From NCBI RefSeq assembly GCF_900110255.1, contig NZ_FODD01000007.1, positions 124,001-188,000 on the forward strand: a stretch of DNA of 64,000 bases, in the 5' to 3' direction. The notes under the pieces are model-generated. The model did no database searches and was not told the DNA's origin. It was given only the letters and a program-made list of their open reading frames with translations. This document shows positions 1 through 64,000 of the stretch, piece after piece (position 1 is the stretch's first letter; every line of letters starts with the position of its first letter). This DNA comes from Actinacidiphila rubida (GTDB lineage: Bacteria; Actinomycetota; Actinomycetes; Streptomycetales; Streptomycetaceae). The position numbers and the translations under genes are program-made.

Positions 1-686
1 GCGGCGCCCGGCCGCCGGACGTCGCCCTCGGCGTAGACGAGCCGGGCCGGGCCGAAGAGGGTGAGGGCCTGGTCCACCAGGTGGCTGCCCAGGTCGTAGA
101 GGAGGCCGCCGACCTCCGCCGGGTCGCCGGACTCGCGCCAGCCGCCCTTCAGCTGCGGGCGCCAGCGCTCGAAGCGGGACTCGAAGCGCTGCACCTCGCC
201 CAGGTCGCGGGCGGCCAGCAGGGCCTGGAGCGTGCGGAAGTCGCTGTCCCAGCGCCGGTTCTGGAAGACGCTCAGCAGCAGGCCGCGGGTGTCGGCGAGG
301 GCGGCCAGCGAGCGGGCCTCGGCGGCGGTGCCGGCGAGGGGCTTGTCGACGACCACCGGCAGGCCGGCCTCCAGGGCGGCGGTGGCCAGCGCCACGTGCG
401 TGCGGTTGGGGGAGGCGAGCACCACCAGGTCGAGCGTGCCGGCGCGGTCCCACAGCTCGTCGGCCGTGGCGGCGAAGGACACGCCGGGGTACGCGGCGCC
501 GGCCTGCGCGCGGCGCTCCGGGCTGCCGGTGACGATGGTGTCCAGGACCAGTCCCGGCGTGGCCGCGATCAGCGGGGCGTGGAAGAAGGAGCCGGCCGGG
601 CCGTAGCCGACGAGGGCGACGCGCAGCGGCGCGGCGGTGGGCTCGGAAGCGGCGGACGGGTCGGCGGCGGGCGTGGCAGTCGGCAT
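1..686 (-). CDS. Gfo/Idh/MocA-family NAD(P)-dependent oxidoreductase, C-terminus cut by window edge
   Basis: The frame is open to the left edge, so only about the first 228 residues are present. Residues 21-32 form the Rossmann start (VALVGYGPAG), VVVDKPLAG (Lys115) matches the family's conserved (E/D)KP lysine, and GGLLYDLGSHLVDQAL matches the G-x-D-x-G-x-H-x-x-D segment of the second domain. Such enzymes oxidise sugars, inositols or related polyols in the cytoplasm; the substrate cannot be read. The ATG at 686 lies five bases from a palindromic operator and no ribosome site is visible, so the message may be leaderless. Divergence from a ROK sugar repressor across that operator suggests carbohydrate-controlled expression (inference). 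Confidence 0.88.
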   Translation of the reverse strand, partial: MPTATPAADPSAASEPTAAPLRVALVGYGPAGSFFHAPLIAATPGLVLDTIVTGSPERRAQAGAAYPGVSFAATADELWDRAGTLDLVVLASPNRTHVALATAALEAGLPVVVDKPLAGTAAEARSLAALADTRGLLLSVFQNRRWDSDFRTLQALLAARDLGEVQRFESRFERWRPQLKGGWRESGDPAEVGGLLYDLGSHLVDQALTLFGPARLVYAEGDVRRPGA

Positions 687-691
687 GACGC

Positions 692-718
692 CACTTTCGC
701 AACAGTGTTGCCAAAGTG
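692..718. promoter_or_regulatory. Palindromic operator between oxidoreductase and ROK repressor
   Basis: A 27-bp inverted repeat with 13-bp arms (CACTTTCGCAACA and its near-complement) has one mismatch per arm and centres on base 705. It lies 5 bp upstream of the oxidoreductase start and overlaps the -35 of the ROK gene. The GCAACA-N-TGTTGC core resembles operators of ROK-family repressors, so autoregulation plus control of the oxidoreductase is likely (inference). Confidence 0.75.
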
Positions 719-735
719 CAAGCGGGCGGGACAAT
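708..735 (+). promoter_or_regulatory. Candidate sigma-70-type promoter of the ROK gene (leaderless)
   Basis: TTGCCA (708-713) and GACAAT (730-735) are 16 bp apart. The GTG start at 742 falls seven bases beyond the -10 box, so the transcript would begin at or next to the start codon. The -35 box lies inside the palindrome at 692-718. Confidence 0.55.
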
Positions 736-741
736 GGACCC

Positions 742-1941
742 GTGCATCCGTCCGCCTCTGGGGCCAACCTGCCCGCCCTGCGCAGCCACAACGCCGCCGT
801 GCTGCTCGATCTGCTGCGCGCGGCGACCCTCGCCGGAGGCCCCGGCCTCGGCCGCCCCGAACTGGCCGAGCGGGCCGGCCTGACACCGCAGGCGGTCAGC
901 AAGATCACCGCACGGCTGCGCGCCGAGGGGCTGGTCGAGGAGGCCGGCCGGCTGCCGTCCACCGGCGGCAAGCCCGGCACCGGCCTGCGGCTGGCGGCCG
1001 GCTCCCGGTACGCGGTCGGCGTCCACCTCGACGGCGAGACCGTGACCGCGGTGCTCACCGACCTCGCCGGCCGGACCGTCGCCCAGCGGTCGGCGCCGCT
1101 GGCGCTGGACCGCCCGGTGGCCGACGGGCTGGCCGCGATCACCGCGCAGGTGCGGGAGATCGCCGCCCTCGCGTCCGGGCCGGTGCTCGGCGTCGGAGTC
1201 GGCATGCGCGGGCCCCTCGACCACCGCACCGGGACGCTCCACCGCGTCACCGGTTTCCCGCACTGGGAGGGCGTGCCGCTGCGCGACGCCCTCGCCGCCC
1301 GCCTCGGCCTGCCCGTCGCCGTCGACAAGAACACCAACGCCGCCGCGCTCGCCGTCCTGGCCGCCCCACCGCCAGCGCCCGCCGTCCCCACCGGCCCGGA
1401 CGGTTCCCCCGCGGCGCCCGTGGCACCCGCCGTCGCCGTTGCCGACGGTCCTCGCGGGCCCGGTGCCGGGCGGGCGGCGGACGCCGTCGCGGCCGGCGAG
1501 TCGTTCGCGTACCTGCACCTGGGCGCCGGGCTCGGCGCCGCGCTGGTGCTCGACGGCGTGCTGCACCGTGGCGGGCGCACCGGCGCGGGGGAGTTCGGCC
1601 ACCAGGTCGTGCAGCTGGACGGGCCGCTGTGCGAGTGCGGCAACCGCGGTTGCCTGGAGGCGCTGTGCCTGGCCGCGGCCGCGCGCGGCGACACGGCGGG
1701 CGCCGCGCGGCTGCTGGGCGTGGGGGCGGCGAACCTCGTCGCGCTGCTGGACGTGGACCGGATCGTGCTCGGCGGCCGCACGGTCCTGGCCGCGCCCGAG
1801 GTGTTCCGGCGCGAGACCGCGGGCGTGCTGGCGGGACGCGGCCGGGCCGTGCCGGTGTCCACCGCGACGCCGCTGGCGGTCGCCGAGGGAGCGGCGCTCC
1901 TGGTGCTGGCGCCGCTGTTCACCCGCGCCGCCCTCGCCTGA
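742..1941 (+). CDS. ROK-family transcriptional repressor
   Basis: A winged-helix HTH (about residues 15-65, GLTPQAVSKITARLRAEG) precedes a sugar-kinase-like ROK domain. The zinc signature is intact: GHQVV followed by CECGNRGCLEAL. Repressors of this family bind a sugar or sugar phosphate in the ROK domain. GTG742 was chosen because it follows a good -10 box and precedes the first conserved residues; an upstream extension to 637 would run through the operator. An Ala/Pro/Gly-rich insert of roughly 45 residues (about bases 1360-1500) interrupts the domain, which is odd but common as low-complexity expansion in high-GC genomes. It probably represses the divergent oxidoreductase. Confidence 0.88.
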   Translation: MHPSASGANLPALRSHNAAVLLDLLRAATLAGGPGLGRPELAERAGLTPQAVSKITARLRAEGLVEEAGRLPSTGGKPGTGLRLAAGSRYAVGVHLDGETVTAVLTDLAGRTVAQRSAPLALDRPVADGLAAITAQVREIAALASGPVLGVGVGMRGPLDHRTGTLHRVTGFPHWEGVPLRDALAARLGLPVAVDKNTNAAALAVLAAPPPAPAVPTGPDGSPAAPVAPAVAVADGPRGPGAGRAADAVAAGESFAYLHLGAGLGAALVLDGVLHRGGRTGAGEFGHQVVQLDGPLCECGNRGCLEALCLAAAARGDTAGAARLLGVGAANLVALLDVDRIVLGGRTVLAAPEVFRRETAGVLAGRGRAVPVSTATPLAVAEGAALLVLAPLFTRAALA

Positions 1942-2098
1942 CGCCCGCCCCCGCCCCCGCCTCTGCCTCCCCCTCCGCCTCTGCCCCGCCTCTGCCTCCG
2001 CTCGACGCTCCTCCGCCGTCCCGTGACGCCCCTGCGCCGTCCCGGGCCCGCGGTCGCCGCGGTGCGGGGCGGGGGACCGCGTCTGGCAGGATCATGGG
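1942..2098. other. Pyrimidine-rich intergenic stretch
   Basis: About 70 bases after the ROK stop consist almost entirely of C and T in degenerate repeats of CCGCCTCTGCCTCC type. The rest is GC-rich spacer. No gene is visible. The GntR start codon at 2099 follows with no obvious Shine-Dalgarno. Confidence 0.5.
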
Positions 2099-2857
2099 AT
2101 GAGTGACGCCGCCGACCCGCGCGCCCCGATCCGCGCGGGCATCCCCGAACACGGCCGGGTGCCGAAGTACTTCGCGGTCAAGACGCGGCTGGAGGAGCTG
2201 CTCGACCAGCTGGGCGAGGGCGGGCTGCTACCGACCGAGCGGGAACTGGCGTCGGGCTTCGGGGTCGCGCGGGAGACCGTTCGCCAGGCGCTGCGTGAGC
2301 TGCTCCTCCAGGGCCGGGTCCGGCGCAAGGGCCGCGGCACCGTGGTCGCCGGACCCAAGCTGGTGCAGCCGCTGTCCACCGCGAGCTACACCGAGGGCGT
2401 GCGGCGGCAGGGCCGGGTCCCGGGCCGCAACCTGATCGGCCTGGAGCAACTGGAGGCCGACCGGGTGCTCTCCGGCGAGTTGCGGGTCGAGGTCGGGGCG
2501 CCCGTGTGGCACATGGAGCGCGTGCTGCTCGCCGACGACGAGCGGGTCGGGCTGGAGAGCACCTACCTGTCGGTGGCCCGACTCCCGTACCTGGCACGGG
2601 ACTTCAAGCCCGACACCTCCTTCTACGGGTTCCTGCGCGAGCAGATCGGCGTGGAGCCGTCCGTGGTGGACGAGCGGATCGAGACGGTGCTGGCCACGCC
2701 GCGCGAGGCGCTGCTGATCGGCACTCCGCCCGCGCTGCCGATGCTGCTTCTGCACCGGTCCAGCAAGGACGCCGACGGCGAGCCCCTGGAGCGGGTGCGC
2801 TCGCTGTACCGGGGCGACCGCTTCAGCTTCACCGTCCACCTGGACAAGCGGATCTGA
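2099..2857 (+). CDS. GntR-family (HutC/UTRA) regulator of the phosphonate operon
   Basis: 252 residues. An N-terminal GntR winged helix covers about residues 22-85 (LLPTERELASGFGVARETVRQALRELLLQGRVRRKGRGT). A UTRA effector domain follows (about 100-245, ending FTVHLDKRI). HutC-type GntR proteins sense small metabolites and usually control adjacent uptake and catabolic genes. The next six genes form an aminophosphonate uptake and degradation operon on the same strand, so this is probably its regulator, analogous to PhnR/PhnF (inference from context). A 189-bp gap separates it from the operon and must carry the operon promoter. Confidence 0.85.
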   Translation: MSDAADPRAPIRAGIPEHGRVPKYFAVKTRLEELLDQLGEGGLLPTERELASGFGVARETVRQALRELLLQGRVRRKGRGTVVAGPKLVQPLSTASYTEGVRRQGRVPGRNLIGLEQLEADRVLSGELRVEVGAPVWHMERVLLADDERVGLESTYLSVARLPYLARDFKPDTSFYGFLREQIGVEPSVVDERIETVLATPREALLIGTPPALPMLLLHRSSKDADGEPLERVRSLYRGDRFSFTVHLDKRI

Positions 2858-3046
2858 CCACCCGGGCGAGCCCCGTACGGGTCCCGCGCCATCCCCTTAC
2901 CTCAAGGTCCCTCATGGGCAACCGAGTTGACCACCGCTCCGTTCTGAAGGTCACGGAGCGATAACGGGTCTGGGCCAAGCTTGCTGCCCTGTTCACCCCT
3001 GCGTCGGTATCCGGACGCCATCCGTCCATGCGGCACCGCGAACGTC

Positions 3047-4171
3047 ATGGCCGTGAGAGTCACTGTCGTCGGAGCCGGGGTGCTGGGCACCATGCACGCC
3101 TGGCACGCCATAGAACGCGGCCACGAGGTCGTCCACCTGGAGCGCGAGCGCGAGGCCCGCGGCGCGTCCGTCCGCAACTTCGGCCTGGTCTGGGTCGGCG
3201 GCCGCGCGGCCGGGCCCGAACTGGCCACCGCGCAGCGCGCCCGCGAGCTGTGGGAGGAGATCGGCGCCCGCGTGCCGGGCGTGGGCTTCCGCGCCAACGG
3301 CTCGCTGACGGTCGTGCGCAGCGCCGCCGAGCAGGCCGTCGCGGAGGAGGTGCTCAGCCGCCCCGACGCCGCGGACCGCGGCTACGCCTGGCTCACCCCC
3401 GCCGAGGTCCGCGCGCACAACCCCGCCGTGCGCGGCGACATCAGCGGCGCGCTGCTGTGCACCCGCGACGCGGCCGTCGAGCCGCGGCTGACGCTGCCCG
3501 CGCTGCGCGAGCACCTCGCCGCCGGCGGCCGCTACACCTTCGTGCCCGGCCGCGAGGTCCGGGACGTCGCGCCCGGCCTGGTCCGCGACGACCACGGCAC
3601 CTCGTACGCCTCGGACACCGTCGTGCTCACCACCGGCGCCTGGCTGTCCGGCCTGGTCAGGGAACTCGCCCCGCAGCTGCCGGTACGCCGGGTGCGGCTG
3701 CAGATGGCGCAGACCGACCCGCTCGGCGAGGAACTGACCACCTCCGTCGCCGACGGCGACAGCTTCCGCTACTACCCCGCCTACGCCGGCGGCGCCCTGG
3801 ACGCCCTGCGCGACGGCCACCCCCAGCCGCCGGTGCCCGCCGCCCACCGCATGCAGATGCTCATGGTCCAGCGCCTCGACGGCGGCCTGACCATCGGCGA
3901 CACCCACGAGTACGACGAGGCGTTCTCCTTCGACGTCACCGAGGACCCCTACGACCACCTGCTCATCCGCGCCGGGGAGATCCTCGGCCGCCCGCTGCCG
4001 AGGATCCGCCGCCGCTGGGCCGGGGTGTACGCGCAGTGCGCCGACACCACCCGGGTCGTGCACCGCGAGCAGGTCCGCGACGGCGTGTGGCTGGTCACCG
4101 GACCCGGCGGCCGGGGCATGACCTGCTCCCCGGCGATCGGCGAGGCCACCGCGAACGAGATCGGCTGGTGA
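3047..4171 (+). CDS. FAD-dependent amine/aminophosphonate oxidoreductase (TIGR03364-like)
   Basis: 374 residues. The DAO-type FAD fold starts at once: VTVVGAGVLG (Gly9, Gly11, Gly14), an acidic LERE at the end of strand 2, NFGLVWVGGR, and a C-terminal GPGGRGMTCSPAIGE FAD loop. Members of this clade sit beside phosphonatase-like hydrolases and are proposed to oxidise an aminophosphonate at the C-N bond; the substrate is not fixed by the sequence. ATG3047 is preferred because it places the nucleotide-binding strand at the extreme N-terminus. The stop abuts the next gene's ribosome site, giving translational coupling. Confidence 0.82.
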   Translation: MAVRVTVVGAGVLGTMHAWHAIERGHEVVHLEREREARGASVRNFGLVWVGGRAAGPELATAQRARELWEEIGARVPGVGFRANGSLTVVRSAAEQAVAEEVLSRPDAADRGYAWLTPAEVRAHNPAVRGDISGALLCTRDAAVEPRLTLPALREHLAAGGRYTFVPGREVRDVAPGLVRDDHGTSYASDTVVLTTGAWLSGLVRELAPQLPVRRVRLQMAQTDPLGEELTTSVADGDSFRYYPAYAGGALDALRDGHPQPPVPAAHRMQMLMVQRLDGGLTIGDTHEYDEAFSFDVTEDPYDHLLIRAGEILGRPLPRIRRRWAGVYAQCADTTRVVHREQVRDGVWLVTGPGGRGMTCSPAIGEATANEIGW

Positions 4172-4176
4172 ACCCC

Positions 4177-4911
4177 ATGACCGCGCACACCCCCCAGACC
4201 CCCGCGACCGAGAGCACCATGACCGCAGCCCCCCGCACCCCCGTCACGCTCGTCGTCCTCGACATGGCCGGCACCACCGTCGCCGACGGCGGCCTGGTCG
4301 AGGCCGCCTTCTCCCGCGCCGCCGAGGAACTCGGCGTCGCCCCCGGCAGCACCGAGCACGCCGCCCAGCTGGACCACGTCCGCGCCACCATGGGCGAGTC
4401 CAAGATCAGCGTCTTCCGCACGCTCTTCGGCGACGAGGCACGCGCCCAGCAGGCCAACGCCGCGTTCGAGCGCGCCTACGCCGACCTCGTCGACTCCGGC
4501 GCCTGCGCCCCGCTGCCCGGCGCCGAGGACGCCATCCGCGCCCTGCGCGCCCAGGGCCGCACCGTGGTCCTCACCACCGGCTTCTCCCGCACCACCCAGG
4601 ACGCCATCCTGAACGCCCTCGGCTGGCAGGACATCGCCGACCTGACACTGTGCCCGGCCGACGCCGGCCGCGGCCGCCCCCACCCCGACATGGTGCTCAC
4701 CGCGCTGCTGCGCACCGGCACCGGCTCCGTCCAGGAGGTCGCGGTCGCCGGCGACACCGTCTTCGACATGCTCAGCGGCATACGCGCCGGCGCCCGCGTC
4801 GTCGCCGGCGTCACCACCGGTGCGCACACCGACGCCCAGCTGAAGGACGCGGGCGCCACCCACGTCCTGGCCTCGGTGGCCGACCTCCCCGCGCTGCTCG
4901 GGAGGCTGTGA
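4177..4911 (+). CDS. Phosphonatase-like HAD hydrolase
   Basis: 244 residues. LVVLDMAGTTVADGG carries the nucleophile Asp29 with Ala at +2, the phosphonoacetaldehyde-hydrolase (PhnX) variant of the HAD motif. TMGESKISVF places Lys76 where PhnX has its Schiff-base lysine. VAGDTVFDMLSG is the C-terminal acidic motif. The predicted reaction is cleavage of a C-P bond in a 2-oxo phosphonate to release phosphate. GGTGA just before the ATG serves as ribosome site; GTG4168 would give a 4-bp overlap as an alternative. The oxidase upstream would supply its aldehyde substrate (inference). Confidence 0.85.
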   Translation: MTAHTPQTPATESTMTAAPRTPVTLVVLDMAGTTVADGGLVEAAFSRAAEELGVAPGSTEHAAQLDHVRATMGESKISVFRTLFGDEARAQQANAAFERAYADLVDSGACAPLPGAEDAIRALRAQGRTVVLTTGFSRTTQDAILNALGWQDIADLTLCPADAGRGRPHPDMVLTALLRTGTGSVQEVAVAGDTVFDMLSGIRAGARVVAGVTTGAHTDAQLKDAGATHVLASVADLPALLGRL

Positions 4912-4912
4912 C

Positions 4913-6071
<1,159 letters not shown>

Positions 6072-6079
<8 letters not shown>

Positions 6080-7010
6080 CGCGACGGCCGGCCCGCCCCC
6101 GCAGGCACCCGCGGAACCCGCCACCCGCGGCCGGCGGCCCCAGGCACCCGGCACGCGCCACCGCACCCGCCGCGTACCCGGCTGGGCCTGGGCCCTGCCG
6201 CCCGTGGCCGCCCTCGGACTGTCGTTCCTCTATCCCCTGGTGCTCGTCGCCAAGCAGTCCCTGTCACCCGACAGCGGCGGCCACTCCTTCGCGGCCTACA
6301 CCCAGGTCTTCCACGAGGACTCCTTCCGCAAGGCCCTGTGGAACACCGTGTGGATCGCCACCGCCTCGACCGCCGGATGCCTGGTGCTCGGCTTCGCCCT
6401 CGCCCTGGTCATCGCCTTCGTGCCCTTCCCCGGCGGCAAGGCGCTCAGCCGCTTCATCGACGTCTTCCTCGCCTTCCCGTCCTTCCTGATCACCCTCGCC
6501 CTGCTGTTCGTCTACGGCACGGTCGGCATGGCCAACGGCCTGTGGACCGACGCCACCGGCGCCGCCCACGGACCCGTGGCCTTCCTGCAGACCCCCTGGG
6601 GCGTCCTGCTCGCCGAAGTCACCTACTTCACCCCGTTCGTGATGCGCCCCCTGCTCGCCGCGTTCTCCCAGGTCGACACCGCACAGGTGGAGGCCGCCTC
6701 GTCACTGGGCGCCCGCGCCCCGCGGATCGTCCGGCAGATCATCCTGCCCGAGGCACTGCCCTCCCTCGCGGCCGGCGGCAGCCTCGTCCTCGTCCTGTGC
6801 CTCAACGAGTTCGGCATCGTCCTGTTCACCGGCGCCAAGGGCGTCACCACCCTGCCGATGCTCGTCTACAGCAAGGCCATCCTCGACGGCGACTACCCCG
6901 GCGCCTGCGCCGTCGCCATGGTCGCGGTCGTGCTGTCGGTGGCCCTCTACGCCCTCTACCGGGCGGCGGCCGCCCGCGCCCTGGGAGGTGGCCGGCGTGC
7001 TCGTGCATAG
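6072..7010 (+). CDS. phnU: ABC transporter permease (PhnU-like)
   Basis: 312 residues from TTG6072, chosen because GGGAGGTG ends seven bases upstream; GTG6063 lies inside that ribosome site. A proline/arginine-rich cytoplasmic leader precedes six predicted membrane segments. The ABC-permease EAA loop reads EAASSLGARAPRIVRQIILPEALPS (about residues 209-233), the contact for the ATPase. The start overlaps the ATPase gene by 8 bp. It is likely the first transmembrane subunit for an aminophosphonate importer. Confidence 0.83.
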
Positions 7011-7794
7011 CCGCAAGGGCCGCTGGACGGCCTGGCTGTTCTTCTTCGTCCTGTTCCTGCCCCTGTTCGCGCTGCCCTTCCTGGTCGTCGTCATGGCGTC
7101 CTTCGCGACGCACTGGAGCGGCGCGTTCCCCTCCCACGCCACCTTCGCCCACTACCGGGACGTCACCCACGGCGACTCGCTGCACGCCCTCACCACCAGC
7201 CTGCTGACCGCACTGGCCGCCAGCCTCCTCGCCCTGGTCATCGGCACCTGGGCGGCACTGGCCGCCGAACGGCTGCGCGGTGCGGCACGCCGCGTCCTCG
7301 ACGGGCTGTTCATGCTGCCCGTCGCCGTACCCTCCGTGGTCGTCGGACTGTCCCTGCTGGTCGCCTTCTCCCAGCCGCCGTTCCTCCTCAACGGCACCGC
7401 CAGGATCGTCGTCCTGGCCCACACCGTCCTCGTCACCGCCTTCGCCTACCAGTCGGTGAGCGCCGCACTCTCGCGCCTCGACCCGGCCTACGAACAGAGC
7501 GCCGCCAGCCTGGGCGCCCGCCCCGCCACCGTCCTGTGGCGGATCCGCATCCCGCTGCTGCTGCCCTCGCTCACCGCCGCCGCCGGACTCTGCTTCGCCC
7601 TGTCCATGGGGGAGTTGAGCGCCACGATGATGCTCTACCCGCCGGACTGGGTGCCGCTGCCGGTACGGATCTACGGAGCGACCAGCCGCGGCTCGCTCTT
7701 CGAGGGCGCGGCCCTGGCCGTCGTCCTGATGCTGACCACGCTCGTGGTGCTGCTGGGCATGTCCCGCGTCCGCACCCGCGCCTCCTACCGCTGA
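6997..7794 (+). CDS. phnV: ABC transporter permease (PhnV-like)
   Basis: 265 residues from GTG6997, with GGGAGG ending nine bases upstream; GTG6988 and GTG7003 are in-frame alternatives. Six hydrophobic segments are visible, and the EAA loop reads EQSAASLGARPATVLWRIRIPLLLPS, the partner to the loop in the previous subunit. The gene overlaps the upstream permease by 14 bp, consistent with coupled synthesis of a heterodimeric channel. A GATC-poor 90-bp spacer separates it from the binding protein. Confidence 0.83.
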   Translation: MLVHSRKGRWTAWLFFFVLFLPLFALPFLVVVMASFATHWSGAFPSHATFAHYRDVTHGDSLHALTTSLLTALAASLLALVIGTWAALAAERLRGAARRVLDGLFMLPVAVPSVVVGLSLLVAFSQPPFLLNGTARIVVLAHTVLVTAFAYQSVSAALSRLDPAYEQSAASLGARPATVLWRIRIPLLLPSLTAAAGLCFALSMGELSATMMLYPPDWVPLPVRIYGATSRGSLFEGAALAVVLMLTTLVVLLGMSRVRTRASYR

Positions 7795-7884
7795 GGCCCC
7801 CCGCCCCAGCCGTCACCGGGCCCCCACGGGGCCGACCATCACCGGGCCACCGGCCCGATCGTGAACAAGGGAGTTCGAACTGCC

Positions 7885-8958
7885 ATGCGCAACCGCATCG
7901 TTACCCCGCTCACCGCCGTCGCGGGCACCCTGACGCTGGGACTGGCCCTGGCCGCCTGCGGAGGCTCGTCCTCCGCGGACAGCGGCAAGCCGTCGACCGA
8001 GGTGACCGTGTACAGCGCCGACGGACTGCACTCGGACGCCGGAGACGGCTTCTACGACAAGGCGTTCAAGGACTTCACCGCCAAGACCGGCATCAAGGTC
8101 AAGTACGTCGAGGGCGGTTCGGGCGAGGTCGTCCAGCGGCTGGTCCGCGAGAAGTCCAACACCCAGGCCGACGTGGTCGTCACCCTGCCGCCGTTCATCC
8201 AGCAGGCCGACGGCAAGGGCCTGCTCGACGCCTACAAGCCGGCCGGCTCCGACCAGGTGGCCGCCGCCGACAAGGACGCCGCCGGGCACTGGACGTCCAT
8301 CGTCAACAACTACCTGTGCTTCATCTACGACAAGAAGGAGCTGCCGCAGCCGCCCAGGACCTGGGACGACCTGCTGGACGCGAAGTTCAAGAACAAGCTG
8401 CAGTACTCCACCCCCGGCGTCGCCGGCGACGGCACCGCCGTCGTCATCAAGGCGATGCACGACCTCGGCGGGCAGGGCCCGGCCATGGACTACTTCAAGA
8501 AGCTGCAGGCCAACAACGTCGGCCCGTCCGCGTCCACCGGCCAGCTCGCGCCCAAGGTCGACAAGGGCGAACTGCTCGTCGCCAACGGCGACGTGCAGAT
8601 GAACTACGCCGACCAGTCGTCCATGCCGAACCAGGGCATCTTCTTCCCCGCCGCGAGCGCCACCTCCAAGCCCACCACCTTCGCGCTCCCGTACGCGGCC
8701 GGCCTGGTCAGGAACGGCCCGCACGAGGACGCCGGCCGCAAGCTGCTCGACTTCCTGCTCAGCAAGGACGTCCAGCAGGAGGTCTCCTCCGTCGGCGGCG
8801 GCTTCTCCGCCCGCACCGACGTGACCGCCACCGACCCGAACGCGGTCAAGCTCAAGGAGATCATGTCCGGCGTGGACGTCTTCACCCCGGACTGGAAGGA
8901 CATCGACACCAACCTCTCCTCCTACGTCGACGCCTGGAAGTCCGCCACCGGCAGCTGA
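7885..8958 (+). CDS. phnS: Phosphonate ABC transporter substrate-binding lipoprotein (PhnS-like)
   Basis: 357 residues. The signal peptide ends in LALAAC with lipobox Cys25, so the mature protein is a lipoprotein on the outer face of the membrane. The fold is that of family 1 (iron/AEP type) periplasmic binding proteins: EVTVYSADGL strand at the mature N-terminus, VVVTLPPFIQQAD, TWDDLLDAKFKNKLQYSTP, and a C-terminal alternation ending in SYVDAWKSATGS. ATG7885 fits the lipoprotein signal; an upstream in-frame GTG at 7861 would include the GGGAG ribosome site. As the last gene of the operon it delivers ligand to the permease pair. Confidence 0.85.
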   Translation: MRNRIVTPLTAVAGTLTLGLALAACGGSSSADSGKPSTEVTVYSADGLHSDAGDGFYDKAFKDFTAKTGIKVKYVEGGSGEVVQRLVREKSNTQADVVVTLPPFIQQADGKGLLDAYKPAGSDQVAAADKDAAGHWTSIVNNYLCFIYDKKELPQPPRTWDDLLDAKFKNKLQYSTPGVAGDGTAVVIKAMHDLGGQGPAMDYFKKLQANNVGPSASTGQLAPKVDKGELLVANGDVQMNYADQSSMPNQGIFFPAASATSKPTTFALPYAAGLVRNGPHEDAGRKLLDFLLSKDVQQEVSSVGGGFSARTDVTATDPNAVKLKEIMSGVDVFTPDWKDIDTNLSSYVDAWKSATGS

Positions 8959-8963
8959 CCTGC

Positions 8964-8999
8964 CGAAGGCCCTCCCCGCGCGCTCGGGGAGGGCCTTCG
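8964..8999 (+). terminator. Terminator of the phosphonate operon
   Basis: A perfect 15-bp GC-rich stem (8964-8978 with 8985-8999) has a six-base loop, starting 5 bp after the stop of the binding-protein gene. It also lies just beyond the 3' end of the convergent phosphatase gene and could act in both directions. It lacks a T-tract, as is usual in this group. Confidence 0.8.
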
Positions 9000-9009
9000 C
9001 CGTTCGCGG

Positions 9010-9789
9010 TCACACCAGGTCGACGATGTCCGCGATCGAGTCCACGACGTTCGTCGGGCGGAACGGGAACCGGTCGATGTCCGCCGTGGTCGTCAGGCCC
9101 GTGAGCACCAGGAAGGTCTCCATGCCGGCCTCCAGGCCGGCCAGGATGTCCGTGTCCATACGGTCGCCGATCATGGCGGAGGTCTCGGAGTGCGCGCCGA
9201 TGGCGTTGAGGCCGGTGCGCATCATCAGCGGGTTCGGCTTGCCGATGAAGTACGGCTCCTTGCCGGTGGCCTTCGTGATCAGAGCGGCCACCGAGCCGGT
9301 CGCCGGGAGGGCGCCCTGGGGCGAGGGACCGGTGTTGTCGGGATTGGTCGCGATGAACCTTGCTCCCTCGTTGATCAGGCGGATGGCCTTCGTCAGCGAC
9401 TCGAACGAGTAGGTCCGGGTCTCGCCCAGGATCACGAAATCAGGATCGACGTCCGTGAGGATGTAGCCCGCGTCGTGCAGGGCCGTGGTGAGCCCCGCCT
9501 CGCCGATCACATAGGCCGAGCCCCCGGGGTGCTGGGTGTCGAGGAACTTGGCCGTGGCCAGGGCGGACGTCCAGATGCTGTCCACCGGCACCTCCAGCCC
9601 CATGCGGGTGAGCCGGGCGTGCAGGTCGCGCGGTGTGTAGATCGAGTTGTTCGTGAGGACCAGGAACGGTCTCTCCGACTCCCGGAGCTTCTTTATGAAG
9701 GCGTCTGCTCCGGGGACGGGAACGCCTTCATGGATGAGCACGCCATCCATGTCGGTGAGCCACGATCGGATGGGCTTGCGCTCTGACAC
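9010..9789 (-). CDS. HAD-IIA family phosphatase (NagD-like)
   Basis: 259 residues, normal family length. WLTDMDGVLIHEG carries the nucleophile and acid Asp pair; VLTNNS is motif II; IGKPNPLMM holds the motif III lysine; MIGDRMDTDILAG is motif IV; the C2-type cap lies between. NagD-like enzymes dephosphorylate nucleotides, glycolytic side products or p-nitrophenyl phosphate. GTG9789 has AAGGAG upstream. It converges with the phosphonate operon but is separated by a terminator, so no functional link is implied. Codon usage is less extreme than the neighbours (for example ATC/AAC-rich with several A/T third bases). Confidence 0.88.
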   Translation of the reverse strand: MSERKPIRSWLTDMDGVLIHEGVPVPGADAFIKKLRESERPFLVLTNNSIYTPRDLHARLTRMGLEVPVDSIWTSALATAKFLDTQHPGGSAYVIGEAGLTTALHDAGYILTDVDPDFVILGETRTYSFESLTKAIRLINEGARFIATNPDNTGPSPQGALPATGSVAALITKATGKEPYFIGKPNPLMMRTGLNAIGAHSETSAMIGDRMDTDILAGLEAGMETFLVLTGLTTTADIDRFPFRPTNVVDSIADIVDLV

Positions 9790-9875
9790 GGAGGGGCTCC
9801 TTAGCGATCAGTCCTTGCTCCCAAGCCTAGCGGCGAGGTCCGAAGGGGCCGAGTCGCGGGGATTCGGCGGGAACG

Positions 9876-11381
9876 TCACTTCCACACGATCTCCAGCAGC
9901 TCGGGCCGGAAGACGCCGCGCTGGGCTCCGCCCTTGCCGGCCCTGCTCACGACCACGGCCTCGATGCTGCGCGTGAGCACCGTGCGTTTCATGTCGACGG
10001 TGTAGGTCTCCCACTCGCGGACGATCCGCGCGGCGAGCGAACGCGAATGAACCGGCGCCACGCGAGGGACGGAGGCCCGCTGTGAGAGGCCGCGCTCCTT
10101 CTCCTCCAGACGCCGCATCTCCCGGGCGAACTCGGCGAGCGACAGCAGGTCCTCGGCGCGGAGCCGGCGGGCCTCGGCCTTGTCCGCGTCGATCCGGATC
10201 AGTGCCGATCCGACGTCCGCCGATGCCGGGTCCTCCGGTTCGGACCGCGCTTCGCCGCGGGCCTTTTCCCCGAGATTGTTCAACAGCGCCCTCTCGACGT
10301 GGTCCTCGACCGGGGGGCCGCTGCGGGAGAGCCGTCCACAGCCTCCGCCGGAGAAGGTGCAGACGTAGTAGTAGCCGTACCTCTCGTAGCTCGGCGTGCC
10401 TCGTTGGTACATCGCCGAGTGCAGGCCCGAGCCGCAGTTGCCGCAGCGTGCGATGCCGGACAGCAGTCTTTTCGTGACCGGCGTTCCGGCCTTCCGTCCT
10501 TTGCCGGTCTGCCGGCGGGCGTCGAGTACGTCGACCAGCTCCCGCCATTCCGCGGGGGTGAAGATCGTCTCCCACGTCCCGACCACGGGGCTGCCGTCGG
10601 TGCGCTCCACCAGGTACTCGACCGGGTCCAGGCGACCGGCCCGCGCGCGGTGTTCCTGGGGGATGTAGGAGCGGAAGCCGCAGAGGCGTGGGTTGCGCAG
10701 CACGTACGGGACACTGCTGTAGCTGATGGTCCTGCCGGCCGGAGTCTGCGGTGTGCGGACCTGGGCCTCGACCCACTCGCGATGGACGGTGGCGATCAGC
10801 TTGCCGTCGACGATGTCCCTGCGCGCCCGGCGCAGGATCTCGGCCTCCCGTTCGTCGACGTGCTGGGCGTCCTTCCACCCGAAGGCGCGTTTTCCCTGGT
10901 GCGGCTTGCCGGCCGCGGCTTCGGCCTGCCGCTGGCGTGCGACCCGCCGCCCCGCGTCGGCGGAGAACTTGTTCGCGATCGTCACGTGGATCCGGGCCTG
11001 GAAGCGGCCGTCGACCGTGGTGAGGTCGTAGTCGCCGGCCGTGGTGGCGAAGACCATCGGGCGGCGGGCCTGCTCATAGATGTCGATCAGGCGCTCGAGG
11101 TCGCGCGGCTGCCGGGCGATGCGGTCGATGGCGTAGGCGAGGATGCCGCTGATGACGCCGGACTCGAGGTCCGAGACCATCTCCTCGAACGCCGTGCGCC
11201 GGGTGCGCCGCTGGTACGCGGACCTGTCGTTGTCCTCGTACACGCGGTGCACCCGGACCCGCCGCGATCGGGCGAGATCGTCGATGTCCTCGCGTTGGCG
11301 AGACACTCCCTCACGCCCGTCGCGCCCGTCACCGAGGTGGCCGATGTCGGAGATCCGGGCGTACCCACCCACGTTGAGCAT
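9876..11381 (-). CDS. Large serine recombinase (integrase-type)
   Basis: 501 residues. The resolvase catalytic domain opens with GGYARISD (nucleophile Ser11) and continues with the conserved LAYAIDRIARQPRDLERLID helix. A recombinase domain follows (about 160-270), then a zinc ribbon (ARCGNCGSGL and YVCTFSGGGCGRL) and a short coiled-coil-like segment EMRRLEEKERGL. It is full length, so probably active for site-specific DNA integration or excision. No excisionase, phage structural or conjugation genes flank it. Third-position composition is visibly less GC-rich than neighbouring genes, supporting acquisition by transfer (inference). Confidence 0.9.
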   Translation of the reverse strand: MLNVGGYARISDIGHLGDGRDGREGVSRQREDIDDLARSRRVRVHRVYEDNDRSAYQRRTRRTAFEEMVSDLESGVISGILAYAIDRIARQPRDLERLIDIYEQARRPMVFATTAGDYDLTTVDGRFQARIHVTIANKFSADAGRRVARQRQAEAAAGKPHQGKRAFGWKDAQHVDEREAEILRRARRDIVDGKLIATVHREWVEAQVRTPQTPAGRTISYSSVPYVLRNPRLCGFRSYIPQEHRARAGRLDPVEYLVERTDGSPVVGTWETIFTPAEWRELVDVLDARRQTGKGRKAGTPVTKRLLSGIARCGNCGSGLHSAMYQRGTPSYERYGYYYVCTFSGGGCGRLSRSGPPVEDHVERALLNNLGEKARGEARSEPEDPASADVGSALIRIDADKAEARRLRAEDLLSLAEFAREMRRLEEKERGLSQRASVPRVAPVHSRSLAARIVREWETYTVDMKRTVLTRSIEAVVVSRAGKGGAQRGVFRPELLEIVWK

Positions 11382-11556
11382 GTCTCTGCCTCTTGGTAGC
11401 TCGTGTGACGATCACGAGTATGTGACTGTGTGTGTACACATCATCACCCTGATGGGTCAGTGAGGCGGCGCCCGGGGTGCGGGGGGCGGGGGGTGACGGG
11501 ATCTTCGTAAGCACCGGGTGCGAGTCCCCGCGCCCGGCCGAGCGGAGGTCTCTTCC
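11382..11556. other. Divergent upstream region with short inverted repeats
   Basis: The 80 bases next to the recombinase start are unusually AT-rich for this window. They contain TGTGTACACA (11431-11440) and ATCACCCTGAT (11443-11453), either of which could be a regulator site or part of an attachment site. The half next to the surface-protein gene is GC-rich, with GGAGG at 11544-11548. Confidence 0.4.
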
Positions 11557-12438
11557 ATGTCTGGTCTGAAACTGCCCGCCGTCGCCGCGGCCGGCCTGGC
11601 GGCCGTGGTCGCCCTCGGCGGAGTGTCCGCCGCGGCGCCGGCCGCCGCCGATACCGGCGGCACGAGCAGCGCCGCAGCCGACCCTGCCGGGTCCGCGGCC
11701 GCGGACCCCCTGGCAGGCACCGACACCGGCAGCACCGACCCGGGCACCGGCAGCACCGGCAGCACCGGCAGCACCGGCAGCACCGACCCGGGCACCGGCA
11801 CCGATCTGAGCGCCGACCCGGGCGCCGGCACGGACACCGGCAGCGGCGTGGACAGTGGCGCCGACCCGGCCGCGGGGGCGGCCGGTGTGGCCGGCAGCGC
11901 CGGGGCCGACCCCGCGGCGACCGGTGCCGACCCGCTGTCCGCGGCGGGCGCCGACGCCGTCGACGTCTCGCCGGCGAGCGTCGCGCCCGGCGGGCGCGTG
12001 ACCATCCACCTGTCGGTGTCGTGCAGTTCGGGCCACAAGGCCAAGGCGAGCGCCGCGGTCTTCGTCGACAGCATCACCCTCGCCCCGGCCTCGGACGGCA
12101 GCAGCGGCCTGGAGGGCAGCGCGTTCATCAAGTCCGACGCGGTCGACGGCTCGTACGCGGTGTCCGTGCAGTGCGACGGCGCGGGCAGCTCCGCCAAGGC
12201 GTCCGTCACGATCACCGGGTCCACCAGCCGTCCGGTCTCGCCGGTCACGCCCGTGTCCCCGGGCAAGCCCGTCTTCCCCGTCCCCGCGGGCGGCGGCGGC
12301 ACCGCGCAGCTGGCCGCGGGACCGGCCGCGGCCGGCTCGAGCACCGGTCCGCTGGTGATCACCGGTGCGTTCGCCGCGGCCGGCCTGGCCGGACTCGCCC
12401 TGCGGCGCCGCCGCTCCGTCGCCGGCGAGCGCGGCTGA
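11557..12438 (+). CDS. Secreted, probably sortase-anchored surface protein
   Basis: 293 residues from ATG11557 (GGAGG eight bases upstream). A signal peptide (about 1-35, ending AAAPAAADT) is followed by a low-complexity Gly-Ser-Thr-Asp region with tandem GST units, then a beta-rich domain (about 130-230). The C-terminus has LVITG (266-270), a 12-residue hydrophobic stretch and RRRR, the layout of a cell-wall sorting signal, though the pentapeptide is not canonical LPXTG or LAXTG. The sortase gene begins 5 bp after its stop. The role of the displayed domain is unknown. Confidence 0.72.
   Translation: MSGLKLPAVAAAGLAAVVALGGVSAAAPAAADTGGTSSAAADPAGSAAADPLAGTDTGSTDPGTGSTGSTGSTGSTDPGTGTDLSADPGAGTDTGSGVDSGADPAAGAAGVAGSAGADPAATGADPLSAAGADAVDVSPASVAPGGRVTIHLSVSCSSGHKAKASAAVFVDSITLAPASDGSSGLEGSAFIKSDAVDGSYAVSVQCDGAGSSAKASVTITGSTSRPVSPVTPVSPGKPVFPVPAGGGGTAQLAAGPAAAGSSTGPLVITGAFAAAGLAGLALRRRRSVAGERG
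11748..11786 (+). repeat. 9-bp tandem repeat encoding Gly-Ser-Thr
   Basis: GGCAGCACC is repeated four to five times in frame inside the surface-protein gene. It forms part of a flexible, probably wall-spanning stalk and is prone to copy-number slippage. Confidence 0.8.
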
Positions 12439-12443
12439 TCCGG

Positions 12444-13121
12444 GTGACGGCCCACCGGGCCGGCGTCGGGGCCGACGCCAGGCCGGACGGCAGGACCTGG
12501 GCGACCGCCGCGGTCGCCCTGCTCCTGCTGGCCGCCTGGTGGCTCGGCCCGGCCGGCCACGGCGGGTCCGGCGGTGACACCGGTGCGGCGGTCGCCGCGG
12601 CCGTCGCCGCGGACCATCCGCCGCACGTGTACGCGCCGCACGCGCCGCTGCCCGCCGCGGCGCCGACCCGGCTGGACGTCCCGTCGATCGGCGTGCACGC
12701 CTCCCTGGTCGGCCGTGACCTGACCGACGGCACCATCGATCCGCCGCCGTACGACACCCCGGGCGTCGCGGGCTGGTACCGCGGCGGTCCGGCGCCCGGC
12801 GCGCCCGGTGCGGCGGTGATCGTGGGCCACGTCGACACCGAGACCGGCCCGGCGGTGTTCTACGCGCTGAGCACCGTGCAGCGCGGCGCCGTCGTCGACG
12901 TGACGCGGACGGACGGGACGGTGGCGGAGTTCTCGGTGGAGGCCGTCGAGGTGGTGCAGAAGGACCACTTCGACGCCTCGCGGGTCTACGGGTCCGGCAC
13001 CGGCCGTCCCGAGCTGCGGCTGATCACCTGTGGCGGAAGCTTCGACCGCACGCAGCAGGAGTACTCCGCCAACGTCGTGGTCTACGCCGCGCTCACCGGC
13101 TCCCATCCGGTCGCGCGGTAG
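12444..13121 (+). CDS. Class F-like sortase
   Basis: 225 residues. One N-terminal membrane segment (about 19-35, TAAVALLLLAAWWLG) anchors it with the catalytic domain outside. Catalytic residues are His129 (VIVGHVD), Cys196 (LRLITCGG) and Arg202 (SFDRT). It cuts a sorting signal and joins the protein to the cell wall or transfers it to water. The upstream surface protein ends 5 bp before GTG12444, so the two form an enzyme-substrate pair (inference). No strong ribosome site is present, which suggests coupling to the upstream gene. Confidence 0.87.
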   Translation: MTAHRAGVGADARPDGRTWATAAVALLLLAAWWLGPAGHGGSGGDTGAAVAAAVAADHPPHVYAPHAPLPAAAPTRLDVPSIGVHASLVGRDLTDGTIDPPPYDTPGVAGWYRGGPAPGAPGAAVIVGHVDTETGPAVFYALSTVQRGAVVDVTRTDGTVAEFSVEAVEVVQKDHFDASRVYGSGTGRPELRLITCGGSFDRTQQEYSANVVVYAALTGSHPVAR

Positions 13122-13268
13122 CGCGGCGCCCGGGCCCCGGGCCCCGGGGGCGGCTCCGGCCGGTCCCGGTGCGTGCCGGTGGGGCCCGTCCCGGGGCCAG
13201 GACACCGCGCGCACCCCGGAGTTCCGGCATATCGTGCAGAAGGTGTGATCCCCGTCAAGGAGGTCCTG

Positions 13269-16200
13269 ATGCCCGTAGGAGAGCGGAAGAAGGAGGGGAG
13301 GGGAGCCGAGGCGCTGCGCCCCGTCGCGCCCGAGGAGGCCGCGGCGGATCGGGTGGAGGAGGCGCGCGCCGGCGGCGCTCCCGCGGGGCTGCGGGCCGGG
13401 CTGGAGCAGCTGCTGGGGCCGGAGAAGGTGCTCGGCCGTGTCGCGGACCTGGTGGCCTACGCGTCGGACGCGAGCCCGTACCGGTTCGTGCCGCAGGCCG
13501 TGGTCGTGCCGGACAGCGTGCTCGACGTGGTGAAGCTGATGGGGTTCGCGCGGCGGCAGCGCCGCCATCTGGTGTTCCGTGCGGCCGGTACGAGCCTGAA
13601 CGGGCAGGCGCAGGGTGAGGACATCCTGGTCGACGTGCGGCGGCACTTCAGCGGGGTGGAGGTCGAGGCGGGCGGTGTGCGGGCGCGCATCCTGCCGGGG
13701 ACCGTGCTGGCGCGGGCGAACGCGGCGCTGGCCCGGCACGGCCGGGTGCTGGGGCCGGACCCGTCGAGTGCGGCGGCCGCCACTGTCGGCGGCGTGGTGG
13801 CGGGCAACGCGTCCGGGCCGGCGGCCGGCACCACCCGCGACTCGTACCACACGGTGGCGTCGCTGACGGTGGTGCTGCCGTCGGGCACGGTGGTCGACAC
13901 CGGTGATCCGGAGGCGGACGCGGCGCTGGCCGCCGCCGAGCCCGAGCTGTATCAGGGGCTGCTGGACCTGCGGGACGAGATCGAGGCCGACCAGAAGCTG
14001 ACCGCGCTGATCCGTGCCAAACACGCCGTCAAGAACACCGCGGGCTACCGGCTGGACGCGTTCCTGGACGGTGAGACGCCGGTGCGGATCCTGCGCGGCC
14101 TGATGGTCGGCGCGCAGGGAACCCTGGGCTTCGTCAGCGAGGCGGTCTTCGAGACGCTGCCGCTGCGTCCGGCGGTCACGGCGGGGTTGCTGTTCTTCCC
14201 GTCGCTGCCGGCCGCGGCTGCCGCGGTGCCGCTGTTCGCGCAGGCGGGCGCCGACGCGGTGGAGGTGCTGGACGGGCATGCGCTGCGGGCCTGCGGGCGG
14301 ACGCCGGGGGCGCCCGCGGAGTGGGCCGAGGTGCCGGCCGAGTGTGCCGCGCTGCTGGTGGAGTTCCGGGCCGCGGACGACGTGGAGCTGGCCGCCTACG
14401 AGCGGGCCGCCCGCCGGATATGCGACGACCTGGGCCTGGTGAGTCCGGTCGCGTCGGCGGACAACGCGTTCACCCGCCGGGCGGCGGAGATATCCGCGAT
14501 GTGGCGGGCCCGTGGCGCCTTCACGGCCGCGGTCGGCGGGGGCCGTCCGGCCGGCAGCACCCTGCTGGTGCAGGACTTCGCGGTGCCGCCCGACCGGGTC
14601 GGCGAGGCGTGCACCGAACTGCTGGCGCTGCAGGAGCAGCACGGCTTCGACCCCGGCGTCACGGGGCGTGCCGCGCACGGCGCCCTGCACTTCCTGCTCG
14701 CCTTCGATCCCGGGCAGCCCGCCGACGCGGAGCGCTACGCCGCGTTCATGGACGCCTTCTGCCGGATGGTCACCGAGCGGTTCCACGGGTCGCTGCGGGC
14801 CGAGCACGGCACGGGCCGGGCCGCGGCGCCGTTCCTGGAACGCGAGTGGGGTGCGCCGGCCGCCGCGCTGATGTGGCGGGTCAAGGCGCTGCTCGACCCG
14901 GACGGCATCCTGGCGCCGCGGGTGCTGCTGGACCAGGATCCGCGTGGGCATCTGCGCGGCCTGAAGACGCTGCCGGTGGTCGAGGGGCCGGCAGGGGCGT
15001 GCACGGAGTGCGGGTTGTGCGAACCAGTCTGCCCGAGCCGCGACCTGACGACGACGCCGCGGCAGCGGATCGCGCTGCGGCGGGAGATGCTCCGCCAGCC
15101 GGCGGGTTCCCCGGTGCTGGAGGAGCTGCTGGAGGCGTACGGGTACGACGCGGTCGACACGTGTGCGGGCGACGCGTTGTGCCGCCTGGCGTGTCCGGTC
15201 GGCATCGACACCGGCGCCCTGATGCGGGAGTTGCGGGCCGCGCGGCACACGCGGGCGGAGGAGCGCGCGGCCGCCCGGCTGGCGACGTTCGGGCGGGCCG
15301 CCGAGCGGACCGCGCGGACGGCGCTGGCCACGGCCACGGCGATACGGGGCCGGGCGGGGGACCGGCCGCTGGCGGCCGCGGCCGGTCTGGCGCGGCGGGC
15401 GGCGGGGGCCGAGCTGGTGCCGGACTGGCTGCCGGAGACTCCGGGCGCGGCTCCCCGCCTGCCGCGCACCGAGCGGAACCGGGCGACCGCCGTGTACTAC
15501 CCGGCGTGCGCCAACCGGGTGTTCGGGCCGCCGCGGCGGGGCGCGGACTGGGTGCCGCGGGCGGTGGTCGCGGTCTCGGAGCGGGCGGGGATGCCGGTGT
15601 GGATCCCGCCGGACGTCGCGGGCACGTGCTGCTCGGCGCTGTGGCACGGCAAGGGATTCACCGAGGGCGGTGAGGTGATGGCGAACCGGATGGTGGAGCA
15701 GACGTGGGCGTGGACGGGCGGCGGGCGGCTGCCGGTCGTGGTGGACGCGGGGGCGTGCACGCTGGGCCTGTCCCGGGACGTGGTGCCGTATCTGAGCGAG
15801 GCCAACCGCGAGCTGCACGGGGAGCTGACGGTGATCGACTCGGTGGTGTGGGCCGCCGAGCACCTGCTGCCCAAGCTGTCCGTCACGGCGCGGGTCGCGA
15901 GTGCCGTGCTGCATCCGACGTGTGCGTCACGGCAGTTGCGCGAGGGCCCGGTGGACGGCGGGGGGAGCGGCGGCGGGGCCGAGGGGGCGCTGGAGGCGGT
16001 GGCGCGGGCGTGCGCGGCGGAGGTCGTGGTGCCCGACGACGTGGGGTGCTGCGCGTTCGCGGGCGACCGCGGTCTGCTGCGCGAGGAGTTGACCCGTGCG
16101 GCGACGCGCCGTGAGGCCGAGGAGGTCGCGGCCCGGGACTACGACCTGTACCTGTCCGCGGACCGGATGTGCGAGCTGGCGATGGAGCACGCCACGGGCG

Positions 16201-16529
16201 AGCCGTACGAGTCGGTGCTGGTCGCCCTGGAACGGGCGACGCGTGTGGTGCCGGAGGAGAAGGAGGAGGCCGGCGTCAGCCACGGCGGCGGCGGCGACGG
16301 TGCGGGGGAGGGGGCCGGGGAGCGGCCGGGCGAGGAGTCCGGCGCACGGCCGGCCGAGCGCTCGGGGTCCGGTCCGGAGGCCGGCGTGCGGGACGCGGCG
16401 GGTGGCGCGGGCGGCGCCGGGGGTGCCGTGCCGGGTGAGGCGGCGGACGGTGCGGGCCCGGCGCCCGCGTCCGGGGAACCGCCGGACGCGGCTCCCGGCG
16501 GTCCTCAGGGGGCGTGGCCGGAGCCGTGA
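13269..16529 (+). CDS. FAD-binding oxidase fused to Fe-S/CCG reductase (D-lactate dehydrogenase-like)
   Basis: 1,086 residues from ATG13269 (AAGGAGG five bases upstream). An FAD_binding_4 domain (about 60-230; FRAAGTSLNGQAQGEDILVD) and FAD-oxidase C domain (about 290-555; AEHGTGRAAAPF) precede a ferredoxin-like module with two 4Fe-4S motifs (CTECGLCEPVCPSR from Cys578; CAGDALCRLACPVG). Two cysteine-rich CCG domains follow (CCSALWHG; DVGCCAFAGDRG). This is the Dld-II/GlcD-like layout that oxidises 2-hydroxy acids such as D-lactate and passes electrons to the membrane. About 90 C-terminal residues are Gly/Ala/Glu-rich and look disordered, an unusual extension. Confidence 0.87.
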   Translation: MPVGERKKEGRGAEALRPVAPEEAAADRVEEARAGGAPAGLRAGLEQLLGPEKVLGRVADLVAYASDASPYRFVPQAVVVPDSVLDVVKLMGFARRQRRHLVFRAAGTSLNGQAQGEDILVDVRRHFSGVEVEAGGVRARILPGTVLARANAALARHGRVLGPDPSSAAAATVGGVVAGNASGPAAGTTRDSYHTVASLTVVLPSGTVVDTGDPEADAALAAAEPELYQGLLDLRDEIEADQKLTALIRAKHAVKNTAGYRLDAFLDGETPVRILRGLMVGAQGTLGFVSEAVFETLPLRPAVTAGLLFFPSLPAAAAAVPLFAQAGADAVEVLDGHALRACGRTPGAPAEWAEVPAECAALLVEFRAADDVELAAYERAARRICDDLGLVSPVASADNAFTRRAAEISAMWRARGAFTAAVGGGRPAGSTLLVQDFAVPPDRVGEACTELLALQEQHGFDPGVTGRAAHGALHFLLAFDPGQPADAERYAAFMDAFCRMVTERFHGSLRAEHGTGRAAAPFLEREWGAPAAALMWRVKALLDPDGILAPRVLLDQDPRGHLRGLKTLPVVEGPAGACTECGLCEPVCPSRDLTTTPRQRIALRREMLRQPAGSPVLEELLEAYGYDAVDTCAGDALCRLACPVGIDTGALMRELRAARHTRAEERAAARLATFGRAAERTARTALATATAIRGRAGDRPLAAAAGLARRAAGAELVPDWLPETPGAAPRLPRTERNRATAVYYPACANRVFGPPRRGADWVPRAVVAVSERAGMPVWIPPDVAGTCCSALWHGKGFTEGGEVMANRMVEQTWAWTGGGRLPVVVDAGACTLGLSRDVVPYLSEANRELHGELTVIDSVVWAAEHLLPKLSVTARVASAVLHPTCASRQLREGPVDGGGSGGGAEGALEAVARACAAEVVVPDDVGCCAFAGDRGLLREELTRAATRREAEEVAARDYDLYLSADRMCELAMEHATGEPYESVLVALERATRVVPEEKEEAGVSHGGGGDGAGEGAGERPGEESGARPAERSGSGPEAGVRDAAGGAGGAGGAVPGEAADGAGPAPASGEPPDAAPGGPQGAWPEP

Positions 16530-16539
16530 CGCGCGGCCG

Positions 16540-16572
16540 GTGAGCCGCCGCCCGCCCGGCCGGGTGGCTCAC
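16540..16572. terminator. Candidate bidirectional terminator
   Basis: GTGAGCC (16540-16546) pairs with GGCTCAC (16566-16572) around a GC-rich interior that can pair further. It sits between two convergent genes, 11 bp after one stop and 18 bp from the other. Confidence 0.5.
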
Positions 16573-16589
16573 GGCCCGCGGACGGCCCG

Positions 16590-17738
16590 TCAGGAGCGCA
16601 GCAGTGGCGGGTCCTGCGGGTGCATCGGCAGCGGGCGGGACATGGTGGAGATGAGCAGCAGCACCACGTCGTCCGACAGTGTCCCGCCGGTGTGCCGCAG
16701 CAGGTCGTCGTAGACCCGCTCGACGGCCGTGTCCAGTTCGTGGCCGCTGCCCGCGACGAGCGGGCCGACCCGGTCCGACAGCGGGTAGAAGGTGCCGTCC
16801 TGGGCGCCGCGGGCCTCGATCACCCCGTCGGTGCACAGCACCAGCACGTCGCCCGGCAGCAGCGGCACCCGCCAGGGCTCGGGCCGGCCCGGCACCATGT
16901 CGGCGAGGCCGAGCGGCACCCACGGCTCGGCGGGTTCCAGGGTCGCCACCTCGCCGTCGCGCGAGACCCGCAGCGGTGCCACGTGGCCGTAGTGCAGCAG
17001 TTCCACGGTGTCCGGCTCGTCGAACTGCGCGAACAGCGCGGTGATGAAGTCGCCGCTGGTGACGTGCCGTCCGACGCTGGTGTCCACGCGGGCCGCGACC
17101 CGGTCCAGGCCGCCCTCGTCGAAGGCGGCCTCGCGGAAGGCGCCGAGCACCACCGCGGAACTCTGCACGGCGGCGAGTCCCTTGCCCCGCACGTCGCCGA
17201 TCAGCGCCCGCACGCCGTGCGGGGTCTCCAGCACGGAGTACAGGTCGCCGCCGATCTGCGCGGCGTCGGCGGCCGAGACGTAGCGGACGGCGACCCGCAC
17301 CGTCCCCACCCGGGGCGCCGGCGGGTGCATCAGGGCGTGCTGGGCGGCCTCGGCGACCGACGCGACGGCGGTGAACGCCCGCGCGCCCGTCTCCCGCCGC
17401 CACGCGATGTAGACGCTGAACGCCGACACCACGCAGTAGGCGTAGAGCTGGCCGAAGAGCACGTCGTGGTCGGAGGTGGTGGTGATGCCGTCGTAGGGGG
17501 CCAGGGCGCCCTGCACGCCCCCGCCGATGACGCTGACCAGCAGCGTCTTGTGCCAGTTGACGGTGATCGCGGCGAGCGCGGGCGCGGCGACGATGCCCGG
17601 CGTCAGGTAGTGGTCGCGGCCGGCGATCAGGTCCGCGGCGACCACCACGGCGAGCGCCAGCAGCGGGAGGGACAGGCCCAGGCGCGCGAGGTACTCGCTC
17701 TCCAGGCGCTGGACGGCCCGCAACCAGACACTCTTCAC
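16590..17738 (-). CDS. Membrane PP2C/SpoIIE-type serine/threonine phosphatase
   Basis: 382 residues. Three to four hydrophobic segments occupy about residues 17-115. A SpoIIE phosphatase domain follows (about 145-375) with GGDLYSVLETPHGVRALIGDVRGKG, LLHYGHVAPLRV, VLVLCTDGVIEARG and DDVVLLLI, which supply the metal-binding aspartates. Such proteins dephosphorylate anti-sigma-factor antagonists; Streptomyces has dozens. No sensor (PAS/GAF) or anti-sigma kinase domain is fused and no partner lies nearby, so the target is unknown. Confidence 0.87.
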   Translation of the reverse strand: MKSVWLRAVQRLESEYLARLGLSLPLLALAVVVAADLIAGRDHYLTPGIVAAPALAAITVNWHKTLLVSVIGGGVQGALAPYDGITTTSDHDVLFGQLYAYCVVSAFSVYIAWRRETGARAFTAVASVAEAAQHALMHPPAPRVGTVRVAVRYVSAADAAQIGGDLYSVLETPHGVRALIGDVRGKGLAAVQSSAVVLGAFREAAFDEGGLDRVAARVDTSVGRHVTSGDFITALFAQFDEPDTVELLHYGHVAPLRVSRDGEVATLEPAEPWVPLGLADMVPGRPEPWRVPLLPGDVLVLCTDGVIEARGAQDGTFYPLSDRVGPLVAGSGHELDTAVERVYDDLLRHTGGTLSDDVVLLLISTMSRPLPMHPQDPPLLRS

Positions 17739-17935
17739 ATGGTGAACCTATCCGCCCTTCCGGCCCACGTCAGCCGGAGGGGCGGCAGGTGGCGGGGGCG
17801 GTGCTTTCCGGCCGTTGTGTTGCGCCCGGTGAAGGTTCTGCGACAGCAGGGGCGTTCGGGGTGGCTGGGGCCGGCGGCCCTTCCTAGGGTCACCGTGTAC
17901 CTGCCATCCGTTGATCTCCGCACTGGAGGACCCCT
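17739..17935. other. Divergent intergenic promoter region
   Basis: A short palindrome TTCACATGGTGAA overlaps the start of the phosphatase gene. TAGGGT at 17885-17890 is a good -10 match for the downstream peptidase, but no convincing -35 is seen at the right distance. Confidence 0.4.
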
Positions 17936-19339
17936 GTGCGCACGAGAGTGATCGCCTCCGCCACCGCCGTACTCGGCCTGCTGCTCGCGATCCCGGCCTC
18001 CGCGGCCGGCGCCGGACCCGGCGCCCCCGGCATCGGCGACCCCTACTACCCGACCTACGGGAACGGCGGCTACGACGTCTCCCACTACGACCTGAACCTG
18101 CGGTACCAGCCCGCCACCGACGCCCTGTCGGGCACCGCGGTCATCACCGCGACCGCCACCCAGGGCCTGACCAGCTTCGACCTGGACTTCGCGCTGGACG
18201 TCAGCAAGGTCACCGTCGACGGCCGCCCGGCGGCCTTCGCGACCAGCGGCGAGCAGGAGCTGGTCGTCACCCCGCGGCACGCCGTCGGCCGGGGGCAGCG
18301 GATCACCGTCGCGGTCACGTACGCGGGCGTGCCGTCCACCGTCCAGCGGTACGGATTCACGTCCTGGCAGCACACCCCGGACGGCGGTGTGGCCGCCAAC
18401 GAGCCCGAGTCGGCGTGGTGGTGGTTCCCCAGCAACGACCACCCGCTGGACAAGGCGAGCTACGACGTGCACGTCACCGTGCCGTCCGGCGACCAGGCGA
18501 TCAGCAACGGGCTGCTGCTGTCCCAGCGCACCGCGGACGGCTGGACCAGCTACCACTGGCAGCAGACCAAGCCGCAGGCCACGTACCTGGCGACGCTCGC
18601 CGTCGGGCACTTCGACATCACCCACAGCCGCACCCGCACCGGCATCCCGGTGATCAACGCCTACAGCACCGACCTGGGCGCGAACGCCGCCAACGCCCGC
18701 GCGAGCGTGGAGCGCACCGCCGAGATCGTCGACTTCCTCAGCGGCTACTTCGGGCCGTACCCCTTCGACTCGGCGGGCGGCTACGTGCCGAACGTGCCCA
18801 CGCACTTCTCGCTGGAGACCCAGACCCGGGTGTTCTACAGCCCCGCCACGTTCTCCAAGGGCGTCAACACCTCCGTCGTCGCGCACGAGCTGGCGCACCA
18901 GTGGTACGGCGACGACGTGTCGCTGGAGCGCTGGTCCGACATCTGGCTCAACGAGGGCTTCGCCAGCTACGCCCAGTGGCTGTGGGCCGAGCACGAGCAC
19001 ACCGGCACGCCGCAGGACCTCGCCCGCCAGGTCTACGACGCGCACCCGGCCGACGACCCGTTCTGGAAGGTCGAGCCCGGCGACCCGGGCCCGCAGAACC
19101 AGTTCGACGACGCGGTGTACGACCGGGGCGCGGTCGCGATCCAGGCGCTGCGCGACACGATCGGCGACCAGGCGTTCCTGAAGCTGCTGCGGCTGTGGCC
19201 CGCCCAGCACCGGTACGGCAACGCGACCGTCGCCGACTTCCGGCAGCTCGCCGAGCACCTGTCGGGCCAGGACCTCGGCGCGTTCTTCCAGACCTGGCTG
19301 TACACCCCGGCCAAGCCCGCGGTCTTCCCCGGCAGCTGA
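17936..19339 (+). CDS. Secreted short M1-family metallopeptidase
   Basis: 467 residues from GTG17936 (TGGAGGA five bases upstream). A signal peptide (about 1-25, ending ASAAGA) is followed by the saddle-like N-domain and the catalytic domain: HELAHQ (His317, Glu318, His321) and NEGFASY with Glu340, the third zinc ligand at the canonical distance. ERAP/aminopeptidase-N relatives of about 850 residues carry a large helical C-terminal domain; this one stops soon after the catalytic domain, as in other short secreted actinobacterial M1 proteins. Predicted role is extracellular N-terminal trimming of peptides. GAMEN-type exopeptidase loop is not obvious. Confidence 0.87.
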   Translation: MRTRVIASATAVLGLLLAIPASAAGAGPGAPGIGDPYYPTYGNGGYDVSHYDLNLRYQPATDALSGTAVITATATQGLTSFDLDFALDVSKVTVDGRPAAFATSGEQELVVTPRHAVGRGQRITVAVTYAGVPSTVQRYGFTSWQHTPDGGVAANEPESAWWWFPSNDHPLDKASYDVHVTVPSGDQAISNGLLLSQRTADGWTSYHWQQTKPQATYLATLAVGHFDITHSRTRTGIPVINAYSTDLGANAANARASVERTAEIVDFLSGYFGPYPFDSAGGYVPNVPTHFSLETQTRVFYSPATFSKGVNTSVVAHELAHQWYGDDVSLERWSDIWLNEGFASYAQWLWAEHEHTGTPQDLARQVYDAHPADDPFWKVEPGDPGPQNQFDDAVYDRGAVAIQALRDTIGDQAFLKLLRLWPAQHRYGNATVADFRQLAEHLSGQDLGAFFQTWLYTPAKPAVFPGS

Positions 19340-19474
19340 CCGCGGGGATCGGCCGGGGGCCCCGACAGGGCACCATGGACGCGGGCGGTCCGGACGGCGG
19401 ACCGCCCGCGTCGCCCCGTCCCCGCCGCAGTCGCGGCACCGGGCGCGCCGCCGGCACGGCACCAGGAGCAGCCC

Positions 19475-20350
19475 GTGAGCACCACCGCACCGGACGCACC
19501 GGACGCACCGGAGCCATCCGCGGTGCCGGACGGGCCGGGCGTGCCGGGCCTGCGGGCCGACTGCGGCGCCTGCTTCGGGCTGTGCTGCGTGGCGCTGGCC
19601 TTCTCCCGCTCCGCGGACTTCGCCCGGGACAAGGCGGCCGGCGAACCCTGCGGCCACCTCGGCGGCGACCACCGCTGCGGCATCCACGGCACGCTGCGGG
19701 ACGCGGGCTACCGCGGTTGCACGGTCTACGACTGCTTCGGCGCCGGGCAGCAGGTGTCCCAGGTGACCTTCGGCGGGCGCGACTGGCGGGACGCCGCCGA
19801 CCGCGGGCAGGCGATGTTCGCCGCGCTGCCGGTGATGCGCCAGCTCCACGAACTGCTCTGGTACCTCGCCGGGACGCTCGTCCTGGACGCCGCGGCCGAG
19901 GTGCACCCCGCCGCCCGGGCGGCACGCGACCGGGTCGCCGGCCTCACCCGGCTCGGCGCCGCGGAACTGCTCGCCGTGGACGTGGCGGCCGAACGCGCCG
20001 CCGTCAACACGGTGCTGCTGCGGGCCAGCGCGCTCGCCCGCGCCGCGGCCGTCCGGCGGCCGCGCAACCGGCGCGGCGCGGACCTCACCGGCGCCCGGCT
20101 CAAGGGCGCGGACCTGCGCGGCGCAGACCTGCGCGGGGCGTACCTGATGGGGGCGGACCTGCGGGACGCCGATCTGCGGCTGGCGGACCTGATCGGCGCG
20201 GACCTGCGGGGCGCGGACCTGCGCGGCGCCGACCTGACCGGCGCGCTCTTCCTCGCCCAGGCCCAGGTGAACGCGGCTCGCGGTGACGCCCGCACCCGCA
20301 TCCCCGGTGCGCTGGACCGCCCCGCCCACTGGTCCGCCCCGCCGTCCTGA
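19475..20350 (+). CDS. Cys-cluster (YkgJ-like) and pentapeptide-repeat fusion protein
   Basis: 291 residues. The N-terminal part has Cys30, 33, 37, 38, 59, 68, 82 and 87 plus His61 and His71, beginning CGACFGLCC, which resembles the CxxCxxCC metal-binding YkgJ family. A helical middle follows. Residues about 205-265 are roughly 12 consecutive A(D/N)LXX pentapeptides ([14 protein letters not shown]), which fold as a right-handed quadrilateral beta-helix. The GTG start has CAGGAGCAG upstream. Biochemical role is unknown; the joining of a metal site to a DNA-mimic-like repeat suggests a redox or metal-controlled interaction module (inference). Confidence 0.8.
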
Positions 20351-20370
20351 CCCGGCCGGCCGGCTCCCGA

Positions 20371-20406
20371 CCGGTCTCGACCGGCCCCAACCGGTCTCGA
20401 CCGGCC
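20371..20406. repeat. Short direct repeat
   Basis: CCGGTCTCGACCGGCC occurs at 20371-20386 and again at 20391-20406, between the pentapeptide-repeat gene and the tRNA terminator. No function is evident. Confidence 0.6.
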
Positions 20407-20447
20407 TCGTCCCGGCTCGGCGGGCGGGGCCCTGCTCCCGGGAACGG

Positions 20448-20479
20448 CGAAGGCCCTCCGCTTCCGCGGAGGGCCTTCG
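20448..20479 (-). terminator. Terminator of tRNA-Lys copy 1
   Basis: A perfect 14-bp stem with a four-base loop (arms 20448-20461 and 20466-20479) lies 7 bp beyond the tRNA 3' end. It closely matches the terminator that follows tRNA copy 2, in inverted orientation. Confidence 0.8.
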
Positions 20480-20486
20480 TCTCGGG

Positions 20487-20560
20487 TGCGCCGCCAGGGA
20501 CTCGAACCCCGGACCCGCTGATTAAGAGTCAGCTGCTCTAACCAACTGAGCTAGCGGCGC
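20487..20560 (-). tRNA. tRNA-Lys (CTT), copy 1
   Basis: 74 nt with a 7-bp acceptor stem (GCGCCGC / GCGGCGC), discriminator A, D-loop AGTTGGTTA, anticodon loop CTCTTAA giving anticodon CTT, and a TTCGAGT T-loop. CCA is not encoded. TATGAT on the minus strand about 15 bases upstream is the likely -10 box. The sequence appears identical to the copies at 24651 and 37249. Confidence 0.96.
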
Positions 20561-20719
20561 TTGCGAGAACCATCATACGGGGTCCGCGGGGGTGCCCCGT
20601 GCCACCCCCGCACCCGCCGGCCACCGGCGGCCCCCCTCGGGGCCGCCGGCGATCGACGCCGTGTTCACCTGCCCGGGTCCGGGCGGGCACCCGACGCGGC
20701 GCGCGTCCTCAGCCGCGCG

Positions 20720-23700
20720 TCACTTCAGGCCGAAAGCCCGGATGACCTGCTGGCTGACCGATCCGCCGTGGCCGTCGGAGGCCGTGGCCTTCAGCGACAC
20801 CGCGCCGCCGGGCGTGTGCGGGGTCCTGATCCGCGCGGACCACGAGCCCTTGCCCTGCGAGGTGAGCGTGACCGGCTGCCAGGTGGCGCCGTCGTCGTAG
20901 GAGACCGACAGCGTCGCCGAGGACGCCTTCGTCACGCCGTCCAGCCACTCCTGCGTCGCGGACGACAGCCCGATCGTCGTCCACTGGCCGGCCGGCACGT
21001 CCGTGGCCGTGTCGGTGGCCACCGCGTAGTCCAGCTGCAGCAGCTTGACCGGCACCAGCGCGTCGCCCGTGACGGGCCCCGAGACGAAGTTCCACTCGGT
21101 GTGCGTGCGGATGGAGGTCTTCCACTGCGCCGCGTCCCGCGCCGAGTCGATCACCAGCCGGTACGGCAGCGTCTGCGCCGGCTGGTCCCACAGGCCGCCG
21201 GCCCGGCCGACGCCCTTCTTGACCAGGGTGTCGCCCTGGTAGGCGGCGAAGGTGGTGTTGCCGTCGTACTCGTCGGCCGGCATGGCACCGGAGTGCCCGG
21301 CGCCGCCGTCCGTCCACGGGCTGATGTTGAACTGGATGTCGTTGTACGAGGAGCGGGTCGGCCCCCAGTACCCGGTGCCCAGGCGCGGGCGGACGATCCC
21401 GCCGAACCAGGAGGTGCTGTAGGTGTGCCCGGGCAGGAAGGTGTCCTGGCTGCCGCGCTCCTCCAGCAACTGGTTCTCGTACGCGGCGTCGTACACCGAG
21501 TGGTCCTCGTACCAGTAGCCGGCGCCCTTCATCCTCGAGACGTACTCGGTGCGCGTCGACGGGTACGACTCCCGCTCGGCGAAGCCGACGCCCGGCGCGC
21601 CCCAGGCGGGGATGTCGTAGCGGTAGCCGCCGCCGGAGCGGGCGCGGTCGCCGTTGTAGACGGCGTCGACCCTGGCCAGGTCCTTCTTCGGATCCGGGGT
21701 GTAGGCCAGCGAACGGTCCGGGATCGTGCCGTCGTGCTCGTCCGCCAGGTCGTACACGTAGCGGGTGTACGTGCGCTGGGCGACCTGGATCCGGGTGCCG
21801 GTCCTCGCCTCGGCGGCCAGCCGCGTTCCCGCGTCGTGCCGCATCGTCACCACGGGCAGCGGCGCGTCGCTGCCGTCGTCACCGGCGTAGTAGTCGAGCA
21901 GCCGGCCGGGCGCGTCGTTGACGACGACGAGCAGGGCGGCGCCGGCGGCCTTGGCGTTCGCGGCCCGCTCGGCGGGCGGCACGGCGTCGCCGCGGTCCAC
22001 CACGACCGCCTTGCCGCGCACGTCGAGCCCGGCGTAGTCGGCCGCGGCGCCCTGGCCGGCGTAGGCGGTGGCCAGGACGGAGGTGCCGTTGCCGATAGGG
22101 GAGCCGGCCGGGGTGAGGGTGTCCAGCGCCTGGCCCTGGTCGGTGAGGGCGATCGTCGGCTCGCCCAGCCGCCACCGGGTGAGGAAGTCGAAGGTGCCGT
22201 CGGTGACCTTCTTGGTGGGAGCGGCGTAGAGCGCGTCGTAGGTGAGCGGCAGCATCGCGACGTCGCGCACCAGCTGTCCGTTGGAGAAGGTGCGCGCCAG
22301 GTCCCAGTTGAGCTGCCGGACCTGGGTGCGCTGCGGCACCGACGCGCTGATGCGGTGCGCCTTGCCGGCGTCGAGGGTGACGGTGGTGTCCTTCCCGAGC
22401 ACGGTCTCCGGGTCGGCGACGAGCGCCAGGCCCAGGGAGTCCGGGGTGTCACCGGGGACGTCGATCTCGGCGTAGGCCATGTACGTGCCGGGCTCCAGGC
22501 GCAGCGTGGCCTGCCCGTCGACCTGCACCGGCCACGACTGGGGGTTGCCCTCCTCCGCCATGACCACGGTGCCCGCGGTGGGCTTCCCGTCCCGGCCGAG
22601 GAGCTTGATCGTGTAGTTGTACAGCTCCTTCTCCTTCTCCAGGCCGAAGCCGGTGTGCGCCACGACGGCGCCGGAGGCCGCGTCGGTCGCGGTGACCTGG
22701 CCGGAGAAGGTGGTGTCGGCCGGCACGGTGGCCGGGTCGAGGGTGAGCGTGACGTCGGTGCTGCCGCCGGCCGGGACCGTGACCGTGTCGGCGGACAGCG
22801 TGTAGGCGGCGCTCGCCGAACCGGTGGACAGCTTCAGGGTCACCGGGGCCGCGCCGCTGTTGCGGTAGGTGACGGTCCGGGTGACCGGGGCCGCGCCGGC
22901 GGTCGGCCAGCGGAAGACGGCCGTGTCGACCGAGCCGGTGGCCTGGACCGTGGAGTCGACGGCGGCGAGCACGTCGACCCGGCCGGTGCCCTGCTCGAAC
23001 GGGGTGTAGTCCGGCAGCACCTTGGACGAGGACATCAGCGCGTCCTTGAGCCGGTCGGCCGTCCAGTCGGGGTGCCGTTCCTTGAGGATGGCCGCGGCGC
23101 CCGCGATGTGCGGGGTGGCCATCGAGGTGCCGGACATCGTCTGGTAGCCGCCGCCGGGCTTGGCCGCGGTGATGTCGACGCCGGGCGCGGACAGGTCGGG
23201 CTTGAGGCCGTAGCTGCCGGACAGCGGGCCCATGCTGGAGAAGTCGGCGCGCTGGTCGGCGGAGTCGACAGCGGCGACGGTCAGCGCGGAGCGCGCGGAG
23301 CCGGGCGCGCCGATGGTACCGGCGCCGTAGGAGTTGCCGGCGGCGATGACGAACAGCGGGCCGCCGTCCGCCGACAGGCTGTTCACGGCCTGTGCCATCG
23401 GGTCGGTGCCGTCGTCGGGCAGCGGGTTGCCCAGGCTCATGCTGACCACGTCGGCGCCCTGGGCCTTGGCCCATTCCATGCCGGCGATGATCCAGGAGTC
23501 CTGGCCCGAGCCCTCGTTGGAGAGCACCTTGCCGACGAGCAGGCGGGCGCCGGGGGCGACGCCCTTCTCCAGCCCGCCGGAGGCGGCGCCGCTGCCCGCG
23601 ATGGTGGAGGCCACGTGGGTGCCGTGGCCATGGCCGTCGGCCACGGTCTCGCCGGGCACGAAGCTCTGCTCCTCGGCGACCTTGCCCTGCAGGTCGGGGT

Positions 23701-24466
23701 GGGTGTCGTCGACACCGGTGTCGAGCACGGCGACCTTCTCGCCGGTGCCGTCGTAGCCCTCGGCCCACGCCTGCGGCGCGTTGATCTGCGGCACGGAGTC
23801 CTGCAGCGCCGCGCTCGCCCTGGCGTCCAGCCACAGCCGCGCGATGCCGTTGGCGGCGTCCAGGGTGCGGGCGGACCGGGCGGCGGTGGCGCCGCGCGCG
23901 GCGGCCGGGTCGAGGTCGTCCCAGAACGCGCGGGCGTGCTTCTTGTCGGCGCTGAGCGCGGCGCCGCCGATGCTCGGCAGGGTGCGGACCGTCCGGGCGC
24001 CGGCCGGCGCGACGGGCAGCGAGCGGGCCGCGCGGGCCGCCTTCGTCCAGGTGGCGATCAGCGGGACGCCGGCGCTGTGCGCGTCGTCGTAGCCCATGGC
24101 CACCAGGGCGCTGACGTCGAACAGGCGGCGGTCCAGTGTCCCGGCGGCCAGCAGCGACTGGGCCTCGTCGGGGATCACGTAGGTGTCGCCGCCGTCCTGC
24201 CGGACGTGCACCGCGCCGGTCGCGCCCGGCGCACGGTCGACGGTGACGGTCGGGGCCGCACCGGTGCCGAGGTGCACGACGTCGCCGGTGACCAGGGTGA
24301 CGGTGGCGGAGGAGGGCGCGGTCGAGGTGTGGGCGGCCGGCGGGGGTGTGGGCGGCGGCGTCGCCGCGATGGCGCTGCCCGACGGCAGCATCAGGGCGGT
24401 GCCGAGGGCGAGCGCGGTGGCGCCCGCCGGCACGGCGGTCCGGCGTCGATTCGAAGTCATGAGCAT
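20720..24466 (-). CDS. Secreted S8-family serine protease (subtilase), large multidomain
   Basis: 1,248 residues. A signal peptide (about 1-35) is followed by a propeptide-like region and the catalytic domain. Its triad is Asp249 (VAVLDTGVD), His281 (GHGHGTHVA) and Ser448 (GTSMATPH). Further on are beta-sandwich domains and a PA-like domain (AVVVDRGDAVPPAERAANAKAAGAALLVVVND). The protein ends in a fibronectin-like segment (GAVSLKATASDGHGGSVSQQVIRAFG). It is an extracellular broad-specificity protease. ATG24466 and ATG24460 are both possible and neither has a ribosome site. The gene is bracketed by two tRNA-Lys genes in opposite orientation. Confidence 0.9.
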   Translation of the reverse strand: MLMTSNRRRTAVPAGATALALGTALMLPSGSAIAATPPPTPPPAAHTSTAPSSATVTLVTGDVVHLGTGAAPTVTVDRAPGATGAVHVRQDGGDTYVIPDEAQSLLAAGTLDRRLFDVSALVAMGYDDAHSAGVPLIATWTKAARAARSLPVAPAGARTVRTLPSIGGAALSADKKHARAFWDDLDPAAARGATAARSARTLDAANGIARLWLDARASAALQDSVPQINAPQAWAEGYDGTGEKVAVLDTGVDDTHPDLQGKVAEEQSFVPGETVADGHGHGTHVASTIAGSGAASGGLEKGVAPGARLLVGKVLSNEGSGQDSWIIAGMEWAKAQGADVVSMSLGNPLPDDGTDPMAQAVNSLSADGGPLFVIAAGNSYGAGTIGAPGSARSALTVAAVDSADQRADFSSMGPLSGSYGLKPDLSAPGVDITAAKPGGGYQTMSGTSMATPHIAGAAAILKERHPDWTADRLKDALMSSSKVLPDYTPFEQGTGRVDVLAAVDSTVQATGSVDTAVFRWPTAGAAPVTRTVTYRNSGAAPVTLKLSTGSASAAYTLSADTVTVPAGGSTDVTLTLDPATVPADTTFSGQVTATDAASGAVVAHTGFGLEKEKELYNYTIKLLGRDGKPTAGTVVMAEEGNPQSWPVQVDGQATLRLEPGTYMAYAEIDVPGDTPDSLGLALVADPETVLGKDTTVTLDAGKAHRISASVPQRTQVRQLNWDLARTFSNGQLVRDVAMLPLTYDALYAAPTKKVTDGTFDFLTRWRLGEPTIALTDQGQALDTLTPAGSPIGNGTSVLATAYAGQGAAADYAGLDVRGKAVVVDRGDAVPPAERAANAKAAGAALLVVVNDAPGRLLDYYAGDDGSDAPLPVVTMRHDAGTRLAAEARTGTRIQVAQRTYTRYVYDLADEHDGTIPDRSLAYTPDPKKDLARVDAVYNGDRARSGGGYRYDIPAWGAPGVGFAERESYPSTRTEYVSRMKGAGYWYEDHSVYDAAYENQLLEERGSQDTFLPGHTYSTSWFGGIVRPRLGTGYWGPTRSSYNDIQFNISPWTDGGAGHSGAMPADEYDGNTTFAAYQGDTLVKKGVGRAGGLWDQPAQTLPYRLVIDSARDAAQWKTSIRTHTEWNFVSGPVTGDALVPVKLLQLDYAVATDTATDVPAGQWTTIGLSSATQEWLDGVTKASSATLSVSYDDGATWQPVTLTSQGKGSWSARIRTPHTPGGAVSLKATASDGHGGSVSQQVIRAFGLK

Positions 24467-24605
24467 GATCTACCGGCCGGGTCCCGGCGGCGTCAGCGCC
24501 CCGGACCTGGCACGTTCCCGCCTGGCGGCTATCCGCCTCCGGGCCGGGACGGTGCCAGAGGCGGGCGGAACGGTGCCGGGGGGCGGCGCCGGGGCACGCA
24601 CGCGG

Positions 24606-24635
24606 TTGGGGGCATCCGCGCCGATCGGGTACGAT
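24606..24635 (+). promoter_or_regulatory. Candidate promoter of tRNA-Lys copy 2
   Basis: TTGGGG (24606-24611) and TACGAT (24630-24635) are separated by 18 bp and end 15 bp before the tRNA. Fit to the vegetative consensus is reasonable. Confidence 0.5.
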
Positions 24636-24650
24636 CATCCACGTCAGCAG

Positions 24651-24724
24651 GCGCCGCTAGCTCAGTTGGTTAGAGCAGCTGACTCTTAATCAGCGGGTCC
24701 GGGGTTCGAGTCCCTGGCGGCGCA
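24651..24724 (+). tRNA. tRNA-Lys (CTT), copy 2
   Basis: Same 74-nt cloverleaf as the minus-strand copy at 20487-20560, with anticodon CTT and discriminator A. With its terminator it forms a near-perfect inverted repeat of roughly 113 bp with copy 1, on either side of the subtilase gene. Confidence 0.96.
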
Positions 24725-24731
24725 CCTGAGA

Positions 24732-24763
24732 CGAAGGCCCTCCGCGGAAGCGGGGGGCCTTCG
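24732..24763 (+). terminator. Terminator of tRNA-Lys copy 2
   Basis: A 14-bp stem (24732-24745 with 24750-24763) has one T-G wobble and a GGAA loop, seven bases after the tRNA. Confidence 0.8.
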
Positions 24764-24858
24764 CCGTGTCCGTGGGTGTGCCGGTGGGCGCCCGGCAGGG
24801 GCGGCGCGAGCGGGAGGCGGGCAGGCAGGGGCCCGCGGGCCGCGGGAGGTGGCCGCGA

Positions 24859-25614
24859 TCAGATGCTCATCGACAGCAGCACCGGCGCGGCGCGCTCGTG
24901 CAGCGTGTCGACCGCGGGGCGCAGCCGGTGCGCCTGGCTGTACGGCATGGACAGCGCGAGACAGGCGACGGTCTTGCCGATGGTGACCGGGATGGCGGCG
25001 CACACCGTGCCGATGGCGTACTCCTGCAGGTCCAGCGTCGGGACGCTGGCCGGCTGGCGCTCCAGCTTGGTCAGCAGCACCCGGTCGTCGACCTCGGTGC
25101 GGGAGGTCAGGCGGGCCGGACGGTGCCGGGAGAGGTGCTCCAGGCGGCCGTTGTGGTCGAGCTGCGAGAGCAGGCACTTGCCGACCGCGCTGGCGTGGGC
25201 CGCGGAGCGGAAGTCCACCCACTCGTTGACCTTGGGCGCGTTCGGGCCGTCGGCGAAGTCGATGATCCGCACCTCGCCGTCGTCGTACCGGCTGAAGTAG
25301 ACCGCGGCGCCCACCTCGTCGCGCAGCTCCGACAGGATCGTCCGGAGCTTCTCCGCGAGGGCGAGGTTCCTGTTGGCGGCGCAGAGCAGCACCATGGACT
25401 CGCCGACCACGTAGCCGCCGCCCGGCAGGAAGCCCAGGTAGCGTTCGCGGCGCAGCATCGAGAGCAGCTGGGTGAGGTAGCCCAGGGGCACGCCGATCTC
25501 GCGCGCGAGCTGCTCGGCGGTCACGCCGTCGCGGTGGGAGTCGACGGATTCGAGCACGCGCAGCGCGTACCGGACCGCATGCACCGGCCCCAGCTGTCGG
25601 TGTTCGAGCGCCAC
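24859..25614 (-). CDS. IclR-family transcriptional regulator
   Basis: 251 residues from GTG25614 (GCAGGGG upstream); an open frame continues to 25716 but its residues are Arg/Ala-rich and not family-like. A winged-helix HTH (about 10-70; VTAEQLAREIGVPLGYLTQLLSMLRRERYL) is followed by an IclR effector domain (about 80-245) with SAVGKCLLSQL and the AIPVTIGKTVACLALSMP core. IclR proteins sense small acids or aromatic catabolites. The divergent monooxygenase gene, 496 bp away, is the obvious target. Confidence 0.87.
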   Translation of the reverse strand: MALEHRQLGPVHAVRYALRVLESVDSHRDGVTAEQLAREIGVPLGYLTQLLSMLRRERYLGFLPGGGYVVGESMVLLCAANRNLALAEKLRTILSELRDEVGAAVYFSRYDDGEVRIIDFADGPNAPKVNEWVDFRSAAHASAVGKCLLSQLDHNGRLEHLSRHRPARLTSRTEVDDRVLLTKLERQPASVPTLDLQEYAIGTVCAAIPVTIGKTVACLALSMPYSQAHRLRPAVDTLHERAAPVLLSMSI

Positions 25615-26110
25615 GGTAGCCCCCTGCAGGTAAGACCGTCTGCGTGTCCCGGACGTGGCGCCTGGTCGGTGGGCCAGCGGCGCGGCCCTGGCCCGGCGTC
25701 GTGACCGGAACTCCACGATAGCCCCAATACCCCTGCCGGTAGAGGTGGTTGAACAGGCCCCGAGCAGCCCTCAGGCGTCTGTGCAGGAAGGGGCCTGTCT
25801 GGCATATGTCCACGTCATTGCCCTCTTCTCGGAACGGCGGAAAACGACCCCCCGGAGGCGCACGCTCGGCGCACTCGGCGGCGCATTCATGGCGGTCCCG
25901 TGGCGTGTTCACGGCGCTCGCGGAGGTCTCCGTGGGGCTCCTGGGATGCGCGTGACCCTCGCGGAGGCCCCCCGGGGGAACAACCGGACGGCCTCTCCGG
26001 TTGTCGCCAGGAGAGACGGGCCGCGGCATGTGACGGCACGCGACGGCATGCGACGCCATGTGACGGCGACGGCACGCGACGGCATGCGACAACGACAGGA
26101 GGCGCCCGCG
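25615..26110. other. 496-bp divergent regulatory region
   Basis: No gene is supported here. The region holds a perfect 9-bp inverted repeat with 7-bp spacer (25980-25988 and 25996-26004; arms ACAACCGGA and TCCGGTTGT). A run of 10-bp direct repeats follows at 26027-26092. AGGAGG at 26097-26102 serves the monooxygenase gene. Confidence 0.6.
26027..26092. repeat. Six-unit 10-bp tandem repeat upstream of the monooxygenase
   Basis: Units fit CAYGYGACGG: four at 26027-26066 in perfect 10-bp register, a 6-bp spacer, then two at 26073-26092. The 10-bp period places each unit on the same helix face, as in arrays of regulator sites. The array ends five bases before the ribosome site. Confidence 0.8.
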
Positions 26111-27265
26111 GTGGGTGACGCAGAGCAGTCGGTCACGGACACGACCGGACGCGGGGGGACCGGCGGCGACGGCATCCGGGGCACGGTGCGCGGTACGGCG
26201 CCGGTGCCGCTGTCGGTGCTGGACCTGGCGACCGTCGGCAAGGGGCTGACCGCGAGCGACGCGCTGCGCGCCAGCGTGGAGATCGCCAGGACCGCGGAGA
26301 CCCGCGGCTACCACCGGATGTGGGTGGCCGAGCACCACTCCATGCCGGGCGTCGCCAGCTCCTCGCCCGCGGTGATCCTGGCCCACCTGGCGGCGTACAC
26401 CCGCACCCTGCGCCTGGGCTCGGGCGGCGTCATGCTGCCCAACCACGCCCCGCTGGTGATCGCCGAGCAGTTCGGCACCCTGGAGGCGCTCGCCCCGGGC
26501 CGGATCGACCTGGGGCTCGGCCGCGCGCCCGGCACCGACGGCGCCACCGCCGCGGCGCTGCGCAGGACCGACGGGCTGCGCGAGGGCGCCGACGAGTTCC
26601 CGCGGCAGCTCGCGGAACTGACCCGCTTCCTGGACGACGACTTCCCCGACGGCCACCCCTACGCGCGGATCCACGCGATCCCCGGCCCGATACAGGCGAC
26701 CGCGGACGGGGGAGTGCAGTCGCCGGCCCGGCCGAGCATCTGGCTGCTGGGCTCCTCCGGCTTCAGTGCGCAGCTGGCCGGCGCGCTCGGCCTGCCGTTC
26801 TCCTTCGCGCACCACTTCTCCGCCGCCAACACCGTCCCCGCGCTCGCCCTGTACCGCGAGTCGTTCCGGCCGTCGGAGGTGCTGGACGCCCCCTACGCCT
26901 CGATCGGGGTGTCCGCGCTCGCCGCCGACGACCCGGCCGAGGCCCGCCGCCAGGTGCTCACCGGCGCGCTGGGCATGCTGCGGCTGCGCACCGGGCGGCC
27001 CGGCCTGATGCCCACGGTGGAGGAGGCCGAGGCCTACGAGTTCAGCCCGATGGAGCGCGAGTTCGTCGACTCCTGGCTCGCCAACGTCGTCCACGGCGAC
27101 CCGGCCCACGTCCGGGCCGGGCTGGACGCGCTCGTCGAGCGCACCGGCGCCGACGAGCTGGTCATCACCTCCAACGCCCACACGCCCGCGGCGCGGCTGC
27201 GCAGCTACGACCTCATCGCCGACGCGTACGGCTTCCCCAAGGACGTGGCTGCGGTTAAGGACTGA
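26111..27265 (+). CDS. Luciferase-like (LLM-class) flavin-dependent monooxygenase
   Basis: 384 residues from GTG26111, eight bases after AGGAGG; an open frame extends upstream through the tandem repeats but is not family-like. After a 35-residue Gly/Thr-rich leader, VPLSVLDLATVGKG starts the TIM barrel. WVAEHHSMPGVASSSPAVILAHLAAYT and LRLGSGGVMLPNHAPLVIAEQFGTLEALAPGRIDLGLGRAPG are the MsnO8/limB-like LLM signatures. These enzymes use FMNH2 or F420 and oxygen; the substrate is unknown. Probably controlled by the divergent IclR protein. Confidence 0.9.
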   Translation: MGDAEQSVTDTTGRGGTGGDGIRGTVRGTAPVPLSVLDLATVGKGLTASDALRASVEIARTAETRGYHRMWVAEHHSMPGVASSSPAVILAHLAAYTRTLRLGSGGVMLPNHAPLVIAEQFGTLEALAPGRIDLGLGRAPGTDGATAAALRRTDGLREGADEFPRQLAELTRFLDDDFPDGHPYARIHAIPGPIQATADGGVQSPARPSIWLLGSSGFSAQLAGALGLPFSFAHHFSAANTVPALALYRESFRPSEVLDAPYASIGVSALAADDPAEARRQVLTGALGMLRLRTGRPGLMPTVEEAEAYEFSPMEREFVDSWLANVVHGDPAHVRAGLDALVERTGADELVITSNAHTPAARLRSYDLIADAYGFPKDVAAVKD

Positions 27266-27281
27266 TTTCCGAGGGACGGGT

Positions 27282-27297
27282 GGTCCAACCTTGGACC
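27282..27297. promoter_or_regulatory. Perfect palindrome GGTCCAACCTTGGACC
   Basis: Two 7-bp arms surround a 2-bp centre, between the monooxygenase stop and its terminator. A second perfect palindrome, TTAACCCAGGGTTAA, follows at 27314-27328. Either could bind a dimeric regulator, but no gene starts here. Confidence 0.45.
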
Positions 27298-27326
27298 GAC
27301 CGTACGTCCTGACTTAACCCAGGGTT

Positions 27327-27360
27327 AAAGCCGCTCGTCACCCCGTTGACGAGCGGCTTT
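27327..27360 (+). terminator. Terminator after the monooxygenase
   Basis: A perfect 14-bp stem (27327-27340 with 27347-27360) has a CCCCGT loop and ends in CTTT, one of the few hairpins here with a partial T-run. It separates the monooxygenase from the chitinase promoter. Confidence 0.8.
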
Positions 27361-27404
27361 GCTCATGGCGTGAACGCTCCGGCGGCGGCGCGGCGGGCTC
27401 CGAT

Positions 27405-27433
27405 TGGTCTAGTCCTAAGTCTGGTTCAGACCA
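27405..27433 (+). promoter_or_regulatory. Paired 12-bp direct repeats of the chitinase promoter (DasR-type)
   Basis: TGGTCTAGTCCT (27405-27416) and TGGTTCAGACCA (27422-27433) lie directly upstream of the -35 box. Streptomyces chitinase promoters carry such 12-bp repeats, related to the TGGTCTAGACCA site of the GlcNAc-responsive GntR regulator DasR. Induction by chitin and repression in its absence are inferred. Confidence 0.8.
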
Positions 27434-27462
27434 TTGACGTGCACTTGGCGAAGGACTATCCA
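27434..27462 (+). promoter_or_regulatory. Chitinase promoter
   Basis: TTGACG (27434-27439) abuts the second 12-bp repeat; TATCCA (27457-27462) is 17 bp downstream as a weak -10. The leader is about 40 nt and ends in GGAGG. Confidence 0.6.
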
Positions 27463-27507
27463 TGCTCCAGCCCCCTGTTGGTCCTCCCTCTCCCCCCGGA
27501 GGTACTT

Positions 27508-29271
27508 GTGCAGTCCAGGAAGAGAGCGTTCGTGGCCGCCGCCACCAGCGCCGCCCTCGCCCTCGGCGCGTTCGCCGCGCTCGCGGTGACGACGGGCACC
27601 GCCCAGGCGGACGCCACGTCCGCCGCCAAGCCCGCCGCGGCCGCCGCCGCGGCGAGCAGCGGCGGGGTCAAGATCGCCTACTACGACCAGTGGAGCGTGT
27701 ACGGCAACGCCTTCTACCCCAAGAACCTCGACACCGAGGGGATCGCGGGCAAGCTCGACATCCTCAACTACTCGTTCGAGAACATCGACCCGACGAACCT
27801 CACCTGCTTCGAGGCGACGAAGGCGTCGGACTCCACCAACGAGAGCGACCCCAACGCCGGTGACGGCGCGGGCGACGCGTTCGCCGACTACCAGAAGTCC
27901 TTCGGCTCCGACATCAGCGTCAACGGCACCGCGGACACCTGGAACCAGCCGATCGTCGGCAACTTCAACCAGCTCAAGGAGCTGAAGGCGAAGTACCCCA
28001 ACCTCAAGATCGTGGCCTCGCTGGGCGGTTGGACGTACTCCAAGTACTTCTCCGACGCGGCGGCCACCGATGCCGGCCGCAAGAAGCTGGTCAGCTCCTG
28101 CATCGACATGTTCATCAAGGGCAACCTGCCGGTGCAGGGCGGCTACGGCGGCACCGGCTCCGGGGCCGGCATCTTCGACGGCTTCGACATCGACTGGGAG
28201 TACCCGGGCTCGGCGGGCGGGCACACCGGCAACCACTACAGCGCGGCCGACAAGGCCGACTACACCGCGCTGCTGGCCGAGTTCCGCAGCGAGCTGGACG
28301 CCTACGGCGCCGCCAACGGCGGCAAGCACATGCTGCTCACCGCGGCCCTGCCGGCCGGCCAGGACAAGATCGCGAACATCGAGACCAACAAGGTCGGCCA
28401 GTACCTCGACTACGCGAACATCATGACGTACGACATGCACGGCGCGTTCGAGACGACCGGTCCGACGAACCACCAGGACCCGACGTACCAGTCGCCGAAC
28501 GACCCGTCGAACCCGGTCTCGCCGGGCTCCGAGAAGTACAGCACCGACAACGCGATCAACGCCTGGACCAACGGCGACGCGACGTACGGCATCGCCGGCG
28601 GCTTCCCGGCGAACAAGATCACCATGGGCTACCCGCTCTACTACCGCGGGTGGACCGGGGTCCCGGCCGGCAGCAACCACGGCCTGTACCAGCCGGCCAC
28701 CGGGCCGGCCGCCGCACGCGGCATCAGCCAGGTCGCGGGCACCGCGTACTACAAGGAGCTGTCGGGCATCGTCGACAACGCCTCGACGACCTTCTGGGAC
28801 GCGGCCTCGCAGTCCAACTACTTCTACAACGGCACCGAGTTCTGGACCGGTCTGGGCAGCCAGGGCATCCAGGCCAAGGCGGACTACGCGCACTGCCACG
28901 GCCTGGGCGGCTCGATGATGTACTCGCTGCTGGACCTCGACGCGTCGGCCACGCTCTTCAACAAGATCGTGACCGCGACCAACGGCTCGGCGTCCGGCTG
29001 CTCCAACCCCACCACGCCGCCGACCACCCCGCCGACCACGCCCCCCACCACGCCGCCGACGACGCCCCCCACCACGCCGCCGACGACGCCTCCCACCACC
29101 CCGCCGTCCGGCACCTGCACCCTGCCGTCCTGGAGCGCCTCGGCGATCTACGTCGGCGGCAACCAGGTGTCCTGGAAGGGCCACAACTGGCAGGCCAAGT
29201 GGTGGACCACCAACGAGGAGCCCGGCACCACCGGCGAATGGGGCGTCTGGCAGGACAACGGCGCCTGCTAG
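27508..29271 (+). CDS. Secreted GH18 chitinase with C-terminal chitin-binding module
   Basis: 587 residues from GTG27508 (GGAGG five bases upstream). A signal peptide (about 1-34) is followed by an Ala-rich segment and a GH18 barrel (about 53-490). The catalytic DGFDIDWE motif ends in Glu231, the proton donor. A PTTPP-repeat linker (about 497-530) joins a family 5/12 carbohydrate-binding module (about 533-587) with WSASAIYVGGNQVSWKG and WQAKWWTTNEEPG. It hydrolyses chitin outside the cell. The upstream paired repeats and the module order match streptomycete family 18 chitinases. Confidence 0.95.
   Translation: MQSRKRAFVAAATSAALALGAFAALAVTTGTAQADATSAAKPAAAAAAASSGGVKIAYYDQWSVYGNAFYPKNLDTEGIAGKLDILNYSFENIDPTNLTCFEATKASDSTNESDPNAGDGAGDAFADYQKSFGSDISVNGTADTWNQPIVGNFNQLKELKAKYPNLKIVASLGGWTYSKYFSDAAATDAGRKKLVSSCIDMFIKGNLPVQGGYGGTGSGAGIFDGFDIDWEYPGSAGGHTGNHYSAADKADYTALLAEFRSELDAYGAANGGKHMLLTAALPAGQDKIANIETNKVGQYLDYANIMTYDMHGAFETTGPTNHQDPTYQSPNDPSNPVSPGSEKYSTDNAINAWTNGDATYGIAGGFPANKITMGYPLYYRGWTGVPAGSNHGLYQPATGPAAARGISQVAGTAYYKELSGIVDNASTTFWDAASQSNYFYNGTEFWTGLGSQGIQAKADYAHCHGLGGSMMYSLLDLDASATLFNKIVTATNGSASGCSNPTTPPTTPPTTPPTTPPTTPPTTPPTTPPTTPPSGTCTLPSWSASAIYVGGNQVSWKGHNWQAKWWTTNEEPGTTGEWGVWQDNGAC
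29010..29102 (+). repeat. Pro-Thr linker repeat in the chitinase gene
   Basis: Tandem ACC-ACG/C-CC(G/C)-CCG codons encode repeated PTTPP units between catalytic and binding modules. It is coding sequence, not a CRISPR array. Confidence 0.85.
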
Positions 29272-29336
29272 GGCCTGTCCGACACAGCCCGCGCGGCCGC
29301 CGGCACCGCGGGCGGCCTCGGGATCCCCCCACACCA

Positions 29337-29372
29337 GGGCCCGCGTCCTCTCCCCCACGAGGACGCGGGCCC
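29337..29372. terminator. Bidirectional terminator between chitinase and GGDEF-EAL gene
   Basis: A perfect 14-bp stem (29337-29350 with 29359-29372) and 8-base loop lie between two convergent genes. Confidence 0.8.
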
Positions 29373-29424
29373 GTCCCGTCGTCGCGCTGCCGGGTGCGGC
29401 AGCGCGGCCCTGGGCCGGGCGGGG

Positions 29425-31191
29425 TCAGGCGCTCAGCAGGTCCGAGATCGCCGCCGCGGCCACCGGGCGCGACCAGTGCCAGCCCTGGCCGGTGTCGCAG
29501 CCGATCCGGCGCAGGCGCTCGGCCTGCTCGGCGCTCTCCACGCACTCCGCGGTCACCGTCAGGCCCAGCCGGTGGGCGAGCTCCACCAGTGCCTCGACGA
29601 TCGTCTCGTCCGCCGGGTTGGGGTGCTCGGCGGACCGGAAGCCCTGCACGAACGACCCGTCGAGCTTGAGCGCCGAGACCGGCAGCCGGCTCATGTAGGC
29701 GAGGTTGGAGTAGCCGGTGCCGAAGTCGTCGATGGCGATCCGCACGCCCATCTCGTCCAGCGCGTGCAGGGCCTGCAGCGGGCGGCCGGCCGACCCCATC
29801 ACCGCGGACTCGGTCAGTTCCAGCTGCAGCAGCCGCGGCGGCAGCCCGGTCTCGCGCAGGATCGCCGCCACGTCGGCGACCAGGTCGGAGTCCCACACCT
29901 GCCGCACCGCCACGTTGACCGACACCACCAGGGACCGGTCCGGGTGGGCCTGCTGCCAGGTCCTGGCCTGCCGGCAGGACTCGGCCAGCACCCAGCGGCC
30001 CAGGGGGACGATCGAGCCGTCCTCCTCGGCCAGGCCGATGAAGCGGTTGGGGGCGAGCCGCCCGAAGTGCGGGTGCTCCCAGCGCACCAGCGCCTCCACC
30101 CCGCGCAGCCGGCCGGTGTCCAGCGCCACCAGCGGCTGGTAGTCCAGCACGAACTCGCCGCGGTCCACGGCCTGGCGCAGTGTGCGGGCCAGCGCCTGAC
30201 GGGTCATCCGGTGCTCGTTGCGCTCCGGGTCGAAGAGCGTCCAGCGGGCCTTGCCGTCGGCCTTCGCCCAGTACAGCGTGGTGTCGGCGGCCTGCATCAG
30301 CTGCGTGGCGGTGCTGCCCGCGGCCTCCCGTTCCACCACCCCGATGCTCGCCGACACCGCCAGCCGGTGGCCGCCCACGTCGAACGGCGCGTGCAGCGCG
30401 GCCAGCACCGACTCGGCCAGCCCGGTGGCCTGCCCGGTCCCGGTGGAGTTCCGCAGCAGCAGCGCGAACTCGTCGCCGCCCAGCCGGGCCGCCAGGTGGC
30501 CGCCGGCCGCCGCGCAGTCCTTCAGCCGGTGCGCCACCGCCGCCAGCAGCTCGTCGCCGACCCGGTGCCCGAGCGTGTCGTTGACGGCCTTGAAGCCGTC
30601 CAGGTCCAGGTGGCACAGCCCGATCCGGCCGGTGCCGCGCACCCCGGCCTGCTCCACCGCCTCCGCCAGCCGCTCCAGGAACAGCGCCCGGTTGGGCAGC
30701 CGGGTCACCGGGTCGTGCATCCGCAGATGCCTCAACTGCTCGCGCAGCGCGTCGCGTTCACCGACGTCCTCGACGGTCAGCAGCAGCGGCCCGGGACCGG
30801 TGCGGGCCAGGGTGATCTCCGCGCGGATACCGCCGCCGTCGGCGCGGGCCAGCCGGCGGGTGCAGCGCAGCCGGGCCCGGCGGCCGCCGGCCACCTCCTG
30901 GAAGGCGGCGTGTGCGTGCGTGTCCCCGTCGAGCCCGAGCAGGGCGGCGGCGCCGCCGGCGCCGGCCATCCGCTCGGGTGAGACGCCCAGCAGGACGCCG
31001 AGCGCGCGGTTGGCGGCGAGGACCCGCCCGTCGAGGTCCACCAGGGCCATGGGGACCCGGGCGGCGGCGAAGGCGGCCCGGTAGTCGCGCAGCTCCGTGT
31101 CCCCCGCGGACGCGCCCCGGATATCACGGTGCGTGACGCTCTGGGTCGCGGTGTCGGGCTCGACGGCGGGGCCGCCCGACGGTACGCCCAT
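29425..31191 (-). CDS. PAS-GGDEF-EAL cyclic-di-GMP protein
   Basis: 588 residues from ATG31191 (AGGGAG upstream); an open frame runs back to 31449 without family features. A PAS-like domain (about 35-150) precedes GGDEF (LGGDEF at 238-242) and EAL (EALVR at 366-370) domains. Both active-site motifs look intact, including DDFGTGYSN, LKLDGSF and VTAECVES in the EAL part. The RxxD product-inhibition site expected before GGDEF is absent (AGGH instead). It may make or degrade c-di-GMP, which holds back sporulation in Streptomyces through BldD. No membrane segment is visible, so it is probably cytoplasmic. Confidence 0.9.
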   Translation of the reverse strand: MGVPSGGPAVEPDTATQSVTHRDIRGASAGDTELRDYRAAFAAARVPMALVDLDGRVLAANRALGVLLGVSPERMAGAGGAAALLGLDGDTHAHAAFQEVAGGRRARLRCTRRLARADGGGIRAEITLARTGPGPLLLTVEDVGERDALREQLRHLRMHDPVTRLPNRALFLERLAEAVEQAGVRGTGRIGLCHLDLDGFKAVNDTLGHRVGDELLAAVAHRLKDCAAAGGHLAARLGGDEFALLLRNSTGTGQATGLAESVLAALHAPFDVGGHRLAVSASIGVVEREAAGSTATQLMQAADTTLYWAKADGKARWTLFDPERNEHRMTRQALARTLRQAVDRGEFVLDYQPLVALDTGRLRGVEALVRWEHPHFGRLAPNRFIGLAEEDGSIVPLGRWVLAESCRQARTWQQAHPDRSLVVSVNVAVRQVWDSDLVADVAAILRETGLPPRLLQLELTESAVMGSAGRPLQALHALDEMGVRIAIDDFGTGYSNLAYMSRLPVSALKLDGSFVQGFRSAEHPNPADETIVEALVELAHRLGLTVTAECVESAEQAERLRRIGCDTGQGWHWSRPVAAAAISDLLSA

Positions 31192-31511
31192 GGCCCGCTC
31201 CCTGTTAGCGCTTCCTTTGACGGCGATCATATGGGCTGCCGGAGCGGGCCTTCCAGCGCCGTCGTGGTGATTCTCGGCGCGCGTGCTGACGCGGTGCCCG
31301 TTTCCGCGCGTTTGGGTCGAGCACCTGATCGACCTCCGCACGTCATGACGGAGGGTAGTCGTCCTCCCGGGCGTCCCCTCGTACGCCAGTGCCCCGCCGG
31401 TGGTTCCGGCCGCAACACCCGCACGGACCAGCCGAACACCGCAAATCATCTCATTTCATAGCAATGTGGGGGAGGTCTCGAACAGCTCGTCATTCCTCCC
31501 CGGAGGTCCTT
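31192..31511. other. 320-bp divergent intergenic region
   Basis: On the minus strand ATATGAT, about 35 bases before the GGDEF-EAL start, is a candidate -10. On the plus strand the AT-rich patch near 31440-31465 (CATTTCATAGCAAT) is the likely promoter area for the metalloprotease, and GGAGG at 31502-31506 is its ribosome site. No gene is visible. Confidence 0.45.
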
Positions 31512-32840
31512 GTGCGGCGGTCAGGCATCAGGTCAGCTCCCCGGCAGCGGACGGACCGCGACGCCCGTGCGGCGTCGGCCCGGCGCGCGTCCGGCGTGTC
31601 GCGCCGTGCGCTGCGGGCCGCCGCCGCGGCCGTCGCCTGCTTCGCCGGCCTGGTGGCGTGGACCCTGATGACCGGCCCGGCCGCGCACGCGGCCGACGGC
31701 AGCGCCTGCGTCCTGCCGCGCACCGACGTGCACCACTCCGAGGGGGTCGACAGCTGGCCCGGCGGCTACTCCCGGCCCGTCGGCGACGTCAACGCGCTGA
31801 TGGTCTTCCTGTCGTTCCCCGACGCGACCCCCCAGGTCACCCCCGAGGACCTCGTCGCCGACCACTTCCCGGCCACCAGCACCTTCTACGACAACGCCTC
31901 CTACGGGCAGTTCCGGCTCCACGTGCACCCGGTGACCCGCTGGCTGCGGATGCCGCGGCCGTCCACGGACTACCGGATCACCCGCGACTGGGACGCCGCC
32001 GGGCGCAGCATGTACCTGCGGGACGCGCTGCGCACCGCCGACCCCGCGGTGGACTTCCACGGCTACGACGTCGTCTACCTGGTCGCCGACCCCACCGCCC
32101 CCGGCGTGGACTCCGACGCCACCAAGGTCGTCAACCTCGCCGAGCCCGTCCGCCTCGACGGCACGCCCGTGCGCCGGCTCGTCACCGTCTTCGAGCACCA
32201 CCCGCCGGACCGCAACGTGCTCGCCCACGAGACCGGGCACGTCTTCGACCTGCCCGACCTGTACTACCGGCCGCCGGCCGGCAGCAACGCCGACTGGGAC
32301 ACCCACGTCGGCGACTGGGACCTCATGGGCAGCCAGTTCGGCCTGGACCCCGACCCGTTCGCCTGGCACAAGTGGAAGCTGGGCTGGCTGCGCGACGACC
32401 AGGTCGGCTGCATCTCCCGCACCGGCGTCACCTACCACGACCTGAGCCCCGACGAGACGCCCGGCGGCACCAAGCTCCTGGTGGTCCGCACCGGGCCCGA
32501 CTCGGTGCTGGCCGTCGAGGCCCGCAGCACCGCGGGCAACGACGCCACCGGCTGCCGGCAGGGCGTGCTGCTGTACCGGGTGCGCTCCGACAAGGAGTCC
32601 GGCGAGGGACCGATCGACGTGATCGACGGCCACCCCGGCACGTCGGCCTGCGAGGCCACCTCCGTCTACCCGGCGCTGGCCGACGCGCCGCTGGGCGTCG
32701 GCGAGTCCTCCACCACGCCGGACGGCTCCACCCAGGTCACGGTCATGGCCCACACCGGGGGCACCTGGACCGTACGGATCAGCGAGGCCGCGCCGCACAC
32801 CCTGACCGCGTCCGGAGCCGCGACCGGGAAGAGGGGCTGA
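31512..32840 (+). CDS. Secreted M6-family metalloprotease, copy 1
   Basis: 442 residues from GTG31512 (GGAGG five bases upstream). A long basic leader with RRALR, a hydrophobic core and AHA cleavage near residue 60 suggest export, possibly by Tat. The domain shows LMVFLSFPDA, FYDNASYGQFRL and the zinc motif HETGHVFDLPD (His239), which matches the HExxHxxGLPD of immune-inhibitor-A-like M6 enzymes except for the Gly. DWDLMGS is the conserved Met-turn-like segment. A paired Cys set suggests disulfides. The paralogue follows 5 bp later. Confidence 0.87.
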   Translation: MRRSGIRSAPRQRTDRDARAASARRASGVSRRALRAAAAAVACFAGLVAWTLMTGPAAHAADGSACVLPRTDVHHSEGVDSWPGGYSRPVGDVNALMVFLSFPDATPQVTPEDLVADHFPATSTFYDNASYGQFRLHVHPVTRWLRMPRPSTDYRITRDWDAAGRSMYLRDALRTADPAVDFHGYDVVYLVADPTAPGVDSDATKVVNLAEPVRLDGTPVRRLVTVFEHHPPDRNVLAHETGHVFDLPDLYYRPPAGSNADWDTHVGDWDLMGSQFGLDPDPFAWHKWKLGWLRDDQVGCISRTGVTYHDLSPDETPGGTKLLVVRTGPDSVLAVEARSTAGNDATGCRQGVLLYRVRSDKESGEGPIDVIDGHPGTSACEATSVYPALADAPLGVGESSTTPDGSTQVTVMAHTGGTWTVRISEAAPHTLTASGAATGKRG

Positions 32841-32845
32841 CCGGC

Positions 32846-34090
32846 GTGTCCGCGGCGGGCAGGTTCGGACTGAGAGCCCTCGCACTGAGCGCGATATGCC
32901 TGCTGGCCGTCGGCTCGACGGTCTCCTCCGACCCGGGCTTCTCCTTCAACGCCCCGCCGCCGCCCGCCGCCCGGCCCTGCGCCCTGCGGTCCGTCCCCGG
33001 AGTGGCGATGTCCGAGGGCTTCTCCGCCAAGCCGCAGGACACCGGACCCGACGCCGAGTTCGCGCCCTCCACCGGCACGCTGCACGCGCTCACGCTGCTC
33101 ATCGACTTCCCCGACGCGCCGGCGCCCTACAGCGCCAGGCAGCGCTACGACGAGTTCTTCCCCGCGGTCAAGCAGTGGTACACGGCCGCCTCCTACGGCA
33201 AGCTCGACTACCGGTCGACGCCGGTGCTGCGGTGGATACGCATGCCGCGGCCGTTCTCCGCCTACGGGATCGGCCGCGGCTACGGCTGGGACGCGCACAC
33301 CGCGATGATGCGGGACCTGCTCAAGGTCGCCGACCGCGACATCGACTTCCGCGGCTACGACCTGGTCAACGTCCTCGTCACGCCCAACGCGGGCCCGCCC
33401 GCCGACGAGGCCGTGCTCTCCGTCACCTGGACCGGCGCGTCCGCGGCCACCACCGACGACGGCGCCCAGCTCAACAAGGTGTCCCTCATCTACGGCCACG
33501 ACCAGTCGGGTTCACGCGTGCTCAGCCACGAGAACGGCCACGCGCTCGGCCTGCCCGACCTCTACGCCGCCGACGACTTCCAGCGCACCGACACCCTCGC
33601 CGGCCAGTGGGACACCATGTCCCTCGACTGGGGCCTGCAGGGCGACCTGTTCGCCTGGCACAAGTGGCGGCTCGGCTGGATCACCGACCAGCAGATCGAC
33701 TGCGTGACCCACCGCGGCAGCGGCACGTACCAGCTCACGCCGATCGAGACGCCCGGGGGGCACAAGGCCGTCATCGTGCCCTACTCGCCCACCCGCGCCT
33801 ACATATTGGAGGTCAGGGACAAGCGCGGCGACGACCGCGACGCGTGCCGCACCGGCGTGCTCGCCTACCGCGTACGCACCGACGTCGACTCGGGGCAGGG
33901 CCCCGTCACCGTCACCGACGCCCATCCGCTCACCTCCGCCTGCGACTTCAGCAGCGGAGCGTTCAACTCGCTCAACGACGCGCCCTTCACCGCCGGCGAG
34001 GGCTTCACCGACCGCGCGTCCGGGGTGACCTTCCAGGTCGAGTCGCGCACGGCGGCGGGGACGTACACCGTGCACGTCACCCGCCGCTGA
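32846..34090 (+). CDS. Secreted M6-family metalloprotease, copy 2
   Basis: 414 residues from GTG32846, weak GAGGGG upstream, probably coupled to copy 1. A signal sequence (about 1-28) is followed by the same fold: LLIDFPDAPAPYSARQRYDEFFP, WYTAASYGKLDYR, HENGHALGLPD (His228, canonical M6 motif), QWDTMSLDWGL and DLFAWHKWRLGW. Conserved blocks such as DPFAWHKWKLGW in copy 1 show that the pair arose by tandem duplication. Sequence drift between copies suggests different substrates (inference). Confidence 0.86.
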   Translation: MSAAGRFGLRALALSAICLLAVGSTVSSDPGFSFNAPPPPAARPCALRSVPGVAMSEGFSAKPQDTGPDAEFAPSTGTLHALTLLIDFPDAPAPYSARQRYDEFFPAVKQWYTAASYGKLDYRSTPVLRWIRMPRPFSAYGIGRGYGWDAHTAMMRDLLKVADRDIDFRGYDLVNVLVTPNAGPPADEAVLSVTWTGASAATTDDGAQLNKVSLIYGHDQSGSRVLSHENGHALGLPDLYAADDFQRTDTLAGQWDTMSLDWGLQGDLFAWHKWRLGWITDQQIDCVTHRGSGTYQLTPIETPGGHKAVIVPYSPTRAYILEVRDKRGDDRDACRTGVLAYRVRTDVDSGQGPVTVTDAHPLTSACDFSSGAFNSLNDAPFTAGEGFTDRASGVTFQVESRTAAGTYTVHVTRR

Positions 34091-34108
34091 ACGCACCAGC
34101 GCTCCCGG

Positions 34109-34537
34109 TCAGTCGAGGAGCTCGGCCTCCAGCGTGATGTTCACGCCGGCCAGGGCCTTGCTCACCGGGCAGTTGGCCTTGGCGTCCGCCGCCGCGGCCT
34201 GGAACGCCTCGTCGGTCAGGCCGGGCACCCGGGCCTTCACCGACAGGGTGATCCCGGTGATGCCCTCACCGGGCTGGAACGTCACGTTCGCCACCGTCTC
34301 CACGGTCTCCGGCGGGGTGCCGGCACCGGCCAGGCCGTGCGACAGCGCCATCGAGTAGCAGGAGGAGTGGGCCGCGGCGATCAGCTCCTCGGGGGAGGTC
34401 TTGCCGTTCGCGGCCTCGGCGCGCGACGGCCAGGACACCTCGTACTGGCCGACGCCGGAGGTGTCCAGCGAGACGATACCGGCGCCGCCCATCAGCGGGC
34501 CCTTCCACTGAGTCGTCGCGGTGCGGGTGGTTGCCAT
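34109..34537 (-). CDS. osmC: OsmC-family peroxiredoxin
   Basis: 142 residues from ATG34537 with GGAGG eight bases upstream. The two redox cysteines are Cys60 (AAAHSSCYSMALSHGL) and Cys123 (ANCPVSKALAG), and the latter wording is typical of OsmC rather than Ohr. It reduces organic hydroperoxides using dihydrolipoyl or similar thiols in the cytoplasm. The gene stands alone, converging with the metalloprotease pair. Confidence 0.92.
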   Translation of the reverse strand: MATTRTATTQWKGPLMGGAGIVSLDTSGVGQYEVSWPSRAEAANGKTSPEELIAAAHSSCYSMALSHGLAGAGTPPETVETVANVTFQPGEGITGITLSVKARVPGLTDEAFQAAAADAKANCPVSKALAGVNITLEAELLD

Positions 34538-34671
34538 GGTGAAGCCTCCATCGGATACGTGCAGGGGCGACGGCTCGCGCCGTCCCCCTGACGCTACCTT
34601 GCGCGCCGCCCCTCCCGGCGGGACCCCGGGCCACCGTGACGCGTCGCCCACCCCGCCAGGGCGAACGGACC

Positions 34672-37092
34672 CTAGCGGAAGTGCGGGTTGGGGGCCGCGG
34701 GGCCGGCGGCCGCCAGGACGCGGGGGAGTTCGCTGCGCCGTTCGCACAGCAGCCGCCGCGCCGACCGCGCGGTGGTGAGCGCCGAGAGGGCGGGCAGGGC
34801 CGGGAGCGCGTGCAGGGCCGGGGACACCAGGCCCAGGGACAGGCGGGCCACCCCGGAGACCGGGGGCGCCCCGGCGGCGGCCCGGTGCAGGACCTCCGCC
34901 AGCAGGAAGTCGACCGGGCCGCGCCCCGACTCCCGGTCCCAGCGCAGCAGATCGAGCGTGAGCCCGTCCGTGCCCCACGGCACCAGCACGGCCAGCGCGC
35001 ACACCCGCTCGTGGCGGTCCCGGCACTCGCCGACCACGCAGTCCCCGTCCGCCGTGTCGCCGAGCCGCCCGAGGCCCGGCCCCCTGCGGTGCCGGCGTCG
35101 GCCGGCGTGCCGCCACGCGTCGGCGAGCTGGGCCAGCTGCGGCCACTCCCGCCCGTCGACGTCCTGCTGCCTGCGCAGCACCACCCGGTAGCCGGCCCCG
35201 GCCATCTCCTCGCGCACCCGGGCGAGTTCCGCCGGGAGCGGCCCCGTCCCCAGCAGCTGCTCCTCGTCGGAGGCGACCGCGTGCAGGCCCGCGGCGCGGT
35301 ACTCCGCGGTCCCCGCCTCGCCCGCGTACACCGCGGCCGGCGCCCACGCGTGGCGGCGGGCCGTGTCGAGCCAGCCCGCGACGGCGGCGGCCCGCGCCGG
35401 GGCCGGGCCGAGCGGGTCGCCGTGGGCCAGCGCGACGCCGTTGACGACGCGGTAGACCACCGCCGCCGCGCCGTCGCCGCTCCAGCACACCGACAGGTCG
35501 CGGCGCAGCGCGAAGTAGCCGAAGGAGTCCGCTGCGCCGTACGCGTGCAGCAGCACTCGCAGCCGCCGCTCGTCGGCGGGCGCGAGGCGGGCCAGACCGG
35601 CCGGCGGGCGGAAGAACACGACGAGCACCACCAGCATCAGCGCGACGCTCAGCAGGTTGATCGCCAGGTCGGTCCACGCGGGCACGTCGACGCCCGGCAG
35701 CGAGAACAGGCTGGAGACGGTCAGCACCCGCACCGACGCGTAGTGGGCACTGGCCCCCCACGTGCTCGGCGCCGCCCGGTCCGTGGCGTACACCAGCAGG
35801 GTGCCGAGGCCGACCGCGGCCACCGCCCCGGCCAGCAGGGTGACCAGGCCCAGCGCCACGTTGCCGCGCGCGCCGCGGACGTTGAAGTGCGTGCGCGACA
35901 CCAGCAGGGCGGCCAGCAGCAGCAGCGTCAGCACCAGCGACACCCAGTTGACGGGGTGCCGGTGGGCGTGCGGGACGGACGCCACGTCACCGGCGACGAC
36001 CAGCAGGTACGCGGCGGTCAGCACCACCGTGAGGATCCACGCCGCACGCTTGCGCCGGCGCAGGCTCACCGACAGCACGAACGCCAGCGCGGCGCCGGTG
36101 AACCCGGGGCTGAGCAGGAACGGCGTCACGTACTCGCCCTCGGTCGCGGCCCGCACGTGCTCGCGGAACGGGGCGACGAGCCCGGTCACCAGGTCCACCA
36201 CGGCCGCCACCCGCAGGTACCAGACGGCGGCGGCCGCGCCGGGGCCGCGCAGCGGCCCGAGGACCTGGGCCAGCCGCACCTCCAGCCGGGACGGCGGCAC
36301 CTCGACCACGGTGGGCGCGCCGCGCGGCGGCGCCTTCGTCAGCGACACCGGGTTCGGCGCGCCGGCCACCGCGTCCATGAACCGCGTCTTGGCCGCCGCG
36401 AACCGCCGGTGCACCCGCTCCTCGCGGCGCTCCGCCCGCGCCATCCGCCGGGGCCGCGAGGTGTAGCGCCAACGCGCCCACGGGCTGCCGGGCCGGGCCA
36501 GCCGGACCGCGCCCACCACGGCGAGCAGCGGCACCATGACGCCGAGCAGCCCCGTCCACACCTTGCCCTTGATCAGGCACAGCACCACGAAGCCGGCGAG
36601 CACGGCGGCCACCGCGTACGTCACCCACGAGGTCCCGCCGACACCGCCGCCCAGCGGCGCGGCGCCGAACAGCACCAGCCCGATGATCGCCACCGCCAGG
36701 ATGACCGCGTCGACGGACTGGCGGCCCTCCTCGCGCCAGTAGACGTCCTCCAGGTGCAGCACCAGCGCGAACTCGTCCAGCACCAGGCCGCAGCCGATTC
36801 CGAAGAGCACCGCGAGCAGGTCGTGGACGAGCGGGCCGCCGCGCACCGCGAACGAGCCGATGCCGCCGACGAACATCATCACCTGGCCGAACACCACGTG
36901 GTGGATGTGCAGCCCGCCGGGCTCGACGTTCCCCGGCCACCAGGACACCCCGCGCCGGATCATCCGGGTGCTGAACCGGATGAACAGGAACGAGGCCAGC
37001 AGCCCGAGCAGGAGCAGGAGGAGCTGCCGGCGGCCGGTGGACGCCTCGATCCGCACCTGTACCTGGTCCACGTACGTCGGCCAGTGCCCCAT
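34672..37092 (-). CDS. MprF/LPG-synthase-type membrane aminoacyltransferase with extra N-terminal membrane domain
   Basis: 806 residues. Residues about 20-215 form a first membrane domain (IRFSTRMIRRGVSWWPGNVEPGGLHIHHVVFGQ, VLDEFALVLHLEDVYW). Further membrane segments follow (about 330-500), then a soluble DUF2156/LPG-synthase C-terminal domain (about 520-790; YGAADSFGYFALRRDLSVCWSGDGAAAVVYRVVNGVALAHGDPLGP). The C-terminal domain transfers an amino acid from tRNA to phosphatidylglycerol, which lowers membrane charge and gives resistance to cationic peptides. No lysyl-tRNA synthetase domain is fused, unlike LysX. A tRNA-Lys gene lies 157 bp upstream, probably by chance. Confidence 0.83.
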   Translation of the reverse strand: MGHWPTYVDQVQVRIEASTGRRQLLLLLLGLLASFLFIRFSTRMIRRGVSWWPGNVEPGGLHIHHVVFGQVMMFVGGIGSFAVRGGPLVHDLLAVLFGIGCGLVLDEFALVLHLEDVYWREEGRQSVDAVILAVAIIGLVLFGAAPLGGGVGGTSWVTYAVAAVLAGFVVLCLIKGKVWTGLLGVMVPLLAVVGAVRLARPGSPWARWRYTSRPRRMARAERREERVHRRFAAAKTRFMDAVAGAPNPVSLTKAPPRGAPTVVEVPPSRLEVRLAQVLGPLRGPGAAAAVWYLRVAAVVDLVTGLVAPFREHVRAATEGEYVTPFLLSPGFTGAALAFVLSVSLRRRKRAAWILTVVLTAAYLLVVAGDVASVPHAHRHPVNWVSLVLTLLLLAALLVSRTHFNVRGARGNVALGLVTLLAGAVAAVGLGTLLVYATDRAAPSTWGASAHYASVRVLTVSSLFSLPGVDVPAWTDLAINLLSVALMLVVLVVFFRPPAGLARLAPADERRLRVLLHAYGAADSFGYFALRRDLSVCWSGDGAAAVVYRVVNGVALAHGDPLGPAPARAAAVAGWLDTARRHAWAPAAVYAGEAGTAEYRAAGLHAVASDEEQLLGTGPLPAELARVREEMAGAGYRVVLRRQQDVDGREWPQLAQLADAWRHAGRRRHRRGPGLGRLGDTADGDCVVGECRDRHERVCALAVLVPWGTDGLTLDLLRWDRESGRGPVDFLLAEVLHRAAAGAPPVSGVARLSLGLVSPALHALPALPALSALTTARSARRLLCERRSELPRVLAAAGPAAPNPHFR

Positions 37093-37150
37093 AGGTCAAG
37101 GGTCGCGGTGCGGCGGTCAGGCACCTCGTTCTGATGCGGCAGATGAGGGA

Positions 37151-37191
37151 GCGGCCCGCGGTGAGGGCGGCGGCGGCCCGCGGTGAGGGCG
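37151..37191. repeat. 19-bp direct repeat
   Basis: GCGGCCCGCGGTGAGGGCG occurs at 37151-37169 and 37173-37191, between the LPG-synthase start and the tRNA terminator. Confidence 0.7.
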
Positions 37192-37211
37192 CCGAAGGCC
37201 GCGCACGACGA

Positions 37212-37237
37212 AGGCCCCCCGCTTCCGCGAGGGGCCT
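37212..37237 (-). terminator. Terminator of tRNA-Lys copy 3
   Basis: An 11-bp stem with one mismatch and a TTCC loop (37212-37222 with 37227-37237). It is a diverged relative of the terminators after copies 1 and 2. Confidence 0.65.
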
Positions 37238-37248
37238 GCGTGCTCAGG

Positions 37249-37322
37249 TGCGCCGCCAGGGACTCGAACCCCGGACCCGCTGATTAAGAGTCAGCTGCTC
37301 TAACCAACTGAGCTAGCGGCGC
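37249..37322 (-). tRNA. tRNA-Lys (CTT), copy 3
   Basis: 74 nt, apparently identical to the copies at 20487 and 24651: same acceptor stem, CTCTTAA anticodon loop and discriminator A. The following spacer and hairpin differ more, so this is the oldest split of the three or has recombined. Confidence 0.96.
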
Positions 37323-37377
37323 CTGCTGACGTCGTAGACCTTAGCATCCGGTCCCAGCGAGTGGAAATCGATAGTCC

Positions 37378-38046
37378 TCAGGCCGTTCCAGGGGCGCTGA
37401 CCAGGACCGGAGCGGTGTTCTCCGGCCCCGCGGCGGCGTTGCGCGCGGCCCGCACGCACGCCCACAGCAGCACGTCGGCGCCGGGCAGCCACGGCGAGCG
37501 GGTGTCGGGCGCCACCACCCAGCGCGAGGCGGCGTCCGTGCCGCGCCGGCCGTCCGGCGGGCCGTAGAGCGCCGGCAGCGTCACCGCGTCACCGGCGCCG
37601 TGGCACATCAGCGGCGGCACCCGGTCCGCCCACTCCTCCCAGGCCAGCAGCGAGGGCAGCCGCTGCGCGGTGCCCGGCGCCACCAGCAGCAGCACCCGGC
37701 CGCGGTGCACGGCCGCCGGGCCGCTGCCCGGGCCGGACGCCCACAACTGCTCCAGCAACCGCCGCCCGAACAGCGCCGGCACGCTCACGGCGTCGAACGC
37801 GATCCCGCACGGCAGCACGCTCGGCGTGCTGGGGCGCGCCGACCAGAGCGCCGCCACGCTGCGCGGGAACGCGCTGGCGGAGGCGAGCCACGCGGCGCCC
37901 TCCGAGGTGACGTACGCGGTGTGCTGCCGCCGGAGCGCGTCGCTGACGGCGAAAACGGTGTCCACGCCGTCCACGGTGCGCACACCGTCCGTGGTGGTCA
38001 CCCTGTCCACGCTCTCCACGCTTTCCACGGCCTGCGATTCATCCAT
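37378..38046 (-). CDS. Actinobacterial hypothetical protein, possibly prim-pol-like
   Basis: 222 residues. A variable N-terminus repeats VESVDRV/TVDGVDTV units; the body (LPCGIAFDAVSVPALFGRRLLEQLWASGPGSGP) resembles the short proteins labelled bifunctional DNA primase/polymerase N-terminal in streptomycetes. The metal-binding carboxylate cluster needed for polymerase activity is not evident, so an enzymatic role is doubtful. Start ATG38046 is one of two closely spaced ATGs. It lies alone 55 bp from the tRNA. Confidence 0.55.
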   Translation of the reverse strand: MDESQAVESVESVDRVTTTDGVRTVDGVDTVFAVSDALRRQHTAYVTSEGAAWLASASAFPRSVAALWSARPSTPSVLPCGIAFDAVSVPALFGRRLLEQLWASGPGSGPAAVHRGRVLLLVAPGTAQRLPSLLAWEEWADRVPPLMCHGAGDAVTLPALYGPPDGRRGTDAASRWVVAPDTRSPWLPGADVLLWACVRAARNAAAGPENTAPVLVSAPGTA

Positions 38047-38323
38047 GGCATCTACAGGTACAGACCGGCCGCGGCCGTCCCGGTGAAATCACCCGAACAT
38101 CCCGCACGGGGACAGGCCGCGGAGTATCTTGCCGCGCGGTGACGGTGCGGTGACGCTCCGGCGTCGGCAGGTGCCGGCGCATTCCGGCCGGTGTCACACG
38201 GGGCTGCACGCCGGGCCGGATGCGGGGCTTCACGAGGGGTCGGACGTGAGGATCAGACGCGGATCAGACGCGGAACGGGCGCGGGGTGGGGCGCGGCCGG
38301 CCGGAGGCCCCGGTCTCCCGGGT
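38047..38323. other. 277-bp intergenic region
   Basis: GC-rich spacer upstream of the hypothetical gene. It shows imperfect repeats of GGATCAGACGCGGA type near 38252-38275 and no convincing gene. Confidence 0.4.
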
Positions 38324-38704
38324 CTAGGGGGCGACTCCGCCGCCCTTGAGCAGGTCCTCGCCGTACTCGACCATCTTCTGCGCGTAGTCCTCGGTCCAGC
38401 CGGCGCGCTCGGCGATGGAGCCGTGGCTCAGCCGGTCGAAGCGGCGCGGGTCGGCCAGCTGCGCGGCGGCCACCGCCTGGAACTCCGTGGCCCGGTCGGC
38501 CGCGGCGCGGAACGCCAGCGCCAGTTCGGTCGCCCGGTCGAGCAACTGCAGCGGGTCGTCCATCGACTCCAGGTCGAAGAAGCGGTCGCGGTCGTCCCCG
38601 GTGGACGCCCCCGGTTCGAACAGGAGCGGGGCCGGGCGCTTCGGCCGCTCCGGCTGCTCCGGCCGTCCTTCGTGCCGCCGGTCCGCGGGCTGCGGCTCGG
38701 ACAT
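38324..38704 (-). CDS. Conserved hypothetical protein, 126 residues
   Basis: The N-terminal 35 residues are Pro/Arg/Glu-rich and likely disordered. The remainder is helical (DDPLQLLDRATELALAFRAAADRATEFQAVAAAQLADPRRFDRLSHGSIAERAGWTEDYAQKMVEYGEDLL). No family is recognised. A short helix-turn-helix-like stretch (HGSIAERAGWTEDYAQKMVEYG) is possible. It follows the nuclease-helicase operon on the same strand after 84 bp and may be its last member. Confidence 0.6.
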   Translation of the reverse strand: MSEPQPADRRHEGRPEQPERPKRPAPLLFEPGASTGDDRDRFFDLESMDDPLQLLDRATELALAFRAAADRATEFQAVAAAQLADPRRFDRLSHGSIAERAGWTEDYAQKMVEYGEDLLKGGGVAP

Positions 38705-38788
38705 ACGGATACCTCCCGGATCTCGTCAACGCCTTCCATTCTCCCGCGCCGACGCAAGCCCCCCGAGCCCCGGCCGCCGGCCCGCGGC

Positions 38789-40198
38789 TCAGGGGCGCCA
38801 GGCCACCCGGTGCTCCGCGAGGTGCGCCAGCACCGCGTGGTTGGCCTCCCAGCCGTCGGGGAACTTCACGGTGACCCCGAGCTGCACCGGCTCGGACGAC
38901 GGGTGCTCGTCCAGCAGGTCGGCGACGCCCGCGCGGCACACCACGACGCAGGCGTGCCGGTGCCGCGACGCCAGCACGCACAGCCGGCCCGTCTCCAGGT
39001 GGAACGCGGTGGCGTCCGGCCGCCCCGACAGCGGGTGCAGCACCACCGTGACGTCGAACTCCCGCCCCTGCAGCCGGTTCGCGGTGTCCACCGCGACCCC
39101 GCCCGCGACGCTCGCCGGCACCCCCAGCGCGGCCAGCGCCGCGCGTACCGCCGCCGCCTGGTCGCGGTGCGCGGTGCCGACCGCGATCCGGTCCGCGGTC
39201 AGCGGCGCCGGCCGCGCGTCCGCGCCCGAGTACGTCAGCCCGCCGCGGTCCAGCAGGCGGCGCACCACCGCGGCCACCGCCCGCACGGCCTCCGGGTCGG
39301 TGCGCGGGGTGTGCCGGGCCGGCAGCTCCAGCAGCCCCCAGCCGCTCTCCGCCGCCTCGTCGAGCACGCGGTCCGGTCCGCCGCCGTCCCCCCGCACGCC
39401 GAACGCCAGCCGCCGCTCGCCCGGACCGGTGCCGCTGCGGAACGGCGTGTACGGGTAGAACGCCCGCGACACCAGCGGCGCGGCGGACGCCGGCAGCCGC
39501 CACGACACCGGCAGCCGGTGCTGCGGCAGGCCCGGGTTGTGCGCCAGCAGCGTCACCACCGCGCTCGCCGACGGGTCGTAGCTCAGCCCTGCCCACTGGT
39601 CGGCGCCCACCACGCTGAACGGGTCGAGCTGCCCGGGGTCGCCGACGAAAAGCGCCCGCTCGAAGAGCCCGGCCACCTGCAGCAGCGCGTCAGAGCGCAT
39701 CTGGTACGCCTCGTCGACGATCGCGTGCCGCCACGGCTCGATGTCCTTGACGTACGCCCACTTCGCGGCGGTCGCCAGCACCACGGCCCGGCCCCGCAGT
39801 TCGGCCACCGACGACGACTTCGCGATGCTCTCGTGCCGGTCGAGCAGCGGGTCGGGCGGCGAGTCCGCGCCGTGCAGCCGGCCGACGGGCAGCTCGGGGT
39901 CCGCGGTGGCCAGCCGGTCCGCCAGGTCGTCGACCTGCGCGTTGGTCTGCGCCACGATCATCAGTGACTCGCCGGCCGCGGCCAGTTCGCGGGCCGCCCG
40001 CACCACGAGCGTCGACTTGCCCGCGCCCGGCGGGGAGTCCACGACGACCCCGCGGGCCGTGCCGTGCAGGGTGCTGTCCAGGATCGCCGCGGTGGCCTTC
40101 GCCGCCTCGGCCGCCGGGTCGAACACGGTGCCGGGTCGCGTGCCGGGCGCCGTGCCGGGCGCCTCCGCGCCGGCGCGCGCTTCGGGCAGGGACGTCAC
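38789..40198 (-). CDS. SF1 (Upf1/Dna2-like) helicase subunit
   Basis: 469 residues from GTG40198, overlapping the previous stop by 4 bp. SF1 motifs appear in order: I VVDSPPGAGKSTL, Ia IVAQTNAQVDDLADRL, II AIVDEAYQM (DEAx-Q form), III LFVGDPGQLDPF, IV SWRLPASAAPLVSRAFYP, V DTANRLQGREFDVTVVL, VI ASRHRHACVVV. The DEA-x-Q and GDP-x-QLxP wording is that of SF1B (Upf1, Dna2) helicases. At 469 residues it is little more than the motor core. It probably moves along DNA for the nuclease encoded two genes upstream (inference). Confidence 0.82.
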   Translation of the reverse strand: MTSLPEARAGAEAPGTAPGTRPGTVFDPAAEAAKATAAILDSTLHGTARGVVVDSPPGAGKSTLVVRAARELAAAGESLMIVAQTNAQVDDLADRLATADPELPVGRLHGADSPPDPLLDRHESIAKSSSVAELRGRAVVLATAAKWAYVKDIEPWRHAIVDEAYQMRSDALLQVAGLFERALFVGDPGQLDPFSVVGADQWAGLSYDPSASAVVTLLAHNPGLPQHRLPVSWRLPASAAPLVSRAFYPYTPFRSGTGPGERRLAFGVRGDGGGPDRVLDEAAESGWGLLELPARHTPRTDPEAVRAVAAVVRRLLDRGGLTYSGADARPAPLTADRIAVGTAHRDQAAAVRAALAALGVPASVAGGVAVDTANRLQGREFDVTVVLHPLSGRPDATAFHLETGRLCVLASRHRHACVVVCRAGVADLLDEHPSSEPVQLGVTVKFPDGWEANHAVLAHLAEHRVAWRP

Positions 40199-41844
40199 AG
40201 GTGGTCCTCCGCGGTGACGGGGTCGGGAGCCTCGGGTACGGCGGCCGCCGCACCCGGCGGGCCGCCGTGGGTCCACGGCGTCGCCTCGGGATCGGGCAGT
40301 GAGGGGCCGCCGCGCGGCTCGTGCTCGAAGAACGTGAACGTCACCAGGTCTCCCGGGACGGGCACCGAACCCTCCTTGGGCACGCGGCCGTTGCCCATGC
40401 CGCCGGTCAGGCGGACGGTGACGAGGCGGCCGGCCGCGGACCTACCGCCGGACGCGCCGGTCGAGCCGGACCCGTCGGCCGCGTCGGACCGGTCCGCCCC
40501 GCCGTCGTCGGGGTTCCTGTCGCGCCCGGCCCCCGGCTCGGGGTCCCGGTCCACGGACACCAGCTCCGCGGGCTGCGCGGAACGCGCCTCCGGCACCGCC
40601 CGGAACGCCCGCGCGCCCGGCTCGGCCTGCGGCAGATCGTCGGTCTTCACCGTCACCAGCGGGCGCGGCATGGGCCGGCGCCCCTCGGAGAACGCCTCCT
40701 CGACCCCGCGCACCACGCCGCTGAACGCCTCGCCGGACAGCCGCCGCGACGCCATGGCCAGCGGGTCGTCCAGCGCCTCCTGGGCGGACAGCCGCGCCTG
40801 CGCGGTCTCGCGCCCGGCGAGCTTCTGCGCCGCCGCGATCGCGTCGTCCCGCCGCGGCTGCGGCGGCTCGCCCGCCTTCACCCGGTCGTGGTGGCCGGTG
40901 AACGACCAGCGGTCCCGCTTCCAGCGCTCCTCGACGTGCGCGCCCTCCGGCAGCGCACGCAACAGGTCCAGGCCGTGCCACACGTCGTCCCACACCGGCC
41001 GCAGTTGCGATTCCACCAGCCGCCGCAGCTCCGCCTGCGCGCGCGCGACACCCGAACCGGCCTTCCGTGCCGCGTCGAAGCGGGCCAGGGCGGGCGCCAG
41101 CAGCCGGTTGTCGAAACGGGGGTCGGTCGCGGGGCCGGCCGGCGGGCTGACGAGCAGCCCGTCGGGCGTGCGGCCCGTCTCGGCGCGGGCCGCGGCGGCG
41201 GCACCGTCCGTGCCGGGCGGCGGGTCGATCCAGCCGAGCAGCGCGCCCAGGTGCTGGTCCTCCAGCGTGCTCTGCCCGGTCGTCCAGTGCCGGGCCAGCA
41301 GGTCGGTCATCGCCAGCAGCAGCGAACTGCCGGGGGTGCGGGCCCGCTCGGCGTAGTGGGTGAGCCAGCGGCCCAGCAGCGGCAGCGGCGCCGGCACGGG
41401 ATACGCGGCGTCCGGATCGTCGGAGGTGCGCAGGAAACGCGTGGACCGGCCGATCAGCCGCACGTACTCCACCGTCGCCGCGTTGGGCACGACGATCTGC
41501 AGCGCGTCCGAGCAGAGTTGTGACTCCTCGCGGTTGCGGGTGGCCGGCTCGGTCTCCGTCCGCTCCCCGTACGCGTCGAGCAGCGGCAGCATGATCCCGG
41601 CGAGCTCGGCGAAGAACGCGAACCGCAGGTCGCGGTCGAGCGGCTGGGGCACCACCAGCAGCCGCGGCGCGTCCCGTTCGGTACCGACCAGCGCGCCCAG
41701 CGGCGCGCCGGCCTCGCCCGCGGTGGTCAGCACCGCCAGCACCAGCGGGCGGGCGGACAGCCGGCGGTGCAGCACGGTCGCGCCGGGCACCGCCCGCCCG
41801 CCGGCCACCGCCTCGGCCCTGGCCAGTGCCTGCAGCACGCTCAC
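40195..41844 (-). CDS. Unrecognised middle protein of nuclease-helicase operon
   Basis: 549 residues; no family recognised. The N-terminal 250 residues look globular and helical (LRFAFFAELAGIMLPLLDAYGERT, LARHWTTGQSTLEDQHLGALLGWIDPPPGTDG). A charged helical middle (AQAELRRLVESQLRPVWDDVWHGLDLLRALPEG) precedes an acidic Gly/Ser/Asp-rich linker (about 450-485). A short beta-rich end follows (RLVTVRLTGGMGNGRVPKEGSVPVPGDLVTFTFFE) that could be an OB- or SH3-like barrel. Both ends overlap neighbours by GTGA, so it is made in fixed ratio with nuclease and helicase and may bridge them (inference). Confidence 0.7.
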   Translation of the reverse strand: MSVLQALARAEAVAGGRAVPGATVLHRRLSARPLVLAVLTTAGEAGAPLGALVGTERDAPRLLVVPQPLDRDLRFAFFAELAGIMLPLLDAYGERTETEPATRNREESQLCSDALQIVVPNAATVEYVRLIGRSTRFLRTSDDPDAAYPVPAPLPLLGRWLTHYAERARTPGSSLLLAMTDLLARHWTTGQSTLEDQHLGALLGWIDPPPGTDGAAAAARAETGRTPDGLLVSPPAGPATDPRFDNRLLAPALARFDAARKAGSGVARAQAELRRLVESQLRPVWDDVWHGLDLLRALPEGAHVEERWKRDRWSFTGHHDRVKAGEPPQPRRDDAIAAAQKLAGRETAQARLSAQEALDDPLAMASRRLSGEAFSGVVRGVEEAFSEGRRPMPRPLVTVKTDDLPQAEPGARAFRAVPEARSAQPAELVSVDRDPEPGAGRDRNPDDGGADRSDAADGSGSTGASGGRSAAGRLVTVRLTGGMGNGRVPKEGSVPVPGDLVTFTFFEHEPRGGPSLPDPEATPWTHGGPPGAAAAVPEAPDPVTAEDHL

Positions 41845-43127
41845 CGCCGGTCCCCTCCCTCGGCACCCTCAGCGCCCTTGACGCCCTTGGCACCCTTGAC
41901 GTTTTCTGCGCCCCTGGCTTCCGCGGCGGCGGGCGCGGCCGCGGTCGCGGGCCGGTCCGTGACCGCGGGCTGGCCCGGGATGGCGGGACGGCCGCTGGAG
42001 GGTGCGGCGTCGGCGGGGGCGAAGGACGGCGCGGCGGCCTCCTTGGCGGCGTGCGCCAGGGCCTCGGAGCGCAGGGCGGCGGCGCGGCGCAGGGCCACCA
42101 CGGCCGGATCGGCGGGGTCGCCGGCGGTCCCGGCGGCCGCGGTCAGCACGGCCTCGACGGTGGTCAGTTCGCCGAGGTCACCGCGCAGGGAGCGGCCGAG
42201 GGCCGCCACGTCCTGGGCGGCGAGGGCGCGGGCCCGGCAGTGGAACGCCAGCTCGCAGGTGGACAGGCACTCCGGCGCGTAGGCGGCGGGGACCGCGTCG
42301 ACCGCGGACGCGAGCTCCCCGGCCGGACGGGTCGCGTCGCCGTCGGCGTTCCGCACCAGATCGAAGGTGGTGCCCTCCGGGAGTGTGGCGGTGATCTCCT
42401 CGATCCGGGTGAGCCGGGCGAGCTGGCGCCGGGTCACGGCGGCCTGCTTGCGGACGTCCAGCCACTCGGCGGCCGGCTGGTTCGAGAAGTTACGCGGGCA
42501 CACCAGCAGGACGCTCCGCCGCGCCCTCCCGGGCGTGACGGCGTCCAGCGCCAGGACGTACACCGCGGACTGGCGGGCGGCGGCGCCCACCTTCTGCGGG
42601 TCCGCGGCCCCGTCCAGGATCGGGAACGACTTGATCTCCACGACGGTCCAGCCGCCGTCGGGCGCGACGGCCACCGCGTCGGGCTCGAGGTAGGCGGTGG
42701 AGCCGGCCACCTCCAGCGCGAGCAGCGGGTGGTCGAGCAGCGTCCACGCGCCCGGCGGTGCCTCGGCGAGCGCCAGCCGGGTGCGCGCGGCCCGCCCCTC
42801 CGGGCCGGCGGCCGTCAGGTCGGGAACGTGCGCGGGCCCCTCGGCGCCGAGCAGCCGCAGCAGTTCGCCGCAGTCGTCGGCCTTGACCCGCGCCTCGAAG
42901 GCGTGGCCGCGTGAGAAGGCGAACCGGGACTGGCCGAAGGGCGCCGGAGCGCCGAGGACTCCGGCGACGGCGCCCTTGTCGACGCCGGCCGCGTCCAGCA
43001 CGGCGCGGCGGCGGCAGCCGGGGTTCGCGGCCAGGGCGGCCAGCGCCCGGGCGTCGAGCGGGCGGGGTGAGGTGGCCGGGCCGCGCAGGGCGGCCAGCCG
43101 CTCCCGCAGGAGGTGCGTAGTGCTCAC
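41841..43127 (-). CDS. Fe-S RecB-like (PD-(D/E)XK) nuclease, Dna2/AddB/Cas4-type
   Basis: 428 residues. Cys38 lies in NPGCRRRAVLDAAG; His75 and Glu78 are in SRGHAFEAR; Asp150 in LEPDAVAV; Glu164-Ile-Lys166 in VVEIKSFPI; Gln186/Tyr190 in RQSAVYVL. Cys287, 291 and 297 sit in ECLSTCELAFHC. One cysteine before and three after a RecB nuclease core is the 4Fe-4S staple of Dna2, AddB and Cas4, although the last three are spaced C-x3-C-x5-C instead of the usual C-x2-C-x5-C. The tail from about 350 is Ala/Lys/Gly-rich. Predicted DNA end-processing nuclease, working with the helicase in the same operon. Confidence 0.83.
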   Translation of the reverse strand: MSTTHLLRERLAALRGPATSPRPLDARALAALAANPGCRRRAVLDAAGVDKGAVAGVLGAPAPFGQSRFAFSRGHAFEARVKADDCGELLRLLGAEGPAHVPDLTAAGPEGRAARTRLALAEAPPGAWTLLDHPLLALEVAGSTAYLEPDAVAVAPDGGWTVVEIKSFPILDGAADPQKVGAAARQSAVYVLALDAVTPGRARRSVLLVCPRNFSNQPAAEWLDVRKQAAVTRRQLARLTRIEEITATLPEGTTFDLVRNADGDATRPAGELASAVDAVPAAYAPECLSTCELAFHCRARALAAQDVAALGRSLRGDLGELTTVEAVLTAAAGTAGDPADPAVVALRRAAALRSEALAHAAKEAAAPSFAPADAAPSSGRPAIPGQPAVTDRPATAAAPAAAEARGAENVKGAKGVKGAEGAEGGDRR

Positions 43128-43148
43128 CCGGGAGAGTGTGGCACCCGG

Positions 43149-44216
43149 TCAGGACATCCGGCCGTGTCCGGCGTGTTCCCCGCCGCGCGCCACGGCCGCG
43201 GACGACAGGTCCGCGTCGTCGATGCCGTCCGTTGTGTCCGTTGTGTTGATTCCGCCCGTTTCCGCCGCACGGGAGGCGTCGTCGGCGCTCCCCGGTGCGG
43301 AGCCGGACCCGTCGGCGGAGGCGTCCCCACCGGTGTGGGCGTCCGCGCCCTTCCCGGGCGCGCGGCGCGGGCCGGGGACGGTCGCGGACAGGCCGCCGGC
43401 GCCCGCCTCGGCCGGGGCCACCCGCGGCGGGCGGCCGAGCGCCACGCCCGCACGGGCGCGCACCACGTCGACCAGGCGCAGCGCCTGCGGGGCGAGCAGG
43501 AAGCCGAGGAGCATCACGGTGCCGCCGGCCAGCACGTCCAGCAGGTAGTGGTTGGCGGTGCCCATCACCACGAGCGCCGTGATCAGCGGGTAGAGCACGC
43601 CCAGCACCCGCACCGCGGTGTGCCGCCCGTAGCGGAACAGCATGATCCCGCACCACAGCGACCAGCCGAAGTGCAGGCTGGGCATCGCCGCGTACTCGTT
43701 CGTGAGGTGGCCGAGGCCGCGCGGCGCGCTCGCGTCGGTGCCCCACCAGCCGTAGGAGCCGTACTGCGCCATGGTGTCGATGAAGCCGTGGCCGCCGCCG
43801 ATGAGGCGGGGCGGCGCGGTCGGCAGGAGGGTGAAGCCGATCAGGCCGATCAGCGTGGAGATCAGCAGCCACGTGCGGGCGTTGCGGTACGCCGTCGGCC
43901 TGCGCAGCCACAGCCAGACCAGGATCCCGGGTGTCACGATGTAGTGCAGCGACGCGTACGCGAAGTCCGCCGGCACCCCGAGGAACGCGTGGTCGGTGAA
44001 GAGCTGGTTGAAGAAGTGCTCGGGGTCCAGGTGCAGCAGCTGCTCGAGGTGGAGAATGTCCGCGCCGTGCTCCACCGCGTCGTCCACGTCACCGCGCACC
44101 AGCAGCCGCGCCCCGGAGTACAGGGCGTATATGACCGCGACGAGCGGCAGTTCGGTCCACCAGCGGAGCCTGCCGCGATAGGCGGCGGCGCGCGGCGCGG
44201 TGGCGGTGATCGTCAT
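43149..44216 (-). CDS. PAP2-superfamily membrane phosphatase
   Basis: 355 residues with about six membrane segments between 23 and 245. The phosphatase motifs are AMPSLHFGWSLW (motif 2) and TANHYLLDVLAGG (motif 3, catalytic His and Asp); TAPPRLIGG stands near motif 1. The layout resembles actinobacterial inositol-phosphorylceramide-synthase-like PAP2 proteins, which act on lipid phosphates at the outer membrane face. The last 110 residues are disordered Gly/Ser/Asp-rich. The gene ends 21 bp before the nuclease gene on the same strand, so it may lead that operon. A TetR gene diverges from it. Confidence 0.82.
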   Translation of the reverse strand: MTITATAPRAAAYRGRLRWWTELPLVAVIYALYSGARLLVRGDVDDAVEHGADILHLEQLLHLDPEHFFNQLFTDHAFLGVPADFAYASLHYIVTPGILVWLWLRRPTAYRNARTWLLISTLIGLIGFTLLPTAPPRLIGGGHGFIDTMAQYGSYGWWGTDASAPRGLGHLTNEYAAMPSLHFGWSLWCGIMLFRYGRHTAVRVLGVLYPLITALVVMGTANHYLLDVLAGGTVMLLGFLLAPQALRLVDVVRARAGVALGRPPRVAPAEAGAGGLSATVPGPRRAPGKGADAHTGGDASADGSGSAPGSADDASRAAETGGINTTDTTDGIDDADLSSAAVARGGEHAGHGRMS

Positions 44217-44513
44217 GCGGAGGTCTCTCCAGGTTCTCCGAAGGCCCCGGCGGGCTGCTCAGCGATGGTCGTGGTGCGAATGGCGTAGGCTCTACCGTAC
44301 GCCGTACGTTAAAACCTCCGCACACCACCCCCCGAGGCGTCGGTGGACACCGGCTTCGTACGGTGTTCAACGTCCCGTGGGAGGGTATGCACGCGGAAGG
44401 ACGCCCGCCCGCTCGAACGGGTTGCCCTTCCACGACGCAGACGCACGACGGAGTTCCGCGAGACCCCCGGAGATCCGCAGGACGAGAACCGCAGGACGAG
44501 AACAGAGAATCCG
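44217..44513. other. Divergent region with TetR leader
   Basis: 297 bp without a gene. It holds the palindrome at 44296-44308 and a 200-bp leader before the TetR start, whose ribosome site is weak (AACAGAGAAT). Confidence 0.45.
44296..44308. promoter_or_regulatory. Candidate TetR operator CGTACGCCGTACG
   Basis: Two CGTACG half-sites flank a central C in the gap between divergent PAP2 and TetR genes, inside a slightly AT-richer segment (TACGTTAAAAC adjoins). Position and symmetry suit autorepression and control of the phosphatase (inference). Confidence 0.6.
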
Positions 44514-45194
44514 ATGTCCGTCACCCAGCCGGTCCGCTCCCCACGGCGCCGCGCACCACGCAATTCGCTCAATGCGGATCGTATCCTCGATGCCGCGATC
44601 CGCCTGCTGGACTGCCACGGGGCCGAGGCGTTCACCATGCGCGCCCTGGCGCAGCAGCTCGGGGTCGGCACCATGGCCGTCTACTCCCACTTCCGGGGGA
44701 AGGACGAGATCAGCGACGCGGTGGCGCAGCGCCTCCTCGACACGATAGAGCTGCCCCCGGCCGGCTCGGGCGACCCGCGGGCAGAACTCCGCGAGGTGTG
44801 TCTCGGCGTCTACCGGCTGTTCTCCGAGCACCCGTCCGCGCTTCAACTCCTGACCCTGCGGCCGATGCGCGGGGACGACGCGATCTCCGTCATCGACCGG
44901 ATGCTCGGCCTGCTGTGCGAGGCCGGGCTGTCGCGCACCGAGGCCGCCCGCGCCCATGTGGCGCTGATGCAGTACACGGTGGGCTCCGCCCTGTGGAACA
45001 CCCGGCGGGCCCGCGCCCTGTGCGACGACGGCGTCCGCGACCGCGTGCGGGCCAAGATCGACGCCCTGCCGTCCGACCGCTACCCGTCGCTGGTCTCCCT
45101 GGCGCCCGAACTCATGCGGGTGCAGGAAAACGGCGCCGCGCAGTACGAGCGCGGGCTGGACGCCATGGTCGAGGGGCTGCTGGGCGGCCGCTGA
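44514..45194 (+). CDS. TetR-family transcriptional regulator
   Basis: 226 residues. The HTH lies at about 18-65 (ADRILDAAIRLLDCHGAEAFTMRALAQQLGVGTMAVYSHFRGKDE), followed by a TetR_C tetracycline-repressor-like helical domain with a ligand pocket. ATG44514 is preferred because the upstream in-frame residues are Arg/Pro-rich and unlike the family. It probably represses itself and the divergent PAP2 gene through the palindrome between them. Confidence 0.87.
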   Translation: MSVTQPVRSPRRRAPRNSLNADRILDAAIRLLDCHGAEAFTMRALAQQLGVGTMAVYSHFRGKDEISDAVAQRLLDTIELPPAGSGDPRAELREVCLGVYRLFSEHPSALQLLTLRPMRGDDAISVIDRMLGLLCEAGLSRTEAARAHVALMQYTVGSALWNTRRARALCDDGVRDRVRAKIDALPSDRYPSLVSLAPELMRVQENGAAQYERGLDAMVEGLLGGR

Positions 45195-45329
45195 CCGCCG
45201 TAGGTCATCATGGGGCGTCCACACCCCCCAGACCGGCGCATTCGGTATCTCTCGCTCCTTCCGGATGCCCGCCGTCGTCCGCCGTACGTCTCGCGTTCCC
45301 GCGTACGCGTTCCTGAGGAAAGGCCCCGC

Positions 45330-45923
45330 ATGCCTGCGCGTCTCCACCTGGTCCGGCACGGGCAGACGGAGTGGTCCCGGACCGGGCGCCACACCGGCCG
45401 TACCGACATCCCGCTGACCGAGGAGGGCCGGCGCACGGCCGTGCTGCTGGGCGAGCGGCTGGCGTCCCCGGTCTGGCAGGGCCTGCCGGACGTCGAGGTG
45501 CGCACCAGCCCCCTGCGGCGCGCGGCCGAGACCGCCGAACTGGCCGGCTTCGGCGACCGCGCCAAGCCGTGGGACGCGCTGCTGGAGTGGGACTACGGCG
45601 ACTACGAGGGCCTGACCCCGGCCCAGCTGCAGGAGCTGCGGCCCGGGTTCCAGATCTGGCGGGACGGGGTGCCGGGCGGCGAGTCGCTCGCCGAACTCAC
45701 CGCGCGGGCCGACGAGGTCGTGGCCTGGGCGCGGTCCGCCGAGCGCGACGTGCTGGTCTTCGCGCACGGCCACGTGCTGCGCACCCTGGGGGCCCGCTGG
45801 CTCGGCCTCGACCCGGCGTTCGCCGCGGCGCTGCGGCTGGACCCGGCCTCGCTGTCCGTCCTCGGCTGGGCCTACGGGCAGCCGGCCGTCGAGCGCTGGA
45901 ACGACACCGGGCACCTGGGCTGA
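45330..45923 (+). CDS. Histidine phosphatase (phosphoglycerate-mutase-like)
   Basis: 197 residues from ATG45330 (GAGGAAAGG upstream). [19 protein letters not shown] holds the phosphorylated His10 and Arg; [24 protein letters not shown] and [11 protein letters not shown] complete the active site. It is the acid phosphatase/cofactor-dependent mutase-like branch, with unknown small-molecule phosphate as substrate. A strong terminator follows. Confidence 0.9.
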
Positions 45924-45930
45924 CGGCTCC

Positions 45931-45968
45931 GGGCCACCGGGCCGCCCCGCGAGGCGGCCCGGTGGCCC
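45931..45968. terminator. Bidirectional terminator
   Basis: A perfect 16-bp GC-rich stem (45931-45946 with 45953-45968) with CCGCGA loop sits between the convergent histidine-phosphatase and lectin genes. Confidence 0.82.
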
Positions 45969-45999
45969 GGACGTGGGACGGCGCACAGCCGCCCGCCGG

Positions 46000-47436
46000 T
46001 CAGAACAGCACGGTGTAGATGTTCCAGCCGCCGCCGATGACCGTGCCCTTGCCCGGGATCTGCGGTGAGCCGGGCTTCGCGCCGTACAGCCACAGCCCGC
46101 CGCTGCTGCTGCGGGCCGCGAGCCCGTTGACCAGGTCGTCACCCACCAGCACGCCGCTGAGCGCGGTGAACTGCTGCCAGAACGCGCCCACCTTCACCGG
46201 CGGGAGGAACGGGTCGCTCCCCGGTCCCGAGACGCCGCTGTGGCTGTAGGACCACAGCACGCCGTGGGTGTCCCGGGCGACGATGCCGTTGCCGTAGACC
46301 GACAGCGCGTCGTACGCGTTCCAGCCCGCGCCGACCTTGGTGCGCGGCGCGAACGGCCGCCCGGCCTCGCCGGTCCACTGGTAGTACCAGAGGACGCCGT
46401 TCGCGTCGCGGGCCACCAGGTCGCCGGCCAGCCCGGAGCGGAGGTCCACCGCGGTCTGGCCGGTGCCGCTCAGCGCGGTGTAGATGTTCCAGCCGCCGCC
46501 GACCCTGACGCGCGGCAGGAACGGCTGCGCGGCGTCGCCGCTGTGCCGGTAGTACCAGAGGACGCCGGCCTTGTCGCGGGCCACCACGTCGCCCTGTCCC
46601 GCGGCGTCGGTGCCGCCCAGCGGGACGACGGAGGTGTACGCGTCCCAGCCCGCGCCGACCCGCTGCCGCGGCAGGAACGGCGTCGCCGACCGGCCCGTGC
46701 CCTCGTACCGCCACAGCACGCCGCCCCGGTCCACCGCGTACAACTGCGCGCGGTGGTCGGCCGCGACCGGCCCGACGGAGTAGCGCAGCTGCGCGACGCC
46801 GTCGGCCAGCACCGCGCCGCCGCCGTCGGTCAGCTCGGCCCAGCCGGTGAGCACGGTGTCGGCGGGCAGGGTCGGGGCGTCGGCCGAGATCCGGACGGAG
46901 TAGGTGATCTGGGTGGCCGCGGGCGCCTGCGGCAGCTCCAGCCGGAGGTAGTCGCCGACCGGGTCCTCCGCGCCGACGCCACCCGTCCACGCGCACGGCT
47001 GGTAGGCGCCGCCGTCGACCGCGCAGGTGGCGTGCAGGTGGGCCGCGACGCGGTCCGAGGTGTAGCCGCCGGGCGGCAACTGGTCCGGGGCGAAGGCGAG
47101 CTGGGCCGACACCGGCCCCGTCACGCCGTCCGGCAGCGTCGCCCGGAACGTCGTGGTCACCGCGTCGGCGCCGGCGGTCACCACCGGCACGCCGCCGAGC
47201 TGGTCCACCCGGCCCGGCGCCTCGGCCGCCGGGGTGGCGCCGGTGAGGGCGGCGGGAGCGTGGGAGCCGGCCGGCCGAGCGGATGCGGCGGCCGCCGCCG
47301 CGGTGGTCGCGGCGGTTCCGGGCCGGGCCGGAGCGCCGGCCAGCGCCGGCGAGGCGGCGGCCAGCGGGATCAGCACGGCGGCCGCGGCCACCGCGGCCCG
47401 CCCGCGCCGGGACAGGCGTGTGGTGTGTCGGGTCAT
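46000..47436 (-). CDS. Secreted tachylectin-2-like five-bladed propeller protein, copy A
   Basis: 478 residues from ATG47436. A signal peptide (about 1-34, ending PALAGA) is followed by an Ala/Pro linker and an immunoglobulin-like domain (about 85-225) with a Cys pair. The C-terminal half has five repeats of the form (V/L)VARDxxGVLWYY...PFxPRxxVGxGWNxYTAL, matching the five blades of tachylectin-2 beta-propellers that bind GlcNAc/GalNAc. Last blade ends GGGWNIYTVLF. Predicted extracellular sugar-binding protein. Its start is 35 bp after the stop of its paralogue, so they form a tandem pair. Confidence 0.85.
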   Translation of the reverse strand: MTRHTTRLSRRGRAAVAAAAVLIPLAAASPALAGAPARPGTAATTAAAAAASARPAGSHAPAALTGATPAAEAPGRVDQLGGVPVVTAGADAVTTTFRATLPDGVTGPVSAQLAFAPDQLPPGGYTSDRVAAHLHATCAVDGGAYQPCAWTGGVGAEDPVGDYLRLELPQAPAATQITYSVRISADAPTLPADTVLTGWAELTDGGGAVLADGVAQLRYSVGPVAADHRAQLYAVDRGGVLWRYEGTGRSATPFLPRQRVGAGWDAYTSVVPLGGTDAAGQGDVVARDKAGVLWYYRHSGDAAQPFLPRVRVGGGWNIYTALSGTGQTAVDLRSGLAGDLVARDANGVLWYYQWTGEAGRPFAPRTKVGAGWNAYDALSVYGNGIVARDTHGVLWSYSHSGVSGPGSDPFLPPVKVGAFWQQFTALSGVLVGDDLVNGLAARSSSGGLWLYGAKPGSPQIPGKGTVIGGGWNIYTVLF

Positions 47437-47471
47437 GAAAGGTCCCCCCTTGGTGTCATGCATCGGAGATC

Positions 47472-48887
47472 TCAGAAGATCGCGGTGTAGATGTTCCAGC
47501 CGGCACCGACGATCGTGCGGCTGCCCGGGATGTGGTCCGACTTCTGGTCGTACCACCAGAGCCGTCCGGCGGCGTCGCGCGCCATCAGCGAGTCCCCGGC
47601 GGCGCCGTTCGCCACGTTGCTGCCGCTCAGGGCCGTGTAGACGTTCCAGCCCGCGCCCACCTTCACGCGCGGCTCGAACGGGTCGGTGCCGGTGCCGGAC
47701 GGGCGCGCGGCGTACGACCACAGCACGCCCGAGGCGTCACGGGCCACGATGCCGTCGCCGTACGGGCTGATCGCGGTGTACGCGTTCCAGCCGGCGCCGA
47801 TCCGCTCCCGCGGCGCGAACGGCGCACCGGCGGCACCGGTGGCGCGGTAGCGCCACAGGACGCCGTCCCGGTCCCGGGCCACCAGGTCGGCGTGCCGGGC
47901 GCCGCTGTCCGACGTGGCGCTCAGCGCCGTGTAGATGTTCCAGCCGGCGCCGATCCGCACCCGCGGCGCGAACGGCCGTGCCGGGTCGCCGCTGTGCGCG
48001 AAGTACCAGAGGACCCCGTCCTTGTCGCGGGCGACCACGTCGCCGGTGGCCGCCGCGGACTGCGCGCCCAGCGGGATGATCGCGGTGTAGGCGTTCCAGC
48101 CGCCGCCGACCTTGGCCGGCGGCTTGAACGGGACGGTGGACTGCGAGGTGTCGGTGCCCTCGTAGCGCCACAACTCGCCGGTGGCGTCCCGGGCGTAGAG
48201 GACGCCCCGGGCCGCGGCCGGCGTCTCGCCCCTGAGGTACTGGAGCTGCGCGCTGCCGACGGCGAGCGAGCCGCCGTCCGCATCGGTCGCCCGGAACCAG
48301 CCGTGCAGCAACTGGTCGTCGGGCAGCGCCCCGTAGTCCGCGGTGATCCGCACGTCGTACGTCATGGTGGCGGTGGCGTCGGCCACCGGCATGACCAGGC
48401 GCAGGTAGGCGGCGAGCGGATCGTCGCCGTCGTCGATCCCGCCGGCCCACTCGCACGTCCGGAACGGGCCGCCGTTCACCGAGCAGACGGCGTGCAGGTG
48501 GGACGCGACGCGCCACGAGGTGTAGCCCGCGGGCGGCAACTGGTAGGGATCGAAGGCCATCACGGCGCCGACCTGGCCGGTCGTCCCCTGCGGCAGGCGG
48601 ACGGTGAAGCGGGTCGCCCCCGCGCCCAGCGGGCCCGGGGTCACCACCGGCACGTAGGCCTGCGTGACGACGCCGGTCGGGACGGCGGGTGCCGCCTGCC
48701 CGTGCGGAGCCGCGGCCGCCGCCGTGGGCGCCGGGGACGCGGGTGTCGAGGCGGGCGCGGGAGCGCCGCCGGACGGGTTCGGAGCGCCGGCGAGCGCGGG
48801 AGCCGCCAGGGTCAGCGGCATCAACACGGCGGCCGCGGTGGCCGCCATCAGTCCGGATCTGGGCATGCGTGAGCTACGGTGCGTCAT
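47472..48887 (-). CDS. Secreted tachylectin-2-like five-bladed propeller protein, copy B
   Basis: 471 residues. Layout equals copy A: signal peptide (about 1-34), Pro/Ala linker, N-terminal beta domain with QLPPAGYTSWRVASHLHAVCSVNGGPFRTCEWAGGIDDG, then five propeller repeats ending GAGWNIYTAIF. Aromatic and GW residues of each blade are kept in all five repeats, so a folded propeller is expected. Clear block identity with copy A (QLPPxGYTS.RVA.HLHA.C.V.GG) shows tandem duplication. Possible roles include self-recognition of wall glycans or adhesion to chitin (inference). Confidence 0.85.
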   Translation of the reverse strand: MTHRSSRMPRSGLMAATAAAVLMPLTLAAPALAGAPNPSGGAPAPASTPASPAPTAAAAAPHGQAAPAVPTGVVTQAYVPVVTPGPLGAGATRFTVRLPQGTTGQVGAVMAFDPYQLPPAGYTSWRVASHLHAVCSVNGGPFRTCEWAGGIDDGDDPLAAYLRLVMPVADATATMTYDVRITADYGALPDDQLLHGWFRATDADGGSLAVGSAQLQYLRGETPAAARGVLYARDATGELWRYEGTDTSQSTVPFKPPAKVGGGWNAYTAIIPLGAQSAAATGDVVARDKDGVLWYFAHSGDPARPFAPRVRIGAGWNIYTALSATSDSGARHADLVARDRDGVLWRYRATGAAGAPFAPRERIGAGWNAYTAISPYGDGIVARDASGVLWSYAARPSGTGTDPFEPRVKVGAGWNVYTALSGSNVANGAAGDSLMARDAAGRLWWYDQKSDHIPGSRTIVGAGWNIYTAIF

Positions 48888-49279
48888 GAGGAAAGCCCCC
48901 CTGGGCCTGAGTTGGTCCCCGGTCGGCGGTCGGCCAACTGCCGTTCCCGCCCCCTGTGTTGACTAGACATGCGGGGGCCGTCCGGGGTTGCACGGCGGAT
49001 GCCGCCGGTTCACCTCGCGGTCACTTCGGCGTCGCGGTACGGCCGTTCGCACCCGGCCCCGCGCGGACCACACCGACCCCGGGGGCTCCGGCATATCCGT
49101 CCGGCACGCGTCGAAAGCGCATGCGAACGGGATGGCCCATCCGTAATACGCCAGGAAACGCCACCCCTGAAGAACCGCCCGGGACGTAGCCGTTGACGGG
49201 TTTCGGCGTTGTAGTGGTATGGCGCACGGCACACCCCGCGCCGCACGCCGCGCCCATTCCCATGCGAGGAGGGTCTGCC
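48888..49279. other. 392-bp divergent intergenic region
   Basis: No gene is supported. AGTTGG and CCAACT arms (near 48911-48941) surround a CGGTCGG direct repeat close to the lectin start. A good plus-strand promoter lies at 49193-49220. Confidence 0.5.
49193..49220 (+). promoter_or_regulatory. Promoter of the 141-residue hypothetical gene
   Basis: TTGACG (49193-49198) and TGGTAT (49215-49220) have a 16-bp spacer, in a locally AT-richer patch, with a leader of about 55 nt to the TTG start. Confidence 0.55.
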
Positions 49280-49705
49280 TTGTCGGACATCAGCGGGTCG
49301 CAGAAACCCCGTTCCAGCGCGGACAGCGAACTGTCGCCGCCGTGCGACCTGGTGACCGTGCCGTCCCGGCAGGGTCTCGAAGCCGTCGACATCCTGCGGC
49401 TGAGCACCGGCCTCGGCCCGGTGCTGCACGACAGCACGGGCACCAGCCTCGGCTTCCTCGTCCCGCACGGCACCGCCGACTGCTGGGACATGCCCGGCAG
49501 TTCGTGCACCAGCACCGACGGGCGCGGCGTCGTCCTGGACGGGCTGCCGCCGGTGCGCGACACCGGCTGGCTGGTGCCGCCGCCCGCCGGGACCACGGTC
49601 ACCGACCCGGTGGTGCTGCGCGCGGCCCTCGGCGAGGCGGCTCGCACCATCGAACTCGCCGACGGCCTGTACCCCGCCGGACCCGAGGACGCCCAGCCGG
49701 CCTGA
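49280..49705 (+). CDS. Conserved hypothetical protein
   Basis: 141 residues from TTG49280, eight bases after GAGGAGGG; ATG49262 lies upstream of that ribosome site and is less likely. No family is recognised with certainty. The body reads PSRQGLEAVDILRLSTGLGPVLHDSTGTSLGFLVPHGTADCWDMPGSSCTS and ends in an amphipathic ALGEAARTIELADGLYP. It looks like a small cytoplasmic alpha/beta protein of the kind common upstream of regulators in streptomycetes. Confidence 0.65.
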   Translation: MSDISGSQKPRSSADSELSPPCDLVTVPSRQGLEAVDILRLSTGLGPVLHDSTGTSLGFLVPHGTADCWDMPGSSCTSTDGRGVVLDGLPPVRDTGWLVPPPAGTTVTDPVVLRAALGEAARTIELADGLYPAGPEDAQPA

Positions 49706-49770
49706 CCGCCGCCGGCACGGGTCGTCGGCACCGGTCGTCGGCGCCCCCGCGGCCCGGCGATAATCGGGAC

Positions 49771-50643
49771 ATGGCGGGCAGACGGCAGGCGAGCGGCGGC
49801 AGGACACGGGACCGCGAGGCGATCACCGCGGACGTGGACGGCGGCCGGGCGGAGCTGCGGCCCGACCGCGACCGCCCGCAGGGCTGGACGCTGCTCGTCG
49901 ACGGCGCTCCGCAGTCGCACGTCGACCTGGCCGACCCGGCCCACCTCGACTTCGCGTACCAGCGCACGCTCGGCCACGTCATCGACCTCGCGGCCCCCGC
50001 CGGGCGGCCCCTGCGGGCGGTCCACCTCGGGGGAGGGGCGCTGACCCTCGCGCGCTACACCGCGCACACCCGGCCCCGCTCCACCCAGCAGGCCGTCGAG
50101 GCGGACACCGCGCTCACCGAGCTGGTCCGCGCCCACCTGCCCTGGGACCGCACCTGGCGGATCAAGGTCCGCGGCGGCGACGCCCGCGCCGGCCTCGCGA
50201 AGGTCCCCGACGGCTGGGCCGACCTGGTCATCGCCGACGTCTTCGCCGGCGCCCGCACCCCCGCGCACCTGACGACCGCCGAGTTCCTGGCCGACGTCCG
50301 CCGCGCGCTGGCCCCCGGCGGCTGGTACGCGGCCAACCTCACCGACGGCGGCCCGCTGACCTTCCTGCGCGGCCAGATCGCCACCGTCCGGGCCGCGTTC
50401 GCGGAGGCCGCGCTCGCCGCGGACCCCGCGGTGCTGCGGGGTCGCCGCTTCGGGAACGCCGTCCTGGTCGCCGCGGACGGCCCGCTGCCCGTCGCCGAAC
50501 TCACCCGCCGGGTGGCCACCGACCCGCACCCCGGCCGCGTCGAGCACGGCCGCGCCCTCACCGACTTCGCCGCCGGCGCCCCCGTCGTCACCGACGCCAC
50601 CGCGACGCCGTCGCCGCAACCGCCGTCCCGCACGTTCGAGTGA
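49771..50643 (+). CDS. Spermidine-synthase-like SAM-fold protein
   Basis: 290 residues from ATG49771. LLVDGAPQSHVDLADPAHLDFAYQRTLGHVIDL and AVHLGGGALTLARYTAHTRPRSTQQAVEADTALTELVRAHLP match the spermine/spermidine synthase fold, where the Gly-rich loop and following acidic residue bind decarboxylated SAM. DLVIADVFAGARTPAHLTTAEFLADVRRALAPGGWYAANLTD is the active-site region. True polyamine synthesis is uncertain, since many short actinobacterial homologues lack tested activity. Confidence 0.8.
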   Translation: MAGRRQASGGRTRDREAITADVDGGRAELRPDRDRPQGWTLLVDGAPQSHVDLADPAHLDFAYQRTLGHVIDLAAPAGRPLRAVHLGGGALTLARYTAHTRPRSTQQAVEADTALTELVRAHLPWDRTWRIKVRGGDARAGLAKVPDGWADLVIADVFAGARTPAHLTTAEFLADVRRALAPGGWYAANLTDGGPLTFLRGQIATVRAAFAEAALAADPAVLRGRRFGNAVLVAADGPLPVAELTRRVATDPHPGRVEHGRALTDFAAGAPVVTDATATPSPQPPSRTFE

Positions 50644-50697
50644 CGGCCGCCATGGCCTGCCCGCCGCGTCGGCGCGGCGCGGTCCGTCGGACCGGCC

Positions 50698-51204
50698 CTA
50701 GTTCTCGTACCTCTGGACCGCGGGCGGGTGACCGTTCCATGTGCAGAAGACCGAGGACGCCGCCGAGCCGGAGGACGAGGTGAACGTGACGCGGAGCCAG
50801 CCGTCCTGGGTCCAGACCCTCATCTGCCAGCCGGTGTTCGGTGTCGCGGACACCAGGGACGCCGACGTGGCGCCGAGGTCGAGGACGACGCGTCCGCCGA
50901 GCACGGTGTAGGCGCGGACGGAGCCGGAGCCCGTGCCGGCGGCGGCCGAGGGCTTCGGGGTGCCCGGCGGACGCTGCGGCGGCACCGGTGACGCCGGAGT
51001 ACGGGACGGCGGCGACGTCGTGGGCCGCGGCCGGTGCGTCGCCGAGATCTGCGGCGGGCGGCTCGCCGCCGCCAGGATCGGCACCGCCCGCGGCGGGTCG
51101 TAGGCGGTGCCGCGCAGCACCGAGCGCACCCCGAACCACGACAGCGTGACCGCGGCCGCGGTGGCCAGCGCCCACGCTCCGACGTGCAGGACCCCTCTGC
51201 GCAC
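50698..51204 (-). CDS. Membrane-anchored hypothetical protein next to two-component genes
   Basis: 168 residues from GTG51204. A single N-terminal hydrophobic segment (about 8-27, VGAWALATAAAVTLSWFGVRSVL) acts as signal anchor; a Pro/Ser/Thr-rich linker (about 45-90) leads to a small beta-rich domain (RAYTVLGGRVVLDLGATSASLVSATPNTGWQMRVWTQDGWLRVTF) outside the membrane. It diverges from the response regulator across 82 bp, so it may be a regulon member or an accessory sensor (inference). Confidence 0.68.
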   Translation of the reverse strand: MRRGVLHVGAWALATAAAVTLSWFGVRSVLRGTAYDPPRAVPILAAASRPPQISATHRPRPTTSPPSRTPASPVPPQRPPGTPKPSAAAGTGSGSVRAYTVLGGRVVLDLGATSASLVSATPNTGWQMRVWTQDGWLRVTFTSSSGSAASSVFCTWNGHPPAVQRYEN

Positions 51205-51274
51205 CGCGCCATACTGCCACCGCCGGAAGCCGCCGGGCACCCGGGGGCAGTGCCGCGGCCGGCCCGGAGCCGCT

Positions 51275-51280
51275 AGGTTG
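51275..51280 (+). promoter_or_regulatory. Candidate -10 box of leaderless two-component operon
   Basis: TAGGTT fits the actinobacterial TAGRRT -10 and ends six bases before the ATG at 51287, where no ribosome site is present. A clear -35 is missing. Confidence 0.45.
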
Positions 51281-51286
51281 CCGCGC

Positions 51287-51976
51287 ATGGCAAGTGTGCT
51301 CGTCGTCGAGGACGACCAGTTCGTACGGTCGGCGCTGATCCGGCACCTGACCGACGCCGCACACACCGTGCGCAGCGTCGGCACCGCCCTGGAGGCGCTG
51401 CGCGAGGTCGCCCAGGTCGGGTTCGACGTGGTGATCCTCGACCTGGGGCTGCCCGACCTCGACGGGTCGGAGGCGCTGAAGATGCTGCGCGGGCTCAGCG
51501 ACGTGCCGGTGATCGTGGCCACCGCGCGGGACGACGAGTCGGAGATCGTCCGGCTGCTCAACGCCGGCGCGGACGACTACCTGGTGAAACCGTTCTCCGT
51601 CGAGCACCTGTCGGCGCGGCTCGCCGCGGTGCTGCGCCGCGCCCGCGGCCGGTCCGGCGCGCCCGGCGGCGACGCCCTCATCCACGTCGGCGGGCTGCGG
51701 ATCGACGTGCGGCGGCGCCAGGCCGTGCTGGACGGCACGGCCCTGGACCTGACGCGGCGCGAGTTCGACCTGCTCACGTTCCTCGCCTCGCGGCCCGGCG
51801 TGGTGGTCGCCCGCCGCGAACTGCTCGCCGAGGTCTGGCAGCAGTCCTACGGCGACGACCAGACGATCGACGTGCACCTGTCGTGGCTGCGCCGCAAGCT
51901 CGGCGAGACCGCGGCCCGTCCGCGCTACCTGCACACCCTGCGCGGCGTGGGCGTCAAACTGGAGCCGCCGGCGTGA
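51287..51976 (+). CDS. OmpR-family response regulator
   Basis: 229 residues. The receiver domain (1-115) has acidic pair Glu8/Asp9/Asp10, phospho-acceptor Asp52 (VVILDLGLPDLDG), Thr at VATARDD and Lys in YLVKPFS. A winged-helix output domain follows (about 130-227; LDLTRREFDLLTFLASRPGVVVARRELLAEVW, TIDVHLSWLRRKLGE, YLHTLRGVGVKLEPP). It is a DNA-binding partner of the kinase whose GTG overlaps its stop codon by 4 bp. Confidence 0.93.
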   Translation: MASVLVVEDDQFVRSALIRHLTDAAHTVRSVGTALEALREVAQVGFDVVILDLGLPDLDGSEALKMLRGLSDVPVIVATARDDESEIVRLLNAGADDYLVKPFSVEHLSARLAAVLRRARGRSGAPGGDALIHVGGLRIDVRRRQAVLDGTALDLTRREFDLLTFLASRPGVVVARRELLAEVWQQSYGDDQTIDVHLSWLRRKLGETAARPRYLHTLRGVGVKLEPPA

Positions 51977-53355
51977 CCGGTACGGCCGCGCCGGAGCACC
52001 GGCCGGGCATGCGGTGGGCGCTGATCCGGGTGTCGCTGGCGGTCACCGCCATGGTCGTCATCGCCTTCGCCGTGCCGCTCGGGCTCGTGGTCAAGGAGCT
52101 GGCCCGCGACCGGGCGCTCACCAACGCGGAACGGCAGGCCGCGGCGGTCGCACCGGCGCTCGCGATCACCACCGACCGCACGCAGCTCGCCTGGGCACTG
52201 GCCACCACCCAGGCCGGCGCGGAGGACCGGATCGCGGTCACCGTGCCCGCGACGGCGGGCAGTCCGGCGGTCGACCTCGGCCGCCACCGGGCGCCGCGCG
52301 CCGACCTGGCCACGGCCTCCGCGCAGGGCCGCGCCGCGACGGTCCGGGTGCCCGGCGGGTACGCGCTGCTGCGGCCGACCGCGGTCGGCTCCGGCACGGT
52401 CGCGGTCGTCGAGGTGTTCGTGCCGGTGGGCGACGTCACCCGCGGGGTGGCCGGGGCGTGGCTGGTGCTCGCCGGGGTCGGTGTCGCGCTGTTGATCGTG
52501 TCGGTGGCGATCGCCGACCGGCTCGGCGCCCGCATGATCAAGCCGGCGGTGCGGCTGGCCGGCGCGGCGCACCGGCTCGGCGAGGGCGACCTCGCGGTCC
52601 GCGTCCCCGAGGACGGGCCCGGCGAACTGCGGGCGGCGGCCGCGGCGTTCAACGCGATGGCCGACCGGGTGGTGCAGCTCCTCGCCGGCGAGCGGGAGCT
52701 GGCCGCCGATCTGTCGCACCGGCTGCGGACCCCGCTGACGGTGCTGCGGCTCAACACCGCGTCCCTCGGCGACGGCCCGGCCGCCGACCAGACGCGGGCC
52801 GCGGTCGCGCAGCTGGAGCGGGAGGTCGACCAGGTCATCCGCACCGCACGGGAGCACCGCACGCCGTCGGCGCTGCCCGCCGGCTGCGACGCGGCGGAGG
52901 TGATCCGCGAGCGGATGGCCTTCTGGTCCGCGCTCGCCGAGGACGAGCGGCGCGAGGTGCGGACCGCGGGCGCGGACCGGCCGGCGAGGGTGCCGGTGGC
53001 GCGGACGGAGCTGGTGGCGGCGCTGGACGCGATGCTCGGCAACGTGTTCCGGCACACCCCGGAGGGGACCGCGTTCGCGGTGGACGTGCACAGCTCCGAC
53101 GACGCGGTGATCGTGCTGGTGTCGGACGCCGGGCCGGGCGTCGCGGACCCCGCGGCGGCGGTGCGGCGCGGGCACGGCGACGGCGGGCAGGGGTCGACGG
53201 GGCTCGGCCTGGACATCGTCCGGCGCGTCGCAGAGTCCACCGGCGGGGACGTGGCGATCGGCCGCAGCGTGCTCGGGGGAGCGGAGATCCGTGTCTACCT
53301 CGCCCGCGCCGCCCTCGTCCCCTCCCCGCGCTCCCGCCCCACCCACCGCCGTTAG
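51973..53355 (+). CDS. Sensor histidine kinase
   Basis: 460 residues from GTG51973 (GTGA overlap with the regulator). Two membrane segments (about 15-38 and 160-183) enclose a roughly 120-residue external sensor with no recognised fold. A HAMP domain follows, then DHp with His249 (LSHRLRTPLTVLRL) and a HATPase domain (NVFRHTPEGTAF, VSDAGPGV, STGLGLDIVRRV). It autophosphorylates and passes phosphate to Asp52 of the partner. The signal is unknown. Confidence 0.92.
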   Translation: MTGTAAPEHRPGMRWALIRVSLAVTAMVVIAFAVPLGLVVKELARDRALTNAERQAAAVAPALAITTDRTQLAWALATTQAGAEDRIAVTVPATAGSPAVDLGRHRAPRADLATASAQGRAATVRVPGGYALLRPTAVGSGTVAVVEVFVPVGDVTRGVAGAWLVLAGVGVALLIVSVAIADRLGARMIKPAVRLAGAAHRLGEGDLAVRVPEDGPGELRAAAAAFNAMADRVVQLLAGERELAADLSHRLRTPLTVLRLNTASLGDGPAADQTRAAVAQLEREVDQVIRTAREHRTPSALPAGCDAAEVIRERMAFWSALAEDERREVRTAGADRPARVPVARTELVAALDAMLGNVFRHTPEGTAFAVDVHSSDDAVIVLVSDAGPGVADPAAAVRRGHGDGGQGSTGLGLDIVRRVAESTGGDVAIGRSVLGGAEIRVYLARAALVPSPRSRPTHRR

Positions 53356-53671
53356 CCGATCCGCCGGACGGCCCCTCTCCTCCCGCACCCCCACCCCGGG
53401 TCACGCCTTCGCCGTCCCGGCGGGGGCCGGCCTGTGCGGGCGGAGGGCCACCATCCGGGGTGTGGGGCTCCCTTGCGCTCGGCCGGCCGCGGGCGCGGGG
53501 CCGCGCGGGTGAGGCGAGACCCGGGCGGGGGATCACGTGTGGCGAGGGCCCGGCAGGGCTCATAGCTTCGAGGCGGCAGGCGCAGCCGACACCGCGCTGT
53601 GCCCTCTGACATCCACCGACCCCCGGCCCGAGGTGGCGTCACGGGGTCATCCTCGAAAGCGGGTTGCGCAC
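53356..53671. other. 316-bp intergenic region, no gene seen
   Basis: GC-rich spacer after the kinase. It contains G-runs near 53455-53530 and no convincing terminator, promoter or RNA. The beta-helix start has only a weak AAAGCGGG upstream. Confidence 0.4.
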
Positions 53672-54880
53672 ATGAGCATGCGTTTCGGGTCTCGGCGGCA
53701 GGGCCGCCTCGCGGGAGCGGGAGTGCTGGCGGCCGCCACCGCCGGCGCCGCACTGGTGGCGGCACCCACCGCCCACGCCGCGTCGGTCCACGTCGTCACC
53801 CCCGGGCAGTCGATCCAGCAGGCGGTCGACGCCTCGCGGCCGGGCGACATCGTCCAGATCATGCCGGGCACGTACCAGGAGAGCGTCCTGGTCAACGTCC
53901 CGCGCCTGACGATCCAGGGCGCCGGCGCGCAGCGGGTGATCCTCAAGCCGCCGGCCGCCGCCACCGCGCAGGGCGGCGCGCCCAAGGCGTCCACCCCCGA
54001 CACCCCCTCCACCGCCGGCGCCGCCTCCACCCCCGACACCCCCTCCACCGCGGACAACGCCGCCGACGTCACCCCCGCGACCACCGCCAACCCGTGTTTC
54101 ACGACCGGCACCGGCATCTGCGTGGCCGGTACCGAGGGGCACCGCCTCAAGGGCGTCCGCATCCAGGGCCTGACCGTCACCGGCTTCGCGACCTACGGCG
54201 TGGCCGCCACCGAGACCGACCACCTGGTCGTCGCCGGTGTGAACGCCTCCGGCAACAAGCTGTACGGCATCGGCGAGCAGAAGTCGGTGCGCGCGGTGTT
54301 CGTCCGCAACCACGCCGCGGACAACGGCGAGGCCGGCATCTTCCTGGCCAACACCACGCAGGAGGAGGCCGGCGCCCTCGACCTGGACGGCGCCCGCGTC
54401 TCCGGCAACGTGCTGACCGGCAACACGATGGGCGTCGTGCTGCGCCGCGTGCGCGACATGGACGTGCTGCGCAACTCGGTGACCGGCAACTGCGCCGGGA
54501 TGTTCGTCATCGGCGACGAGAACACCCCGCGGGGCGGCGACCTGACGATCCGTGACAACGAGGTGTCCGCGAACACCAAGTACTGCGCGCCCAACAGCCA
54601 CCTGCCGTTCGTGCAGGGCGCGGGCATCGTGCTGACGGGCGTGGAGAACACCGTCGTGGAGCGCAACCGCATCGAGGGCAACGTCGGCACGTCGCAGATG
54701 TCCGGCGGCGTCGTCCTCTTCAAGAGCTTCGTCGGCGTCCCGAACACCGGCAACACCGTCCGCGACAACATGCTGTCCGGCAACGCCCCGGCCGACCTCG
54801 CCGACCGCGACACCGCGGGCAAGGACAACACCTTCACGGGCAACTCCTGCAGCATCTCGCAGCCCGCCGGCCGCTGCTGA
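53672..54880 (+). CDS. Secreted right-handed beta-helix (NosD/PbH1-type) protein
   Basis: 402 residues. A signal peptide (about 1-36, ending AHAAS) is followed by the typical opening VVTPGQSIQQAVDASRPGDIVQIMPGTYQESVLVNVPRLTIQGAG. Parallel-beta-helix repeats come next (VAGVNASGNKLYGIGEQKSVRAVFVRNHAADNGEAGIFLANT; NSVTGNCAGMFVIGD; NRIEGNVGTSQMSGGVVLF). A Thr/Pro/Asp-rich insert (about 108-140; STPDTPSTA repeated) interrupts the helix. This fold binds or cleaves polysaccharides, but the catalytic residues of pectate lyases are not evident, so binding is as likely as hydrolysis. ATG53678 is an alternative start. Confidence 0.84.
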   Translation: MSMRFGSRRQGRLAGAGVLAAATAGAALVAAPTAHAASVHVVTPGQSIQQAVDASRPGDIVQIMPGTYQESVLVNVPRLTIQGAGAQRVILKPPAAATAQGGAPKASTPDTPSTAGAASTPDTPSTADNAADVTPATTANPCFTTGTGICVAGTEGHRLKGVRIQGLTVTGFATYGVAATETDHLVVAGVNASGNKLYGIGEQKSVRAVFVRNHAADNGEAGIFLANTTQEEAGALDLDGARVSGNVLTGNTMGVVLRRVRDMDVLRNSVTGNCAGMFVIGDENTPRGGDLTIRDNEVSANTKYCAPNSHLPFVQGAGIVLTGVENTVVERNRIEGNVGTSQMSGGVVLFKSFVGVPNTGNTVRDNMLSGNAPADLADRDTAGKDNTFTGNSCSISQPAGRC

Positions 54881-54955
54881 CGGCCCGGCGCCACGAGAGC
54901 CCGACGTCCCACCGGCTCAGCAGTCCCCCCGATCCCCGAGTGAAAGGCGGCGCCC

Positions 54956-56056
54956 ATGACCACCGCGCCACCCAACCCGACCACCTCCCGGGCCCCGGCC
55001 GGCTCCGCCGCACAGGCGGCGCCCCCCGCGGCCGGGAACGCCCCCGACCCCCACGCCTCGATGCGGCTGCGCGAGATCGTCTTCGGCGCCGCCCCCGCCG
55101 CGGCCGTCCGCACCGCGGCCGGCCTGCAGCTGGCCGACGCCCTAGGCGAGACCCCCGCGACCGCGGAGGAACTGGCGAGCGCCACCGGCACCCAGCCGCG
55201 CGCCCTGCGCCGGCTGCTGCTGGCCCTGGCCAGCCACGGCGTGTTCGCCGAGACCGAGGACGGCAGGTTCGTCCACACCGACATGTCCCGGCTGCTCCGC
55301 GAGGACACCGCGGGCAGCCTGCGCCACATCGCCCTGTGGTGCACCGAGCCGTGGACGTGGCAGGCCTGGCCGCGCCTCGGCGATGCCGTGCGCACCGGGG
55401 AGGGCGTCTTCCCCGACCTGTACGGCAAGAGCTTCTTCGAGTACCTGCACAGCGAGGGCGGCGAGTCGGCCCGGGTGTTCGACCGGGCGATGTCGGCGTC
55501 CAGCCGGCAGGCGGCCCGCGACATGGCCGACTACGTCGACCTGACCGGCATCCGCAGCGTCGCGGACATCGGCGGCGGCCAGGGCCTGGTGCTGGCCGCG
55601 CTGCTGGAGGCGAACCCCACCGTGAGCGGCACCTTGCTGGACCTCCCGTCGGTGGTGGCCGGCGCCGACCCGCGGCTGCGGGACGGCGGCGCCCTCGCCG
55701 ACCGGGTCACGCTGGTGCCGGGCGACTGCCGGGACGCCATCCCGGTGCGCGCCGACCTGTACGTCATCAAGAACATCCTGGAGTGGGACGACGCCAGCAC
55801 CCGCGCGACGCTGGCGAACGTCGTGGCGGCGGCCGAGCCCGGCGCCCGGGTGCTGGTCATCGAGAACCTCGTCGACGACAGCCCGTCGATGAAGTTCACC
55901 ACGGCCATGGACCTGCTCCTGCTGCTCAACGTGGGAGGGGCGAAGCACACGATGCGCAGCCTGTCCACGCTGATGACCGAGGCCGGGCTGACCGTCGGCG
56001 AGATCCGCCCGGTCAACCCGTACCTGCACGCCTTCGAGTCGGTCGTCGCCAAGTAG
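54956..56056 (+). CDS. SAM-dependent O-methyltransferase beside pigment cluster
   Basis: 366 residues from ATG54956 (GAAAGG upstream). An N-terminal dimerisation winged helix (about 35-110; TAAGLQLADALGETPATAEELASATGTQPRALRRLLLALASHGVF) precedes the Rossmann-like catalytic domain. SAM motif I is SVADIGGGQGLVLAALLE; later come DLYVIKNILEWDD and VENLVDD-type segments. It is the plant COMT/aromatic-polyketide O-methyltransferase family. It converges with the spore-pigment operon across a 27-bp perfect hairpin, so it has its own promoter, but methylation of the pigment core is the natural guess (inference). Confidence 0.87.
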   Translation: MTTAPPNPTTSRAPAGSAAQAAPPAAGNAPDPHASMRLREIVFGAAPAAAVRTAAGLQLADALGETPATAEELASATGTQPRALRRLLLALASHGVFAETEDGRFVHTDMSRLLREDTAGSLRHIALWCTEPWTWQAWPRLGDAVRTGEGVFPDLYGKSFFEYLHSEGGESARVFDRAMSASSRQAARDMADYVDLTGIRSVADIGGGQGLVLAALLEANPTVSGTLLDLPSVVAGADPRLRDGGALADRVTLVPGDCRDAIPVRADLYVIKNILEWDDASTRATLANVVAAAEPGARVLVIENLVDDSPSMKFTTAMDLLLLLNVGGAKHTMRSLSTLMTEAGLTVGEIRPVNPYLHAFESVVAK

Positions 56057-56060
56057 CGCA

Positions 56061-56120
56061 CCGCGCACGGCAGTCCGCCCGTACCCCTTCCGGGGGGTAC
56101 GGGCGGACTGCCGTGCGCGG
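56061..56120. terminator. Very long perfect bidirectional terminator
   Basis: A perfect 27-bp stem (56061-56087 with 56094-56120) and six-base TTCCGG loop lie between the convergent methyltransferase and pigment-cyclase genes. No T-tract is present. This is the longest stem in the window. Confidence 0.85.
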
Positions 56121-56129
56121 ACGGCTCGC

Positions 56130-56151
56130 GGTCAGGTGCCGGTCAGGTGCC
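56130..56151. repeat. 11-bp tandem duplication at the cyclase stop codon
   Basis: GGTCAGGTGCC is present twice head to tail, so the cyclase's final codon and stop are duplicated just downstream. It is a simple slippage event with no effect on the protein. Confidence 0.75.
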
Positions 56152-56472
56152 GGAGCCGTCCCAGCGGTAGAACTCGCGGGCCATGGCGTCCTTGGGCTCG
56201 CGCCAGGTCGCCGGGTCGTACGCCTGCACGTACGCCTCCAGCGTGCGGCTGATGTCCCGGAACTGCGGGTGGTCCTTCATCCGCGCGACCTCCGGGCCCG
56301 GCGGGCGGTCGGCCTCGATCAGATGCAGGTACACGTCGCCGAACTGGAACAGGCTGCGGCCGGTGACGCCGATCAGGCCGGGCAGCTCGCCGCGGTCGGA
56401 CTCGGCGAAGGCCCGCGCGATGTCGTCGGCCGCCTCCGGCTTCATCCGGGCGACGATCAGCGAGCGGTGCAT
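56143..56472 (-). CDS. whiE-ORFVII: TcmI-type polyketide cyclase (spore pigment)
   Basis: 109 residues, the normal length for this ferredoxin-like-fold cyclase. It reads MHRSLIVARMKPEAADDIARAFAESDRGELPGLIGVTGRSLFQF and DHPQFRDISRTLEAYVQAYDP, with conserved His and Trp. It closes later rings of the aromatic polyketide. ATG56472 follows the upstream stop after three bases, and GGAGGGCC inside the upstream gene is the ribosome site. It is the last gene of the operon, as whiE ORFVII is in S. coelicolor. Confidence 0.9.
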   Translation of the reverse strand: MHRSLIVARMKPEAADDIARAFAESDRGELPGLIGVTGRSLFQFGDVYLHLIEADRPPGPEVARMKDHPQFRDISRTLEAYVQAYDPATWREPKDAMAREFYRWDGSGT

Positions 56473-56474
56473 CG

Positions 56475-57216
<742 letters not shown>

Positions 57217-57313
57217 CGTGCTTCTCCTTCTTTCGGGACCGCCGGGGGGATCTCCGGCGGTCACGGGACCACGGGCGCCCGTCCGTGAGCGGGGGCGGGC
57301 GCCCGTGCGGGGG

Positions 57314-58594
57314 TCAGCGCTCGTCGCCGTGGGCGCTTCGGAGCACCAGGGCCGAGTTGCAGCCCATCAGCCCGCGGCTGAGGACGAGCGCGGTGTGCAA
57401 GGAGGCGGTACGAGCCTCCCCGGTGACGACATCGAGGTCGTGCCGCACCCCGGTGACATTCGGGGTGGGGGGAACGACGCCGTGTTCCAGGGCCAGCACG
57501 GCTGTTGCGACGTCGAGCGCCGAGGAGGCGGAATAGGCGCGGCCGAAGCCGGTTTTCGGGGCGGTGACGGGAACCGTCGCGGCCCTCGGGCCGAGCGCGT
57601 CGGCGATCGCCAGCGCTTCGGCCTGGTCGGCCTCCGCGACGCCCATGGCGTCGGCGAAGACCACGTCCACCTCGCGAGCGGAGCACTGGGCCTCGTCCAG
57701 TGCGTCCCGGATGGCCCGGGCCAGTCCCTGACGGGACTGGCTCCAGCCGTCCGTGCCGGTGAAGTTGGAGGCGTGCCCGGCGATGACCGCCCGCGCCCTG
57801 GCCCCGCGCCGCCGCGCGGCCTCGGGGTCCTCCAGCACGAACATCGCACCGCCCTCGCCGGGCGCGAACCCGCAGGCGTCGGTGGTGAACGGCAGGTAGG
57901 CGTGCTGCGGATCGTCGGACAGGCTCAGTTCGGGGTAGCCCAGCTGGCACACCACCGAGTAGGGGGCGAGTGGCGCCTCGGTCGCGCCGACCACCACCGC
58001 GTCGGTGCCGCGGCGGATCGTGCGGGCCGCGTGGGCCAGCGCGTCCAGGCCGCCGGCCTCGTCGTTGGCCAGCACCCCGCACGGTCCGCGGAACCCGCCG
58101 CGGATCGATATCTGGCCGGTGCTGGCGGCGTAGAACCAGGCGATGGACTGGTAGGGGCCCACGAACGACGGGCCCTTGCCCCACAGCTGCTGCAGTTCGC
58201 CCTGGCCGAACTCGCCACCGCCGGAACCGGCCGCGGTCACCACGCCGATGCCGAAGGGGTTCTCCGGATCGGCCGTCAGCCGGGCGTCCTGCACGGCCAT
58301 CTCGGCGGCCGCCATGGCGAAGTGCGTGAAGCGGTCGGTCTGCACCAGGAAGCGGCCGTCGATCAGGGCCGACGGGTCGAACCCGTCGATCTCGCCGGCC
58401 ACCTTCAGCGGCAGGTGCGTGCAGCCGTCCCGGGTGACCGGGCCGAGCACCGACGTGCCCTGCTGCACGGCCTTCCAGAAGCGCTCCGTTCCCTGCCCGT
58501 TCGGCGCGACGACGCCGACGCCGGTGACCACCGGCGGCCGCGGCCGGCTGCGGGCGGAACGCGAGGGGGTGGATGCGGATATCGCCTGGCTCAT
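57314..58594 (-). CDS. whiE-ORFIV: Ketosynthase beta / chain-length factor (spore pigment)
   Basis: 426 residues from ATG58594, overlapping the KS-alpha stop by ATGA. The thiolase fold is complete ([76 protein letters not shown]). The active-site Cys of KS-alpha is replaced: the aligned segment reads [11 protein letters not shown], with Glu179 at that position instead of the Gln common in antibiotic CLFs. It pairs with KS-alpha and sets chain length, about 24 carbons for WhiE-type pigments (family knowledge). Confidence 0.92.
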
Positions 58595-59859
58595 GACGTG
58601 CTCCTCTCCGGGTGCGCCAGCACCACCGCGGACTGGAAACCGCCGAAGCCGCTGCCGACCGACAGCACCGACCGCAGCGGTGCCTGGCGGGCCTCGCGCG
58701 GCACGTAGTCCAGGTCGCAGTCCGGGTCGGGCGTCTCGTAGTTGGCGGTCGGCGGGACCACGCCGTGCTTCAGCGCCAGCGCGCAGGCGGCGAGTTCGAT
58801 GGCACCGATGGCGCCGAGCGAGTGCCCGACCATCGACTTGATCGAGCTCATCGGCACCTTCCGGGCGTGCTCGCCGAGCGAGCGCTTGACCGCCGCGGTC
58901 TCGTGCCGGTCGTTCTGCTTGGTGCCGGATCCGTGGGCGTTGACGTAGTCCACGCCGTCGCGTTCGATCCTCGCCTCGGCCAGCGCGTGGTCGATGGCCT
59001 CGGACATCTCCCGGCCCTCGGCCGTCAGTCCGGTCATGTGGTACGCGTTGCCGTACGTGGCGAAGCCGCGCAGCTCGCAGTGGATGACCGCGCCCCTGGC
59101 GCGGGCGTGCTCCCACTCCTCCAGCAGCAGCACCGCCGCGCCCTCGCCGAGCACGAACCCGTCGCGGTCGGCGTCGAACGGCCGGGACGCGTGCGCGGGG
59201 TCGTCGTTCCGGGTGGAGGTCGCCTTGATGGCGTCGAAGCAGGCGACGGTGATGGGGGAGATGGGGGAGTCCGCGGCACCGGCCACGATCACGTCCGCCC
59301 GGCCCTCCTGGACCAGGTGGAACGCGTGGCCGACGGCGTCGAGCCCCGAGGTGCAGCCGGTGGACACCGTCTGCACCGGTCCGCGGGCGCCGAGGTCCTC
59401 GGCGACCTCGGAGGCCAGCGCGCTGGGCTGGAACGCCCGGTGCAGGTGCGCACCGGCCGGTTCGTGCGCCACGTCCCAGCGGCTGCCGCGCTCGCTGACC
59501 GCGACGTAGTCGTGCTCCAGGCGCGTGGTGCCGCCGACCGCGGAACCCAGCGACGTGCCGATCCGCCAGGGGTCCTCGGCGGCCAGGTCCAGCCCGCTGT
59601 CGCGTACCGCCTCGCGGGCCGCGGTCAGCGCGAACTGGACGTACCGGTCGGTGCGTTCGGCCAGCTCCTGGGATATCCCGGCGGACCGCGGGTCGAAGTC
59701 GCACTCGGCGGCTATCCGCGACCTGAACCCCTCGGGGTTGAACAGGGTGATCCCCCGGGTCGCGGTCCTGCCGGCGGTCAGCAGGTCCCAGAACGCCGGC
59801 ACGCCTATGCCGCCGGGGGCCACCACCCCGAGGCCGGTGACCGCCACCCGCCGGTTCAC
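58591..59859 (-). CDS. whiE-ORFIII: Ketosynthase alpha (spore pigment)
   Basis: 422 residues from GTG59859, overlapping the cupin stop by [21 protein letters not shown] opens the thiolase fold. Cys169 lies in [17 protein letters not shown]; the two histidines are in [15 protein letters not shown] and [15 protein letters not shown]. It catalyses decarboxylative Claisen condensations with malonyl-ACP as a heterodimer with the chain-length factor. Gene order cupin-KS-CLF-ACP is typical of whiE, sch and cur spore-pigment operons. Confidence 0.94.
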
Positions 59860-60323
59860 GCGTGCGCTCCCGCCGGGTCGGGGGGAGCCGCGTGGACCGC
59901 GGTCGCCGCCCCGGCGGCACCGGCGGCCGCTGTGCACTGGCCGTCCTCCGTGTCCACGTGGCCGAGTTCCGGCCGCGGCGCCAGCGGGCCCAGGTGGAAG
60001 ACCATCCGCGCCTCGGTGGTGCCGACGTTGCGGAACCGGTGCCGCTGGTCGACCGGGATCATCAGGCCCTGGTCGGGGCGCAGCGCGTGGGTGACGCCGT
60101 CGAGGTCGACCTCCAGCTCGCCGCTGACCACGTACACGAACTCCTCGGAGTACGGGTGGTAGTGCTCGCCGATCCGGTCGCCGGGCTTGATGATCGCCAG
60201 GCCCATGAAGCCACTGGTGGCGCCGACCGACGTCGGGGTGAGGACGGCCCGCAGGTCACCGCCGCGGCGCGTGTTGGGACTGGTGTCGTCGAGGTGGACG
60301 ATACGTGCATTCCGGTCGGTCAT
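59856..60323 (-). CDS. whiE-ORFII: Cupin protein of spore-pigment operon
   Basis: 155 residues. A conserved cupin barrel ([44 protein letters not shown]) has the His-x-His...Glu...His metal set (HYHPYSEEF and the later HRF His). The Ala-rich tail from about 130 is disordered. WhiE ORFII/CurC/SchB proteins occur in every spore-pigment cluster; their exact chemistry is unsettled, and a role in cyclisation or oxygenation is suspected. Confidence 0.9.
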
Positions 60324-60363
60324 GACCGCTCCTCAAGGTGGTGGGTGGGGGTGCGCGGGACGG

Positions 60364-61467
60364 TCAGGCCTCGTGCGAGGACCGGTCGGTGACCAAATCC
60401 ATCCGCCGGCCGCCGCGGGCCAGGCCGTGCGGGTCGCCGGACTGCGCCTGGCCGTTGACGTCCAGCACGCGCACCAGCACGTCACCGCGCTGGAACACGG
60501 TGGCCGCGGCCAGCGCGTGGCTCGGGTCGATGCAGTCCGCCGCGTCGAGGCCGGCCAGCCGGCGCGCCTCGGCCGGACCCTGCTGGGCGTCGATCGGGTG
60601 CAGGTACGCCACCCTCGTGACGTCTCCGGGCTTCGGGTCGGACGTGGCGTGCTCGACCGCGGGCAGCGCCGCACGGGCGAAGAAGGCCCGGGCCGACGCG
60701 GGGTCGGTCAGGTCCCGGTCCTCCTCCAGATACGGGTTGATCGCCTCCTCCACGGCCCGCACCTCGGGCTGCTGGGCCACGTGGCGCAGCGCGTTGCCGA
60801 GGTCGCCGGTGACCTCCACCGCGCGCACCACCCGGTTGCCGTGCATGTACAGCGACGTCCGCAGCAGACGGGTGGTGTCGTCGACCTGCGCGCGCGGCGA
60901 CTCGTAGTCCGCCAGCAGCTTGGCCACCTTCTCCTCGCTGCCGGGCCTGACGGTGAAGGTGATCGCGTGCCGCACCACCCCGTTGGTGCACAGCGGCGGC
61001 GAGGCCAGCGGGTCGACGGCCGCCACCCGCTCGGCCACGGAGCCGGCTGCCTTCCCGGCGGCCTTCCCGGCGGTGGCCGCCCGGGCGGTCTTGCGGGGCT
61101 CGCCGAGCGCCGGGTCGGGCGTCTCCCGCGCGATGACGAACCGCAGCGAGGTGGTGTCGCGCACGCATCCGTGCAGCGGCTCGACCATCTTGCGGTGCGC
61201 GGCGCTCTCCACCCACTCCAGGAAGGGCTCGCTGCTCTCCCACTCCGAGGTGATCAGCCACTGCGAGGAGTTGCCCAGCGACTGGCACAGCTGGTCGCTG
61301 ATGTGGCCGGGCACCGCCGCCACCTGGTGGCGGATCTGCTCGTACGCCTTCAGGAACTGCTGCTCCTTGCCGTCGAGCACGTCCAGCAGCAGGACCACGC
61401 GCAGCCGGGTGGACTGCTCGGCCTCGGCGGGGGAGGGCGCGGTGCGCCGCTCGTCCAGAGTCGTCAC
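60364..61467 (-). CDS. whiE-ORFI: SchA/CurD-like protein, first gene of pigment operon
   Basis: 367 residues from GTG61467 (GAGAGGAAG upstream). An antibiotic-biosynthesis-monooxygenase-like ferredoxin fold (about 22-115; VVLLLDVLDGKEQQFLKAYEQIRHQVAAVPGHISDQLCQSL) is joined by an Ala/Lys linker to a SchA/CurD-type domain (about 180-367; HAITFTVRPGSEEKVAKLLADYESPRAQVDDTTRLLRTSLYMHGNRVVRAVEVTGDLG). Members are found only in spore-pigment and related clusters and may oxidise or bind the polyketide. A 40-bp gap precedes the cupin gene. Confidence 0.87.
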   Translation of the reverse strand: MTTLDERRTAPSPAEAEQSTRLRVVLLLDVLDGKEQQFLKAYEQIRHQVAAVPGHISDQLCQSLGNSSQWLITSEWESSEPFLEWVESAAHRKMVEPLHGCVRDTTSLRFVIARETPDPALGEPRKTARAATAGKAAGKAAGSVAERVAAVDPLASPPLCTNGVVRHAITFTVRPGSEEKVAKLLADYESPRAQVDDTTRLLRTSLYMHGNRVVRAVEVTGDLGNALRHVAQQPEVRAVEEAINPYLEEDRDLTDPASARAFFARAALPAVEHATSDPKPGDVTRVAYLHPIDAQQGPAEARRLAGLDAADCIDPSHALAAATVFQRGDVLVRVLDVNGQAQSGDPHGLARGGRRMDLVTDRSSHEA

Positions 61468-61795
61468 GGAGTCTTCCTCTCGGAGAGTGTGCGGGGCGGC
61501 CCGGCCCCCGCCGGTGCGGGCGGCCGCCGGTGACGTGGCGGCGGACGGAGTCCGGCCGCCTGCAACCGGCCTTGCCCTCTGCATATGCGAGCGGCTCGAC
61601 CGACTAACGTCACTCTCACGTGAAGCGGCTCATCCCGCACGGCGCGTGAGGCGGGCGAGTGAAGACCCGGGCAACGTGCTCCGGGCCGCGGGCCCGCAGG
61701 GAAGGGAGCAGGAGCAGGCCGACCGGCGTGGCCGCAGACCGCGGCACTCCACCCGGGCGGCCGTCACCCGTCCCACTCCCCACGGGAGAGACCAC
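61468..61795. promoter_or_regulatory. 328-bp divergent promoter region of the pigment cluster
   Basis: This gap separates the pigment operon from the hydroxylase gene and must hold both promoters, as in whiE of S. coelicolor. An AT-richer core at about 61570-61625 (TGCATATGCG, CGACTAACGTCACTCTCACGTGAAG) is the likely site. A developmental sigma factor and WhiB/BldD-type regulators are expected from whiE knowledge but their boxes are not clearly readable. Confidence 0.55.
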
Positions 61796-63436
61796 ATGAC
61801 GTCCACCACCGATTCCCGCGCCGGCGAGCGCGTCCCCGTCCTGATCGCCGGCGGCTCCCTGGTGGGGCTGTCGGCATCGCTGTTCCTCGGCCGCCTCGGC
61901 ATCCGGCACACCGTCGTCGAGCGGCACGCCCGCACCTCCCACCACCCGCGCGGCCGCGGCAACAACGTCCGGACGATGGAGCTGTTCCGCGCCGCCGGCA
62001 TCGAGCCCGCCATCCGCGAGGCCGCGTCCGTCCTGGCCGGCAACCACGGCATCCTCCAGGCGCACACCCTGACGGGCGGCGCCCAGGAGTGGCTTTTCAA
62101 GCAGATCGACCCCGGCGGCCGGCTGGCCAGGATCAGCCCGTCCGGCTGGTGTCTGTGCAGCCAGAACGACCTCGAGCCGGTGCTGCTCGACTGCGCCCGC
62201 GACCTCGGCGGCGACATCCGGTTCGGCACCGAGCTGATCTCCGCCGAGCAGGACGCCGACGGGGTGACCGCCGTCGTCCGCGACCGCGGGACCGGCCGCG
62301 ACACCACCGTGGTCGCCGACTACCTGATCGCCGCCGACGGGCCGCGCAGCCCGGTCCGCGAGCGGCTGGGCATTCCCATGAACGGGCCCGGCGACCTGTT
62401 CCACAACGTCAGCATCACCTTCCGGGCCCCCGGCCTGGCCGAGGCCGTCGGCGACCGCCGGTTCATCGTCTGCTACCTCACCAACCCCGACAGCCCCGGC
62501 GCGCTGCTGCCCGTCGACAACGAGGAGGCCTGGGTCTTCCACGCCCCCTGGAAGCCCGACACCGGCGAGACGCTGGAGGACTTCGACGACGAGCGCTGCG
62601 CGCGGCTGATCCGTACCGCCACCGGAGTGCCGGACCTGCGGGTGGAGATCACCGGGAAGGCGCCCTGGCACGCCGCGGAGCGCACCGCCGCCCGCTACGG
62701 CCGCGGCCGGATCTTCCTGGCCGGGGACTCCGCGCACGAGATGTCGCCGACCGGCGCGTTCGGCTCCAACACCGGCATCCAGGACGCCCACAACCTGGCC
62801 TGGAAGCTCGCCGCGGTGCTGCACGGCTGGGCCGGGCCCGCCTTGCTGGAGACCTACGACACCGAACGGCGCGCCGTCGCGCTGGCCACCGGCGCCCGGG
62901 CCTCCGCCCGCTCCGCCGAGCACAGCCACCCCGGCTACGACGTCGCCCCCAGCGGCGGGCCGCAGGCCGGGATGCTCGCGGTCGTGCTCGGCTACCGCTA
63001 CCGGGCGGGCGCGGTGCAGGGTGCCGACGCGGACGCGCCGGTGATCCCCGAGGACTTCCGTCCCGTCACCGAACCCGGCGGCCGCGCCCCGCACATGTGG
63101 GTGCGCCAGGACGGGCGGCGGATGTCCACGCACGACCTGTACGAGCGGGTACCGGTGCTGCTCAGCGGCCCCGACGGCGGGGAGTGGCACCGGGCGGGCC
63201 TGCGGGTCGCCGAGCGCACCGGCATCCCGATGGAGTGCTACCGCATGGGCGAGGACCTGGTGCCCGAGGGCGGCGGCGACGAGGCCCCGGACTGGGCGCG
63301 GCTGCACGCCACCACCGACGAGGGTGCGGTGCTGGTCAGGCCCGACGGGTTCACCGCCTGGATCACCAAGGGCCCGGACGAGGACTACGAGCGGACGCTG
63401 GAGGAGGTGCTGGAGCGGGTGTTCCGCCGCGGCTGA
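61796..63436 (+). CDS. whiE-ORFVIII: FAD-dependent aromatic hydroxylase (spore pigment)
   Basis: 546 residues from ATG61796 (GGGAGAG five bases upstream). VLIAGGSLVGLSASLFLGRLG is the FAD dinucleotide fold; the DG-type AADGPRSPVRERLG and GD-type IFLAGDSAHEMSPTGAFGSNTGIQDAHNLAWKLAAV motifs are those of PheA/TetX-like class A monooxygenases, with a thioredoxin-like C-terminal part (about 440-546). It hydroxylates the pigment aromatic core with NAD(P)H and oxygen. Divergent placement beside WhiE ORFI is the same as S. coelicolor ORFVIII. Confidence 0.92.
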   Translation: MTSTTDSRAGERVPVLIAGGSLVGLSASLFLGRLGIRHTVVERHARTSHHPRGRGNNVRTMELFRAAGIEPAIREAASVLAGNHGILQAHTLTGGAQEWLFKQIDPGGRLARISPSGWCLCSQNDLEPVLLDCARDLGGDIRFGTELISAEQDADGVTAVVRDRGTGRDTTVVADYLIAADGPRSPVRERLGIPMNGPGDLFHNVSITFRAPGLAEAVGDRRFIVCYLTNPDSPGALLPVDNEEAWVFHAPWKPDTGETLEDFDDERCARLIRTATGVPDLRVEITGKAPWHAAERTAARYGRGRIFLAGDSAHEMSPTGAFGSNTGIQDAHNLAWKLAAVLHGWAGPALLETYDTERRAVALATGARASARSAEHSHPGYDVAPSGGPQAGMLAVVLGYRYRAGAVQGADADAPVIPEDFRPVTEPGGRAPHMWVRQDGRRMSTHDLYERVPVLLSGPDGGEWHRAGLRVAERTGIPMECYRMGEDLVPEGGGDEAPDWARLHATTDEGAVLVRPDGFTAWITKGPDEDYERTLEEVLERVFRRG

Positions 63437-63443
63437 CGGCACC

Positions 63444-63467
63444 GTGCGCCGGACGCATCCGGCGCAC
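63444..63467 (+). terminator. First hairpin after the hydroxylase
   Basis: A perfect 10-bp stem (63444-63453 with 63458-63467) and four-base loop begin 7 bp after the stop. Confidence 0.7.
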
Positions 63468-63468
63468 C

Positions 63469-63513
63469 CGCGCCGCGGGGCCGTACGCGGATCACGTACG
63501 GCCCCGCGGCGCG
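63469..63513. terminator. Second, stronger bidirectional hairpin
   Basis: A perfect 19-bp stem (63469-63487 with 63495-63513) with a seven-base loop lies between the convergent hydroxylase and multicopper-oxidase genes. Confidence 0.8.
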
Positions 63514-63538
63514 AGCACGAACGGGAGGGACCGGCCGG

Positions 63539-64000
63539 TCAGCCGGTCACCGTGTAGCCGCCCGCCATGCCGCGGGACATGTGGCCGGGCAGGTGGCAGT
63601 GGTAGAGCCAGTCGCCCGGGTTGTCCTCGGTGTACTCCACGGTCAGCGTCGTCGCCGGGCCGAGCACCTGCGAGTCCACCCATCCGGCGGCGGACAGCCA
63701 GCGGTGGCCGTGGATGTGGAAGACGTGGAAGGAGTTGCCGAGCGTCCCCACCCGCCAGCGCACCCGCTCACCGGTCCTCGCGGTGTACGTGGGCGCGTTG
63801 CCGACGAACGCGCCGCCGTTGCACAGCGACAGCTCGCCCTTCACCGACGGCGCCTCGCCGGGCGACACGTCGTGGAAGAACAGCACGAACTCCCGGTCCA
63901 CCTGCGGGGTCCGGTCGTCGGTGACGGCGATCATCCCGAACAGGCCGAGCGTCGCGCCGATCTCCGCCACCGCGCCGCCCGGCGCGGCCTGCGCGTCCCC
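63539..64000 (-). CDS. Multicopper oxidase, C-terminal part only (cut by window edge)
   Basis: The frame is open through the right edge; about 153 C-terminal residues are present. SFHVFHIHGHRW and GDWLYHCHLPGHMSRGMAGGYTV are the two C-terminal copper signatures (HxHxH-like set; HCHxxxHxxxGM with Cys for type 1 copper). It belongs to laccase/CueO-like or two-domain copper oxidases. An in-frame GTG at 63970 would give a 143-residue fragment, but conserved residues continue upstream, so the gene surely starts beyond the window. A role in oxidising the neighbouring phenolic pigment is possible (inference). Confidence 0.82.
   Translation of the reverse strand, partial: GDAQAAPGGAVAEIGATLGLFGMIAVTDDRTPQVDREFVLFFHDVSPGEAPSVKGELSLCNGGAFVGNAPTYTARTGERVRWRVGTLGNSFHVFHIHGHRWLSAAGWVDSQVLGPATTLTVEYTEDNPGDWLYHCHLPGHMSRGMAGGYTVTG

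Follow-up and report, generated by a model that had tools for sequence, protein, structure and literature searches.

On the minus strand of the window, that is, of the whole 64,000-nt stretch of DNA analysed (Actinacidiphila rubida, GCF_900110255.1, NZ_FODD01000007.1, positions 124,001-188,000 of the forward strand), lie three consecutive genes for a nuclease-like (NUC), a middle (MID) and a helicase-like (HEL) protein (Table 1). Their chaining by 4-bp GTGA overlaps, claimed in the original prediction, was confirmed at both junctions, and the overlap of NUC with MID recurs in most relatives, where it comprises 4 bp or, in most Streptomyces, 10 bp. Fixed-ratio coupling of the three products may be inferred from such overlaps but has not been shown. 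The upstream gene of a PAP2-family phosphatase is syntenic with this cassette but was judged not to be part of the system. No function could be assigned to the small downstream neighbour (SMALL), whose synteny is limited to loci of the Streptomyces type. Further downstream stands a gene for an SCO3374-like protein with a marginal match to Prim-Pol (PRIM), syntenic with the cassette in Streptomyces; both matches remain under the curated cut-offs. The source genome (9.0 Mb, Streptomycetaceae) gave one good match each for HEL and NUC, and the nearest named relatives in the genome scan were Streptomyces acidipaludis and Actinacidiphila.

Three tRNA-Lys(CUU) genes, identical across all 76 bases, were also registered within 17 kb of each other in the window. 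Two of them, in opposite orientations, flank a subtilase-family gene, while the third adjoins a lysyl-phosphatidylglycerol synthase-like gene and is a source of the expected substrate of its product.

Table 1. Features of the locus and its surroundings, in window coordinates
Feature	Position	Strand	Length	Remark
tRNA-Lys(CUU)	20485-20560	-	76 bases	beside subtilase-family gene
tRNA-Lys(CUU)	24651-24726	+	76 bases	beside subtilase-family gene
Lysyl-phosphatidylglycerol synthase-like	34672-37092	-		LPG_synthase_C, tRNA-synt_2_TM
tRNA-Lys(CUU)	37247-37322	-	76 bases
SCO3374-like (PRIM)	37378-38046	-
SMALL	38324-38704	-	126 aa
HEL	38789-40198	-	469 aa	GTG start
MID stop/HEL start overlap	40195-40198	-	4 bp	GTGA
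MID	40195-41844	-	549 aa
NUC stop/MID start overlap	41841-41844	-	4 bp	GTGA
NUC	41841-43127	-	428 aa
PAP2-family phosphatase	43149-44216	-		PAP2_3 E=5e-63

Predicted properties of the three proteins

Nothing significant was found for NUC in Pfam, NCBIfam or PADLOC, and since sequence and profile searches of NUC and MID against the PDB returned only low-complexity or chance matches, both proteins had to be compared by their folds. The AlphaFold model of NUC (pLDDT 87.8, pTM 0.79), built from a shallow alignment of 39 rows of relatives, retrieved MGME1, Cas4 SSO0001, ACE1 and RecE from the PDB by Foldseek at E<=0.001, followed by Dna2, type I Cas4 complexes, Exo5 and AdnA. Based on the model, and without any biochemistry, one can predict a PD-(D/E)XK fold of the RecB/Cas4/Dna2 type, the absence of which would have refuted the original prediction. 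Loss of the catalytic residues in orthologues would have done the same. The predicted active site comprises D150, E164-I-K166 and Q186xxxY190. Of 119 sequences, 117 have D150, 113 have E164 and 112 have K166; outside one derived clade the Asp/Glu/Lys set is conserved. Of the four cysteines Cys38 is preserved in 118 of the 119 sequences (one has a gap there), and Cys287, Cys291 and Cys297 in all of them. The latter three follow the pattern C-x3-C-x5-C in 118 sequences and C-x2-C-x5-C in only one (by eye L225, the most divergent member of the alignment). The four positions given in the original prediction for the staple of NUC are correct, and the residues are conserved, but their spacing is x3-x5 and not the x2-x5 of Dna2, AddB and Cas4. 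An arrangement with a single Cys ahead of the core and three behind it is the "iron staple" of Wilkinson et al. (PMC7430649), and the four residues are predicted ligands of an Fe-S cluster, though the cluster itself has not been shown.

HEL matches AAA_11 and AAA_12, and its profile found in the PDB DNA2 (5eax, E=3e-12), SMUBP-2 (2e-11) and Upf1 (9e-8); PADLOC gave only partial matches to helicase domains. Across 121 sequences the helicase motif residues that were checked vary little or not at all. Judged by its sequence, HEL is a minimal SF1 helicase core of the Upf1/Dna2 subfamily with intact motifs, in agreement with the SF1B assignment proposed earlier, and from this a 5'->3' polarity is expected. 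Its membership in the UvrD/AddAB/AdnAB group was considered and rejected, as the motors of that group are UvrD-like (SF1A), and the best matches of HEL are AAA_11/12 and DNA2/Upf1.

MID, described before as a protein of no recognised family, has indeed no match in Pfam, NCBIfam or PADLOC. Its model (pLDDT 82.9, pTM 0.80; a shallow alignment of 21 rows) consists of an alpha/beta and helical part of no recognised family up to residue ~300, long helices at 304-370 and a beta-barrel at 373-505; an invariant WTH motif lies near the C-terminus. Foldseek found no full-length match for this model, and nothing at E<=0.001 in the PDB or among viral models. Weak alignments of barrel length were obtained with Upf1 (2xzo, probability 0.57; 9qdq, 0.44). 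The top matches, EmrAB and ferredoxin-reductase, were judged to reflect chance or a generic coil or barrel. In the Dna2 structure the nuclease is followed by a beta-barrel on a two-helix stalk and then by helicase domains 1A/2A (PMC4716839), and in both Dna2 and Upf1-type enzymes barrel and stalk precede motor domain 1A (PMC4716839). In HEL, Walker A begins ~56 residues after the start, so barrel and stalk cannot sit in this chain. Since they stand between nuclease and helicase in Dna2, the gene order NUC-MID-HEL repeats the order of its domains. According to the model MID probably carries the stalk and beta-barrel of the helicase and is not an unrelated subunit, which is inferred without proof.

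Support for this assignment comes from plasmids of Rhodococcus, Mycobacterium and Cellulosimicrobium, where the gene immediately ahead of a HEL homologue encodes a MID-like protein and NUC is not adjacent. The order there is MoxR AAA, DUF2201 VWA, a ~60-aa protein, MID-like and HEL-like; HEL is clearly related to its counterpart (E=8e-50), while the similarity of MID is weak but collinear (254 columns, E=0.001, probability 21%). Cassettes of this MoxR-VWA type were noted on the actinobacterial plasmids L151-L153 and L226-L231, many of which are linear.

Conservation of the gene set and surroundings of its paralogues

The three-gene order, whose conservation across Actinobacteria the original prediction had proposed as a check, was present in 20/20 loci inspected first and, with the exception of two genomes, in all 43 loci with flanks; in these two HEL is located 36-49 kb away, still in the same genome. 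The three ORFs are separate in all loci examined. Searches with NUC and with MID returned exactly the same 70 of 395 genomes of the class, pairwise distance matrices of NUC, MID and HEL correlate with r=0.89-0.94, and dN/dS values against eight near relatives (0.10-0.37) indicate purifying selection. By our own count of the genomes listed, 131 of the 134 from the family have MID, as do 7 of 14 from a second family of the same order. As three genomes of the same family, all of smaller size, have no MID, the cassette genes are not universally essential. In Streptomyces the set is near-universal, single-copy and syntenic; among 80 loci of the Streptomyces type, 64 show the order PAP2-NUC-MID-HEL-SMALL-PRIM, and some of the others may be cut short by contig ends. 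The ranking of the first genome scan was limited to close orthologues from Streptomyces, and a paralogue query served to find more distant relatives. With few candidates scored per genome, the phylum-wide profile search gives too narrow a distribution. As neither phage records nor viral contigs contained relatives, a phage origin was rejected.

Most other cassettes, which are paralogous, have a fourth gene, HYP281, before NUC; it is absent from the genome of the window. In 11 of the 43 flanked loci, including that of the most divergent member L225, the cassette is divergently adjoined by genes of SbcD-SbcC (Mre11-Rad50). In the tree these cassettes form a supported clade plus L225, the position of which is unsure; at least two lineages are involved. 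SbcCD is not found beside the window copy, and SbcD of the same genome is encoded on another contig. Type I Wadjet genes JetABCD also follow the cassette in three of 43 loci, on plasmids NBC_01244 and WAC00288 (L148 and L149) and near a chromosome end (L163); beside the NBC_01244 cassette JetA1-JetD1 were confirmed with PADLOC. The window copy has no JetA-D beside it. In the supported clade formed by L154-158, 160 and 161 the four-gene cassette is kept, but NUC has damaged catalytic residues, with LIR or EIR in place of EIK; where annotated (L157), this cassette adjoins a type III-like restriction-modification pair and a gene of a pPIWI-RE island (Z-domain protein). A separate PDDEXK_1 protein is encoded nearby in L157. 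Local gene calling was crude and served only to pick neighbouring proteins for annotation. Linkage to SbcCD, Wadjet and restriction-modification suggests that the paralogues are frequent in DNA-end and defence contexts, and the window-type copy, with its unrelated neighbours, looks like a housekeeping one. In L163 (5794-8043) the cassette is followed by a helicase of the DEAD/ResIII type that carries helicase-associated (HA) repeats, and the same family occurs in L164 and L165; proteins of this kind are reminiscent of TtrA, a telomere-linked helicase of Streptomyces.

The position of paralogues directly upstream of JetABCD or beside restriction-modification and pPIWI-RE genes, together with the ability of SbcCD to attack DNA ends, leaves some room for an anti-mobile-element module that acts after SbcCD or Wadjet and breaks down foreign DNA that is linear or has been cut, the core copy of Streptomyces being domesticated. 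We consider this unlikely, because nearly all Streptomyces have the window-type copy, which is syntenic, present once per genome and outside any recognisable defence island, Wadjet linkage is restricted to the three loci mentioned, and no PADLOC model (PADLOC 2023) exists for NUC, MID or HYP281. The same near-universal presence in bacteria with linear chromosomes, and paralogues near replicon ends (the linear plasmid of NBC_01244, the chromosome of G048), could be put down to processing of replication forks or telomeres of linear Streptomyces replicons, by analogy with Dna2 acting on flaps. However, the core locus has no terminal position, tap/tpg were not seen linked to it, and the cassette occurs in other families as well (linearity there was not checked), which makes such a specialisation improbable.

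A possible three-part Dna2-like enzyme and its relation to known systems

The reading that we prefer, with a probability of roughly 0.6, is that NUC, MID and HEL form one Dna2-like helicase-nuclease processing DNA ends and made as three polypeptides, by an inferred fission of the Dna2 layout. The "split Dna2-like nuclease-helicase" of the original prediction is thereby supported by the fold of NUC, the conserved residues and the homology of HEL, while the trimer and its role remain unproven: complex formation, the barrel/stalk role of MID, polarity, DNA as the substrate and end resection are all inferred. The least tenable alternative, co-transcription without a single complex, in which an independent exonuclease, an unrelated MID and an accessory helicase (possibly acting on RNA, as Upf1-type helicases can) would serve one pathway, may appeal to the undetectable sequence relation between MID and the middle of TM0106 proteins, to the two genomes with distant HEL and to the clade that keeps its cassette with an inactivated nuclease, but it leaves aside the conserved overlaps, the exact co-occurrence of NUC and MID, their correlated divergence and a HEL devoid of barrel and stalk.

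For a three-polypeptide Dna2-like enzyme one can imagine that overlapping translation makes the parts together, and that MID contributes a novel N-terminal scaffold together with the stalk and beta-barrel missing from HEL. Such an enzyme would be loaded at a DNA end onto single-stranded DNA, HEL, as the RecA1A-2A motor, would translocate with the help of the MID barrel and stalk, and NUC would cut the translocated strand, resulting in ATP-dependent end resection or degradation. The Streptomyces copy may then be a housekeeping end-processing enzyme acting beside AdnAB; in paralogous systems SbcCD might open or clean the ends first, and some of these cassettes may have been recruited to defence loci with Wadjet, restriction-modification or pPIWI-RE. 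Processing of DNA double-strand ends, with paralogues recruited to defence, is in the absence of biochemistry the most likely role. A bolder version, which we put forward only tentatively, holds that the cassette encodes an undescribed actinobacterial resectase of the Dna2 type, a heterotrimer or, where the fourth gene is present, a heterotetramer, which together with SbcCD parallels Mre11-Rad50/Dna2. Anti-plasmid and anti-phage loci would have acquired it repeatedly, and there it would break down DNA that Wadjet or SbcCD has opened. If a three-part Dna2-like enzyme is indeed made, most Streptomyces hold an unstudied second helicase-nuclease besides AdnAB, and with DNA2 split in three, nuclease, barrel/stalk and motor could each be tested for its own role. 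How bacteria may couple recognition of DNA ends to resection or to destruction of foreign DNA is also suggested by the linked genes of SbcCD and Wadjet.

An already characterised repair complex, which would have refuted the original prediction, was not encountered in Pfam, NCBIfam, PADLOC or the literature searched; this non-exhaustive search brought up only single-chain Bad and general reviews, and no earlier description of the cassette. Among known systems, archaeal HerA-NurA also combines a nuclease with a motor and is encoded or acts with Mre11-Rad50 in end resection, but its motor, the hexameric FtsK-like translocase HerA, is not of SF1, and linkage to SbcCD is confined here to the paralogues. 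Cas4, MGME1 and Exo5 share the nuclease fold of NUC, and Cas4 has the four-Cys Fe-S module too, but they are stand-alone or CRISPR-linked, without a MID or HEL partner. AdnAB and AddAB are likewise multi-subunit helicase-nucleases with a nuclease of the RecB family. The plasmid MoxR-VWA cassette shares the adjacent pair, with HEL homologous and MID probably so, but has other partners (MoxR AAA and DUF2201 VWA) in place of an adjacent NUC.

In actinobacterial proteins of the TM0106 family (TIGR03491) RecB-nuclease and helicase are fused in a single chain. HEL aligns with the C-terminal helicase of these proteins (99.5%, E=4e-23), whereas NUC matches them no better than E=0.005, with the Q motif out of register, and MID has no profile similarity to their middle part, which speaks against the barrel/stalk assignment of MID. 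TIGR03491 proteins were found in 59 of 198 genomes of the class. The 16 listed Streptomycetaceae have none, and outside Streptomycetaceae they occur in three of 31 cassette genomes, all three with the four-gene type. Functional replacement would fit their scarcity in cassette genomes, but phylogeny confounds the comparison.

The closest characterised relative of the cassette is the single-chain bacterial DNA2 Bad of Geobacillus stearothermophilus, a 5'->3' translocase/helicase and single-stranded DNA endonuclease (PMC7430649). DNA2 and Bad share with it a RecB-family nuclease of the Fe-S staple type, an Upf1-like SF1B motor and the order of nuclease, barrel/stalk and motor, the barrel/stalk of MID being inferred. 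What is one polypeptide there is divided between three genes here, and the cassette differs also in the extra unrecognised ~300 aa of MID, in its C-x3-C spacing and in having paralogues linked to SbcCD.
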